In this document: positions 1 to 64,000 of the stretch, one piece after another
Position numbering within the stretch: the first letter of the stretch is position 1
Layout: every line of letters begins with the position of its first letter
DNA from: Apostichopus japonicus
Lineage: Eukaryota > Echinodermata > Holothuroidea > Aspidochirotida > Stichopodidae
NCBI RefSeq assembly: GCF_037975245.1
Contig: NC_092566.1
Coordinates: 2,170,001-2,234,000 of the forward strand
DNA length: 64,000 nucleotides
Direction: 5' to 3'
Program-made: the position numbers and the translations under genes
The notes under the pieces: generated by a model
Seen by the model: the letters and a program-made list of their open reading frames with translations, nothing else
The model's database searches: none
Told to the model about the DNA's origin: nothing

Positions 1-1580
1 CCAAACTCGGCGATGCAACCGCCATTTGTGTTGATGGAAGGTTTGATCGGGGAGGGATGGATGAGGACTGGGGAAGGGAGGTAAATTTACTTTCATTGAA
101 AGTTGTTTGCCTCGACAAATCAGAAATTGAACTTGATAAACATAAGACAAATTGGTTTCAGATACTCTTTCATAGGTAAACCACTGTCATGCTCCAAAAT
201 GGCGACATGGAAAGCCTATGCGTTCAGTTATCGTAAGATTCAACCTCATCTCGAAAGAGTTTGCAGCCTCCCCTTCCCCTACATGCCTGACGAGAGGAGA
301 ATGGGGTTAATTAGGGGTTGGGAAACTGCGCTTTCACAATATATATAAGGAAAAAATGAAGACTTTAAAATGGGACCCGGGGATATGATTGTCCCCAAAT
401 CCCGACCTGGTTTTAACGGCTTCCATGATTTGATAGTTGAATTATGCGTTGGGTTGCATGAGAATGACTAAGGGTGAAGTGAAGGTAGATTTTCATGTAT
501 TGCGTCAGGGACATACTGCAAATCTTTATAATTTTGTATGCATCAGAGTAGTTCATGATGCGAATTAAAAATTACATTGATTATTTTCTATTTCTCTTTA
601 AGGTTAAGTTGAAACGTGGCATTTAAAGTTAATTTATGTGTACAAGCATTTTGTTGGTTATAATTCACATGCAGCAGAAAGCACATATGCGTTGTATTTT
701 TTTTCTTTTTTATTGTTTTCTTTACTTTTTGTTACGGCTCATTACCCAGGAGTGGATCCAGAATATTACAAACTAGAGGATGTTTGGCTTGGATTAGCCG
801 CCTTCCCATGTCTGGTGGTCTCTCTGGGGGCGTCCATCTCTGAAAACAATATTATACTAGTGCTAATTGTTTACGTCTGAATTTTTGTGTGAGATTGACA
901 AGGGGACGGGTGTACACCCAACCTAACCCCGGGATGCGCTACGATGGCAACGTACCTCTGATAGGTTGTGTTTTTGTCTAAAAATGATCACTGAATACAT
1001 GTAAGGACGAGGCAGGAAAGTAGGCGGACCGTACTACTATGTGTTAGTGCTTGAACCCGTTCATTTACATTGTACTAGAGAATCAATAAATCATGGAACG
1101 CCGTAGAGGATTTAAATTGTTGTAATTGTTATATATTACCGTTCTCTGCATTTTTTCAATCAACTTTTTTTTTGGGGGGGGAGGGGGGCTCATAGTATGG
1201 GAGGGGTTCCTTTTGTGAAAGTGTAAGCTGACCCGTAAGGCCGAGTTAAATTGGCTAAACGACTCCTATACGAAAGGCTTCCGATGCGAAAATAAAGGGA
1301 GTTAATTGCAATTTATCCATGGCTGATTCTTCCATCAATAACTACAGGCCCGTACTCAGGCATTTTTTTTTATGGGGTTGGTTCGTTTACTGAAGATGTG
1401 GGCAATTGCATTGAAGAAGGTTCCAGGCCGGTCGGTTTTTCTTCTCTTCCCTTCCCTTCCTTTCCTTCCATTGTTGCTACATTAAATCGATTTAACTTCG
1501 CAGCATTAATTCTCGAGTTTTGCCCCCCCCCCAAAACAAAAACTGTGACATACCATAGAAGTCTACATCAATTTTGACAT
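1..1580. other. Intergenic, no gene recognised
   Basis: No reading frame here shows a recognisable domain or exon structure. An 80-residue hydrophobic frame at 638-880 has no support. The stretch contains a G-run near 1167-1187 and a CT-rich tract near 1437-1470. Confidence 0.5.
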
Positions 1581-1850
1581 TATGGCCGACTGGATAAAGG
1601 CGGTGGCATTTGAAGCAATGGGCCTAGCAATCGGGAGGTTCGATTCCCGGCCTGGTCATTGTAAGGTGGGTTTTTCATCCAAAAGCAATCTATACGTTTT
1701 TCCCCATCTGAAATGACTTTCTAAATTGAAAAGATTCCAAATTTGAGTTAAAATGTTGAATTGGAAGCCACCCGACGTGTAAGTTGTAATCCATAACATT
1801 GTGGTCGCTAAAGCGTCGTAAAATATAACTGCTGATTATTATGATATATA
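1581..1850 (+). mobile_element. tRNA-derived SINE, family 1 (copy 1)
   Basis: The head reads TGGCCGACTGGATAAAGGCG (an A-box-like start of a class II, Leu/Ser-type tRNA) followed by GGTTCGATTCCC (B box). A tRNA-unrelated body of about 170 bp follows and ends in an AT-rich tail. The whole unit aligns by eye with the inverted copy at 7876-8180, including the shared words AATTGGAAGCCACCCGAC and TAACTGCTGATT. Length and two-part structure are those of a Pol III SINE. Confidence 0.85.
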
Positions 1851-2084
1851 TATATATTATTATATATCTACTCAAGATCCGTTTAAATGCGGGAGTCGGC
1901 TTCAACGACGCACGTGCCGCACGACCCTCTCTGATACTTTGGTTCGCCCTTGGCCCTTCCATAAAGGTGATCATTTCCCTACCTAAATTAGTCGAATGAA
2001 AGTTTGAATATCATTCCGACCCCGCCCCCACCATGTAACCCATGCGGACCTCACTGGTATCACGTGGTTTCGCCTGAGGTATGT

Positions 2085-2300
2085 ATGTGTGTATGAATGT
2101 GTGTATGTATGTATTTAAGATCCTCCCTGCAAGCAGGAACTCGCCAATAAGCCTCATTGGCTTACCAAGGCCGCAAGCTGACCAAAGCCAGTCTCTTATA
2201 GACTCATATCTAACGTCCATGATTTGGAATTGTCAACAAGTCTGTAACTGGACGACATATACAATAATATTGGAGTGACTCGAGTGACTTGGAGTGACTC
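2085..2300 (-). mobile_element. tRNA-derived SINE, family 2 (copy 1, head degraded)
   Basis: Read on the minus strand, the body matches the copies at 13752-13945 and 57331-57570: the words GTCCAGTTACAG, TTGTTGACAATT, GGACGTTA, AGAGACTGGCTTTGGTCAG and GCGAGTTCCTGCTTGCAG appear in the same order. The tRNA-like head is replaced by a short local repeat of GGAGTGACTCGA, which resembles a multiplied B box. The tail runs into a TATG-rich simple repeat near 2078-2115. Confidence 0.8.
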
Positions 2301-4176
2301 GAGTGCGTCCTTCATAAAAAAAAGCCTATCAACACTTACCGTACAGAATCCCGCTTGTGTTAAAGTATACATTCAGTGGACACGTCTTCATAAATGATGA
2401 AAAACGGTCGAATAAGTTTTTGCGAGCTCACCCTTTCCCTTCCTCTGTCTAACATCGCGTTCCCCTCCCATACCACCCCCCCCCCCACCTCCGGATACTC
2501 CCTAACAACACTCAACACAGTACACACATGCGTGCATAAGTATATGTTGCAATCCGTTTCTTTTGTGTTAGCTCGCATTGTCAGGTAGCTAGTTTTCATG
2601 GCCAGTCATTTCTGTTAAACAACTGTGTTTGTTTTATTATCGATAGTGCCCGACAAGGGCGAATCGATTCATAATATCATTGAATAGGTGACTTTAAAAT
2701 GACGCACACCATATGTCACGGTTCAACAATTTTTGGTAAATATCAGCATTTTAGATAATAGACGGTACTGAATTTCTGGCTGTGATGTAAAATTTGATGA
2801 CAACGGTATATTGCTGTAAGTTTTATCAGTACCTCACTCTCAGTTGATATCTGGTCTTTTTGCGTTACTGGCGAGGATCAATCGTCAGTCCAAGTCTATT
2901 TCGTAAAGTAACTCGCAACCGAAGTAAAGAGGTATGTTATCCTTTATTGGTTTATGAGATGGGTTAAGTTCTAAGCAATTGAAGATCTGCTTGCGCGACA
3001 TTTGGAGCCGCCATTTTGCAATCTGTTAGAGATTATACAATGAATCAACACCCCGCTTGCATGAACCGTTGTATGCATAGGCCTATGGATAAATAAAAGC
3101 AATATTATAAGCGCTTATATACATCTTACATTAATAAGTGTAGTAGTTTAAGAAAAATTGTACCTCCATAGTTGAAATGCTATCTTTATAGTTCTTTGTA
3201 AGTTTCATGATTAATGCTATAAAAGTCGATACCCCCAGTAACAAACGACGCGGATCTGAGACATGTGTGGCGGGGCACAGGGGTGGTGGGGGAGGAGGTA
3301 AGGGGGAGGGCGATTGAATATCAGTCGGTAGAAAATAATGCCGGTTATAGAGATCATCTGACGTTCCCACAAACGCTATACTCGCTAAAATTGACAAAAT
3401 TCGACAAATAAATATTTGGATGTTAATAATGAAACAGATCAATTAAAACTCCTGCATATGCTTGGAAATTTAAAGGATTAAGGAAGAATGTCAAATACGG
3501 GGGCGGGGGGGGGGGGGTTACGTCTGACTACCGAATTAAAGAAAAAGTGACTCGGGGGTGCTTGGATTGGTGCGATTAGACCGTACTTTAAGGATCTGCT
3601 GCACAACATATCCTGGGAAGGAACTACTGGGGCAAAAATATTTTAAGATTTAAAACGTTATAGTTGTGTGTTTTGAAAGTAAGACTCTTTAACATCACGT
3701 ATGTTCAAATAATGGTTGGCATTGTCAACCAAATACTTTTCGTGCACGAAGCCCGCTTAGCCATTGTTAATTTAGCACTTCTGCGAATAAATTAGGCTCG
3801 CAAAGCCTACCATTATTAATAGACCTACCCGCTGTCACGACAATGACTACGAAATAATATGTCGTTCGATATCTTGTATATTTGTATTTGTATATTTATT
3901 TGTTTTATCACAATTTACAATGTGACGGGAAGTCGCCTATAAAGCCTGCAAGGCTTAACAAAGTAGGAGACCCCCCCCCCCCCAAAAAAAACAATCTTTA
4001 TAATAATCTTAATCATAAACATACACAAGAATAAATCCATTAATAGTGAGAAATAATTTCATTTTGTAGATTCCTTTTGAATGAAGAGTAAGAATGCTTA
4101 TTCTTAACATTATCCTGACGATTATTCCTCGTTTTTATAGCACGAATACGATGGCTTAAAGAACCCATAGTACTTC
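2301..4176. other. Intergenic, possible non-coding first exon of gene A
   Basis: No coding region recognised. G or C homopolymers occur at 2477-2489, 3503-3518 and 3969-3983. A donor-like AAAGAG|GTATGT lies at 2931/2932, upstream of and in the same orientation as gene A, and could end a 5'-UTR exon; this is inference only. Confidence 0.35.
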
Positions 4177-4474
4177 CAGGCGCGTAGCCAAGGGGGGGGG
4201 GGGGGCGAAGGGGGCAGCCGCCCCCCCCCTTGAGCATAATTTTAAAACATTTTTTTAATGTTTTTATGATATCGCTAGTGTTTTCAAAAGAGAAAATGCT
4301 AAGATGCAACTTACAAGGCCTGGGAAGTGCCATTTCCAGCGATCTGGGAGGCATTTTCAGCCAAAATTTTCTTGTACGCTTCGCGCCAACCATGGTGGCG
4401 CTACGCTTAGATAGTTTGCAATGCCGAATCTACAGTTTCGCCCCTCCCTTGGCAAATTCCTGGCTACGCGCCTG
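4177..4474 (+). mobile_element. hAT-like MITE, CAGGCGCGTAGCC family (copy 1)
   Basis: A 298-bp element has terminal inverted repeats CAGGCGCGTAGCCA and TGGCTACGCGCCTG. Flanks read AGTACTTC on the left and AGGTACTTC on the right, an 8-bp target-site duplication with one inserted base. CAG...CTG ends plus 8-bp duplications are typical of the hAT superfamily. The second copy (28873-29170) has the same length and orientation. Frames inside it in both strands are not genes. Confidence 0.9.
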
Positions 4475-4846
4475 AGGTACTTCGATGGGACTAAACCTGT
4501 GCGTTATTACAATGGCGTGTTTGATGGTTGTGGATTAGTCTATTACTATTAATAAAATCTTGAAAAGCCTCGGGTAGCAATCCATTCTATGCTTTATATG
4601 CAAATGTTGCTAGCTGGACTCTTATAATATCATTTAGTTTTAATCAATTTAATCTTTTGAATAATGGGCGAGTATATGATCACGTGGTGCAGCCTGTGAA
4701 ATATGGCGGATAGCTCTCTTCCGTTTCCAAACAATTTAGATGATAAAATCAAAACTGTTATCATGAAATGAAGTTCTTTTATTCCCCATTTACTATCTTC
4801 CAGCTTTCTTAGCTGCAACACCGACGTTTCACTGTATTCATACACG

Positions 4847-6103
4847 ATGAAGTTACTAACTACGTTGTTGGTCATTTTTACCCTTCTGGCGGGCCATGTT
4901 GTCGACAGCCAAAACTGTGCAGGAACACCTTGCCTCTGTCAGCGGCGTAGCGATTCTATGGTTACTGTTATTGACTGTAGTAACCTAGGATTGACGGAGA
5001 TTCCAGACTTCCAAGAAATATTTTCTGGTATACTTGAGCTTTTGGACTTTTCTGGAAACGAACTGGTTACGTTTGATACAAGCAAACTGGGTTTCAATTT
5101 CATAGGTGTGAGCGGAATAGATCTAATTGATTTAAGCAATAACCGGTTAACGTCAATAGTGACCGGTTTCGCAATCCCTAACGTTAGTCCATCCTATGAC
5201 AAATTGAATATTTCCGGAAATAATTTTGATGCTTTCCCATCCAAGGCAATCCCACTTGAGTTTGCAAGGGTTGATCTGGTTATCGACATATCGAACAATC
5301 AACTGACGTCACTTGATAGTCATTTTATCGCCGACAATACAAATTTAGGGATTCCAACTCTAACATTTATTGCTAGAAATAATTTAATCGAGACAGTTCA
5401 CATAATGGCATTTGCAAATGCTGGTATTAATGAACTCCTCCTCGACTTGAGAGATAACAAATTGACCAACATTTCTCAGGAGTTTTATTTCCCAATCTCC
5501 ACAAATCGAGAGTTCAACCTGTCTGGTAACCCATGGAATTGTGATTGTAATTTCCGCTGGATTCTTCAATCTGACTACAAAGAGATTTCACAGCGAGCGC
5601 CCCCTCTTTGTGATAATCCTGCACCATTGCGTAACAAGGAGCTTTTTGACCTTCGACCTGATGACTTCGTGTGTTTTCCGGTACCAACAACTGAAGCTAA
5701 AGATTTGGTTATTACCAAAGGTGACAATACTGTATCGTGTCCGGCCACAGCGGATCCCGAAAGTACCCTTGGTATCACTTGGCAGCTCGACTTGAGTTGC
5801 TATGACAATAAGAAACCGCTTAGCATAATCGCAAACTCGAAAGTAGCCACTCTTAAAGACGTCACTTTTTTCCCTGAATCAAATATTACTTGCACAGCGA
5901 GTAATCACGCTGGTTCCATTAATATTCCCCTGACAGTGGTCAACTCTGAAGATGTAGGTCACTTCCCTGAAGGTGGCAACGAAAGTGATGCTGGTGTCAG
6001 CGGTGGGTTTGTGTTTCTAATCATTTTGGTGATCTTGTCAATACTCCTTTGTTTGCTTACTGGAGCCTACTATTTTTATCTTAAACAGAATCTTGAATGT
6101 TAG
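4847..6103 (+). CDS. LRR-Ig transmembrane protein, short tail (gene A)
   Basis: The 418-residue protein starts with a signal peptide (1-21, cleavage near VDS|QN). An LRR N-terminal cap follows (C24, C29, C31, C44), then about six leucine-rich repeats (about 45-225), an LRR C-terminal cap (NPWNCDCNFRWI at 228-239, then C255 and C276) and one Ig-like domain (C298 and C349). The usual Tyr before the second Ig cysteine is absent (NITCTAS). One membrane segment (about 387-411) leaves a 7-residue tail ending in Cys, with no signalling motif. It is a predicted type I surface protein; ligand unknown. The coding region is one exon. Possible acceptors TTCCAG (ends 4803) and TTCTTAG (ends 4812) lie just upstream of the ATG, as in genes B-D. 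It is the most divergent of the four paralogues. The pseudogene at 9733-10147 is closest to it. Confidence 0.9.
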   Translation: MKLLTTLLVIFTLLAGHVVDSQNCAGTPCLCQRRSDSMVTVIDCSNLGLTEIPDFQEIFSGILELLDFSGNELVTFDTSKLGFNFIGVSGIDLIDLSNNRLTSIVTGFAIPNVSPSYDKLNISGNNFDAFPSKAIPLEFARVDLVIDISNNQLTSLDSHFIADNTNLGIPTLTFIARNNLIETVHIMAFANAGINELLLDLRDNKLTNISQEFYFPISTNREFNLSGNPWNCDCNFRWILQSDYKEISQRAPPLCDNPAPLRNKELFDLRPDDFVCFPVPTTEAKDLVITKGDNTVSCPATADPESTLGITWQLDLSCYDNKKPLSIIANSKVATLKDVTFFPESNITCTASNHAGSINIPLTVVNSEDVGHFPEGGNESDAGVSGGFVFLIILVILSILLCLLTGAYYFYLKQNLEC

Positions 6104-7875
6104 GATAATTCAAGAAATGGAGATTATTCTGACTAGTAATTCAGCAAAGGCTTTATCAGTTATCCTTTTGAAATCTGTTCAAGTACCTCAGCACAAAGGA
6201 TCGGGTCAAAACTCACAATTCGGTTAAACAAGAAAGTAAAGAAAAATATCGTTTTGATGAAATTGACCTGATAATGGTGGAAACAAATATCATTAACATG
6301 TTGTTATGAAGATGGAACTAGGGTATGTGTTTTGGGTTTGTGTTTCAACAGAAAATATAAATATATTTCATTTTGCTAGATGGTAATATGGTGCATTGGA
6401 AAACTGAAAAACAAACTATGGAGCCCGTGTGATGTAACCTTTTAACTTTCCATTGTGTTATGTAACAATTAAAAATATGCTTGATCAAGTTTAGCGACAC
6501 TTTTCAAGTTTTCTTAAATCGTTATACGTTGTAGATTTTACCACACTAATGTGTAAGCAATATGCAAAGTGTTCATTATTTAATATTTTTAATAGGAAAG
6601 CGCAACAAATTAGTAGTTTAGTTTTTTATTTTATAGAAATCGCTGCAAAAACGTATTTGTATTCACTGCATTTTTAAAGCTTTTTTATCTTCTAATGTAT
6701 AAAGGAGTGAATGGTAGTGTTAAAACGTTAGATAAAGTTAATCAGAATGGTATATATAATATAATTAACTACATTTTTTGCGGTAATAAGTGTTTCCTGT
6801 GATGTTACCAGCCAACCTCGTTCCCTCCTATAGATTATACAATGGGCTGATGAGCTAAGAGTCCCGGGACCCCAATATCAAGAGACACCCAAGGCCAAGA
6901 AGCCCTCAAGGTCACGTGCCTCTGTGAACATTTCCAGGCAAGATACACCAACATTCGGGTTGTGCCGACAAAATGTTATAAAGGTGTCTGTGGGGTTCAG
7001 AAGGTGTTGAACTGACACCCCCCCCCCCTCACCCCTCTCCACCTCCATATCGAAGTTTCTGCTTGGTCCCTCTCCTCCAAAAACGAGATAATGAAATAAC
7101 TCATTTATTCCAGGCTATATATCTGTATTTAATCTGGTTACCTCATAGACTGATGTAAGGTTTATGAAGGTCTGTACATATTTATGAAGGAGACGATTTA
7201 TATATATCCATTATCCCGATGGCCTCATTTTTATTCCTAGGACGAATAAGGGTGTCACGTTTTTCAGGAATTTACAAATTCGTTTGAAATCAGAGTTAGG
7301 GTTTAGAAAGTGGGTTAGGGATCCAGTTTCCTTGAAATGAAGGATTGTCGTTCATAATCTGGTGTCAAAACTAGGAAAAAAGATTCAGAACATGTTTTTT
7401 TGAAAAAGCGTCACATGTTTGGAATCCAGGGATTTGATTGGCCGATGCCCACGTTCGTCCTGGGGAAAAAAATACGCATCCCAATGCATGCTTAGGAGAC
7501 ACACATATCACAGCTAGAAGTATATAGAGTATAGGCTAGGCCTATATTTTACATGCATGGTATACTGTAGTTAGGCTAGATTATTATTAACTGGTTTTTT
7601 ATTCTGTTAAGGTGCTGATATTATAGAATTTATTATATACAACTAAACCATGTACAAAATATTTTCGGTGTGCTTTCTTTTCTGTGTGAACGAAATAGTC
7701 ACATTGTTGATGACAAAATCAATTAAATATTTTCTATCGAAATTAAGGAGTACTTAACCCATGACGTCAATCTTGTGAAGTCAACGTTTTTCTTCGTGAG
7801 TATATTATTCAAGACTTTCAAACACCTTGAAGAGAAATTGAACAAGTTTGAGGTGGGTAAAATGTTAAATGAAAT
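6104..7875. other. 3' flank of gene A and intergenic DNA
   Basis: The first few hundred bases are AT-rich and probably include the 3' UTR; ATTAAA-like signals occur near 6468. The rest shows no coding signal. A C-run lies at 7017-7028. Confidence 0.4.
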
Positions 7876-8180
7876 TGTTAATTAATAACAATCAGCAGTT
7901 AAATTTACGACGCTAAAGCGATCACAAATGTGGGGGAAGCCCACAAAGGCCTATGGATTACAATTTACAAGTCGGGTGGCTTCCAATTCAGCATGTTTAA
8001 CTCAAATATGGAATCTTTTCAATTCAAAAATGCATTTCAGATGGGTAAAACCGTAGATTGCTCTTGGATGCAAAACTCGCTCTACTATGACCCGGCCGGG
8101 TATCGAGCCCGGAACCTCCCGATTGCTAAGCCTCGTTGCTTCATATGCCACCGCCTTGATCCACTCGGCCACAGCACCGG
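7876..8180 (-). mobile_element. tRNA-derived SINE, family 1 (copy 2)
   Basis: On the minus strand the element starts GGTGCTGTGGCCGAGTGGAT, a class II tRNA-like head with an intact A box, and carries GGCTCGATACCCGG as its B-box region. The body matches the copy at 1581-1850 and ends in TAACTGCTGATTGTTATTAA. This copy keeps the head better than the first. A 113-residue plus-strand frame across it is accidental. Confidence 0.87.
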
Positions 8181-8343
8181 CATGTGTTGTGAGTTAGAGG
8201 CGTGTAGGAGAGTATTATTTCCCAGTATACTCAGGCTTCAGCAATTTAAGATATTTCAGGTTCTCTTATAACAACAAATATCAGAAAGATGCATTACTAT
8301 AACTTTGGGGGTAGTAGTTAAATGCACCCTTTATCCCCTGCTT

Positions 8344-8574
8344 GAACGCATACCCCTTCCCTATTACTGGGGGGAGGGGTAGATGGTGATATAAGTCACA
8401 TGACAGTGTAGGACGTGTATCAATGGGTTTAATATTCAGTCCGTGGGGTCATCATTGCTAGAACGCATTCCCCTTCCCTATTATTGGGAGGGGTAGATGG
8501 TGATATAAGTCACATGACAGTGTAGGACGTGTATCAATGGGTTTAATATTCAGTCCGTGAGGTCATCATTACTA
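8344..8574. repeat. Tandem duplication, about 116 bp x 2
   Basis: Two head-to-tail copies start GAACGCAT at 8344 and 8461 (117 and about 114 bp). They differ at only a few positions and in one G-run, so the duplication is recent. No coding content. Confidence 0.9.
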
Positions 8575-9732
8575 ATCTTTATGTCACTCCGTTCTTTTGT
8601 TATTTTTTGTCTTTTTGGAAAACGGGTGGATGCGTGGAGGGAGAATAAATCGTATTTTACCGTGGGGAAATTCGCACATTTTTCCATTGATGTCTGTTTT
8701 TTTTTTGGGAGTATGTTTTCTTCAGGAATTACCACTCCTTTCAGAGGTGAAGTGAAAGGGTTAGAAGAGTCGGGTTAGTGTGCATGCTGTTTGCGCTGGT
8801 TCAATGATGCACTATATGAAATATGAACATTTACGCAATAAATAACACATATCGACAGTAAGAATAATGAAATCTTATAAGATTTCATCCCAATGACGTC
8901 ACTCTAGGTGATACATTTAGTAAATGGCTATGCGAACTAAATTACTAAAAATTAAATTGTGATTCAATAAAGCCTAGTATACTGCGTTGAGTAGACATGT
9001 GTACATATAAAGAAAAACTCACATCAAACACATGGAAATGGGGTTAGAAAAACAGAGTGCCTTCAAGTTTGATTTCAGACTGTGCATTGGACGTATCAGC
9101 TCTGATTTAGCATCCTTAGGGACAGAATATTGCCAAAATATGCAAATGAGTTAATTACTTGACCGTCGTTGTTGTTGAATGTTGAGACATAAAGAGCGTG
9201 AGAGAGAAAATATGTCAACAGATCTCAAGTGAGAGACGAACGTAAGACTCAGCTATATTTGATATAAATATTAATATCAAATCATTCATTTATAATGAAA
9301 GCACGATCATACAACAGTTAACCTTCAATATTATTAGTCGACGATAATTAATCATGTAACTACCTTGCCGAATAAGCAATCTATAAAATATACATAAAAC
9401 TTCAATCCCCAGCAAACTGTGTCGTCAAACTGTTAATAGAAACAGAGGGCGCATTTATCATTAACAACAAGAGAAAACTTAGGCTATCGCCAAATAATCT
9501 GAATCTCATATTATAACTGCAAAACCTTTTTGAATATAGAACGATTCTTACACAAGAAACCGACGAAGTTGTAGATAATGTGGTGGCTAAAGTTAGTCAG
9601 TTTTGCCAGTTTTTATTATTTTAAGATTAATATGCTTGTCATTTGATTTTTTTTATCTTCCTGGAAGTCGCGTGAGTGACTTTTCTGTTATCGTAGGAAT
9701 TCTAAGAGATAAACATAATTCCATGGGTTTGC
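8575..9732. other. Intergenic, no gene recognised
   Basis: AT-rich DNA without a supported frame, repeat or RNA gene. A short palindrome AATCTTATAAGATT sits near 8871-8885. Confidence 0.4.
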
Positions 9733-10147
9733 ATTGTCGGCGATTAAATTATTATCAAGTGACGTCACTCTGTTGATTGTTCGATATATCGATAACCTGA
9801 ATCAACCCTTGGAAACTGAAGTGGGATTGCCTTGGATGGGGAAGCATCAACATTATAACCGGAAATATTCAATATGTCATAGGATGGACTAACGTTAGGG
9901 ATTGAGAAACCGTTCACTATTAAAGTTAACCAGTTATTGCTTAAATCAATTAGATATATTCTGCTCGCACCAATTAAATTGTAACCCAGTTTGCTTGTAT
10001 TAAACGTAACTAGTTCGTTTCCAGAAAAGTCCAAAAGCTTAAGAAATACCAGACAATAGATCTTGAAAGTCTAGAATTTCCATCAATCCTCGGTTAGTAT
10101 ACTGCACTCAATAACAGACCCCATAGAACCGCTTCGCTGACAGACAA
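9733..10147 (-). pseudogene. Truncated LRR-Ig pseudogene (gene A-like)
   Basis: Read on the minus strand, this matches gene A from its LRR N-cap (CTGTCAGCG...GGTTCTATGG) through about four leucine-rich repeats. Words such as FSGNELVTF, IPNVSPSYD and SKAIPL are shared in the same order. The copy lacks the signal peptide, LRR C-cap, Ig domain and membrane segment. It carries frameshifts on both sides of the open middle part (9765-10034) and an extra GTGA near 9761. At about 9732 the match breaks and ACCCATGGAATT follows, which resembles the later LRR C-cap DNA of gene A, so an internal deletion is likely. It is an old inverted copy with no sign of function. Confidence 0.85.
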
Positions 10148-10593
10148 ACATTTATTCTCAGTTAAATAGTGCAATGATCTTTGTGGATGTTTGAAGCCTT
10201 TCGACTCGTCCAAACCGATTGCATTATATCTTGCTATTTTATTGTTTCATGAATTCGAACACTTAAGCAGTCAAATTATTGGTTTAATGACCTGGCAAAA
10301 GAAGTGACTAATAATTCTTCAACGATGTTCCACAGAATCGTGGTTATTTCAACCACGATTGAAAAGAGGGCTAGGTTGCGAATATCAGCTATATGTTAAT
10401 ACGTTAGACCTAAAGTAATTATTGAAGCATATATAGCTAAGCGTTGATATTTGTTTTCCTTTTAACTTTTTTTCAGACTCTAAGAATCTTTCTATCGTTA
10501 CTATACGGTATTCTAGCAATATAAACTATACAGCTTCTGTCTAAGCGACGATGGGATTGAGTGTAGCTGTAAAAACGCCACCATCCGCTAAGG

Positions 10594-11445
10594 CATGGGC
10601 GGCGATCCGTACTTCCGAGTGGGGGGGATATGACCTTGTTGACTATCTAAGCGTAGCGCCACCATGAGTTGGCGCGAAGCGTACAAGAAAATTTTGGGAT
10701 TTACAAACCCTCTAGATGGCCGGAAACGGCACTTCCCGAGGTTTCCAAGCGGCATATACCCAACTTTAAAATAGGGATATCATGTCCGAAATATCTCATA
10801 ATCAGGATCCAAAATACTTTTTTTTTTTAATTTCGGGTGTTATTTTGGGAAAATTGCCCCTGTCAATCTTGTTTCAGGCGCTACGTTAGAATGTTCGAGA
10901 GCTCTTTTATATTATTCGATGAAGAAAATGGCCTCATGCAGGCTATTATAGGCCTATACACATGCAATACACAATTACACATAGTTACATTCCTAGGTAC
11001 CGATTAATAGGGCATCCAGGTGAAACGTGTATTAAGCATTACCCTTGTAACATGAGATTCTCAGCTGTTCGAGGGAACATGTAGGCATACTATAGTGTAG
11101 GCCTACTATAGGGCCTATATGAATACTATGAGGGTGCATATATGTACTATATCAATACCGTGGGCGCAATAATACATTTTGTTGTTATAGGGCCAATGAA
11201 GCTCACAGTCAACTATTCTTGCTTTATAAAGACGGTTTATTTGAAAAGATCGCACAGCGTTTATGGTAGGCGAGAAATGAAGCTAAAAAGAGCCGTACAT
11301 TCACGATGATACATAAATGTAGGCATGAAAAAAATTCTTATCCCTGGCATTTGGTGGGGGGATATGGTGTATTACATCCCCTCCACCCATTTTCATGGGG
11401 GATATATCCCCCCCTTCCCCCCCCCCCCCAGGATCGCCGCCCATG
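10594..11445 (+). mobile_element. hAT-like non-autonomous element, 852 bp
   Basis: Inverted ends CATGGGCGGCGATCC and GGATCGCCGCCCATG are flanked by an exact 8-bp duplication, CGCTAAGG, at 10586-10593 and 11446-11453. No transposase frame is present. Near the left end (about 10640-10750) it holds a roughly 110-bp core, ACTATCTAAGCGTAGCGCCA onward, also present in four other places in the window. Confidence 0.9.
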
Positions 11446-11453
11446 CGCTAAGG

Positions 11454-12991
11454 CAGCAATATGAGACATATATATCTTGTACTTCTGGCCTAGGATCTTC
11501 TAATCTCTGTAGTAGGTTGATTTCCGAACAATTGCATCTATGAGCAAATACTTCAAACAGTGGTCATAAAGTATATGTTATTATGAACTGTACATTGTTT
11601 GGATACTTGATGGAATGATAATAAAAAAAAAAATAATAAATAAAAAAAAATACTTCAAACAGATTCATGAATAGTTCAGTCAAGTAAAGTAATTATTGAA
11701 ACATTACCACATCTTCACAGCAATCCCACTTCTGACACCATGGATGATAACATACCAAACAAACAAATGTCTACATCATATTTGACTATCTTTGAAAATA
11801 ATTCGCATTTACTAGTATAGTAGAAACAATTTGCACAAACTAAGAGTGAAATTTATGTTAACTGAGTGTGAACAGATTTGAGACCTTCTATAAAAGTTGG
11901 CTTAGGTTTCCAACTTGCAGCCGTGTTGCATGTTTGTCTTAGAAGTGTGAGCATATTGAAGTAACCGAAGACGTGGGCATATACCTATAACTAGCAGCCC
12001 ATCGAAGTTTCATGCGCCTTTCTTGAGTACAAATTCAAAATGTTAAGTATGTTACAATTCTTCTTCTTTTTTTCAAGTCGAAATAGTCTTCTTTATCTAA
12101 AATATATTATTATTACGAGAAAAATCATCACTTTTCACACATGAATAACAATTATAAAACCAGATGAAGATATATATATATGTCATAGACCAATATGAAG
12201 GCATGAGACCTGCTAAAACGTCTTACATATAGCTCGGCTTTGAGTTGTCAGCCATATTTAGGCCTATCTGAAAAAGTTTGTTTACGTTGAAATTATCTAA
12301 GCTGCATAGCCCTATTTGTAACGCGCCATCAAAGTTACATGCGATTCATTCAAAACAACTTAAGATGCGTTGTTTATAGCATTCTACATTACGTATTGTT
12401 TACATCTCAAAAAATGTGGGTTTTGTTTGTTTGTTTTTACTTCATCCAAAAATGGTCACGGTGAAACAGCAGCACTTGACGTTAGTCTACACCAACAACA
12501 CATTAAAAGCGGAACATATATACGTCATAGGTTCATTTGCATATAAGATATATAGACTGATCTCGTCATCGGGGTATTTGCCAACTTATTGCAAGCAGAT
12601 TGGTTTCAGTTTGTAGTTTGGTGGGATTCAGTTCCTACTGCAGACTGCTTCAATGTGATTCATGGTGGCTTATTATAGCTATGAAACGGAACAGGTTATT
12701 AAAGTACTGGTCGGACAAAAGTTGTTAAATCAAAGGGGGATTACTTGTGTCACGTTCCTTCTTTCGTGTTCGAAAAGGCAGTTCCTAGTTGATTACATTC
12801 AAGTACCCTTTCATATATGATCTTCAATTTGGCCTTCGCTGTTATATGGATACATTACACCAGAGGGGAGCGGCACGGGGAGGGGGGGGGGGTAACTTTA
12901 ACTATTAAGCACTGAAAGATACACGATTATGGACGATCAGTCTCACTTTATATTTTATCTTAATTGTCTTACCTTTTGGAACCATCTATAC
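11454..12991. other. Intergenic, no gene recognised
   Basis: AT-rich sequence with an A-rich tract near 11619-11650. No domain, exon or structured RNA recognised. Confidence 0.4.
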
Positions 12992-13386
12992 CAGGGTTGT
13001 CCAACCTTTTGCAGAGGAGGGCCACATGGAATGATTATGATGAAGGAGGGGCCGCATGAACCCTACGCTCGATTTTTTGCCCGAAGCCCAAGGCAACAAA
13101 ATGTGAGCACTGCGCGCGGAGCGCACTGATTTATTTTCCTTCCTGATAAAACATGAATAAAGTCCAGCCGCCCCCCCCTCCCCTCCGCTGAGAGAGTGTC
13201 ACGCAAACTGCCCTGTATGCATTTTTTTGGGACCCAGAAGGTTCGAATGATTGATTATATAGCTTAAACTTGTTATCAATAGGTCTGCTCACTAAAATTT
13301 CGCACCGTAGAGCATCTCTGGCGGGCCGGACGCAACCCTGCGGGGGGCCGTACTGTGGCCCGCGGGCCGTAGGTTGGACAACCCTG
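12992..13386 (+). mobile_element. hAT-like MITE, CAGGGTTGTCCAACC type
   Basis: The 395-bp element has inverted ends CAGGGTTGTCCAACCT and AGGTTGGACAACCCTG. An exact 8-bp duplication, ATCTATAC, flanks it at 12984-12991 and 13387-13394. The tips resemble those of widespread Charlie-like hAT elements of other animals. The interior is GC-rich and non-coding. Confidence 0.93.
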
Positions 13387-13751
13387 ATCTATACAATGCT
13401 TATGGTAACCTGTAACACAAAATAATTGTATCTTTGTGCTATAGGTCTTTAGAGGATTGATAAGGAAGTAAACTGACTGTAGCGCATATATAGGTACAAA
13501 TGCTTTCTGTATGGCGGGTATCCAAATTATATTATTACAAGCCTTTCTGCGTTGGCAGGCAATGATTGGGGGGGGGGGGGGGTGGAGGGGGCAGGTAACA
13601 TGGAGAGTGACTGGCTTTAATTGCGAATGGGAAGGAACCCGCCTTTCGCTCTACCATCACCTTGGGAAAACTCGTCTGATTTCGGACTAACATTGATATC
13701 ATAAGTGCCTTTCATCTATCATAAGTGCCTTTCATATTTCATTTGATATCA

Positions 13752-13945
13752 TAAGTGCCCGGTGCCTTTCAATCCTAAGGTCCCGAGTTCGAGTCACTTC
13801 AATTAAGATTAATGTATGTCGCCCAGTTACAGCCTGAGTTGTTGACAATTGAAAATTCATAATCATGCACGTTAAATATGAATCTAAGAGACTGACTTCG
13901 GTCAGCTTGCGGCTTTGATAAGCCAGTGAGGCTTCTTCGCGGTAC
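13752..13945 (+). mobile_element. tRNA-derived SINE, family 2 (copy 2)
   Basis: It contains the B-box-like GAGTTCGAGTCAC and the shared body words GTTGTTGACAATTG, CACGTTAAATATGAATCTAA and CTGACTTCGGTCAGCTTGCG in the same order as the copy at 57331-57570. The 5' head is partly replaced by a small local duplication (TATCATAAGTGCCTTTCAT, near 13696-13760). The 3' end is short. Confidence 0.82.
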
Positions 13946-14091
13946 ACGTCTATTTGTACTCATACTCGTATATACGCAATTTAAATATCATAGTCTAGAC
14001 ATGAAGTATTCATACATAGGCCTTTGTTCTCGCACCAGTTTCTCATACCAAGTGGAATTCCAGTTGTACTCGTTGTTACTCATACTGGTGT

Positions 14092-14472
14092 CAGTGGCGT
14101 AGCCAGCATTCCATTGTTAGGGGACAAGATTTTTCTTAAGGGGGCAATGGCCGTGATGGTTGACAGTCGGAATTACCAAGAAATTATTGGCGCTTATTCT
14201 GTAGGACAATATTGATCAACGGTCTCCGTATGTGGGTATGATGAAGGCCCAAAATGTGTAATATCTCGGTCTGATTACCAAGTTCTGACCTTATATGAAG
14301 TATGAACATGAGCCCTGAGGTAGGAATACTTGTGATTAGAACTCGAAACATGTAAAAGAAGTATTTTTAATACATCACTGGATTTCATTTGGGGGGGGGG
14401 GGCAAGACTGTAGCACAAAGCAAATTTGGGGGAATTGCCCCCCCCCCTGGCCCCCCTCTGGCTACGCCACTG
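14092..14472 (+). mobile_element. hAT-like MITE, CAGTGGCGTAGCCAG type
   Basis: The 381-bp element has perfect inverted ends CAGTGGCGTAGCCAG and CTGGCTACGCCACTG. The exact 8-bp duplication ACTGGTGT flanks it at 14084-14091 and 14473-14480. G- and C-runs lie near the right end (14391-14402 and 14437-14449). No transposase. Confidence 0.95.
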
Positions 14473-14480
14473 ACTGGTGT

Positions 14481-15591
14481 ACTCTCATTGACGATCTGCT
14501 CCTCCGCACTGGTACTTGTTTGACATGAACACAAACAACAGACATACAAACACAATACATAAAAGTGTGTACCAGACTAGTGAGTGTAGATATATATTGT
14601 GCAAGAAGTCTCCACTTGGCGTGTGGGTTTTCCCCGCCGGTGTCACTTAAAACACCCTCTTGGTATACCAGACTAAACCACTTACACTTCGCTTTGACAT
14701 TTAAAAAAAAAGATAACTGAACAGAGGTACCATGCCGTTAGCCACCATCAAATAATAGTTGACAAGTCTTAACCTTTTTCTTGTTTTACTTTACAGTCAA
14801 GAGAACAATAACATTATTAGTTTGTGTATCTTATTAATCATGAGTAATCATATTTCACGAAGCTTTAAATGATAAACATCCCCCCAAAAAAGAACAGATC
14901 AATAGCAATTCGCGAGGTCAGAAGTATGCTATTCAATATTTCGTACTTTATGAACACGCTCGACTGCTTCCATTCATTGCGATAGACTATAGGGAGCTGT
15001 TGACTAATTTATATCGTCAATGGTAAATACATGACGAAGCATCTATATCCCTCATTGGTATGACACGGTAAAAACCAGTACCACGCAGTGCACAACTTCA
15101 ACCTTTTTGCAGCAAAAGATCATTCTTACAGCATCCAAAACAGAACAGATATCTTTTGTGTCGAAGAGTCGTTTTATGCTGGTAAGTTCAAATTTTGTAT
15201 TTTCACCCATATATAGTTACAGTTAACATAATATAACAGTACGCACGTAAAGGCAGTTTTTCGTTGAGTTATTTAGTTCGTTGATACATATTTTTACTCA
15301 AAGTAAAGTACTTTTTAATAAGCAATATTAGGCCTGCTTTTCGTGAAGTTTGCTGAAGGGTATAGATTACAAAAACAATCTCCACAGTATTTTACACAGT
15401 ATACTATAAACCTTCATTCACATGCAGCAAATGGCCATAGAGTAGCCCATATATAGTGTGCATATAATTGCAATGCATAGTTTACTATACTTTTGTTGGT
15501 TGGGAATGCATCATATCTGCCAAACGTAGCCAAGGAATGCCATCTCAAAAGTAATGTGGGACATACTCTTTAAATTATTAACGTAAGCAGG
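14481..15591. other. Intergenic, possible non-coding first exon of gene B
   Basis: No coding region recognised. A consensus donor, GCTG|GTAAGT, at 15181/15182 on the plus strand could end a 5'-UTR exon of gene B, whose acceptor is at 23022. That would mean an intron near 7.8 kb; unproven. Confidence 0.3.
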
Positions 15592-15745
15592 GGCGTATCC
15601 AGGATTTACTAACACGGGGGGCGCGAATTACTATCTAAGCGGAGCGCCACCATCAGTTGGCGCGCAGCGTACAAGAAAATTTCGGGTTTTGTTACCCCCC
15701 AGATTACCGGAAATGGCACTTCTCGGGCTTGAAATGACCAACCAA
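15592..15745 (+). mobile_element. hAT-like element fragment (left end)
   Basis: It begins CAGGGGCGTATCCAGGATTT, a typical hAT-type tip, and continues with the core ACTATCTAAGCGGAGCGCCA ... GCGTACAAGAAAATTT ... CCGGAAATGGCACTTC that is shared with 10594-11445 and 63549-63740. No matching right end was found nearby. Confidence 0.7.
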
Positions 15746-17212
15746 ATGTACACTTTTGCCTGATAACCAAGAATTTCCTAATAGTTTTTTTTCATCCATA
15801 ACCTTTTTGAAGATTGTCACCAGTCACACATCCTGTTCGACCTCATTGCATCTCCTGTGGATCATTGCTTTTTGTAGGTGATTCTACGTCGCGGCCCACA
15901 ATACCCGTAAGCACCATTTTTCAAGGTTTTAAGCCCATTATTTGTTCAGAATTTGAAAATTCACAACTCTCGTGAATGAATTCTCTTCCAAAAATACCCA
16001 TAATGTTGCACAAATTTCATCTATGGACACCAATATAGAAAACCTCCTTCAACCCCTAACAGACCGGTCAAAATTGCACGAGTAGAGGGAAGTATAATGA
16101 AGAATGGTGGTCAGGGAATTTTAGAAAATTCAGACACAGTTTATTTATTGGTGTACAAATATCAAAACCTCTTATAACGGCTATTCTATCAAACTTCGTT
16201 GAATGGAATGAAAAACTACCATATATTTCCGAAACCGAACACTACATACATATACAGTTTGGAGGTTGTTCATCCTGGAACGCCATTTTCATGCTCACTG
16301 ATATGATGTGATATCTGCTGTATGCTTTACAAATTCGAGTAATTGAAAAAAAGACTGAAATAAATAACTTTTATCTGTTTATTGTGCGATGCCCCACATT
16401 ATTTTCATTTCGAAAGATGCACAGTTTCAAGTTCATTACATACTGAAGGCCTTGGTTCTCTATCTGCCTTCAGTTTAGGGTAGATCTTGGGATTTTCATA
16501 CCTAGATATCGCTAGATATTGCTAGATATCCATACAGTTCAGTGTCTTTAGCATTTTTCGGGGCCTGATCTTGGAAATTGCAAAATCGGGAGTGGTCACA
16601 CTCCATGTAGGTCAGTGGACGTCGACCTCTAGACGTCACTAATACACAACCCGATCACTTGTTATCGATGAAGTGGTGTGTTGCCGGATTTTGTCAAGGT
16701 CTTGGTACAACGGGCGAAAGTCATTCATCTGGAAGCGATCAGAAGGGCTGGGCGTAGGGTTCTGGGGTTGTGGGGCGCGCGTTTTTATGCAGATGGGAAC
16801 AATCTCAAGGAGTGATGGGTGCGTCCGCCCCCCCCCCCCTCCATTGATATTCAAAGGAGATGTGCTCAATTCTCCAATCGCATGCGGAATTTATTTTTAG
16901 ATTCCTTGTACGAGTTACGGTACTAGGTTTGGGGGTTACAATTAGCATTCAGGTCGGAGTGTATAGCATTTTATCTTTGGATGACAGTGTTGCATCGAAG
17001 GACATAGGTCTAGTGCAGTTCGCATATAGATCCTGGTCTAATACCGAAATGCGTCATGTTCGAGACCAGCCACAGTTGGTTTCATAGCACAATTGTACAA
17101 TTGTTTAAGGCGTCCATACACACACGCGTAATAGACCATATATGGTATAATTATATGCATTAGTGAGAGAGGAAAAATGGAAACGTCAAAATGGAGTTGT
17201 CGGTGTAAGGGG
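15746..17212. other. Intergenic, no gene recognised
   Basis: No supported gene. Short frames at 16639-17087 on both strands overlap each other and lack domains or splice structure. A C-run lies at 16829-16840. Confidence 0.4.
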
Positions 17213-17256
17213 TAGGCTGAGGCGTACGCCCCTTCCGAAATCCTCGATCCGTCACT
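17213..17256 (-). mobile_element. Orphan hAT-like terminus
   Basis: On the minus strand this reads CAGTGACGGATCGAGGATTT then CGGAAGGGG, like the tips of other hAT-type elements in this window. No partner end was seen, so it is probably a truncated copy. Confidence 0.45.
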
Positions 17257-18815
17257 GGCTACCCTGTGTATATAATAGGGATCAGCGCTGTAATCATGTC
17301 ACTGTTCCTCTTTCTCTTCCCGGTGTCGTAGCGTTGTTTCTATGACATGACATATTTAGACCCGTCACATCATGACTTGAGGGGTTGTTGTTATTGTAAG
17401 AGTGTTACATACATTGTACTTAATACTCAGCAGTACAATAATAAATCCAATCAATGTGATGATTGTGTGTTTAACATGGTGAATGTAACATTTTATTACA
17501 CAAACAGTAATATCAAATTGATATAATGTCATAGCATTCAGTGTCCCAAGAATGCTAATGGTAAGTTTAATACAAATATGTTTCAGGTCACAAAGTTCAC
17601 TATTTTTCCATTTTCTTTCAAGAAGATTATATCGGTTCATTTCATTCTTCATTTCTTTATTTGGTACTGGTTGATTGTTGAATCTTAATTGAAATTAAAC
17701 TATTATCTGCAGCAGATTATGAAAATGCTGCTTATATATGGGTGACTACAGGAAGAGTTGTATCTTTGTAATTGTCTTCAAAACCGACAGTTGATTATGA
17801 TTTAACTTTAGCTATAAAATGATGTTTACTATAAACGTTGAAGAGGTGGGGTATTTATGTGAAAAGAGAAGGAAACTAATTTCTTAACTGGCTAATACCA
17901 AATATTCAAGATCCTTCAACTTACTTGAGGATGTATAAGTATTGATCCATTGTGCTTTATAGTATTATATCATAACCCTATCAAAGCGCTGATAGTAAGT
18001 TTTACTTGTTGGAAAAGTACTAGAATGCTCTTTATATACCAGCATTTTGAAGTTGCAAAGCTCATATGACATAGAACGATTATCATGTTTCTTGTAATAT
18101 GATTTTTTGTTATTGAAACTAAAGTAACCATGAACAGATCATTTACGTATCCATGCAAGAGATTTTAGTTAATGCTGCGCGTAGAGTTGAATCTTTGCCA
18201 AATTTTGCAATCAGACAGTTGATTATGTTAATTTTTGGGAGCTTTCAACTATTTTTACATGTTGAGGGAGTTGGGTGAAAATTCCTAAGTCGACCAATGC
18301 TTTTTTGTACATGCATCTTAGAAACTAAAAAAGGAAATTATTTAAATTTTCGTAAGCATGCACCTTTAAGAGATAGTACCTTGATACCTTGCCATCCATA
18401 ACTGGACACAAAAGTTAAAATATCATGACTGTAGTTCACTATTCATGCATGATAGTAGATGTTCTGGAAACCCTCTTAAGTGTTGAAATGAAAGGTTGAA
18501 TTCATCAAATATTCTGAATTATTTGTGTTGTCATTCCTCTTTTTGTCTCTTAAATGTGCTTTTCTGTTGTGATTTACTTAAAAAACAAGGAATCAAGCTG
18601 CTTTTAATAATTAACGTATGAAACACTTATGAACGGGCATGCTATGTTGAAATCGCTGGCAAAATTTTACATAATAATTTTGTAGTTGCGTTACATGCTG
18701 ATCATGTAAAACTTTACAAAACAGCAGTTAAGTAAATTCAAGTAAATTTTACTTAAATGTTTTAGTGTTCTTATTTGACATGAACATCAAGTAAAATTTT
18801 AACCTTTGTACAAGG
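17257..18815. other. AT-rich intergenic DNA
   Basis: No gene recognised. Two segments (about 17440-17770 and 17980-18240) share short phrases such as TAATATGATTT and AGTTGATTATG and may be old diverged copies of one repeat; weak. Confidence 0.3.
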
Positions 18816-19100
18816 GCGTAGGAACCGGGGGGGGCTGGGAAATGTGGAGGGGCGGAAGTATCATTCCGCCCCCCCCCCCCCCCCGCTCCGCAAGTCAGAA
18901 AACCCCTTTTTCATTTCCAAATGAGAAAAAAAAATCTCATTTGGAGCACCAAATTGCATCTAAGGCAAGGTGAAAATACAAAATTAAGTTTACAAAATGG
19001 AGTGGGTGTTGAAGTGTGCTATATTGCACCAAATTGCATCTGAGGCCACCTGGAAATGCAAAAAATTCCAAAGGGGAGGGGGGACACCCCTCCCCCTTTG
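18816..19100 (+). mobile_element. Possible hAT-like fragment with G/C runs
   Basis: It starts CAAGGGCGTAGGAACC, close to the tips of other hAT-type elements here, followed by long G and C runs. Inside, CACCAAATTGCATCT occurs twice (18946 and 19026). A right terminus and target duplication could not be fixed. Confidence 0.4.
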
Positions 19101-20857
19101 AAACGTTATTATTATAACAATAAAAACAAGAACTAATGAATAATATCGAAAGGGGATTTTGTGGGAATGGAATAAGATCAGTTGGTATATCGTCGCTAAA
19201 CTAGTTTTCTGTCTGTATTGAGTAACAGGTACATCGACGGTAAGAGGAAGTATTTAATGGAACTTATATACAGCTAAGTCACGAATGCGCCATAGAGCTA
19301 AAGTTAATTATGTCATTGTTATTTTTATTAACTGTTATATACCCTTTGTGGTTAGTGTGGGAGGTATTCCCTAACTTACTTGACTTTAGGACGCATGTAT
19401 AGTGTATTGTGTTCAAAATTTAAAGTTCACACTTATTATGGGCTTCACACCGTTCCTTTCGCCAGCTATAAACTGTCAACCTGCTCAGTTAATTGACGAG
19501 GTTTCCATTGCATTGTATATATGGCTACATAGAGATGTGGGTTTTGTCCCTCCTCACGGAACAAAACACAGTTTTCCAAGGTCCGTGTGTCATTCATTGT
19601 ACTCATTGTTTAAAGGCGTTACCTTTAGTTGTCCCTGAATCTACAGCAGGCAGTGTATTGCCGGTCGATATGTCATACATTGAGTTATGCACATAAAGTA
19701 TAGGCATACGCAGACATTCCAATGCAAACAATTAACGCATATTGTAGGCGTGTTGAGTCTATATCGAAAATAATATTGCGTACGAAATGAGGTAACTCAT
19801 AGAAATGCAAACACAGGAATGAGTTGATTGTTTACCTACTTCGTGTTCTCATTATTAATTTCCAGGCTTTAAATGTCTGATCTGCAGTGGCCGACCATGC
19901 AACAATATTTGTAAAAGGTCTGGGTGTGGTGTTAAACAGGCCTCCCACCCCTTCCCCCACCCTCAGTTTTCAATCTCACACAAAATTGGTTATTACAACA
20001 ACGCGGTTTAAAGAGCTGGGAGAAATGTTCCCAGATTCCTCTACATGGGTAGTTGGCTACACCACTCTGTTACAAAACCTTGTGTCCGCTCTTGCATGAT
20101 CTATTGCATCAACAGGCCTTGCAACGTGTAAAACATTGTAGGCCTATTTGGTCATGAACCGTAGCCTATACCCATAAACTCTGAGTATAGCCCATGTGAG
20201 TATGTGGCATAATCGAAGGACAGTGATAGCAAACAATTAACTAATTACAAGGAACAATGATGCAAAGGTACCGGAAGGGGGGTTCTATATAACCACAGGT
20301 GACAAAGCATCATTCCAATCAAAACAAAACTTTATTCTACACAAAAGATGTAGTTTAGTAAAATTGAATGCGGTATTAAAGTAACAATAGTGTAAAGGCA
20401 ATGGAATATCAGACCAATTCTTAAAATAAGTTAACGGTTAAGTCTGGATAACAATGACACCATGGTTATTCAATATAGACTCATGGCCTTCAGATCTGAT
20501 AGTTCCTTCAAAATTCCGGCTTTTGAAATTATGCCCCTCAGAGTAGTCGCAAAAACCTTCATAAATTTCAACGTCAATATGAGCTCGATTTGTTTGGTGT
20601 GTTTGCTCGGCCAATCTTCTGGTTAGCGATGAAGGAAGTGAACAAACTGAATCAAAACTAAGCACGGAAAGTTATCCACCATGCATAATATAGAGCCATT
20701 CTATACGTTTGTTACCATGATACCCTATATATTAGTCTCCTATCAGTCGTTACATTTGATTTGACTTGGATCCAACTTTACTCTACCTTGATTCACTTCT
20801 GTAGTCTACCGACCCCCTACCACTTCACCTACTCCAACCCCGCCCCCCCCCCAGGCA
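19101..20857. other. Intergenic, no gene recognised
   Basis: Several short frames (for example 19402-19638 and 19887-20099) have no recognisable domain or codon pattern. No repeat family identified. Confidence 0.35.
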
Positions 20858-21540
20858 GCGAATATTTTTTCCCAAACTGAACTGACACTGAAATTATTTC
20901 CTCGATTCTGATTGGCTCTCAGCAAGCACGTCAAACAGCGAACAAGTCAAAAGACAGAGACATATCGTCAAATGCCTTTTTAGTGTACACTCACTGGCTG
21001 GCACACTCTCGCTCGCCGTCTTCATGGCCACTGCATATTCGACTAGGCCTATCGTGGTTCATTGACTGAATACATTTTGAATTTATGATTATAAAACTAA
21101 AAGTATCGCACACTCCGAATGTACACAAACACCTCGTACATATGTACATCGGCTGCATGTATACAATTACAAATGCACTGTGTTTTATTGTGTTGTATGC
21201 TATACACAGTACAATATGCTACATTACATGTGTTGTGTAGAGCGGAGTCAAGCGAGTAAACAAACGATCGAGGACTGCCTATAATGGGCGCAGTAGTTGG
21301 GAATAGTTGCTTCATTGTGTTAAGAACACTATATACTTTCGTTCATATATATACCTACCAAAACTTCTGGAAAGTTGCTAATGTGAATATCTTGAATTTG
21401 TTCGTGTTGATCATTCTGATATCGACAGAGTATGGAGGGATCCATGTTGAATACTAAAAGTATATCACTTGCTCGCTGAGAGCCAATCAGAATCGAGGAA
21501 ATAATTCCAGTGTCAGTTCAGTTTGGGAAAAAATATTCGC
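20858..21540. mobile_element. Foldback element with 71-bp inverted repeats
   Basis: The left arm (20858-20928) starts GCGAATATTTTTTCCC and the right arm (21470-21540) is its nearly perfect reverse complement, with only about three differences by eye. The 540-bp loop has no transposase. Long arms with a short non-coding centre are typical of a foldback MITE. The flanks are C-rich (left CCCAGGCA, right CCCCCGG), so no clear target duplication can be called and the superfamily is open. Confidence 0.85.
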
Positions 21541-23020
21541 CCCCGGCAACCGCTTCATCCCGTTGCAAATAAGAATTATTTGCAGAACAAAAATAGTCTA
21601 TACAGTGATTATTGATAAGGAATATTGTTTCTGCAGGAGGTTGATGACTAACAATTATTTTGTAACTGATTTTTAACGAGCATTAATGTGGAACGTTCGA
21701 GTGTACATCATGCGTGCCAACAGCTCCAACATAGATCTGGTGCATCATACCTAAAAAATAGAAACTGTCAAGATACAAAACTCCCTTAAAATATCTAGAC
21801 AAATACATCCAATGTTAATACTTTTGTCACAGCTATAGGTCTTTTGATCGGTCAAAACAGCCTAGCAAATCAGAACTGTGATGTGAATTGCTGATTGATG
21901 AACAATGAACGGTCCAGGGTAATAGTAAAGTGCATACATAAACTTTTATTGATACGAAACAAAATATGAAATTCTTGAGAAAACAAACAGCCGTCTTTCT
22001 TTCTTTTTTTATACTAAATGTCACTTCTAAAATAATCACATTATAACCATGAAATATTCACTTTACCTTTCTGTTTTCCACATTATTCATTTATCCACTG
22101 AAAAGATGAATTTTGTGTTGAATTTTCAGAGTACAAACTGCTCCTTTTACTTATAGAAATATCCACCTGATAACTTTGTTTGGTATCCACGTCTCTTTAG
22201 TATCCACTTTCACATTTTGACTATCCCCTTAAATTGTCTATAACAAAACATTTTCTTGACTTGTTTTTTTTTTAAGAGGGGAGGGGGGAGGAGACAAATA
22301 ATTGGGGCCATATCCGTACGTTGCTACCATGTGTGGGTCATGTGTTGATCATACATAAACATTGCGAAATGCAACTGAGTATAACGCCATGAGGCGTTCG
22401 TGTTTTAATCCACTGCGTAGTTAAAATGTTGTGTATAGGCAGTGTGTGTAGTAGAATGCATTGCAAAGATGTCAGCTACATATATGCCTTCTATTTAGAT
22501 ATAACTCGGTATACATTGTAGTTTGGACTGTGAACTGTGAACAACAGACAAATATTTAAATATAATAAATTCGGTAGTGTATTCATAGACCATTGGCCCC
22601 CTTTTCTTGGTGGAGGTGGCTTAATTAGGTGCCCGGATCCAACAGACCAAAATGGTTAGTCCTGCTCTGAATGGGGCCAGTATAGATTAGGTTACATCTG
22701 TTATGGCAATGTGGTAGCCTGTTAGGTTATTCAATGTATTTGGTTTCTACTTTAAAGAACAGATTGCGGTTGCCAGATAGTTAACATCCGTATTAATGCT
22801 TACAGGAAAAATCACTACAGCCATATTCAAGTCTCTTTTGAAGCATGTTCTATGCTGAGAAAAGTAATGCAATGAACACCGCCACCCCCCCCCCTTAACC
22901 ACCAGGCTTTGAAAAATTCGTCTCTGCATGAGCAAAGGTTTACCCTCAATCGTTACTTTTGTTTAACACGTTTCAAACTATTTATTTGTTTGTTGTTATA
23001 ATTGATATCGTCATTTTTTC
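21541..23020. other. Intergenic / 5' intron of gene B
   Basis: No coding region. The last 60 bp before 23022 are a T-rich tract ending TTTTTTCAG, the likely acceptor of a 5'-UTR intron of gene B. Confidence 0.45.
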
Positions 23021-23040
23021 AGGTTCTCTTTGGTACTACA

Positions 23041-24774
23041 ATGAAGACGCCCTCTTTCTACAGGATCCTGGCCTTACTCTTTACCCTGGTAGGGATCGTT
23101 CATTGTCAGCCGCAATGTCCCACTATTTGTACCTGTTCTCCTGATCCTGTATTGAATACTGGGGTAATTGACTGCAGTAATCGCGGTTTGACATCCATAC
23201 CGGATAATTTGGTTTATCCATTCGGAGGTACTATTGGTAAGATAGACCTATCAAACAACATGTTGACTACACTAGATATCGATCGGTTGTTCACGCTTCT
23301 TAGAGGTAGCCAGGTCGAGGCACTTGACTTCAGTTCAAACTTAATATCTGACGTCACTGGAACATTTGATGCACTCGACGGGAAAGATTATGTAACCCTG
23401 AATCTGTCCAGTAATGCGTTCACATCTTTCCCGGAGAATGTCATTCCCGTTAATCACCTTCGCAACGAACTCGTCCTTGATTTCTCGAACAACCGGTTAA
23501 CCGAATTAACTCGACATATTTTTGCTGGAGGTAATGATCCTACCCTGTTTGGGTTTCAATTCCTCGCCAGAAATAACTTAATCAATCGAATAGATGACGA
23601 AACCTTTCAAGGAGTTGAAATCGTAGATACAATTCTAGATTTGAGGTCTAATCTCTTGACTACTCTCTCACCGACCTTCCAAAGCCCAGTTGGAGTCCGA
23701 GAATTGCGTTTCTCGGGTAACCCTTGGAACTGTGACTGTAATCTTCGATGGATTATTAATCCTATGCGATTTCTTGTCAACCACACATCGACGGATCCTC
23801 CTAATTGCGTAACACCAGTTGCAATTCAGGGTAGACCTATATTTAGTCTAACATCAAATGAATTTACCTGTCTACCATTCCAACAGGGTCCGCTTCAAAG
23901 AAACATTGTCAACCCAGATAGCTTTACTTTGAGTTGTCCAGCTTCAGCCGATCCACCCACACCTGAGATCAGCTGGACTGTCTGGTTACCCTGTCCTAAT
24001 GGTGGTGACCCTCTAGAGTTGTTTTTTACCTCCGATGAGATTACTTTGAGTGATATCGACACTAATCCTAGGGCGGCATTTAGATGTACAGCAATTAATA
24101 ACGCTGGAAGTGTGGACTTCGACCTGGATATTCGAGTCGACGGTGAGAAAGGTATTGATATCCCAGGAACGTCAAATGTAGTGCCTCCTGACAACCCTGG
24201 AGAACCTCGTGTAGAGAGCACAATGGCTACCACAAAGAGTGTTTCTGGTGTTGTTACAGTAGGTGGTGACGGAGATGGGTCCTCCACAGTCGGTGGTAAC
24301 GATGATAAGCGTTCGGAATCACCGAATCGCCCCGTGGCTAGTATTATCATACTCGTTATAATACTCATTATTTCTTGGAGTATAATTGGATTTTTAATCT
24401 ACCGTATATGGCGATTAAAGAAGGAAGCCAGTGCAGTGGGTAAGCGACCACCTACCGAATCAGATTCAAACGGAAATACCGCCAAAGCTGTCCCTAAAAA
24501 CGGTATCTATAATGACGTAACGCATAACCAGGGCTGGAAGGGGTCAACAATTCATCCAGAGTTGTCAAGTGCACCAACCTATGCGGCGCCTGAAAAGACG
24601 AGACACGTGAAACCATCCGTACCTTTGAAACCACCTTCACTAAATAAACCAGCTCCACCACCTAAGCCCAAATCGAACCCATACCAGTACAATACCGAGT
24701 ACGTTGACCCGCCCCTCAGGTTTGGAGCTCATAATGGGGGATATAGCTACCATAATGATGACAGTGCAGCATAA
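23041..24774 (+). CDS. LRR-Ig transmembrane receptor-like protein (gene B)
   Basis: The 577-residue protein has a signal peptide (1-22, HC|QPQC). An LRR N-cap (C26, C30, C32, C45) precedes about six leucine-rich repeats, an LRR C-cap (NPWNCDCNLRWI, C231, C233, C256, C277) and one Ig-like domain (C299, C349; the usual Tyr before the second Cys is Phe). A Ser/Thr/Gly-rich stalk (about 377-430), a membrane segment (433-454) and a 120-residue tail follow. The tail has proline-rich SH3-type motifs (VPLKPP, PAPPPKPK) and several tyrosines (GIYNDV, PYQYNTEYVDPP). The start at 23041 is preferred over an upstream in-frame ATG at 23002, because a TTTTTTCAG acceptor (ends 23022) separates them and gene C has the same arrangement. 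The ectodomain nearly matches gene C, which is convergent 5.9 kb away. It is a likely cell-surface recognition or adhesion protein; ligand unknown. Confidence 0.93.
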   Translation: MKTPSFYRILALLFTLVGIVHCQPQCPTICTCSPDPVLNTGVIDCSNRGLTSIPDNLVYPFGGTIGKIDLSNNMLTTLDIDRLFTLLRGSQVEALDFSSNLISDVTGTFDALDGKDYVTLNLSSNAFTSFPENVIPVNHLRNELVLDFSNNRLTELTRHIFAGGNDPTLFGFQFLARNNLINRIDDETFQGVEIVDTILDLRSNLLTTLSPTFQSPVGVRELRFSGNPWNCDCNLRWIINPMRFLVNHTSTDPPNCVTPVAIQGRPIFSLTSNEFTCLPFQQGPLQRNIVNPDSFTLSCPASADPPTPEISWTVWLPCPNGGDPLELFFTSDEITLSDIDTNPRAAFRCTAINNAGSVDFDLDIRVDGEKGIDIPGTSNVVPPDNPGEPRVESTMATTKSVSGVVTVGGDGDGSSTVGGNDDKRSESPNRPVASIIILVIILIISWSIIGFLIYRIWRLKKEASAVGKRPPTESDSNGNTAKAVPKNGIYNDVTHNQGWKGSTIHPELSSAPTYAAPEKTRHVKPSVPLKPPSLNKPAPPPKPKSNPYQYNTEYVDPPLRFGAHNGGYSYHNDDSAA

Positions 24775-24957
24775 TCCGTAGAAATGAGACCAACATGACA
24801 AGCGATTATAGGAGATTATTCAATTAATAATTCAGATCCACTTGCTTTAGCACAAGCAATGGGTTCATATTATATAGGCGTGACACCTCTCTGTGGTAAA
24901 TTTCCCTATTTTCAATCCGGTTCTAGGAATGAGGGTTAGTCTATAAATTGTGCTTCC

Positions 24958-24963
24958 AATAAA
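24958..24963 (+). terminator. Poly(A) signal of gene B
   Basis: AATAAA lies 184 bp after the stop codon of gene B, a reasonable 3'-UTR length. Confidence 0.6.
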
Positions 24964-27377
24964 GTAATAGTATACCGTAAACGCAATATATAATCGTATA
25001 CCTTGTTGTTTACTGTTGTTCTTCACCGTTATTATTAACTGTTGTTGTTTACTGTTATTGCATATTGTTTTTGTTTACTGTCGTTGAATGTTGGTGTTTA
25101 ATGTTTATTTCTGTATTCAGATGCTACTCATTGGTTTGGTTTTATTTACATTGGTATAGAGATTACTATAAGAGTGACGAAAAGTTTCCAACGACTTTAA
25201 AAGTGTATAGCCTAAGATAAACACCGGTACTGGACGTCAAGACAGTTCAATTTTCATTATAAATAGGGTTAAAAATATGATAGATCGTCAAAGGACTTTT
25301 TATCATTACAATTAGGCCTATACCATTTATGAAATCATTTTCATTATTTAGACAACTTGACTACAGACTTTTTATTTTCGGTCAAACTGTCGTTATGTAT
25401 AAGTGCCTATTAGAGCACACGCAACAATGGCTTCGGCTTCCACTGCCGATAGTTATTACCGGAACAAAACAATAGGAAATGCGAAAAACTTTTTGTGTTA
25501 ACACTGATAATTTAAACAAAATATTTTGCCATTTATTACAAGAATGAAAAGGGATAAATTCGTTTGGATTTCTTTCTGTTTATTCCCGGGTTTTTTGCGT
25601 CATTAATTGCTTTGTAGATACTTGAGTATATAGTTGTATATAATTAAAGGCGAATATTTTACAAATTAAAACTCAAAGTATACAAACATAGCTAGAAGCT
25701 TTTTTATATATATTAGGACTGATGCATACTGAATCTCATCACAGAGACTACGTACATTGATGAACCCGTATATTAAACTGTGGTAGGTTACTATGCCAGG
25801 CATTAAGGTAACGCGCTTATACTTTATAAGCCTAAGTCATGATTTTAGAGAACAAAACCGCCATATATGGAATATAATCGCGATGTTATCATTAATAGTG
25901 TTATAGTATACCGTGTACACAGTGTGATATGTAGTCTCAATTGAAATACACAATGCGTGTGTTTTATGTTTTTTGTTTTTTTGTACCATGCAGTTGTAAA
26001 TAGAACAAAGAATTTGTATACAATAGAAATATTTGTAATGTTATCATTTGGAACTTGTTGTGTTTGTAAATGTTATCCCCGTGCCTGACCCCTATTTCCG
26101 TCCCATCCGTACCAAAGATATTGCCGTTTTATATAACAACTCACAACCCAGTTAATTGAAAGTAGACAGAAAAGTGAATATACAAGGTTGGATACTCAAT
26201 ATTATTCACGGACGTTTATGCATAGGTATTATCTTCAAGTTATTAATGGTTCTCCAAGTTAAAAGGCGGGGTGGGTTCTGAGCCAACCTCATTCACGTGT
26301 TTAAGCGATTTGATCAACAATCGCGGATAGTCTGTGGTATAACCTTTTCAAAATCTAAATCCTAATTCTTTAATACAGTGCCATCATTAATTGGTCGAAT
26401 TTCTTGATTTTGGATACACATACATATAAGGAAGTACCATTTTGTGAGTCTCCAGAGTCGTTCGATAGTGACAAACTGTCTCCCTAAAACCGGTCCAGTA
26501 AGGCTTAATTTCGAAAGCAAGGTACGACAACGAAAAGATGCATAGAAAAAAATGCAACAGAACCCTGAAGATATAGTTTATCAATATTGTAATTATCAAG
26601 CGAGAAAGGTTTTTTTTCTTCTATTGCATGGCCCAATTAGTCTTCCGTAGATCAGTACAACAACACTATGACGGCTTTTAGTGTTACACGTTATGCACTA
26701 TTCCGCTAGCACCGTAATCTCAACATTGAACATTTCTCTCACTCCTCCATCTAAACTCCTCTAACTTACTCTATATTGAGGTGTTTATTTTCATTTCCAG
26801 CTTCGTATTCAAAGACAAAATTTGCATATTGAGTAATGTGAGAAATTCTCGATAAATTGAAAAATCGCAACGTGTTTTTAACCTTTCTGCTTTATTCAAT
26901 ATGTGTTTTGACGTCATACTGCAAATACCTCACTTCATAGAATACTGGAATGCGGGGGAAAAAATACTCCGTTGATTGTTTCATACTCCAATAGGTTTGT
27001 ATCAGTCGCTTCCTTATTTGGACATGTGGTTAATTGTACGTCTCTTGTGTTGTGACTGGTTCAGTCAAATTTAAGACTGGAAAACTTACTTTACACAACA
27101 TAGTCTGTAATATCACATTACTGCTTCTACTTCTATACATAACTCAACATAATAGGCAGGGGATCGTATGTCCGAATCATCATGAGTCAAGGTGTGCTGA
27201 AAGCGAACGCTGAGGATCGTGGGTCACGTGCACAAGATGCAAAATATTCAAACCTCCATGCAATCAGCCCCGCTGCACTCTCCCTCCGCCATTCCCTGGA
27301 CCTCATCCCTATAACAAACATAACTCAGTTTGTTGCCGATTAGAAATCAGAGGCAACCATATACAGCACCTAACCCA
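24964..27377. other. Intergenic, no gene recognised
   Basis: AT-rich DNA. TGTTGTTTACTG-like words recur at about 25009-25100, a decayed short repeat. No supported gene. Confidence 0.4.
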
Positions 27378-27420
27378 GGCGCGTATCCAGGGGGCGTTGG
27401 GGGCACGTCCCCCGGGTAAG
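27378..27420 (+). mobile_element. hAT-like left terminus, truncated
   Basis: CAGGCGCGTATCCAGGGGG resembles the tip of the element at 4177. It runs directly into a purine-rich GAAA/GGAA tract (27420-27520), and no right end follows. Confidence 0.5.
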
Positions 27421-27520
27421 AAAAAGAAGAGAGAAAAAAGGGAGGGAAGAAAAAAAGTAAAAAAACGGAAGAAAAGAGGAGGAGGAGAGGAAGGAATGGA
27501 AAAGAAAAAGAAGAAAGAGG
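27421..27520. repeat. Purine-rich low-complexity tract
   Basis: About 100 bp of almost pure A/G on the plus strand. Overlapping frames on both strands arise only from this composition. Confidence 0.8.
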
Positions 27521-28466
27521 GCAATTCCGTAAAGTCGGACGTACATTTCGGACAGTTTGTTGATCCATATCTCAATGGCTATATATAGGAGATTACTTTT
27601 TATTTGGGTTTTGTGTAACATCTGCCTTGTATTATTCTGTATGGAGTTTCATTTCTTGCCCATCTAAATAACTACAAAAATACTAAAACAACCTCCCTGT
27701 GACGGACGTACCTAGAGAAAGTGACTTTTTCAGATCGTATTTTTCTTTTGAAAATTTCTGTGAATTGGAATGGGATACAATTAAAAACTACTATACATGT
27801 TATCAAGAAGACTCTTAACTACCCATATCAGTAAACAAGCAGTTGAAACATTTATCACTTAACGGCAATATTTTCAAAAATTCCTTTGTGACGGACGTAC
27901 AATTTTTTGTGACGGACGTACATTTGTGATAGTAAATGTACGTCCGTCACAAACCAAAGCACTACTTGATATGCCTAAAAGTTCAGTTTGTGACAGGGCT
28001 TCACCCAGGGTTTCCATTGTTGACAGCTGTACACAATAATGCAGCATTTAACTGTGCCTAATGGAACAACTTAGGTAAAAGTAATAGTGAAACGAAGGTA
28101 CACCCTCTCACAAAATTGGAAATATGTATTTCACTTTAAGTTGTATGCAAAACATCACATGTAATAATAAGCTCAATTAAAATTGTGTGTTCATCATTTC
28201 AAACAATACAGATGTAAGACCCCTAGGGTGTTGAAGTTCTCTGTGCGTCAGAGTGGGTCAGAAGGATGGGCCTTTATTAACATTAGGATGGCATGAACAC
28301 CAAAACCATTTTTCTTTCACTTTTCTTCACACGTGACAATTTTTTAAATTAAAATACATGTACTGCAAGCTTTTGTATGCATGATATAGCAGCACTTTTC
28401 AACAAACAAGAATTTCAGAACTTCAGATGTGTGATGCAGTATGTTGCATTGCTTCAGGAATTCTTA

Positions 28467-29856
28467 GGCTGTATTCACATTGGATCCCGTTTTTGGTCCT
28501 GTGTTGACAATTTAACCACATATATGTTATACCAAAATCTCCGATAGTGTTCACACTTGAAGTCCTGCTCCAGCTCTGATTGCCCACTCTGGACAGGAAG
28601 TCACAATATTTGTAGGGTTACTCACATAGAAGTGCGAATGCACAAAGTGTATTGTACATTTTCTATAAAGATGAGTGTCACTAACTTCTGCATGCAATGG
28701 ATATTCAAGCTTTGATGTGAAAGAATTCAGTGTTAACCATGGTGTACATACTATGGAGTGCAAAAAGTTATTCAGAGGTGACTGCAATAACTGGCAATAG
28801 TTCTTAATCTATTGTTAAGACACCGAGATACAGAGGCACACCCTTGGTTAGTATAGCAACTATGGAACATGTCAGGCGCGTAGCCAAGGGGGGGGGGGCG
28901 AAGGGGGCACCCGCCCCCCCCCCCCTTGAGCATATTTTTAAAAAAATGTTTTAATGTTTTTATGATATCGCTAGTATTTGCAAAGGAGAAAATGCTAAGA
29001 TGCAACTTACAAGGCCTGGGAAGTGCCATTTCCAGCGACCTGGGAGGCATTTTTAGCCAAAATTTTCTTGTACGCTTCGCGCCAATTATGGTGGCGCTAC
29101 GCTTATATAGTTTGCAATGCCGAATCTACAGTTTCGCCCCTCCCTTAGCAAATTCCTGGCTACGCGCCTGGAACATGTAATAAAGTAATTTACACAAACA
29201 CTGTGAAGTTAAGGATGAACCTTCTGGTAACTCTGTCCACCAACACATAAAACTCTGAGCACATGTGGTTTCAAAATAAACTTTTCTCCCACATAATAAT
29301 ACCAGAAACCCAACACAGAAAGTAACAAACGTGTAGCAAATGTAGAACAAATTACATAACAACAATAACATGCATACTACAGCAGTAACAAATACTAACA
29401 ATTGCAATAACAGTTGTCGATGAACCTTTGACAATCTTCCTACCAAAACTGATTTATTATTTTGCTCAAAACTGGTTGAACACGGTGTAATAAATATGTT
29501 GGAATATCAAAGGAAACCTTATGGACAGAAGGAAGAATAAATGGCAGAATTACAAAGAAACAATGTTGTCACGAAAACAAAACGAATTTGTAGCTAATAG
29601 TTACATATATGTTCATGGTTAATTTGATTAACAGTGCGTGAAACAGGCATGGTGTTATGGAGTTAATTTGACCTTGATCTCCGGTCACCTTGGTCCTGAG
29701 TGTTCACACTCTGGAACTGATATCCCCCAGAACAGGGGACCAACATGTCGCGATTTGACCATGAGTAGGAGAGTGATTATACTGGGATGTTGATCTCGAG
29801 CAGGGGATATGATTCGATCGGATCCCCTCTGTGCATTTTTCTAATGTGAACAAGGC
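28467..29856. mobile_element. Possible nested inverted-repeat element
   Basis: The left edge reads GGCTGTATTCACATTGG and the right edge, reverse complemented, GCCTTGTTCACATTAG. The arms also share TTTGGTCCT/TTGGTCC and GTGTTCACACT further in. It contains the 298-bp hAT-like MITE at 28873. Superfamily and duplication are uncertain. Confidence 0.35.
28873..29170 (+). mobile_element. hAT-like MITE, CAGGCGCGTAGCC family (copy 2)
   Basis: The 298-bp copy is nearly identical to 4177-4474. It has an exact 8-bp duplication, GAACATGT, at 28865-28872 and 29171-29178, which sets the ends precisely. Its orientation is the same as copy 1. The exact duplication and close similarity suggest fairly recent movement. 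Confidence 0.95.
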
Positions 29857-30306
29857 TTTTAGATGAAAGTGTCATATCAATGTTGGCAATAGCATACTGT
29901 ACATGTAGTTCATTAACGTGCCATTTATTTGATATATTACCAAGTACTAACCAATAACAGAATATGCTGGTTGATAGTTGACACTGAAGTATGCAGTGTG
30001 AATACCTCTACAGTTATGCTTATGGAACAACCATAAAACTCCCTGTCTGTGTATATGGGATTTATCATTAAATTTAGAAGGAATGTAGTGATTAACATTT
30101 TAGAAAACATTGTGTATCTAAACAAAACTAATGTGACGGACGTACGCGTGACGGACGTACGGAAAATACGTACGTCTGTCACAGCATTTTCTGCAAAAAT
30201 CATTTCGTAGAAGAAAATATAGATACTTCTGATGTTATGCGGTGGCCTAGTTTGAACGTTGGAAGTACAATAAACAATGGCGAAGCTTAATCTCGAAATG
30301 TCGCCT

Positions 30307-30312
30307 TTTATT
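30307..30312 (-). terminator. Possible poly(A) signal of gene C
   Basis: TTTATT on the plus strand (AATAAA on minus) lies about 355 bp beyond the gene C stop codon. Confidence 0.4.
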
Positions 30313-30666
30313 TTGTGAGTTTCTTTTATCCCTGATTTAATCTCCAAAGACGTTCCAAGACATCTGAAAAGTCACTAATTCATTTTATATACACGAATTA
30401 AATGAACAAACATTTTACAAACCACACCAGCCCAAGAAATAGATACAACAAATATTGTTCGTCTTTCACTCATCAAAATCCGATCACTATGAAGAAAAGA
30501 TTGTAAGTTGATACTTGTATTTGAGTAACTTATATCAAAATATCACGCGTAAAATGGTGTTGTTCCTTTAATTACTAAATGAATTTCAAGTTCATTTGAA
30601 AACGTCTAAATTAACACTGTTAATAATCCAAATATCTTTTTAAACACGTCTCAACCCTCATATCAG

Positions 30667-32367
30667 TTAATTTTTCGGTTCTAAGTAAGCATTTTCTTGA
30701 TCAGTTATGTAATAGTAAGCACTGTCATTTACCATGGGTTTCGTGCCTGAACTAACACCTGCCTTATTAGAGGGCGGTACAGCTGGTTTGACGGGTAACT
30801 GCTTTATCGATTGCGGCATGTGTCCAGTGTCTTCATACTCATCCTGAGGAAGGTCCAGTGAAAGGGGATGACCAGGAGTTCCCGCCATCTCGTTCTTCTG
30901 CCTTTTCTTGATATTGTAGTATGACGCTGGTTCTACACCAGAAACTGATGGTTTATATTGGTCAGATGGAGCGTTTTTCGATGATTTTATCTGGGCCGTA
31001 CATGAACACTTCTTCTTTAGGTTCCAGTTTTGATGAATCGTAAAACCTGTTACGCACCACGAAATAATCATTAATACAATTACAACGACGAGACCACACA
31101 GTAGTCCTATTGGTAATGACGTTTCGTTGACCACGATGCCTCCTGTGATGTACATCGGTGTTGGACTATGACCAGTGGTAAAAAAAGTATTCCCTGAAGA
31201 AGGTGTATAAATGGGCTTATGGGATGACGAGGGTATATTTACTGGGATATCTATGCCTTTCTCACCGTCGACTCGAATATCCAGGTCGAAGTTCACACTT
31301 CCAGCGTTATTAATTGCTGTACATCTAAACGCCGCCCTGGGATTAGTGTCGATATTACTCAAAGTAATCTCATCGGAGGTGAAAAACAACTCTAGTGGGT
31401 CACTACCATTAGGACAGGGTAACCAGACAGTCCAGCTGATCTCAGGTGTGGGTGGATCGGCTGAAGCTGGACAACTCAGAGTAAAGCTATCTTGGTTGAC
31501 AATGTTTCTTTGAAGCGGACCCTGTTGGAATGGTAGACAGGTAAATTCATTTGATGTTAGACTAAATATAGGTCTACCCTGAATGGCAACTGGTGTTACG
31601 CAATTAGGAGGATCCGTCGATGTTTGGTTGACGAGAAATCGCATAGGATCCATAATCCATCGAAGATTACAGTCACAGTTCCAAGGGTTACCCGAGAAAC
31701 GCAATTCTTGGACTCCAGCTGGGCTTTGGAAGGTCGGTGAGAGAGAAGTCAAGAGATTGGACCTCAAATCTAGAATTGTATCTACGGTCGCAACACCTTG
31801 AAAGGTTTCGTCATCTATTCGATTGATTAAGTTATTTCTGGCGAGGAATTCAAACCCAAACAGGGTAGCATCATTACCTCCAGCAAACATATGTCGAGTT
31901 AATTCGGTTAACCGGTTGTTCGAGAAATCAAGAATGAGTTGGCTGCGTTCGTGTGTAACGGGAATGACCTCATTCGGGAAAGAAGTGAATGCATTACTGG
32001 ACAGATTCAGCGTTACATAATCTTTCCCGAAGGCTGCATCAAAGGTTCCAGTGACGTCAGATATTAAGTTTGAACTGAAGTCAAGTACCTCGACCCGGTT
32101 ACCTCTAAGAAACGTGAACACCCGATCGATATCTAGTGTAGTCAACATGTTGTTTGATAGGTCTACCTTATCAATAAACCCTCCTGGTGGATAAAACAAA
32201 TCATCCGGTATGGATGTCAAACCGCGATTACTGCAGTCAATTACCCCAGTATTCAATACAGGATCAGGATAACAGGAACAAACAGTGGGACATGGCAGCT
32301 GACAATGAACGATCCCTACCAGGGTAAGGAGTATGGCCAGGATCCTGTAGAAAGAGGGCGTCTTCAT
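30667..32367 (-). CDS. LRR-Ig transmembrane receptor-like protein (gene C)
   Basis: The 566-residue protein has the same layout as gene B: signal peptide (1-22), LRR N-cap (C26, C30, C32, C45), about six LRRs, LRR C-cap (C231, C233, C256, C277) and Ig-like domain (C299, C349). A stalk (377-417) and membrane segment (about 418-441) precede a 125-residue tail. By eye about 42 of the first 376 residues differ from B. The stalk then has no visible match, and the membrane segment keeps only IISWxxxGFxI...W.LKK. The tail carries SAYYYI (549-554), which fits the ITIM consensus, plus ASYYNI (481-486), DEYED and VKPAVPP. The ATG at 32367-32365 follows an acceptor TTCTTTCCAG (ends 32387), so the longer upstream frame opening with TTG at 32457 is intron. 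Function inferred: surface recognition; signalling through tail tyrosines is possible but unproven. Confidence 0.93.
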   Translation of the reverse strand: MKTPSFYRILAILLTLVGIVHCQLPCPTVCSCYPDPVLNTGVIDCSNRGLTSIPDDLFYPPGGFIDKVDLSNNMLTTLDIDRVFTFLRGNRVEVLDFSSNLISDVTGTFDAAFGKDYVTLNLSSNAFTSFPNEVIPVTHERSQLILDFSNNRLTELTRHMFAGGNDATLFGFEFLARNNLINRIDDETFQGVATVDTILDLRSNLLTSLSPTFQSPAGVQELRFSGNPWNCDCNLRWIMDPMRFLVNQTSTDPPNCVTPVAIQGRPIFSLTSNEFTCLPFQQGPLQRNIVNQDSFTLSCPASADPPTPEISWTVWLPCPNGSDPLELFFTSDEITLSNIDTNPRAAFRCTAINNAGSVNFDLDIRVDGEKGIDIPVNIPSSSHKPIYTPSSGNTFFTTGHSPTPMYITGGIVVNETSLPIGLLCGLVVVIVLMIISWCVTGFTIHQNWNLKKKCSCTAQIKSSKNAPSDQYKPSVSGVEPASYYNIKKRQKNEMAGTPGHPLSLDLPQDEYEDTGHMPQSIKQLPVKPAVPPSNKAGVSSGTKPMVNDSAYYYITDQENAYLEPKN

Positions 32368-32387
32368 TGTGATACTAAAGTATGACC

Positions 32388-33200
32388 TGGAAAGAAACAT
32401 AAAATATGAAGTGAACACTAATACCAAAAAATACAAATAATGTGAAACTTGTAACAATGTTATTTCGCACGATACGGTATATTGAGATTATTTGGACAAT
32501 GTCGAAAGAAGGGATGTGGGTGTGGCATAAGATCATTTTAGAAGACAGTCTTAATCTGTTAACTGTGAGACATATTCCACATCAGTATAACCTATCTGTA
32601 CTGAACTAAATATAAATGCACAATCCAAATCCTTTCTTAAAGGTATATTTAAAAGAATTTTTTTTTTTTTTTAGTTTGCTATTTTTGTAAAATATTTCTT
32701 ATGCTAAAATACGATGCCGATTCAGTGAATTAGATTGACTAAAGTTAATTTTCAAATAATAAAGTAAAAATACGATTATTCGGGTTGTCTCAATTGGCAA
32801 TTCAGTCATTAAAACATCAAACAAAATAAACGATGCTTAAAGATCATTAGTATTGGCCCCGAATTTTTGCATGCTAATAATTGCTAAAAGTTTCCTAACT
32901 TTTCAAATAAAAATACTTCCCGAAAGGCTCTGAGCCTCCAAATATTTCCAGTCATTACGGAGTACTAGAAATGAAAATTAAAGACTCACTGATCATAACA
33001 ACGTTACGATGGGGCAGTAAACTGCTTGTTGAAAAGTAAGCATGTATGGTTGGACCAATATCTCGTGAGTTATTTAGGATAACTTTGAATGATCAATCTC
33101 TGAAATATTGCCATTTTTTAAAGACAGAAGACGTTGATGTTCATTACGTATTTTTTTATAGCTTTGTAAGCCAATACGAATTAATACCAGCGACGCAACT
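32388..33200. other. 5' intron of gene C and intergenic DNA
   Basis: Just upstream of the acceptor (about 32390-32455) the minus strand is recognisably homologous to the intron end of gene B (ACAAGTTTCACATTATTTG against ACACGTTTCAAACTATTTA). The remainder is AT-rich with a T-run near 32658-32672 and no gene. Confidence 0.5.
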
Positions 33201-34515
33201 CATTGACTAACTGTTAGATTACCAGTCAGTCGGTCAGTGACTAACGGTTAGATTTCCAGTCAGTCGGTGAGTGACTAACGGTTAGATTAACAGTCAGTCG
33301 GTCAGTGACTAATGGTTAGATTACCAGTCAGTCGGTCAGTGACTAACTCTTAGATTACCAGTCAGTCGGTCATTGACTAACGGTGAGATTTCCAGTCAGT
33401 CGGTGAGTGACTAACTCTTAGATTATCAGTCAGTTTGACTAACGGTTAGATTACCAATCAGTCGGTCAGTGACAAACGCTTAGATTACTAGTCAGTCGGT
33501 CATTGACAAACGCTTAGATTACTAGTCAGTCGATCATTGACTAACAGTTAGATTGCCAGTCAGTCGGTGAGTGACTAACGTTTAGATTACTAGTCAGTCG
33601 ATCATTGACTAACAGTTAGATTACCAGTCAGGCGGTCAGAAACAAACGCTTAGATTACTAGTCAGTCGATCATTGACTAACAGTTAGATTACCAGTCAGT
33701 CGGTCAGTGACTAACGGTTAGATTACCAGTCAGTCGGTCAGTGATTAACGGTTAGATTTCTAGTCAGTCGGTCATTGACTAACGCTTAGGTTACTAGTCA
33801 GTCGATCATTGACTAACAGTTAGATTGCCAGTCAGTCGGTGAGTGACTAACGTTTAGATTACTAGTCAGTCGATCATTGACTAACAGTTAGATTACCAGT
33901 CAGGCGGTCAGAAACAAACGCTTAGATTACTAGTCAGTCGATCATTGACTAACAGTTAGATTACCAGTCAGTCGGTCAGTGACTAACGGTTAGATTACCA
34001 GTCAGTCGGTCAGTGATTAACGGTTAGATTTCTAGTCAGTCGGTCATTGACTAACGCTTAGGTTACTAGTCAGTCGATCATTGACTAACAGTTAGATTAC
34101 CAGTCAGTAGGTCATTGACTAACGGTTAGATTACCAGTCAGTCGGTCAGTGACTAACGGTTAGATTACTAGTCAGTAGGTCATTGACTAACGCTTAGATT
34201 ACCAGTCAGTCGGTCAGTGACTAACGGTTAGATTACCAGTCTGTCGGTCAGTGACTAACGGTTAGATTACCAGTCAGTCGATCAGTGACTAACGGTTAGA
34301 TTACCAGTCAGTCGGTCATTGACTAACTGTTAGATTACCAGTCAGTCGGTCAGTGACTAACGGTTAGATTACTAGTCAGTCGGTCAGTGACTAACGGTTA
34401 GATTACCAGTCAGTCGGTCATTGACTAACTGTTAGATTACCAGTCAGTCGGTCAGTGACTAACAGTTAGATTACCAGTCAGTCGGTCAGTGACTAACGGT
34501 TTGATTACCAGTCAT
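33201..34515. repeat. 34-bp satellite with 272-bp higher-order period
   Basis: About 38 tandem units of 34 bp share the phrases CAGTCAGTCGGTCAGTGACT and AACGGTTAGATTAC. Near the centre an 8-unit block (33551-33822) is followed by an almost identical 8-unit block (33823-34094), an offset of exactly 272 bp. One unit near 33430 is shortened. There is no spacer structure, so this is a satellite and not a CRISPR array. Confidence 0.97.
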
Positions 34516-35815
34516 CGTCAGTATTTCATTGGAAAACTATAGGGAAACTATGCAATGTTTTGATGTTACTACATAAGTACAGTAATCTACATGTATCCCT
34601 AAATCGAAACATGTGATGACATGATGGTAATGTAACATTAAATGGCCTAAAGGATTTCACTCATTTAGTTTCTTGCTAAAAAAATGAAACTGTGACAGTA
34701 ATCGAGTTTCCACTGTCACTTTACTAAATTACAGCAGACGCCGCTTACTCTACAGGCTTATTGCAGCAGTGCAATCACATTTGTTGATTATCATCAGTTA
34801 TTATTTCTTTAATTTTTAGTTACGTATCATGTGCTTATGTTCATAAAAATGTCTACTGCAAGAGTTTATATCTACAAAAGGAAGGGAACATCCATAGGGC
34901 ATTTAGCCAATAAATAGCTTGAAATTCTACTCCTGCTCTAAAATTGGTTTTATTCTATAGTATTGGCGACGTGGTGAAGGTTTTCTTCTCCTGTGCAACA
35001 GATGGATTGGTAAAAATTTAGGTCAATATTCGAATCTTTGAAACATATTCTGATCTTACCAAATGCCTAAATAATTAGTGAATTTTGTTTATCTCTTTAT
35101 TAATTTAAATGCATGTAATTGACAATACCTATTTTCCAGAAGTGAAGTTTCATGCTTAGCAAAAGTCAGAGACAATGTTTTCATCGATGAAATACTGTTT
35201 ATACTATATCAAATAAAGAAAGAAGGTAAGAAGAAAATGTTTAGGTGGAAAGAAAAACATAATTCTTTACAAACTTCTTTTAAGCGAATACAGAACGGAA
35301 TTGATTGTTTCTTTTTTGTGTACCGTTCTTTCAGTAAGAACACAATCTTATAAAAAAGAAAATGACAAACAAAAAGTTGAAGCATCGTGTGACTTCCCGT
35401 CCAGCTTGGAATTTGAAAAATGAAATATTTTTGCCCCCCAGAAATAATCCGTGATGGACATTGTCTACTCCTTAAAATTATTCAGCAGAGCTTAACTCCT
35501 AGATATGAAAGATTCTGAAAAGAAGAGGAAAGACTACAGATTATTAGAAAATAAAGAAGGAAATGAAAGCTCACCGTGTAGGATGTCGCAGATATTAACA
35601 CTAAACAAAATGGCGGAAGTCGTCTCAATAATCGTTCAAGTGCAAAGTAAAGCCAAATAGTGCACAGAGCCGTGTACAGTGAAGTTCTTATACGTAATGA
35701 TACAAAAATAATTGCAAGGCTCATAAAAAGGTTTAACAAAAATTTTTGCAACAGTGAACCGTGCAATTGGAATAACAACCATGAAAGGCTTTTGTTAATC
35801 TTTATCATTGGAGTT

Positions 35816-35818
<3 letters not shown>
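34516..35818. other. Intergenic, no gene recognised
   Basis: AT-rich. A donor-like ACACG|GTGAGC on the minus strand near 35572 could belong to a 5'-UTR exon of gene C, but nothing else supports it. Confidence 0.35.

Positions 35819-35876
<58 letters not shown>
35819..35876. repeat. (TA)29 microsatellite
   Basis: 58 bp of uninterrupted TA. The Tyr-Ile frames over it on both sides are composition artefacts. Confidence 0.98.
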
Positions 35877-35878
<2 letters not shown>

Positions 35879-36674
35879 AGATAACAGATATTCTGGAACT
35901 AATATAAAGGCATTACAAATACCTACCAGACACATATATTGTAACTTTAACTTATCAGATACGAACGTTACGAGGCATATCTTTATAATATGTAATAAAC
36001 AGTGTTTGGAAGATTTCTTTCTGCATTTATCCCCAAATTTTCAAACAATATTTCGAAATTGGGTATCTGGAAATGAGTTCCAATTGGCTTTTCCAACAGG
36101 GGACCATCTTGGTTTTTCAACTGGGTTCCAAATAGAGTTTTTTAACTAGGTTTTTTAAGATGCTTGCAACTGGGTTTTTCAACTGGGTTTTCTGACTGAG
36201 TTAAATGAACACATATCTTTCGTCATATAATTACAATATATAAAAGTGTATTATTATGGAGCCCTAACCTTCCAGGTTCCAACTGTTAATTCTTTGATAT
36301 AACTGTTTGACAAAAGAATACCCGGCGTCTTGTTCATAGATCAGCTTGTAATATTTATAAAGGTTTCAAGTATTTCTGAGACTGAAAAACACAGTGTTTA
36401 TTTATTTTTGCAATCAATTCACAAGGCCAACAGTTTCCTTCATCTAAGCCTGTGATACGGAAGAAACTCTAGATAGATTCATGCTTCAGTTGCATTGGAT
36501 CAGCCGATGCCCTCTTTATTTCTTTATCTTTTGCCTTATCGTTTATCCATGTTAATAAAATTGCAAACTTGACAACTTAATTTATATACTTCTATCTTAC
36601 ACAACATGCGTGAAACATGACAGTTTGGAGGGATGGCGGCAAATAACAAACATGCATGGGGGAAAGAGAAAAGA
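35877..36674. other. Intergenic, no gene recognised
   Basis: Contains a decayed short repeat of AACTGGGTTTTTC-like words near 36115-36205. No gene. Confidence 0.35.
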
Positions 36675-36757
36675 ACAGCTCCACTACCTAAATCCAGATC
36701 TAACCCATACCATGATACCAGTACAAACCGTATAGCGTACCTGACACCTCTCACACC
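36675..36757 (+). pseudogene. Relic of LRR-Ig gene tail (gene B-like)
   Basis: The stretch from AGCTCCACTACCTAAATCC to TAACCCATACCA matches the gene B tail DNA (24652-24700, coding PAPPPKPKSNPYQY) with few substitutions. After a small insertion, CAGTACAA and then ACCTGACACCTC still follow the gene B order. Only about 80 bp are recognisable and the frame is broken, so this is the last trace of another family member between genes C and D. Confidence 0.6.
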
Positions 36758-37509
36758 GTGGTTCTAACGGTATCACGGTGTGTGTGATCAGTGCGTATAT
36801 GACTTTACTGTATTAAATGTATTGTATAATGAATATTTTCCTCCCTATACAGACTAGACTATGTCATCCCTTCTCCTTAAGGTTTGCGCAGTCCCTGTGT
36901 TCGATGAAAATATCAATAGGAGACTAAAGATCATGATTGATCTAAGTTACTTCACAGGCAGCCATCAAACGTCACCCTGTTCCGCCCAACTCCATACTAC
37001 TCACATTGCTCAGTCCATACCCATGCATGAGATTTTTTTCTGGAATATTAGAATGCGAAACAGATCAAAAGATCCCCAAGATTAAAGACCCCTCTGTCTG
37101 CCTCCGTCAAATGTTCCCATTTGTGGAGTCCTTGGTCCGCTGTGAAAGAATTCCTTAGAATGGTAGAATGTGGGACAGATCTGATCACCAAACGGACCCG
37201 TTTAGGTCATATGCTACTCTTTATGCAGACCTTGATCCACTGCAGGAGAATTCTTTACAATGTTGATATGTCCTACTATCAAATGGTCCCCTGCATCAGA
37301 AACCCAACAATATTTCTCTTTGTCAGGTCAGTACTTGGAAATATAGGATTGTCGATTAAATTCGGTAAATAAACATAGATGAGACAACCATGTTGGGTAA
37401 ACAATAACATGTGGAAGCCTCGCAAAGTTCACGACAAGAGAGCCAACTACTCGCTTCTTCCCAACATTCGTGTATCTTTCCTAAACAATTAGCCATAATT
37501 AAACTCCAT
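36758..37509. other. Intergenic, no gene recognised
   Basis: A short palindrome, ACGGTATCACGGTGTG, lies near 36769. Words such as TCAAATGxTCCC and GTCCxCTG recur at 37107, 37133 and 37277, a decayed repeat. No gene. Confidence 0.35.
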
Positions 37510-37923
37510 CAAGGGCGGCGGAAGCACTTTTAATCTAGGGGGGGGGGGGGGGCACCGACGTCGAAGGGCGTGCACTTTGCAGAAATTTGATTGGACTGAT
37601 GTAGCCTGATATTTAGTACCCTTTATAACTCTTATTGTATTACCTTATTTGGGTATACACATCACTCCATCAACGCCCCCCCAACTCAAGGAAAAATGCA
37701 TACTAGCACTACAATATCCAATGTGCAAATTGGGGGAAACAAGGAACCAGTTTTCTTTAATAGTTCTAAATTAGGATTAGATCTCTTACTTAAATTTCGC
37801 TGACCTAATAAGGTGATCAAGAGTACAATTTTTATGTAAAACAAAGGACACATTTTTAACTGAGGAAAAGTGGGGGACATATGCCCCCTGTCCACCCCCC
37901 CCCCCCGGGTTCCGCCGCCTTTG
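37510..37923 (+). mobile_element. hAT-like MITE, CAAGGGCGGCGGAAGC type
   Basis: The 414-bp element has inverted ends CAAGGGCGGCGGAAGC and GGTTCCGCCGCCTTTG. The flanks AACTCCAT (37502-37509) and AACTTCAT (37924-37931) form an 8-bp duplication with one mismatch, suggesting greater age. G- and C-runs lie just inside the ends. Non-coding. Confidence 0.85.
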
Positions 37924-37931
37924 AACTTCAT

Positions 37932-40483
37932 TAACTAAGCGCGTACCCAACGTTACCTACCAGTTGCAGAAAAGTGATTGTAAATCATTGATATATGGTA
38001 ATGTTGAAGTAATGCGCCCTCTATAAAAGATATTTTGTATTTACAATAGGGAGCTGACACAAATTGAATCTCGTCCGTTTTGGTTTACTTTTTTCTCCTT
38101 CTCGGGGGGATGTTGAGTAGGACAAATATAGGACCCTAGGAATATTAAGTTTGGTTATATCGCCATGGTTACTGAAGTGTGTATCTTTTAATTGTTTTTT
38201 ATTCATTCTTGAACGGTTATTTCAAAAAAACGAATTTTTTACCCCAGATAAACCTTCCAGGTATGGACAAGTTTCCAGGTATATAGAATGAAGACATCTA
38301 CCAAATATGGAGTTGTGTCTCGCAAATAAACACCTTTTTTTCAAAGTCATTTAAGTGTCAAAACTATAATTGGATTGAACAGCAGAATTCGGTTTCAGAA
38401 TAATGAACTTTACAATGAGGGCAATCGTAAATTTACCTCAGCAAAAACCAGTTCACTCTTTCTTTTTTTTCTTTGATAACTCGGTCTGAAAGAAAAGGAA
38501 ACCGCGCGAAAACAACAAACACACCTGTAACGTTCATTTACCCGGAGTGTCATAAGAGATGTTTGCAGGTCGCATATATATCTATATGCAAAGTAGGCCT
38601 ATATTATGAATGTGCAATCAGCTGCAGCCTATCCACATCACTTACCGTCCATATAAAGTGACTTCAACCGTAAGAGAGTAAACTTGTTCACGGTTTATTT
38701 ATTTCAAAGTTAACCAAACGATTCCTCATTCTGGGTTGGAAGACGCTCGCAACAACATCAAATCAAACATTACCACCGATATCGCCCATAACTCGCAGAA
38801 GCCTCGCTGGCGTACCAATCCTTCTATATTCTCTCCGGTGTTCACAGATATTCGCCGACAATTACCGAGACTCGTCGAAACTCGCCCTCTCATTCAACTT
38901 ATATTCGCCGGTTATTACCCATATTTATCGATTGCTATCCTCTCTGGACTTCGAGAATACTATACGGCGATTGCTGATACTCACATATACGTGGTGATAC
39001 TTATCTATACTCGCTGGTACTCTTCGACACTCGCCGATACTTGCAAACAATTGTCGCTCCATGAAACAACGAGCCGCAGGTAAGCTTTGAAATGTTATCA
39101 CTTTGAGAATTTCCACGATTTGGCATGTAACGTAAGGAATGTTATTTACCTCAATTATTTACCTCAAATGATATCTGTTGGTAATTTGTTGGTTTCATAA
39201 ACTAGGAATTCACTAAATTAAGAACCAAACGGTTGATATCTCGAGGAAACCTACTAACCACCTAAAAGGTCCCAATGTTTTTTTTTTTCCTCTTACCAAA
39301 AAATGTAATGAATCTTTTAGCAAATTTTAGTCCAACGTCACTCTGATCTGAACGTAGCTTCTAACTACACAGTTTACCTTACATAGCGAGCACAGCAGTT
39401 AAAAATATGAATCATAGGCCTATCTTGAAAATTCCTTTTGAGACGAAATTATATCCATGTTACGTAGCCCGTATACAGTAGATGCCGTGGTCCATATACC
39501 CATGTGATGCATAGGATGGGTAGCATAGCACCATATTTACTATATAGGCTACAACAGTCCGTTGTTTACTGTGGGTGTTACTGGCTTTGGTGTCTACCTT
39601 TAAGTAGGTGTTATTTCAGTTTCCGTTAGAAAGGTATAATATCTTAGGCTAAGCACTGGGTTACTCATGTCTTGTTAGGAAAACGTACAAATAACCGGAA
39701 GAGATGTAAAGTATACTGGTTTGTTGTTACTTATTTGAGGTACCGTATCTAGCTGTCGCCTACTTTACAATGTAGTGTTACAAGAGATATTGGATTCTGG
39801 GGTGGGGTGGGGTGGGGTGGGGGTGTAGTGGTGCTTTGCTTTCCCAGTTTTACTTTTACGATTGCGCGTTTGCTTCTTATAATTGCATTAGTTCTTCCAA
39901 TTGCCTTGAGGGCTACTTATGGGCTTAAAGTTGCTGATTTAAGTCCCAGACCAACTAGTAAATATCAAAATGTGCCCTTATGCTTCTAGAGGAATATACA
40001 TGGTATTTTCATCATTTGCAAAAATATGTGAAAACAGAATTCACCAAGGAAACTTTCTTTTTTGTTCTTGGTATATATTTAATTTCTTCATAAGTACACC
40101 ACAAGTCTTGTACCCTACTTGTTACATAAGTATGAATTATGATAAATCGCTTACTAATTCACGATGATGATAGGAGCGGGGCCATTGGCGTGAAGACAAT
40201 GAGGTCATGTTGACTATGGTGACGCTATGCTTCCAAAGAGCAGGCTTCTTTTGAATGATTTTTCTTTAAGAAACATTAAACAAGTTATATTTACATTGGC
40301 TCCGCTGTTTTGACTCATTGTTTATTTTGCCGTTGTTACGTCCGTTCAATAATTACCTGTCAATATGCAACACTCTTCAAGAAATTGGATGTAACTTTTA
40401 TGTCAGTAATATGAGAACTGAATGAAAACTGGTTGGCAAAGTTGGCCATGCAGTAACTTTTATTTCTTCTTCATTTTATTTAG
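37932..40483. other. Intergenic / possible 5' region of gene D
   Basis: From 38750 to 39060 short words of the type ATACTCGCCGAT recur irregularly, a decayed minisatellite. It is followed by a good donor GCCGCAG|GTAAGC at 39079/39080 that could end a non-coding first exon of gene D. GGGGT repeats at 39799-39823 could form a G-quadruplex. The T-rich acceptor ending TTTATTTAG at 40483 precedes gene D. Confidence 0.4.
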
Positions 40484-40524
40484 AGAACTTTCTAACAGGA
40501 AAACAGAACAAAAACTAGACAAAT

Positions 40525-41649
40525 ATGACCCTCTCTCTAATCCTTTGTACTGCCTTGCTTCTTGGAAGGGTTCATGCACAGTGTCCGACAGCGTGCTTCT
40601 GCACTAGTGACGTCATAGACTGTAGTAACCTCAATCTTAACGAACTGCCTGTTGGCACCACACCATCGAGTTTCGACAGACTCTCACGACTTGATTATTC
40701 AAATAATGGGATTAGTGTCTTGGATATAGATCGATTATTCCAATTTATTAGGGGATTAGAGGTTGATGTGATCGATTTCAGCTCTAATCGTATCAGTGAC
40801 GTCATTGGTACTTTTGATGCAAACGATGGGAAAGACTACCTTGTACTGAATTTATCCAGAAATGTTCTACAGACATTCCCGTCGAGCATAATCCCTTTGA
40901 ATCACATCAGAGGGATGATAACTATCGATATCTCGCACAACCAGTTAACCGAACTGACCAGAAATATGTTTGCTGGTGGTAATGACGTGATTCTACCGAG
41001 ATTTCAGTTCTTCGCTACAAATAACCTGATAAGTCGTGTTGATCCAGAAACATTTCAAGGAGTCAGCATACTTGATGCTATAGTTGACCTACGATCTAAC
41101 TTAATCCGAACCCTGACTGAAGATTTTCAGTCACCAAGGAGTGTAAGGCAGTTACGATTCTCCGATAATCCTTGGCATTGTGACTGCAATCTTCGTTGGA
41201 TTATAACCCCAGCTAACCGACTGGTTAATCACACAATGGATGATCCCCCGGCATGCCGAACCCCGGCTGCGGTACAAGGACGTCGAATCTTTGAACTACG
41301 GCCAGATGACTTTGCATGCCTTCCTTTCCAAGATGGACCGTTACGACAAAATTACCTAAACATGGATTCTTTTCTAGTACGGTGTCCTGTAAACGCAGAT
41401 CCACCGCGGTTTCAGGTTGATTGGCAGGTTTGGATACCGTCGCCATTCGGGTTGGATCCTATCCAACTCTTCTTCACGTCAGAGACGGTAGGACTAAGGG
41501 ACCTGGTAGCCAACCCCAGAGCAGCCTTCAAATGCACAGCAAGAAATAATGCTGGGAGTTTGACTCTTTCTCTTGACATCCAGTTTAACGGTGAACCCGG
41601 TTTACCGGTTCCGGAGTGCCCAGCTGTTATCGCTCCAGATCAGTGTTAA
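40525..41649 (+). CDS. LRR-Ig protein without membrane segment, probably secreted (gene D)
   Basis: The 374-residue protein has a signal peptide (1-18, VHA|QC), LRR N-cap (C20, C24, C26, C33), about six LRRs, LRR C-cap (NPWHCDCNLRWI, C219, C221, C244, C265) and an Ig-like domain (C287, C337). It shares the order of B and C, including DRLFxFxRG, GTFDAxDGKDY and ETFQGV. It then ends 19 residues after NGEPG, where B and C pass into their stalks. No hydrophobic segment follows, and the last 10 residues contain two extra cysteines (C365, C374) that could support dimers. The acceptor TTTATTTAG ends at 40483, 41 bp before the ATG. It may be a soluble family member. Alternatively, the mRNA may splice out before the stop into an unseen membrane exon; none was recognised in the next 600 bp. 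Confidence 0.9.
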   Translation: MTLSLILCTALLLGRVHAQCPTACFCTSDVIDCSNLNLNELPVGTTPSSFDRLSRLDYSNNGISVLDIDRLFQFIRGLEVDVIDFSSNRISDVIGTFDANDGKDYLVLNLSRNVLQTFPSSIIPLNHIRGMITIDISHNQLTELTRNMFAGGNDVILPRFQFFATNNLISRVDPETFQGVSILDAIVDLRSNLIRTLTEDFQSPRSVRQLRFSDNPWHCDCNLRWIITPANRLVNHTMDDPPACRTPAAVQGRRIFELRPDDFACLPFQDGPLRQNYLNMDSFLVRCPVNADPPRFQVDWQVWIPSPFGLDPIQLFFTSETVGLRDLVANPRAAFKCTARNNAGSLTLSLDIQFNGEPGLPVPECPAVIAPDQC

Positions 41650-42252
41650 TTCCGCCGCATATAAAGCCCTTCACTTCACATGAGGACCTTCCTGATCCAC
41701 AAATGTGCTACTCAGAGGAAAGTATACCCAACTTCATAACCTCCGGGAGTCCCATCTCCCTCTCTCACCCATGTCCTTGAAACATCCAGTGTTCACCTAG
41801 AACGGCTGCATTTTCTTTTTCAGTTGATGAACAAAATACAAACTCAAATATAGAAAGCCGTTTAAGGATGTATTAAGACTTTCTAGTGATACAATTTGGA
41901 TCACATTAAACCTTGTTTGTTTTGCTACTTTTCTGAACATCATTTATGAACAGTATGTTAGTGGTAAAACACATGAATGTATCAGCTCCCAGGAATTCTC
42001 TATGGTTAATTCCCATTCTGTGTAGGCATCCAGCAACGATGGAACAGAGTGAAGAGGTAGAATACATATTTAATGATATGAAATACCGTACACATTATTT
42101 ATCAAAACAAAAATACGGCCAAAAAAGAAAAAAAAAAGAAATGTTTTCATTATTTTGTAAGCATATACCCAGGCATATATTTAACTTGTATATCAAATTA
42201 GTTAAGCTAGCAGACTGGATTGATAAAATAAGAAGTTCATTGCTTTGATATG
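41650..42252. other. 3' flank of gene D
   Basis: No membrane-spanning exon recognised. A 100-residue frame at 41946-42248 is Lys-rich, lacks a domain and ends at a mobile element; not called. Confidence 0.4.
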
Positions 42253-42369
42253 TACGGTGGCTTAATAAGGACATAGGTAAACAAAAATAAGTGTCCCCAA
42301 ATCTCTAAATTTTGACTTTTTATCTCAAATTGTTTTCTTTACTATGTATGTCTTTATTAAGCCACCGTA
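42253..42369. mobile_element. 117-bp mini-MITE
   Basis: The left end TACGGTGGCTTAATAAGGAC and the right end are inverted repeats over 23 bp with one mismatch. GATATG flanks both sides (42247-42252 and 42370-42375), a 6-bp duplication. The TA at each tip could also be read as a Tc1/mariner-type TA duplication. Confidence 0.85.
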
Positions 42370-42375
42370 GATATG

Positions 42376-44550
42376 ACATAACATTCTATTATTAACATAT
42401 GACGTGTTCATCGAAGATTAATACAAACTTTTCATGGAGCCTGAAGGCAACTATATACATTTATTTCATATATAACAGTGTATATATAACAGTGTACAGT
42501 TTGGTATGTTTACGATGTAGAGGGTGGTGTTGTTGGGACAAGACCCTCTAGAACAGGGAAGGTAAAATCTGTCCCATTTTGTTGTTCGTTTGGTCATTTT
42601 AGCTTAAGTCGCCAGCTATTCATTCAAACATGGGTGACATTAAATTCAAGTTCCAGTATGATCAAGTTTATTACATTGTCCTGGAAGAGGCCTGAACAAA
42701 CTCCTGAACTACCAGTAACCCACTCACCCCTCCCCCACCCACGTGTAGTCACTGGTGTATTTAATTGCTATTTCTGAGAAAAATTGAAATGTTATTATCG
42801 ATAGTTTGGTTTACAAGATCTTAATTTTGTTGATATCTTATAATTGGAGAAAGAATTAAAAAAACACACCTGACATTTGTGTTGTCTTTTCGCACGTAGA
42901 TTCTTTATTTTATTTTGTTTTAAATCAGGTCATACAGTAGCGTGAAATCTTGCAGTTTTAATTTGCATCAAAGTATAGCATGATAACTCAGACTTGAATA
43001 TTTCTTATACTCACGATATGTTGTCAAGTAACACAGAGGTGTGTGAAAAGCGATAATAGAGAGAGAAAAAAAAAACATTATTAGAAAAACTTACGTTGAG
43101 ACAAAGATTTTACAGTGTTAGACCGACAGATGAAAGTGAAAAATTTAAGTGTTCTTAATTTCTTAGTATTTGTTCCTTAAAACAACAATGTAGAGTATTG
43201 AATTAAAGATGGCAATGCATTGACAGAAGATAAAGCAAACACTACAATACATCTCATATTGAGTAAAAATTACGGACAAATTGAGAGGTACAGAAGCAAA
43301 CCAAGCATCATATATGTTCAAGATAGGGATCATCCTTTTGATGAATAAATCACCCCATGCCCCTACCAAAGGAAAAATCAGTCAGCAGTCCTCTAAAGAT
43401 ATATATATATAGCGTTGTAAAACTCTACGCTACCCCACCAAGTCCCCCTTGTCCTGGCCCTCTAAAATACCTCAAACTAAAGAGACTTGTCTATAACTGC
43501 AAAACTGCAAGTATCTGACTAGAGCAAGTTTGTCAAACTTTGTCCCACAGAGGTACTAGAATAACACAGAGGTACTAGAATAACTTGTATCAATGATATG
43601 AGTCGAATCAGGAATTGATTGGAGAAAAAATTTTGATCAACCTTAAGATTTAATGATTTGTTAAAACTCTCTGAGGAAATCTTCCATTTATGTCCAGCAT
43701 GCTACCTGTATAGTTGTGAAACTCCTCAGGACAAGAATCGTGTTCAAAAATAGTTGGCAGAGAGCCCAGTCACATAACCAAGTTGCCTGCTCAAAAACTG
43801 GAAAACACTGAACCCTGGGCACTTATTAGACAATAAAACAGGAAAAAACAAACCGTTTACTCTCCAAATCAGAGATTAAGGTCTGTAAAATAGCCTGGGA
43901 ATATTTAGGTGAACTTTAGATTTTGAGTACTGAAGACAAGCAAATACACTTTGCTGTGTACACTCCTGTTTACATACAAGAAACACACAATGCAATGTAG
44001 GCATTGAACATATAATAAATAATTGTATTTACTTGTTAAAATTAAATCTTTTCAATATCATAGGGAAATTACACAACACTATGTCAACTTTTGAAAATTT
44101 GTGACAATGAAAGAACAAAATTAAGCAAAAAACAAACATGCTAAGGCAAAGATCAAAACAAGTTTACATATATTAATTTGTCTGACAAGAGAATTAAATA
44201 AAAAACTTCAAAAGTTTGTTCTTTAAATTCTTATCACCAAAGACTTATACAGTACAACACTTATTTAAAGTCATAATTTGAAGCCAAACTTGGATACTTA
44301 ACAAACCTGTTTTTCTTCTAAATATATTGGACATTACAATTTGTGGCTATACAAACTTTATATAAAAGGTCTGGAATGTTCCTTTAAGTCAGAAGTGGAT
44401 GATGATATCAGTTCCTCAGTTTCTGTTTATTAGTCACGTGATCTGTTACCCCTGACAACAGTTACCCCTGACAACAGTTACCTCTGACAACTGACCAGCA
44501 AAGCCAACATACCGGCCATAATAGAAATTAAAGATTGTATAGGCAGGTAT
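42376..44550. other. Intergenic, no gene recognised
   Basis: AT-rich. GTTACCCCTGACAACA is repeated about three times at 44443-44490. No gene. Confidence 0.4.
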
Positions 44551-44664
44551 GTTACTTGCAAATATAACAGGACATGTTTCTCATGTATGTTATTTGCAAA
44601 TATATCAGGACATGTTCATCATGTATCTCACTTGCAAATATAACAGGACATGTTTATCATGTAT
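44551..44664. repeat. 38-bp x 3 tandem repeat
   Basis: Three units share TTGCAAATATAACAGGACAT and TCATGTAT. It is followed by irregular GAGTTAAGGCTTAAGC copies to about 44745. Confidence 0.9.
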
Positions 44665-46789
44665 GAGTTAAGGCTTAAGCATGGGTTAAGGCTTAGCTTA
44701 AGGGTTAAGCATGAGTTAAGGCTTAAGCACAAGGCTTAAGCGTGAGTACCAGTTCACATCTTGCAACAGTATCTCTAATGGATTTTCAATATGAGTACAA
44801 AAGTACAAACTCATGTGAGTACAAGCACAGGCAACAGTACACATGTGTACTCGCTGCAAGTTTAGTACTAGATTTACAAAACATGGAACCATCCTTTAAA
44901 GCATAACACCTCTTTCCCTCTCGCAACAACAAATCTCAAAATGGTTGCTTCCAAATTATTGGGGTTTCCTTTTTTCTGATTGATTCCCAAACTACAATAT
45001 CATCATTAAACCCTCAATTCTGCCAATTAAGAGTTAAAAAAGCAGTAAAAATAATTATCCAAAAGTAAATGGCATTTCTAACCGCACGCATTCTGGTCTG
45101 TCACCTTTCAAAATGATTATTTTATCTGACATTTGTAACATCCAAAAAAAGAATACATAACAAAGCAATACAATTAACATACATTGTCCTGGAATAAAAC
45201 ATTGCAAAACAAAAATTCAATGAGACTAAAAAAAAAAAAATCTGAAGTCATATTTTTGCTTCATTCAGAATATTTAATCATATTACATCAAAAGTACAAG
45301 AATTACCACGAACGTAACACTCTGAAACTCAAACGTGCTAAAATACTGGACATTGAGGATTCTGAAGTTAGCCCATAAACATCTTAAAAAGGAAAAACAA
45401 ATAAACATCTTCAAAATGAAAACAAAATAATTTGAAATTGATGGTAAAAACAGGTTTAGAACATTTGTGACCATGTTTTTCTTTTCTTTCTAACATATTT
45501 GAAAGCAATACTGAAGTTTGTAAAGTAAGTTTGGTCAATAAAATTGTAATCATAACCAAATACAGGAGAGGAACACCAGGGGGTTAAGAAGGGGCAACCC
45601 CACGCCCCAGGGGCCTAAAACAAACAAAAAATGCAGCACACAGCACATTGTGTTCAAAAGTGCCAGGTTTAATATCAATAAGATGGGGGAATTGAATCTC
45701 ATTGTGCTAGTTCAGTCTCACAAATGTTGAGTTTGCTTGCTGAAGGGTCCAGCCCATCTAATCCTTGACACCCCCCCGCCCCCCCCCACCCGGCCTCAGT
45801 GTTAACCCATATACAACTTATTATACTCACAATTGGACTAGAGCACCCTCCTAGACATTTTTGTCACAAAGTGAAAGTTAATAAGCAAGAATTTAATGAA
45901 TTTGATTCAACCCTCATCATTTTATTAACGTGGATAGTTTTCAATTCAGTGTTGGACGTAATCAAAAGCAAACTGGAATATGCCCAAAAAAATGTCATCA
46001 TGCTTTATTATCAGAAACAAAACTTGAATTCACAAGCTGATGACCTTACACACTATTTGGAGTTAATCATTGAGAAATATCAAATATTGATGTCGGTCCA
46101 ATCAGAGGGATGATTTATAGTGCCAAGAAGAGTTTAAAACGTCACAGAATATGCTTGGAAACCATGCAGGGAGGTTGGGAAGAGGAGAGGATAACTATTA
46201 ACAGTAACAAAAATTAGCAGCACTGAATTTACTCATAGTTCAATCTTCATAAAACCAATTTACACCCATTCGTAACCCAGATAAAGGCTTACAAATTATC
46301 TCATTGTCATTGATATTCCTGAACACACCTCGCAAGGTGATGGCTTCATTACAAAATAAACATAAACTCCTACAGTTGAGTGCCCCACTGTGGTTTAACT
46401 ATAGCAAATTTTGACCCGACTGCCACTACAAAGTTTTGCTGTTTGCTGTGAAGAATGACGCACATCCTGGTTAATTAAATAAAGATAACTCATGCATGGT
46501 TTGGAATTTTACATGTGAGTGCAATATAACACTGTAAAGTGTTGGCTTTAGTAAGTAACTTAACCCCATAACTTACTACCAGCAGTTTATACATCGCCAT
46601 TTTGAAGGATTGGTTTCTTTTTAATCTCAATAATCACATTTCTTGTCTTACTTCATACAATTTTATTCACTCTTTTCTTTTATTAGCCATTCAGACTGAG
46701 ACTTTCTTTTTTTTTTCAGATCTTTTTCCAACTTGTTAAAGTATGTGCAGATAAGACCCTGTTTTGCAGAATTAGCAATGTTCTTCTAC
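44665..46789. other. Intergenic, no gene recognised
   Basis: Short frames (for example 45799-46113) have no domain. C-runs near 45770-45790. Confidence 0.4.
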
Positions 46790-47362
46790 CCATGCATTTC
46801 TCATAACTATACTCCATGAGGCCTCACCATAACCAGCAAGTGGTAACCTTGTTGTGCCATCACTGGATGTAATAACTATACCCTGTGAGGCCTCAGCATA
46901 ACCAGCAAATGGTAACCTCGTTATGCCATCACTGGAAGTCATAACTATACCCTGTGAAGCCTCAGCATAACCAGCAAATGGTAACCATATTGTGCCATCA
47001 CTGGATGTCATAACTATACCCTGTGAGGCCTCAGCATAACCAGCAAGTGGTAACCTTGTTGTGCCATCACTGGCATTTATAACTATACCCTGTGAGGCCT
47101 CACCATAACCAGCGAGTGGTAACCTTGTTGTGCCATCACTAGCAGCCATAACTATACCCTATGAGGCCTCAGCATAACCAGCAAGTGGTTCCCTTGTTGT
47201 GCCATCACTGGCATTCATAACTATACCCTGTGAGGCCTCAGCATAACCAGCAAATGGTAACCTCGTTATGCCATCACTGGAAGTCATAACTCTATCCCCT
47301 GTAGTCTCAGCTTAACAAGCAAATGGTAACCTCGTTGTGCCATCACTGGCAGATATAATTGT
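46790..47362. repeat. 69-bp minisatellite, about 8 units
   Basis: GCCATCACTGG recurs at a steady 69-bp spacing from about 46857 to 47341. Because 69 is divisible by 3, the minus strand stays open over five units (ASDGTTRLPLAGY...QGIV). A TAG in the next unit and the lack of any gene context argue that this is not a protein. Confidence 0.95.
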
Positions 47363-47539
47363 AAATCCTTCCATAATATGTTGAAAAGTCAACCGTCTGT
47401 ACCAATCACACAGTTCAAAATACTTTAGAAGCCAAAACACTGGTCTTGTTTATCTTGCAGTTTGTACAAAGATACAACAACAAACAAACAGGGTGATTGT
47501 CAGGCCAGTAGCATTAGTACAGTAGTATGAGTACAACTA

Positions 47540-48300
47540 GATCACACCACTGTTATGAGTACAAGTATATGAGTACTCAAGTATGTATAAGTACTCAAAT
47601 ACAAGTATCTGATTACTCAAGTATGTATAAGTACTCAAATACAAGTATCTGATTACTCAAGTATGAATACTCAAGTACAAGTATCTGAGTACTCAAGTAC
47701 AAGTATATGAGTAATCAAGTATAAGTACTCAAATACAAGTATCTGATTACTCAAGTACAGGTATCTGAGTACTCAAGTACAAGTACATGAGTACTCAAGT
47801 ATAAGTACTCAAATACAAGTATCTGATGACTCAAATATGAATACTCAAGCACAAGTATATGAGTACTCAAGTACAAGTATATGAGTACTCAATTATAAGT
47901 ACTCAAATACAAGTATCTGATTAATCAAGTATGAATATTGAAGTACAAGTATATGAGTACTCAAGTATAAGTACTCAAATACAAGTATCTAATTACTCAA
48001 ATATGAATACTCAGGTACAAGTATCTGAGTACTCAAGTACAATCAAATACAAGTATCTGATTACTCAAGTATGAATATTCAAGTACAAGTATCTGAGTAC
48101 TCCAGTACAAGTATATGAATACTCAAGTATAAGTACTCAAATACAAGTATCTGATTACTCAAGTTTGAATACTCAAGTACAAGAATCTGAGTACTCAAGT
48201 ACAAGTATATGTGTACTCAAGTATAAGTATCTGATTACTCAAGTATGAATACTCAAGTACAAGTATCTGAGTACTCATGTACAAGTATATGAGTAATGAG
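47540..48300. repeat. Composite 22/36-bp minisatellite
   Basis: Units of 22 bp (CAAGTATCTGAGTACTCAAG..) and 36 bp alternate irregularly. The element ACTCAAGTA is present throughout. About 760 bp, non-coding. Confidence 0.93.
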
Positions 48301-49028
48301 TATGCACACTCAACCTTGCAACAGTGTCTATACTAGCTTTCCAAAATGTCCAAATCCATGAGGTAAATTTGCACCGCCACACAGCCAACACTACTAGAAT
48401 GCACATACTCACTGGAATATCTGTTGTATGCCGACAATTATTGGAAGGTGTTAGGTTCATAATTGATGCAATACCAGGGAAAAGAGACCGGCTACCACTT
48501 CCAGTCAACTGGCAAGGGGAATTTCATGTTTTATACAACAACCAATTGTACTGTTGGCATACCGACCCCAAAAAAAACATTTCCTAAGAACAGGACAATG
48601 AGAATTATTTGCACCATCAAGTGATTAATCTCCTGTGAATAGCTCTGTAAAGAAAGCAGGCGAAAATGAGGAACTCGATAGCCATGACAGGGAATAATTA
48701 ATTGTTTGCAAAATATGTATAAAAAACTTGTTATTTTAGGAATTTGTTGACCCAATAATGGATAGAATACTTAAGTTTTACAATCCCCAAATGATCTGTT
48801 CTGTTCATACCTTCCTATCACTGTGTCATTTTATTCTCAATTTCAATCAAGATCAATTTAATTAATGACAAGAAACTTGAAGAACAGAAAGAAATGTTAA
48901 GCTTTTGATATAAATTCAAGACAAATAGACCAGTGGATCCTCCTTTAAGCACAATTAGCAAAAGTACAATTTTTTTTTTTTCTCAGTCAATCTTTGAAAA
49001 GCAGTGGACTAAATAAATTTTCCCGATT
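48301..49028 (-). other. 3' flank of the P450 gene
   Basis: Likely 3' UTR near the gene. TTTATT on plus (AATAAA on minus) at 48830-48835 lies about 195 bp beyond the stop and is a candidate poly(A) signal. Confidence 0.5.
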
Positions 49029-49189
49029 TTAAGCTCTGAGTGATATTTCCATTTCGATACCTTTGTAAGGCCTGAGGATCAATTCACCGATGGGGCTGAC
49101 TTCCTCCACTGACTGGCAAGACTTGAAGCTTAACTTACGCAAAAGGCTGGCCAGAATTACCTTCTCTTCCATAAGGGCAAACTTTTGAC
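49029..49189 (-). CDS. P450 terminal exon (QKFALMEEK to stop)
   Basis: Starts after CTGTTAG; the first two bases complete the Gly of NCIG. Encodes [22 protein letters not shown] and a TAA stop. Confidence 0.95.
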
Positions 49190-50245
49190 CTAACAGTTGA
49201 AGGAAGGAAAGAGAAGAAGAAGGAGTGACCCAACTGACAAAACAAATATAACTGACCTTTGTTAATTTCATGTGTTTATGTCGTAGCTTTTAAAGCAACA
49301 TAATGTGTCAAATGTGAGCATATGGTTTGGGGAATTGTTTACTACAAAGACTAAGTTACTAAATATATACGGACAACTCTTAACAACAAGACAATTACAA
49401 TCACAGTAACATCAACAACAAAACAGGTCTACAAATGACTACAGAGGATGAATATCTAGCTCATAACTTCAATGAAACTTATATATCTTGGTAGTCATTG
49501 ATGAAGCTAATCTCTGATTTGCTGAGTCACAGATGGAGGGATGTACTCAAGGATGGAAAACTGCTTTGGTACAATTTTTGGGGGTCCATTTTTATTGTAC
49601 TTTTGAGCATATTTAGGGGAAATATTAATGACCTTTAATGCAAAGAGATTTACAAGAATAAACAAAACCATAAGAGAGAAAAAGAGAGAGAGAAAACTGA
49701 TGAAATACCACCAATCTGTTTATCCCAGAGATTAATCTGATTACTCTAATTAATCTCATTAATCTGAGTGAAATAAGAGAAGGTAAGGTATATTCCTTCC
49801 ACGATTAGAAACCAAACTTACCAATGCAGTTTCTAGGACCTGCTGAGAAGGGTACATATGCAAATGGATGGCGACCCTTTATGTTTTCAGGCAAGAACCG
49901 ATCTGGGTCAAACTTCTCTGGGTCGGGGAACTGCTTGGGGTCACGGTGAAGCCAGTAGATACCAATGACAGTAATGGTATCCTTTGGAACAAAGTTACCA
50001 CCTGAAATATAAAAAATATATATATATTTATTTCATACCAAAATTGAAAAGAAAATTGTGCATTTATATGTCATTCAATAGCACTGCTACTGCTACTACT
50101 ACTTCTACAACTACTACTACTACTGCAACTACTACTACTACTACTACTACTACTATTACTACTACTACTTCTAGAACTACTACTACAACGGTTAATACTA
50201 CTATTACTGCTACAACTACTTCTACAACTACTACTGCTGCTGCTT

Positions 50246-50279
<34 letters not shown>

Positions 50280-53200
50280 AACTACTACTACAACGATTAA
50301 TACTACTAATACTGCTACAACTACTTCTACAACTACTACTGCTGCTGCTACTACTACTACTTCTACAACTACTACTACAACGACTACTACTACTAATACT
50401 GCTACTACTACTTCTACAACTACTACAACTACTCCTACCACTACTACTACTAATGCTGCTGCTACTACAACTACTACTACAACTATTACTACTTCTACTT
50501 CTACAACTACTTATACAACAACTACTACTACTACTCCTACTGCTACTACTACTCCTACTACTACTACTACTATTGCTATTGCTATTGCTACTGCTACTAT
50601 TTCTACAACTACTTCTACAACTACTACTACACTACTACTACTTTTACAACTACTTCTACAACTACAACTACTACTACCACTACTGCTACTGCTACTACTA
50701 ATTACTTCTACAACTACTTCTACAACTACTACTACTAGTACTACTCCTACTGCTACTGCTACTACTACTACTGCTATTGCTACTGCTACTACTTCTACAA
50801 CTACTACTACTACTACACTACTACCACTACTTTAACAACTACTTCTACAACTACAACTACTACTACCACTACTACTACTACTACTACTGCTACAACTACT
50901 TCTACAACTATTTCTACTACTACTACTACTGCTACTGCTACTGCTACTACTTCTACAACTACTACTACAAATACTACTACTACTTCTACAACTACAGAAC
51001 AGTATTAATCAATACGTAGCAATTCTGAGACGACAAAAGCAAGGAATTTGATATCATATAACATCCAAGTGATATCAGCTATTACTACAGTGAAAACTTC
51101 TCCCTATCTCTCTAACCACCGACAGGAGGATATAAGATCTATTCCAAATTCGCTCAAACTGGATTGCTGAACAGTGAACAGGTTCAAATAGATTTCTTTT
51201 GTGACCCACAGCATTGAAGGTCACTTGGGTGTAATTGAGTGCACTCACTAAGGACGGTGTCTTCTTCCAATTGTCTTGCAATGAGGGGTACTGGAGGGAA
51301 CAGACGGAGCGCTTCCTTGACTACGCAGTTAAGGTACGTGAGATTCTGAATGTCATCATTGGTAACTGGTCTGTCCCGGTCATTATCTGAAGATGACAAT
51401 AGAACAAAGATAGCTCAATGAAGGTTTATGAGCACTTCAACCATCCACACAGTAACTTCATGTTAATACAATCTTGAACAGTTTCTTTTCTATTGGTGTC
51501 AGTACAGTAAAGCATTTATAAATTGGCTCATGTCAGGCTAACAATAGCTCAACAATAACAACAACTGTTAACAATAATAGGCTAACAATAACTCAACAAT
51601 AACAACAACTGTTAACAATAATAGGCTAACAATAACTCAACAATAACAACAACTGTTAACAATAACAGGCTAACAATAACTCAACAATAACAACGACTGT
51701 TAACAATAACAGGCTAACAATAACTCAACAATAACAACAACTGTTAACAATAACTCAACAATAACAAAAACTGTTAACAATAACAGGCTAACAATAACTC
51801 AACACTAACAACAACTGTTAACAATAACAGGCTATATATATTCATCCCTACTGGAAGCTCTACCAAGTTTGCCACGCCTGATTTTCATAAATTTTCCAAA
51901 AAGTGGTTTATACCAACACAGTATCTTTGACTTGCAATATTATGAGTTGTCAAGTAAAACCCACACAGACATGTTAAATACATCATTGCGTTAAGTGTTG
52001 GCTTATTTTATTTTTTAAACTCACCAAAGACATTGTCAAGTTCTTCTTGAACCTTCTTTTGTATTTCAGGATGATGGCCCAGCAAGAAGAGGGTCCACGA
52101 GGTCCCGGAAGCTGTGGTATCATGACCCTACAAGAGAAACAGTAAAAAAGACAATGGCCACATAGCGTAAACAGTAAAGGGTTACATGGTATCGAAGCCC
52201 ATTAAAGATTGAATGATATTCTGGCCCAATATAAGAATGTTAGGCAGTTTAGTTGTAATACTGTATGGTATCGTGGTGCTATGCCATAGATGGTAGAAAA
52301 TTTAAATGACATTCTGGTCACGTTATAGGAATGGTAGGAAAACAATGAGTTTCACACAACAGGTATGTGTTACCACGGTAATGCAACAGAAACGGTGGGA
52401 AGTCGAGACGAACCTCTCCAGGAAATGAAACTCCTATATTCTACCTCATTGTATACTAAATATTTATTTAGTAATGGTGCCGATGCAGTGATTCAACTCT
52501 GACATCATATTTTTTACACTGCCATAATACATTGTTTTTACCCGTTGCACGACCTCTCTTGATCCTTTCACTTCTATCTATATGATTCAGGAAATAGCTC
52601 TGTCAATTACGTTAACCGGTCACAATTTCATTTCTTGACACCTTACCTCAAACATGAAGGTATCAACCTCTTCTCGGATGTCTTCCAAGGTGAAGGAAGG
52701 ATCCTGTTCGTGGACCTCTAGAAGCAGATCGAGAAAGGCAAGTTTTCTGCGGCTTCGGACCTCTTCTGTCTTGTCGTCGATGACATCAATCTTTTTGCCT
52801 TGTTGTCTCTCTCTCTTCCGCTCTGCTCTTCGCAGGAGAATCACCTTGACGTCCAAGAAAGAAAAAGAATTTAATTGGTTTTACCAATCAGGCAACAAAT
52901 CTACCCACATTCCAAAGACCAATAACCTACAATTTTGAGGGAGCTTTGCGTCTGCTCAAAGCTTGTTAGACAGGGTCAGAGAAGGTTGAAGCAAATAAGC
53001 TTATATTAAAGTTATGTACAAATTAATAACGACAAAAGAGAATCTCAAACACCTTGTCGACAATTTCGCATCAGCTACAGTACTTCACATATCTTTAATT
53101 AACACATGTCATTGTTTTCAATGTCACACCCAACCTTTTTAATTTTGTATTTATTTTTGTTTAAATTTTTCTTATTTTAACAAATTTTATATTTTACTTA

Positions 53201-56200
53201 CAGTTTTGGTGAGAGTGTGCAGAATTTGTAAGTTGTGTGAGTGTTTCTTGCCACTAGGGAGCTGGTTATAAATGGTATCGATCCAGAGCCAGGGATACTT
53301 CTGTCTCTCTTGAATGATATCGCTCATCCTTTTAATATAAAAAATAAATAAATAAAAAACCAAAAGAGGATAAAGTTATCAATTATATATACATCTTTCT
53401 CTTTTCAGGGCCGAAAAAAATTAGTAAAGTTTTTGAAACATTTGAAGAAATATCATCACTGGCAGTTGACATTTGTTGAAAATTAACAATGAAAATTTTC
53501 CACTTAAAGCTCGAAAATCGATCATCGATGATAGGTACCCATTTTAGTATCAATATATTGATAGGTACCCATTTTAGTATCAATATACAGTATTGATAGG
53601 TACCCATTTTAATATCAATATATTGATAGGTACCAATTTTAGTATCAATATATTGAAAGGTACCCATTTTAGTATCAATATATTGAAAGGTAACCATTTA
53701 GTATCAATATGTTGATAGGTTCCTATACATCACCAATATATTGATAGGTTCCCATTTTAGTATCAATAACCCATTTTAGTATCAATATATTTATAGGTAC
53801 CCATTTCAGTATCAATATATTGAAAGGTAACCATTTTAGTATCAATATGTTGATAGGTTCCTATATATCACCAATATATTGATAGGTTTCCATTTTAGTA
53901 TCAATTAAACCCATTTTAGTATCAATATATTTATAGGTACCCATTTTAGTATCAATATATTGAAAGGTAACCATTTTAGTATCAATATGTTGATAGGTTC
54001 CTATATATATCACCAATATATTGAAAGGTACCCATTTTAGTATCAATATATTGAAAGGTACCCATTTTAGTATCAATATATTGAAAGGTACCCATTTTAG
54101 TATCAAAATATTGATAGGTACCCATTTTAGTATCAATGTATTGATAGGTACCCATTTTGATATCAATATATTTTAAAGGTACCCATTTTAGCACCAATAT
54201 ATTGATAGGTTCCTATATACTGTAGCACCAATATTTTAATAGGTATAAATAAACCAAAAAGCAAGATTAAAAGAGAAGAAAATCAAAGCATCATTTGTTG
54301 AAAATTGGATTTTTTGTAATTAATTAATAAACTGTAAGATTTAACTTAATACTGTTAAAGTCTTCTATCAAGTAAACACAATGCCACTTACTCTATAACA
54401 GCTTGCACATATTCCCTGTTTTTTCCTTGTTGGGCGCCAATATTCTTTCCCATGGCAGTGGCTACGATAAAAAAAATAGAGTGGACATTTTCTTGGGTAT
54501 TAATATGGAATTTGTAGGTGTGTTAATGCAAGTATTCACTTCTCAGACAGTAAAGACAAAATATTTACAAATTTCTAGTGATAAAATGTATTCTAAATAA
54601 GTATAAACACTTACAGATTAAAATGAACAATAGAAATAGTAAATTGTAAGATGTAAAATGGCAAATTGTAAGCAAATTCAAGCTAAAAAGAGAGTTATGT
54701 TGAGACAATAAGTAAACATGAAAACCTGTAACAGTTATGCAAATTTTTAATTTTGTATTTGTAAGTGTTTTTTGACAGAAAACTCACAAAGATTGTTTAA
54801 TAATGCAGCTATTACAGCAACCTTGAAATCATTTGGGTCATCTGTTTCAGTTGAACAACTAATTAGCCTGCAACGGCAAAATAGTTGTGACTAGAAATTT
54901 CTGACAATGACTTATCGCATATTAAGAAAAATCTTGCTCATTTATTTTACTCTTGGACTTGCGAAATAAGCTGCACGGCACAGAATACTCACAACAGATG
55001 ATATCCAGGGTACATCTTGTTACCATAGGAAAGATGTTGACAGATTTCTCATGGACAAGCTCAGTCATCTTTGAAGTAATAGTCTGAGCATGCTCATTGA
55101 AGATGTCCACAAAAGACGTTAGGATGGCAAAATGAAAGGATGGAGTAAGAAGCTTGCGTCTGGTGTGCCATTTGGACCCTTTGCTGTACAGGAATGAAAA
55201 TGGTGAACATTACTTTTTGACCAGATCATACAGGACGGCAAATGTACCTGAAAATAAAAACTGTGACTCGAAAAATTAAGCACACCAATGAAATTAGGTT
55301 TAAATTTCAATGGTTTGCTTATAAAACAAAACAAAAGCGAAACAATAAAAAACATTACATTACATGTGTGGGACACAGATTTTTCCACGGTTAATAAATC
55401 TCTAACTGAGGGTAAACCAAATGATTGTAACCACATTGATATCTATGTTGGATTGAGAAGTCACATTTGGGTGTGAATTAGGGCTGGACAACTTTTTTAG
55501 GGCAAGTTAGAAAATTTGACTTAGAAATTAATTTCATTGAAATGGCAACACATCTTGGCATGTTGTCATCTTTCCAAGCCCACCAAGGACATTGTCAAAT
55601 ATTGGCAAAGGCAGTCCATATGCTATGTTTTTCCAAAGTGAGAAAAAAAAATGTCCATGAGAAAGAGGCAGAAAAACAGGAATGCTTGATGAGGTCGTTT
55701 ACAGTAAAACCATAAATCAAAATGTAAAAGCTTTCCCCGTAGCTGTATAAAAGCTGTTGAATCCCGGCCCAAATCTTGCTGAAGTTTTGAGTCAAGTTTG
55801 AGCCCTGATTTGGTTTGATATATATTAAGGAAGTTAATGATAGATATAATTCGGAGGGCACCTTAAAGCAACTTGATGAAATGGGGCACGACAGTTATTG
55901 CAGTTGGTGTAGATGACTCTTTAGGGGCATTATGGCATTTGACAAAGGCATCAACAGCAATTTGATAAATTCGAGCTGCGGTGTTGAGATTATCGGGCTT
56001 TCTATCCTCAACAATTAATGCAAGTCTGAGTCATTGTGCCGTGTACAATCTTATCATAATTATCTGAGTCGCTGCACATTAATATCTTGTTTGCAGATTA
56101 GAAAATCAAGACGGAACAAACTACCACACAGAGTAAACATGATAATCGTTTATCCTAACAAGATCACTGTTTGCTGATGTATCCAACCTTTGTCTCAGAT

Positions 56201-59200
56201 GCAGAAAGTACAACAACCACAAAAATTAAGCACCAGATAAAATGATGCTACATGTTGAATGTTTTATCGTCGATATTGAAGCCGACGACTGAAGCAGATA
56301 CAATCTGCTTCAGGTTCAAAAGAACAACTTGAGAAATCTGAAAATAAATATATCTAACGTTAATATCTCTGAAGGATGTCTAGAACAGAACATGATAATT
56401 ACAGTTACTCACATTCATAGCAATGTATGACTATCGATAAAACAGGAAACTAAATATTTAACAATGGCATAACTTTGTATCTGCCAATTTAGATGGCAGC
56501 TGAGGAGCTAAATTTAAGTCTTTCTCATGGAACTTTCATATATTTAAATTAGCTACAAAATCCTTAAGAAAAAAAGAATATTGGCAAATTATTGGTGGGA
56601 CTGAGATAAAATCTAAAGTGACCATCTTGTAACTCTTTCTAACAATTCTCTGTACTTTTGCAGTTGTCTGTTTTCAGTTGATTTGGAATGTTCTCCTATT
56701 TACCTGTACAGTTGAAATATATATGAATATGCAGTAGCAATAAAAAAAAACATTCCCCCATGTCCCCCCCCCCCCCCAGCCCAATATGGACATATCAAAC
56801 ATCAATTTTATTCCAGTGTAGTACTTAAAAGGTCATCAGTATTTGGCTGAATTTTAGCATGTTAAACTTTCAAACATTGTCACGGTTACAGTCCTGTTAT
56901 TCTGACAAATTCTTTCCGAATATTGAAGTGTGTTCATACCAAATAATTTGTCTCAGTGAGAAAATAAATATGTTAATGGTATGGTAAAATGCGTCTTGAA
57001 ATTGGAGCATGGGTGACCATTATTTGAATTTCTAGCATTTTTTAGGGGGGGAATACTGATGACTTTTAATGTCAGTATCTACATTTAAATGGCGACCATT
57101 ATTGGAATTTCTAGCATATTTGGGGCCAATCCTAAAGATCTCTGGATTCAGAAACTAAGACATCAGGTTGTAAATGGCAAAACATAATTTTCAAGTTTGA
57201 CACAATTTCTAGACTCCAAATGGTGACAGTACCTGTAAACAGGTATTCAGTCAGTCACCCATATTAAACCAGACTGCCTGCTGTGTACACCTTGAGGGTA
57301 ATAACACAGTATACCATTGTACTTTTAGGAGTGTTTGCTCAGTGGTTACACCGGTGCCTTTCAATCATAAGGCCCGAGCTCGAGTCACTCCAAGATTAAT
57401 GTAGGTCGTCCAGTTACAGAGTTGTTGACAATTGACAATTCATAATCATGGACGTTAAATATGAATCTAAGAGACTGACTTCGGTCAGCTTGCGGCTTTG
57501 ATAAGCCAATGATGGCTACTGTACTTTGCGAGTTCCTGCTTGCAGGAGGATCTAAAATACATACTTGGTAGATCCAGGGAAGCTTTCGTGAAAACAGTTG
57601 CTTACTTATTCACAAGTCTGCATCCCACCTTAGTTACAAGAGAATAAAACAGAAAATTGTTTTCTTAGAGATGATCAATATCCCCACCACCCCAACCCCA
57701 CAAAAAGAAAAAGGGATATGCTCATAAAGTCCTAGACTAGTCACCAATATCTAAACTTGCAGACTTATTTTGCTGCTTGCCTCAGAACATTTTCCATACC
57801 TGGGATATTAAATTAATGGAAATAACCCATTCATTGCAATGTCTGAAAAACAATTTTCAGGTCAGTAAAACTTGCTTTCAGAATGTGTCACTATGTTTAG
57901 CATGCCAGAAATTGAAGGTAATACACAAACCAACATTATTCAGATTTCATAGTTTCTTCATTGCATACAATATTTCAAGAAAATATATTCAAATTGCTTC
58001 TGGTTTGTCAACCAATGAAATTCCTTGGTTTAAAAGTTGTTGACATGTGTAAATACCTCATGTTCAACACTATACATTTACATATATATAAAAGTGTTGT
58101 TTTCAGTACTTTTGATAAAAAAAATTCAACAGTGACTAATGCAAAAATCCCTTCAAAGTGTACCATAGGTTTTAAGCTTGGCATTCATTTTAGTAGTCAT
58201 GTAACAGATTTTTCAATTTGTGGGAATATATGTTTAAATACTACTATAAAAAGGAGAGTTCTATGTGGTAAAATGTTGGGGATTAAATAAAATGCAATAA
58301 TTATTCACTACAAATCAACTAATAATTTGGGGAAATAAAAATATTTAGGAAGTTATCCATGTGCTGACCTTTGTGAGGAGACAGGAGAGGCAAGGAATAA
58401 AGAGAAAAATTAAAAGCACAAAAAAATGTTCAGAAAAATTTACTGCCCAAGTAAACAAAGCCCCCTTTGAGAAATGACAACAGTAACAAAAATAAATAAA
58501 TTTGAAGATAAATATATATAATCATTAAAAATCTCACCTGATTAAAAGTCCTGAACCAAGCCATGGTTTCAGCATATTGTAAAACAGGCCTTTGTTTAGT
58601 TGTTTACTGCTACTCAGTATAGTCTACAATAATCAAATAACCAAAGATTCATTTCAATAAAAAGATATAATCAAAAATAGGTTTTCAAGTTTTCAAGTCC
58701 ATTTTTCAAAATGGAAGCAGGGATTTTAATTTAGGAATACATATCTGTATTAAATCTTTAAACTAAGTATATGAGAAAGAAATGAGAATTATAAAACAAT
58801 CAAGATGTTTATTGTCAATACCAAGTCATGAAAGTAACCCCCTCCCACACACAATCCCACCCCTCCCCACCCCCTACACACACTTTTCAAATCACTTCTA
58901 GATCACAACCATATAGTTATATGACATGTTGCTAAAATAAATACTGAATGTATATGAACTGCTTCCCTTGTCTTCCCCTCCCCTACCCCCTTTCTTCCAC
59001 CATCCTCTCCCCCTACCTCCTTTTTTCCACCATCGTCCCTCCCATTCCACATTTTTCCACCTCCCAACCTCAAAAAGAAACCATAAAGGATACTAATTTA
59101 TGCTACTTAGCGGAAAAATGAAACAAATTCAAGTCAAAAAGAAATGTGATAATAACCCAGTTTATATCCCAAGCTTAAAACTTAAAACTAAATATGATAA

Positions 59201-60895
59201 CACTAGCTTTACAAGTGTCCCTCAACCCAAATCCAATGTTCCCCTGGTACCCTCCCCCCCCCCCCCCCATGGCAATGCTTCTCTGTACTACTCATTGGTT
59301 GTATTGTACATTACACATGTTGGTTTTGCAAAGCTGTACAGTAATCCACAATTTGTTGGGTGTGATCTGTGACAGTGTGTAACAACAAACTCAAAGTGTA
59401 GTGTGCAGTTCAGCTGTGTCATGTGGATCTAAATGATTTCATACTGCAAGTTAGTTACATTTCCTAACTCCCATAGGAAAAGTGATGAGTTGATGTCCCT
59501 GTGAAATTTGATTCTAAATGAGAAGTGTGTAAGGGGAGGACAGCAAGAGGGGGGACAGCAATGGGGGGGGGGGGCACAGCAATGGGGGGGGGGCACTGGA
59601 GGTTTGAGTTGAATATGCAAAACCTGAAGGCAACTGAGCCAATTGTGTAGACTATAGAGGATGGTGATCAGATATAAGCAATCCTATAATTTGCTTCACA
59701 AAAACTTGACCCCACAGTCCACCCACCCTCTCAAAATATATGCAATGGATTGCCTTCAAAAACTCTAGAGTGGATTGGGGAGGAGGGTAGGAATTAATGT
59801 GACGGGAAACCATGATCTCGACTGATCTACCAAGGTTTTGGGGGAAGGGAAGGGGGACTGGGGTGGTTTGATTATACATTCCTTATACATTTCAAGGAGA
59901 CTGATGTACTATACTCAGTATACAAACATGTACAGTATTAGCGGTAGTATCATAAATGAACTCTAGAGGGGTGTGGAGGAGAATGGAAGGTGGGGAGAGG
60001 GAGGAAAGGGTGGCAATTTCATAAAAACAACAGACAACAGACAAATGTATGTAGTACATTTTACAGGAAAACTCACAAAGCCAAACTGATCTTGTGCCAT
60101 AATAATTGTAAAATAAATGGAATTCTTTCCCATGTATAGCTCGGTAACACCTCCTAGCTCTAACACTGAAGATAAAAAGCACTGAGAAGGAAAACTTTAA
60201 CGACTGTTGCAGCTAGACACTCATTCATATTAAATATATATATATATATATAGCATATATATTACATACATGTATATTACACATGCATATGTAGATGTTT
60301 GATATTTAATGCCTAAACTAGCCAGGCAAATCAAAACAACGAGAGGTACTAAATCAGTATTAACCCAATGCAGAGCTATATTAGCAAGTCCAATAAAAGT
60401 CACGCTGAAATATTAGTATAATTTGGGGTGGGGGATGGTGGGGGGGGGGGGAATTAGCACCCAAGAAATCTCCTTTAGAAACAATGATTGTTATCAGTTC
60501 TAATATCATGAATATTAAATATTACAAACTATTTTGTTATTTATTATATAACTACCATTAACATTTTTTCATATTTTTTTAAATTTTATATTAATACTGA
60601 TGATCTTTGGTAGAAAGAACTAGGTGACTACAGTAGGCAATCAACTTGTTCAATGTTTAAACACATCACGCAGTAGAAGAACAATTACTCATCTGGATGA
60701 TTTAAGTACTAATGAATTGAAAGACATTCCTGGAGAAGAAAATGTGATTTGTCTGCACAATGTATTCTTGTAATGTTCTCACCTCAGCATTTGAAGAGTT
60801 AAAGATAACCAAGGTAGGAAAAGGCCCCAACCACAAAAGAGCCTCACCAAACCTCAAATGCTCCTTTGCCCAAAGACTCAGTTGTCGGAAGAACG
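49029..60895 (-). CDS. Cytochrome P450 family 4 (CYP4V-like), 5'-partial, 10 exons
   Basis: A heme monooxygenase of the endoplasmic reticulum; CYP4 enzymes typically hydroxylate fatty acids at the omega end. Exons on the minus strand: 60783-60895, 58538-58623, 54993-55183, 54392-54461, 53202-53328, 52647-52844, 52025-52127, 51249-51386, 49822-50001 and 49029-49189. All ten join in frame with GT-AG introns and give about 455 residues. Visible motifs are [15 protein letters not shown] (helix C), FEGHDTT (I helix, with the CYP4 Glu that can bind heme covalently), KEALR (ExxR), PDRFLPEN and [10 protein letters not shown] (heme cysteine). Order and wording match vertebrate CYP4V2 from memory. About 70 N-terminal residues (membrane anchor, PGP hinge) are missing; no such exon was seen up to 64000, so it probably lies outside the window. 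Introns carry large tandem arrays. Substrate cannot be inferred. Confidence 0.95.
49822..50001 (-). CDS. P450 heme-binding exon
   Basis: Bounded by ATTTCAG and ATTG|GTAAGT. Encodes [35 protein letters not shown] and FSAGPRNCI(G), with the heme-ligand cysteine intact. Confidence 0.97.
50080..50998. repeat. ACT/ACA/GCT triplet array, about 0.9 kb
   Basis: Nearly pure trinucleotide repeat in the intron between the heme exon and the ExxR exon, with interspersed ACTTCTACAACTACTACT blocks. It creates long Thr-, Val- or Leu-rich frames on both strands that are not genes. Confidence 0.97.
51249..51386 (-). CDS. P450 K-helix exon
   Basis: Starts after ATCTTCAG and ends CTTA|GTGAGT. Encodes [31 protein letters not shown] (ExxR motif) and EDTVL. 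Confidence 0.95.
51533..51833. repeat. 44-bp minisatellite, about 6.5 units
   Basis: Units contain CTAACAATAACTCAACAATA and ACAACTGTTAACAATAA; spacing is 44 bp, with one shortened unit. It lies in a P450 intron. Confidence 0.95.
52025..52127 (-). CDS. P450 I-helix exon
   Basis: Starts after CTTGTAG and ends TTTG|GTGAGT. Encodes [17 protein letters not shown] and [12 protein letters not shown]. The oxygen-activating Thr pair is intact. Confidence 0.95.
52647..52844 (-). CDS. P450 exon before the I helix
   Basis: Starts after CGTCAAG and ends GAG|GTAAGG; 198 bp, phase 0 at both ends. Encodes a charged linker, then [11 protein letters not shown] and [13 protein letters not shown]. Confidence 0.95.
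53202..53328 (-). CDS. P450 F-G region exon
   Basis: Starts after TATTAAAAG (weak pyrimidine tract) and ends AACT|GTAAGT. Encodes [20 protein letters not shown] and [11 protein letters not shown], in frame with both neighbours. Confidence 0.92.
53527..54243. repeat. 30-bp minisatellite, about 23 units
   Basis: Units of 30 bp (TTGATAGGTACCCATTTTAG plus TATCAATATA). A longer period of roughly 130 bp is visible because a TTCCTATATATCACCAAT variant recurs near 53717, 53848 and 53998. It lies in a P450 intron. The period is divisible by 3, hence spurious Tyr/Asp/Thr-rich frames. Confidence 0.95.
54392..54461 (-). CDS. P450 small exon ([10 protein letters not shown])
   Basis: 70-bp exon between ATCGTAG and ATAGA|GTAAGT. 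Encodes [20 protein letters not shown], a CYP4 hallmark region. Confidence 0.95.
54993..55183 (-). CDS. P450 helix C-E exon
   Basis: Starts after CTGTACAG and ends CTGTT|GTGAGT. Encodes [30 protein letters not shown] and TRCTLDIIC. The WxxxR heme-propionate motif is present. Confidence 0.95.
57331..57570 (+). mobile_element. tRNA-derived SINE, family 2 (copy 3, best preserved)
   Basis: The head keeps an A-box-like TTGCTCAGTGGTTACACCGG and a B-box-like GAGCTCGAGTCAC. The body words match the copies at 13752 and 2085, and the 3' part is GCGAGTTCCTGCTTGCAGGA. It is inserted in a P450 intron, antisense to the gene. Confidence 0.88.
58538..58623 (-). CDS. P450 helix B-C exon
   Basis: Between ATTGTAG and ATCAG|GTGAGA. 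Encodes [12 protein letters not shown] and [11 protein letters not shown](S), the CYP4 B-C loop. Confidence 0.95.
60783..60895 (-). CDS. P450 first exon seen in the window
   Basis: Between TTCTGCAG and GCTGAG|GTGAGA. Encodes [24 protein letters not shown] and NSSNAE. It begins with two bases of a split codon, so at least one more coding exon lies upstream. Confidence 0.93.
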
Positions 60896-63548
60896 CTGCA
60901 GAAGACCGAAGGACATTCAACTTTTGACAAACTTTTTTACCTTTTCCTTCTAATTAATATTCATAATTCTAATAATATTCTATGAATATATTTACATACA
61001 TATTTTTTTTAGTAGCAAAGATTAACTTTTCAATTTATGGCTTGTTTGTAAGTTAAGCAGGGTATTATTTTTGTGTGACAGTTGAGCTTTAATAGAAATT
61101 TAGAAAGAAATAGCAGTCTATATTATTCTTTTAACTCTTTTTGAAAACTGATAGCCAAGCTATTGACATTTGACCTTTAAATTATTCACATGTAAGTGAC
61201 TTAATTACACAATTTTAAATCAATGTTGCTACTTTGATTTTTTTCAAAATAATTGTGCAACATTTTTTTTATCAAAATGCAATGGGAATGAAATCAATAA
61301 ATGATGACACACACATAAATGAAACTTTTGACAAAGCCATTGAGCTTTTAGTGAACAGTTAATCTCAAATGGAATGTAATATGTAGCAAATGTTTTGGTT
61401 ATGAAATGTGAATGAAGGGCAGGGTCTTTTTTACCTTCTTCTGGATGGAGCCAACTTTGGGCCCCATGCCATTTCTTAATTAATGCATTGGTGGGCTTAT
61501 AATTGCTTATGGGTATAAACATGCAACCATAGATAATACCCAAGGAATATAGGATTCATGTGACCTCTCATGAAAATCACAAAAAACATTTTCGGCAGAA
61601 TAAAGTGCCTACTTTGGGTGATCATAACCAGAAAAATAAAGGAGATACAGTTAAATTGAGTGCAGATTCATGAATTTTGGCAAGAAGAGAGAATACCAAA
61701 TTTGACCACTCTACCTGGTACAAAGACTGAATTATGAGCTTTCAAAGTCGGAAAATATCACAAACTGACAAAAGTCACTTTTTGTGAATCGCAAACGAGC
61801 AAAATGGCCACATCGACCAAATTTCAACGGGCCATATCTCGAAAACGACATGGAGTATGATTTTAATTTTACGTATGTGTTCATTTGGGACATACTCAAT
61901 CATTCTGATGAAATTTCATCTAATTCTAAGAGGGTCACCTGGGAACTTTTCAGAAAATTGGTTGATTTGAGGCAGAATGACCCTACAGAGGAACAAATTT
62001 AAGGGACAAATGTTTCCCTCCAAAAATGTGCTAAAAGGGACGAAAAGTTTCAAATTATTCCAATGAGACATCAAAGTACCTTATGCATTTTATAAACTCT
62101 AAAACATTAATATTAAGTGTCCTTCTCATTGGATAGTTTGAATGCATTAACTCTGATTTCTGTTTGAAGAATTTAGAAACACATTTATTAGTATATTTAT
62201 AAACAGAGGCCTGTTTTTCTTCTTTGCAGACTTTGTAGGCAGCGCTGTTTTGTAAGAAACTGAAAGAGTACTTGATACCTGCAGATTCAAATTATTAAGT
62301 GATTAATTGGTTACAATTATTTGTAATAACAAATTTGATAATGTTACATATACAGTTTAATTTTCTGTTGAGATGGAAATATTGTTAGGATCACTGTATT
62401 TAATTTTTAAAGTAACAGGTTTTTGCAGGTTTAGCTCTTTGACAATCCATAAGAGAGGAGAAAAAAAAAACGATATCTGTATTGAACAGCCCCCTCAACT
62501 ACTGTAGTGTAAATGCAAACATCCAAACTGTCACAGGTTAAATCTCTAACTGACGGACTGACAGACAATGTCCTTAAGTTCACTTTTCATTTTTATTAAA
62601 CATAAATCACATAAATTTTCACAGTTAGGTACAAATTTAAGGGTTACATTCAAAGGAAAAACGCCATTTCCAAGAATAAAATAATTGATTCCCTTCACAT
62701 AAATCCTTCAATTCAAAAATAAGAACATTACCTATGTATGTATGTATTTTTGTGAGCCAAAGATAATAATACGTGGATAATTTGTCGATAACATGCCTGC
62801 CGAAAGAAATGATCTCTAAAACAGACAATTCAACGCAAGATCTGTCTCCAAGAGTAAGAGGCAACCTTTAACCCTTGTGATCAGAAACAATCAGGAACAA
62901 AATGAACAATAACTAAAACTAAAGAATCACTGGTCTGTGGACTGGGAAATAACTTCCAAACCATCCAAGATAAGTCTCATTTACCATCACAGCTTTTTAA
63001 ACCAGACATTCTTTAACTATTACCACAGTAGAGAAAATCTTTCCCAACAGCTTCCAGTGAACAAATTTGCTAGTATAGAGTGATCACTGACTGTTGTTTA
63101 CGAAACAGATGTACAAGCACTGCTAATACAGAAGGGTACTTTATTCAGGATGAAAAGAACGGTCGAACAATACACTCTTTTCTTGTACTCTTCTTAACTG
63201 TTTGCATTGAAATTTGATTGTAAATTCCTCACGAATCTTGTTGGAATGGGTTCCCCAGGTTCCTCAACCCAGCATATATAAACAAATTTACAGTTTGGTA
63301 GTTCATGGTAGCTAGGTACCGTAAATCCATACAAATGGCCAACCATAGTAGAAAGTCCTACACACAACAGGAAATGATACAGCAATCATTGGGAAGTGAG
63401 GGGGGTAGGCAGGATTGAGTGGGATCCCATATCATGGTTATGTATGCGTGGCCTTTCTATTTTATCACAGTAGAAAGTGAAATATGGAGCAGAGAACTTT
63501 ATGGCTAGAACAAGATTAGATCCAGTGATCCATGGATTACAAACCCCA
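60896..63548 (-). other. First visible intron of the P450 gene / upstream DNA
   Basis: No exon with an N-terminal anchor or PGP hinge was found on the minus strand. Frames at 61244-61543, 61784-62002 and 62637-62864 have no domain. AT-rich. Confidence 0.4.
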
Positions 63549-63740
63549 GGGGCAGGATTTGAGTTGTGAAAGTGGGGGGCAAACCTGCCAGCAAGACTAT
63601 CTAAGCGGAGTGCCACCATCGGTTGGTGCGGAGCGTACAAGAAATTTTTTGGCCTTACAAACCCTCTAGATAGCCGGAAACAGTACTTCCCGAGTGCTCT
63701 AAGCTGCATGTACCCATCCTTGAAAAATGGATCTCATGTC
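63549..63740 (+). mobile_element. hAT-like element fragment with shared core
   Basis: It begins CAGGGGCAGGATTTGA and carries the core ACTATCTAAGCGGAGTGCCA ... GAGCGTACAAGAAAT ... CCCTCTAGATAGCCGGAAAC found in the element at 10594. No right end before the window edge. Confidence 0.65.
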
Positions 63741-63842
63741 TGCAATTGTATGTAGATAGTTAATTATCGTTTAAAAATTTGAAGAGGATTGATAGTAGAA
63801 CATATGGTCAGATGGTGATGTACAACTTTTGTTATACGTCAC

Positions 63843-63915
63843 TGTCTAAGCGGAGCGCCATCATCGGTTGGCAAGGGGCGTCAAAATTTTCGATGAAAGA
63901 TACCCTTACATCGGT
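63843..63915 (+). mobile_element. Second, shorter copy of the hAT core
   Basis: GTCTAAGCGGAGCGCCATCA with GGTTGGCAAGGGGCGT repeats the core of the preceding copy about 240 bp later. It may be a duplication inside one element or a second fragment. Confidence 0.55.
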
Positions 63916-64000
63916 AAAATTAACTCCCATATAGGCTTTAAATTGCATCTAAACAATTAATGAACGTGTGTAAATTTAGGGAGGACGGATAGAAGAACTT

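Follow-up and report, generated by a model that had tools for sequence, protein, structure and literature searches.

In the 64,000-nt window, which is the whole stretch of DNA that was analysed, two convergent LRR-Ig genes (here B and C) carry closely similar ectodomains on different stalks and tails. It is very probable that a whole-ectodomain block of about 1.14 kb was copied across two old loci, one of B type and one of C type, and that its LRR domain diversified afterwards, leaving two heads on different tails. We observed the block, its edges, the homogeneity of its silent sites, a composite junction in a third copy (E) and the later divergence of the LRR domain.

Architecture and edges of genes B and C

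Gene B (23041-24774, + strand; 577 aa) and gene C (32367-30667, - strand; 566 aa) are each an uninterrupted single coding frame, as seen for B in its ORF and translation, and C has the architecture of B with another stalk and tail. The domain order in B is a signal peptide (recognised by eye), LRRNT, LRRs, LRRCT, Ig, stalk, membrane segment and cytoplasmic tail. Pfam placed LRRNT and LRR_8 above the cut-off and I-set and LRRCT below it; together with matches to the SALM/LINGO LRR-Ig fold and a membrane segment identified by eye, this gives B the architecture of an LRR-Ig transmembrane receptor. Judging from architecture and rates, the role of B and C is probably cell-surface recognition or adhesion. 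An acceptor-like TTTTTTCAG is located 18 nt upstream of the gene B ATG. A tRNA scan found none, and a bacterial promoter scan is uninformative for animal DNA.

Together, the ectodomains of B and C make up an inverted repeat, ungapped over 1142 nt at 94% identity (23028-24169 and 31239-32380), with 7069 nt separating its arms. A two-rate change-point fit, run on the ungapped B/C comparison, put the left edge at CDS nt -3 (support -13 to -1). The right edge follows CDS nt 1126 (support 1126-1130), with identity dropping there from 0.94 to 0.30; the tract ends are sharp on both sides. The homogenised tract covers 23028-24166 in B (+ strand; CDS nt -13 to 1126) and 31242-32380 in C (- strand). No intron lies at the edge, as ectodomain and tail share one open frame in both genes. 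Codon by codon, B and C differ by 27 replaced residues within 1-145 and 15 within 146-375 (16 with residue 376, which lies beyond the edge), and only four of these, at residues 292, 322, 338 and 359, fall in the Ig domain.

Past the edge, B continues with a stalk, membrane segment and tail of its own (24166-24771, + strand; membrane segment at about residues 434-454), and so does C (30670-31242, - strand; membrane segment at about residues 422-444). Aligned over the stalk, membrane segment and tail (stalk-TM-tail), B and C agree at 29% of amino acids with a dS of 1.58, the last 10 identical ectodomain codons being included in this alignment. The stalks showed no similarity beyond chance (498 of 500 shuffles reach the score) and the cytoplasmic tails were also at chance level (134 of 500), while the score of the membrane segments exceeded all 500 shuffles; these segments show a remote common origin of the B and C tails. 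The best match between the 5′ flanks had an E-value of only 0.096, and the flanking introns did not match above chance. The sequence-only reading had counted by eye about 27 differences in residues 1-145, about 15 in 146-376 and four in the Ig domain, followed by a collapse of similarity, and each of these statements was borne out. Beyond the collapse, only the membrane segments are recognisably related.

A highly identical inverted segment is a typical source of error, at which an assembly artefact, or two haplotypes set side by side, could produce such a picture. However, the tails and introns of B and C are unrelated, so the two are not alleles; moreover, the window contains no N and a further copy, E, lies 1.1 Mb from it, and we regard an artefact as extremely unlikely.

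Silent divergence within and beyond the ectodomain

Between B and C, ectodomain dS is low and flat, at 0.077 for residues 1-145 and 0.079 for residues 146-376 (overall 0.078), with 7.8 silent differences in 107 sites versus 12 in 161 (Fisher p = 1). This is far below the stalk-TM-tail value, and the flanks are not alignable; synonymous divergence is therefore not uniform across ectodomain and tail. Since a low, flat ectodomain dS stands beside unmatched stalks, tails and introns, a 1.14-kb block very probably moved between two old loci. There is next to no chance that purifying selection held the ectodomains alike while the tails drifted, with no recombination at all. The Ig domain is indeed strongly constrained (B-C dN/dS 0.16), but silent sites are alike too, whereas those between B and paralogue D are saturated, and residues 1-145 have a dN/dS of 1.5; we rejected this explanation on the silent sites.

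We also considered, and rejected, a conversion boundary as the reason why residues 1-145 and 146-376 contrast, since silent rates are equal in the two parts and the same contrast appears in all 14 control pairs, which are other related pairs of this LRR-Ig family. The contrast is a difference in constraint between LRR and Ig, present in all 15 pairs compared, and requires no conversion. In tests of the GENECONV type within the ectodomain, neither the runs test (p 0.08) nor the longest identical run (p 0.15) was significant, so sub-tracts are not proven.

None of the 14 control pairs has a young ectodomain joined to an old tail as in B-C. Seven close pairs retain 83-91% amino acid identity in stalk-TM-tail. 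In the seven older pairs, dS was lower in LRRCT-Ig (0.31-0.67) than in the LRR (0.62-0.91), and thus silent rates or conversion vary within other family members too. Within the window, paralogue D (40525-41649, + strand; 374 aa) terminates about 12 residues beyond the edge position; neither a membrane segment in D nor tail matches near it were found, and D is perhaps a secreted protein. Paralogue A (4847-6103, + strand; 418 aa) has a membrane segment, identified by eye, and a very short tail.

The third copy and the probable transfer

The genome search, covering 671.6 Mb in 35 contigs, identified E as a third ectodomain copy with C-type flanks and a C-type tail, although the tail copy that follows its ectodomain is frame-broken. 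Its open frame has 432 codons from stop to stop and 401 from the ATG; a 554-aa open frame was set aside on the stop-to-stop count. The ectodomain of E continues 24 nt into the B-type stalk, followed by a 60-nt scar. Beyond the scar, 115 nt downstream of the B-like edge, lies another edge of C-like type. These initial 24 nt of B-type stalk (24170-24193 in B, + strand; C6:1068825-1068848 in E) are missing from C; accordingly, the E-B alignment extends to 24193, while the E-C alignment ends at 31239. The sole genome match of B DNA 24150-25500 outside B is the 44-nt end in E, and B and E have only the ectodomain and the 24 nt of stalk in common, plus dispersed repeats elsewhere in 20 kb. Compared with the B stalk, the scar showed no similarity under one scoring (129 of 1000 shuffles reach it) and weak similarity under a laxer one (23 of 2000). 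From its sequence, the E junction reads as a putative preserved transfer junction.

The C-type 5′ flank, on the intron side (32386-35797, - strand), includes a tandem array with a 34-bp unit (33200-34522) and is common to C and E at d 0.10-0.16, but is not in B. Divergence between C and E is 0.098 in the proximal and 0.157 in the distal 5′ flank, 0.134 in the tail and 0.278 in the 3′ UTR. On the other hand, silent distances in the ectodomain are star-like (B-C 0.078, B-E 0.087, C-E 0.117), and shared-derived sites polarised by D number 8, 8 and 8 for the three pairs. Tract and flanks are thus discordant: by flanks and tail C belongs with E, the ectodomain gives a star, and the start of a B-type stalk occurs in E. 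At silent sites, B-C divergence is below that of C-E when the 5′ flank and tail of the latter are pooled (p 0.02), but not below that of the proximal C-E intron alone (p 0.44); B-E silent sites against the pooled C-E sequence gave p 0.058, and C-E silent sites equal their own flanks (p 0.55). By these last three comparisons, a single transfer dating from around the C/E duplication also fits.

Gene conversion, or an equivalent transfer of the ectodomain, is supported by the homogenised silent sites, by the sharpness of both edges and by the apparent junction kept in E. The sequence-only reading had proposed conversion between inverted copies; the transfer is supported, and the inverted arrangement is a candidate driver of it; the third copy lies 1.1 Mb off.

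Recent duplication of the whole gene, with later replacement of the tail in one copy by exon or tail shuffling, would likewise leave a young ectodomain on tails that are unrelated, and such joins occur, as E joins the start of a B-type stalk to a C-type edge and tail. However, B and C are unmatched upstream of the ATG too, so that duplication would need replacement on both sides; C and E retain the C-type 5′ flank together with the C-type tail; the single open frame has no intron at the edge; and the membrane segments of B and C are remotely homologous, as the tails of old family members would be. We therefore consider this duplication unlikely.

The arms, 1142 nt long, 94% identical, inverted and 7 kb apart, could also have crossed over, flipping the 7-kb middle and swapping tails between the two 5′ ends. 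Yet on the sequenced haplotype C keeps its C-type 5′ flank with its C-type tail, as E does, which indicates that, on balance, nothing has been exchanged since C and E split, and a crossover is very unlikely. We judge it just as doubtful that the inverted repeat is an exchange device by which flips in the germ line (or soma) vary, between individuals or cells, the signalling tail joined to each promoter and recognition head.

In the ectodomain transfer that we favour, B and C would be two old members of the LRR-Ig family, both single-frame and each with its own 5′ flank, stalk and tail. The block of about 1.14 kb, from the signal peptide to the end of Ig, would have been copied across the B-type and C-type loci around the duplication of the C-type locus into C and E, or later; interlocus gene conversion, or a repair process like it, is the presumed mechanism. 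The LRR domain then diversified ahead of its beta strands, while the Ig domain changed little. The likely outcome is two membrane receptors with related but non-identical recognition heads and different cytoplasmic tails.

LRR face divergence and known receptor systems

Replacements between B and C concentrate on one lateral face of the LRR (dN 0.25 vs dS 0.08), clustering at loop residues immediately ahead of each beta strand; the Ig domain is little changed. The ratio of dN on this face to ectodomain dS is 3.2 for B-C (p 0.0005), 2.2 for B-E (p 0.018) and 1.8 for C-E (p 0.036), the face having been picked from the same three sequences that were tested. With random placement over all phases p was 0.0023; 17 of 168 circular shifts were equal or better, a weak control as any shift by a repeat length brings the pattern back; and the same face recurs in two of three other gene groups. 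The dN/dS of 1.5 at residues 1-145 is not significantly above 1, and no whole-region test of nonsynonymous excess was significant. A face that diverges faster than silent sites argues against a single shared ligand surface, and with the ratio at about 3 there, the proposal that one recognition surface feeds two outputs is weakened.

This bears on whether B and C are true paired receptors, with conversion maintained by selection for a common ligand of one activating and one inhibitory receptor, as in SIGLEC11/16. The genomic pattern matches SIGLEC11/16 and CD300A/C as far as the available texts describe them, and the C tail has one ITIM-like motif (SAYYYI) where B has none. Nevertheless, that motif is at chance level (p 0.24), the cores of both membrane segments have no charged residue by eye, and the LRR face diverges as described, leaving this pairing a small chance. 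ITIM, YxN, Yxx-hydrophobic, PxxP and Px[VI]P motifs were all at chance level in the tails of B and C. Separately, the Yxx-hydrophobic count is elevated in two of the three C17 genes (p 0.01, uncorrected).

The best fold matches of the ectodomain were SALM2, SALM5 and LINGO-1 (E-value ~1e-11, with query TM-scores of just 0.40-0.47 for these top three), and identity was 16-27% among the 50 matches listed. By sequence and fold matches, LINGO, SALM/LRFN and NGL/LRRC4 have an LRR plus Ig ectodomain, as B and C do; these are neuronal adhesion genes that are not known to form fast-evolving multigene clusters. The B/C case would place, outside vertebrate Ig receptors, a recognition ectodomain that moves as a cassette between different signalling ends and then diversifies on one face. 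B and C, together with D, which lacks a tail, and E, whose tail is broken, may serve as a natural set separating the contributions of head and tail, and the E junction would allow the copying to be dated and tested in relatives. Among the literature matches listed, titles and abstract openings held no case of conversion in LRR-Ig or invertebrate receptors.

The sequence-only reading expected immune-type receptors to show variable ectodomains on conserved tails more often than the reverse. This may hold generally, and it holds in the C14 array of the same genome, but an ectodomain homogenised above diverged tails is already precedented, from the available texts, in SIGLEC11/16, CD300A/C and CEACAMs. 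SIGLEC11 and SIGLEC16 of primates are neighbours in opposite orientation about 9 kb apart whose ectodomain region was repeatedly converted (PMC5701461), and like B and C they combine inverted neighbours and a homogenised ectodomain with differing signalling ends; however, as the available text has it, they have an Ig-lectin fold, lie head-to-head, contain several exons and are reported as inhibitory and activating, whereas B and C are LRR-Ig, convergent and single open frames. In CD300A and CD300C of primates, likewise, the extracellular domains stay similar through conversion and the cytoplasmic parts are different; according to the available text (PMC12447643), however, each has just one IgV-like domain, the inhibitory and activating partners are known, and there is an orthologue series. 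Shuffling of the CEACAM N-domain, as outlined in PMC8860441, also moves an extracellular domain among paralogues by conversion, with rapid divergence and decoy members, but it concerns mainly the N-domain, with bacterial adhesins as the proposed driver, whereas in B and C the entire ectodomain moves. The inhibitory BbLcLRR of amphioxus is, like B and C, an invertebrate LRR transmembrane receptor with tail tyrosines; its tyrosine motifs were tested in cells and the available text mentions no conversion (PMC8211107), while in B and C the tyrosine motifs are at chance level and the ectodomain has very probably been transferred.

LRR-Ig genes in the window and the limits of the shared ectodomain

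Four LRR-Ig paralogues lie in the window, A (4847-6103, + strand), B (23041-24774, +), C (32367-30667, - strand) and D (40525-41649, +). Each is read as a single open frame starting a few tens of bases 3′ of an acceptor-like AG, and we infer an untranslated exon upstream. An A-like LRR fragment (10146-9801, - strand), 65% identical to A at the amino acid level (116 alignment columns), is a probable pseudogene remnant. Pfam LRRNT and LRR_8 domains were detected above the cut-off in B, with Ig and LRRCT below it. Structure prediction for the B ectodomain (mean pLDDT 85, pTM 0.77, 19 sequences) gave a fold whose best solved matches were the LRR-Ig proteins SALM2, SALM5 and LINGO-1 (E ~1e-11; query TM-scores 0.40-0.47), and the architecture speaks for a role in recognition or adhesion at the cell surface. 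The cytoplasmic tail of B is rich in proline (18 of 116) and has seven tyrosines, while that of C has eight tyrosines and one ITIM-like motif (SAYYYI); no motif count in either tail was above shuffles. Elsewhere in the window, a long ACT-type repeat array with strong GC skew (50083-50995) yields a threonine-rich ORF (49984-50835), which is probably spurious.

The ectodomains of B and C form an inverted repeat of 1142 nt, without gaps and at 94% identity, with arms 7069 nt apart. Its left edge is at CDS nt -3 (support -13 to -1) and its right edge, just past the Ig domain, at CDS nt 1126 (support 1126-1130). Upstream, no match between B and C was found (best E = 0.096), and the 3′ sequences shared a single weak piece (94 columns, 72%, E = 0.002). 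Past the right edge, the stalks were no more similar than shuffles and the cytoplasmic tails were within the shuffle range (134/500 reached the score); the membrane segments were clearly homologous (0/500). When the tails were searched against the whole genome, at which only the best candidates were scored, that of C matched two pieces (80-83%) of E, a third ectodomain copy, and B (28%, E 1e-5); that of B matched C at 27% (E 2e-5), along with a short E piece (34%, E 0.007). Several GTGACGGACGTAC-type short motifs, in both orientations, were seen in the loop that separates B from C (27880-27960 and 30130-30185).

The counts made by the sequence-only reading are correct: B and C differ by 27 replacements in residues 1-145 and by 15 in 146-375, four of them within the Ig domain. 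Its proposal of homogenised ectodomains on diverged tails also survived the examination of silent divergence, which was not uniform: dS was 0.078 over the ectodomain and 1.58 over the stalk-TM-tail alignment (29% amino acid identity), despite the last 10 identical ectodomain codons contained in the latter. Within the ectodomain, dS was 0.077 in codons 1-145 and 0.079 in codons 146-375 (Fisher p = 1), and dN was 0.116 and 0.029, respectively, with the nonsynonymous/synonymous ratio differing between the halves (Fisher p 0.03). Since dS is equal and dN unequal, the two halves look similar in age and unequally constrained.

The third copy and the age of a probable transfer

The genome search for the ectodomain revealed one further close copy, E (contig C6:1067693-1068848), 1.1 Mb from B. 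E differs from C by d 0.098 in the proximal and 0.157 in the distal 5′ flank, 0.134 in the tail and 0.278 in the 3′ UTR; judged from their sequences, E and C are segmental duplicates. B lacks the C/E-type 5′ flank, tail and 3′ UTR. A 34-bp tandem array of ~39 copies in the C 5′ flank (33200-34522) is present upstream of E as well.

The ectodomain of E extends 24 nt into a B-type stalk (its alignment to B ends at window 24193 and that to C at 31239), followed by a 60-nt scar and a second edge copy; this copy is of C type and so is the tail after it. By this order, the end of a B-type ectodomain has been fused ahead of a C-type edge, and we read the junction as a putative relic of transfer between B-type and C-type genes. 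The ectodomain of E is open, its frame ends inside the scar, 401 codons after the ATG, and the tail behind the scar matches in two frames. A 554-aa open frame for E could not be reproduced and was rejected. D ends near the edge position, ~12 residues past the end of B/C similarity, without a membrane segment. As the frames of D and E both end before a tail, each may represent a soluble form or a pseudogene. In B/C, D and E alike, this edge seems to be a recurrent break point of the family.

Silent distances in the ectodomain were 0.078 for B-C, 0.087 for B-E and 0.117 for C-E, with fourfold-site differences of 13/157, 9/155 and 13/155, and D-polarised sites gave 8 shared-derived sites for each pairing. 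Thus, B is as near to C and E as C is to E, though its flanks and tail set it far outside. Divergence at B-C silent sites was below that of a C-E pool of 5′ flank and tail, 3′ UTR left out (20/268 vs 291/2364, p 0.02), and not significantly below that of the proximal C-E intron alone (61/666, p 0.44). Against the same pool, p was 0.058 for B-E, and C-E silent sites were consistent with their own flanks (p 0.55). By these comparisons, the transfer would date from about the time of the C/E duplication or later. Another possible order is a single fusion in the C/E ancestor, with C later losing the segment between both edge repeats; either order calls for a B-type/C-type transfer, in one direction or the other.

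Replacements on one face of the repeats

Among B, C and E, the 30 replaced sites of residues 61-228 are concentrated in the six residues that precede each LxxLxLxxN strand, on one lateral face of the LRRs (14/34 pre-strand positions, six anchors). With seven anchors, B-C dN was 0.252 on the face and 0.050 elsewhere in the LRR region, against an ectodomain dS of 0.078 (p 0.0005). The ratio of face dN to ectodomain dS was 2.2 for B-E (p 0.018) and 1.8 for C-E (p 0.036), the three comparisons being mutually dependent. The face phase was picked from the same data; with all phases allowed, random placement gave p 0.0023, and 17/168 circular shifts reached the observed value, a weak control, since a shift by roughly a repeat length brings the pattern back. 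When the phase set by B, C and E was kept, enrichment was detected in a trio from contig C14, whose alignment had already been inspected (27/48 vs 42/155, p 0.0002), and in a C9/C21 pair (22/48 vs 34/163, p 0.0008), and was not significant in a C17 trio (12/42 vs 24/126, p 0.14).

Perhaps the pre-strand loops are less constrained. The excess of dN over dS there points to diversifying selection on the B/C face, while whole-region tests of B-C dN/dS excess (e.g. codons 1-145, dN/dS 1.5) were not significant. Copying would have made the heads alike, one side then being driven apart, which does not match the fixed shared recognition surface that had been offered as an alternative to conversion. 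C-specific changes are clustered in the 42 nt of CDS nt 394-435 (window 23434-23475 in B, 31974-31933 in C), where B and E are mostly alike; the cluster may reflect either strong selection or micro-conversion with a donor not found in the genome.

Family controls and known systems

The pairwise set comprised 16 genes, 14 from C6, C9, C14, C17, C20 and C21 plus B and C, giving 120 pairs, 15 of which, with identity of at least 55%, are reported; A, D, E, the C12 gene and two C14 frames (first ATG giving a short frame) stood outside it. A young ectodomain on an old tail was seen only in B-C among the 15. Seven other pairs are about as young (LRR dS 0.09-0.14), and all seven have similar stalk-TM-tail regions (83-91% amino acid identity, dS 0.05-0.15), while the seven older pairs have LRR dS 0.62-0.91 and tails at 46-58%. 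The LRR part was less conserved than the LRRCT-Ig part in 15/15 pairs (76-84% vs 91-96% in close pairs, including B-C), so this feature is ordinary for the family. LRRCT-Ig dS in the older pairs (0.31-0.67) was below LRR dS, a result that points the opposite way: silent divergence varies inside other members too, perhaps through conversion.

All seven older pairs are C14 pairs, and the Ig part of the C14 array may have been converted. This tandem array of related LRR-Ig receptors (G000 C14:15137799-15176291, L036-L040) has, in its three closest members, conserved tails and variable LRRs, with loop lengths before the strands varying too; it is the usual immune-type pattern, the reverse of B/C.

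Literature searches on LRR-Ig and invertebrate receptor conversion gave, among the matches listed, no earlier report for this family or animal. The B/C pattern holds up on checking, has sharp limits and is well accounted for by an event of a known kind. In the portions of the sources available, conversion of the extracellular domain is described for CEACAMs (PMC8860441), and an inhibitory LRR receptor of amphioxus had its tyrosine motifs assayed in cells (PMC8211107). For SIGLEC11/16 (PMC5701461) and CD300A/C (PMC12447643), conversion is reported to homogenise the ectodomains while the signalling ends differ; B/C, at most candidate paired receptors, resemble these two systems in their genomics.
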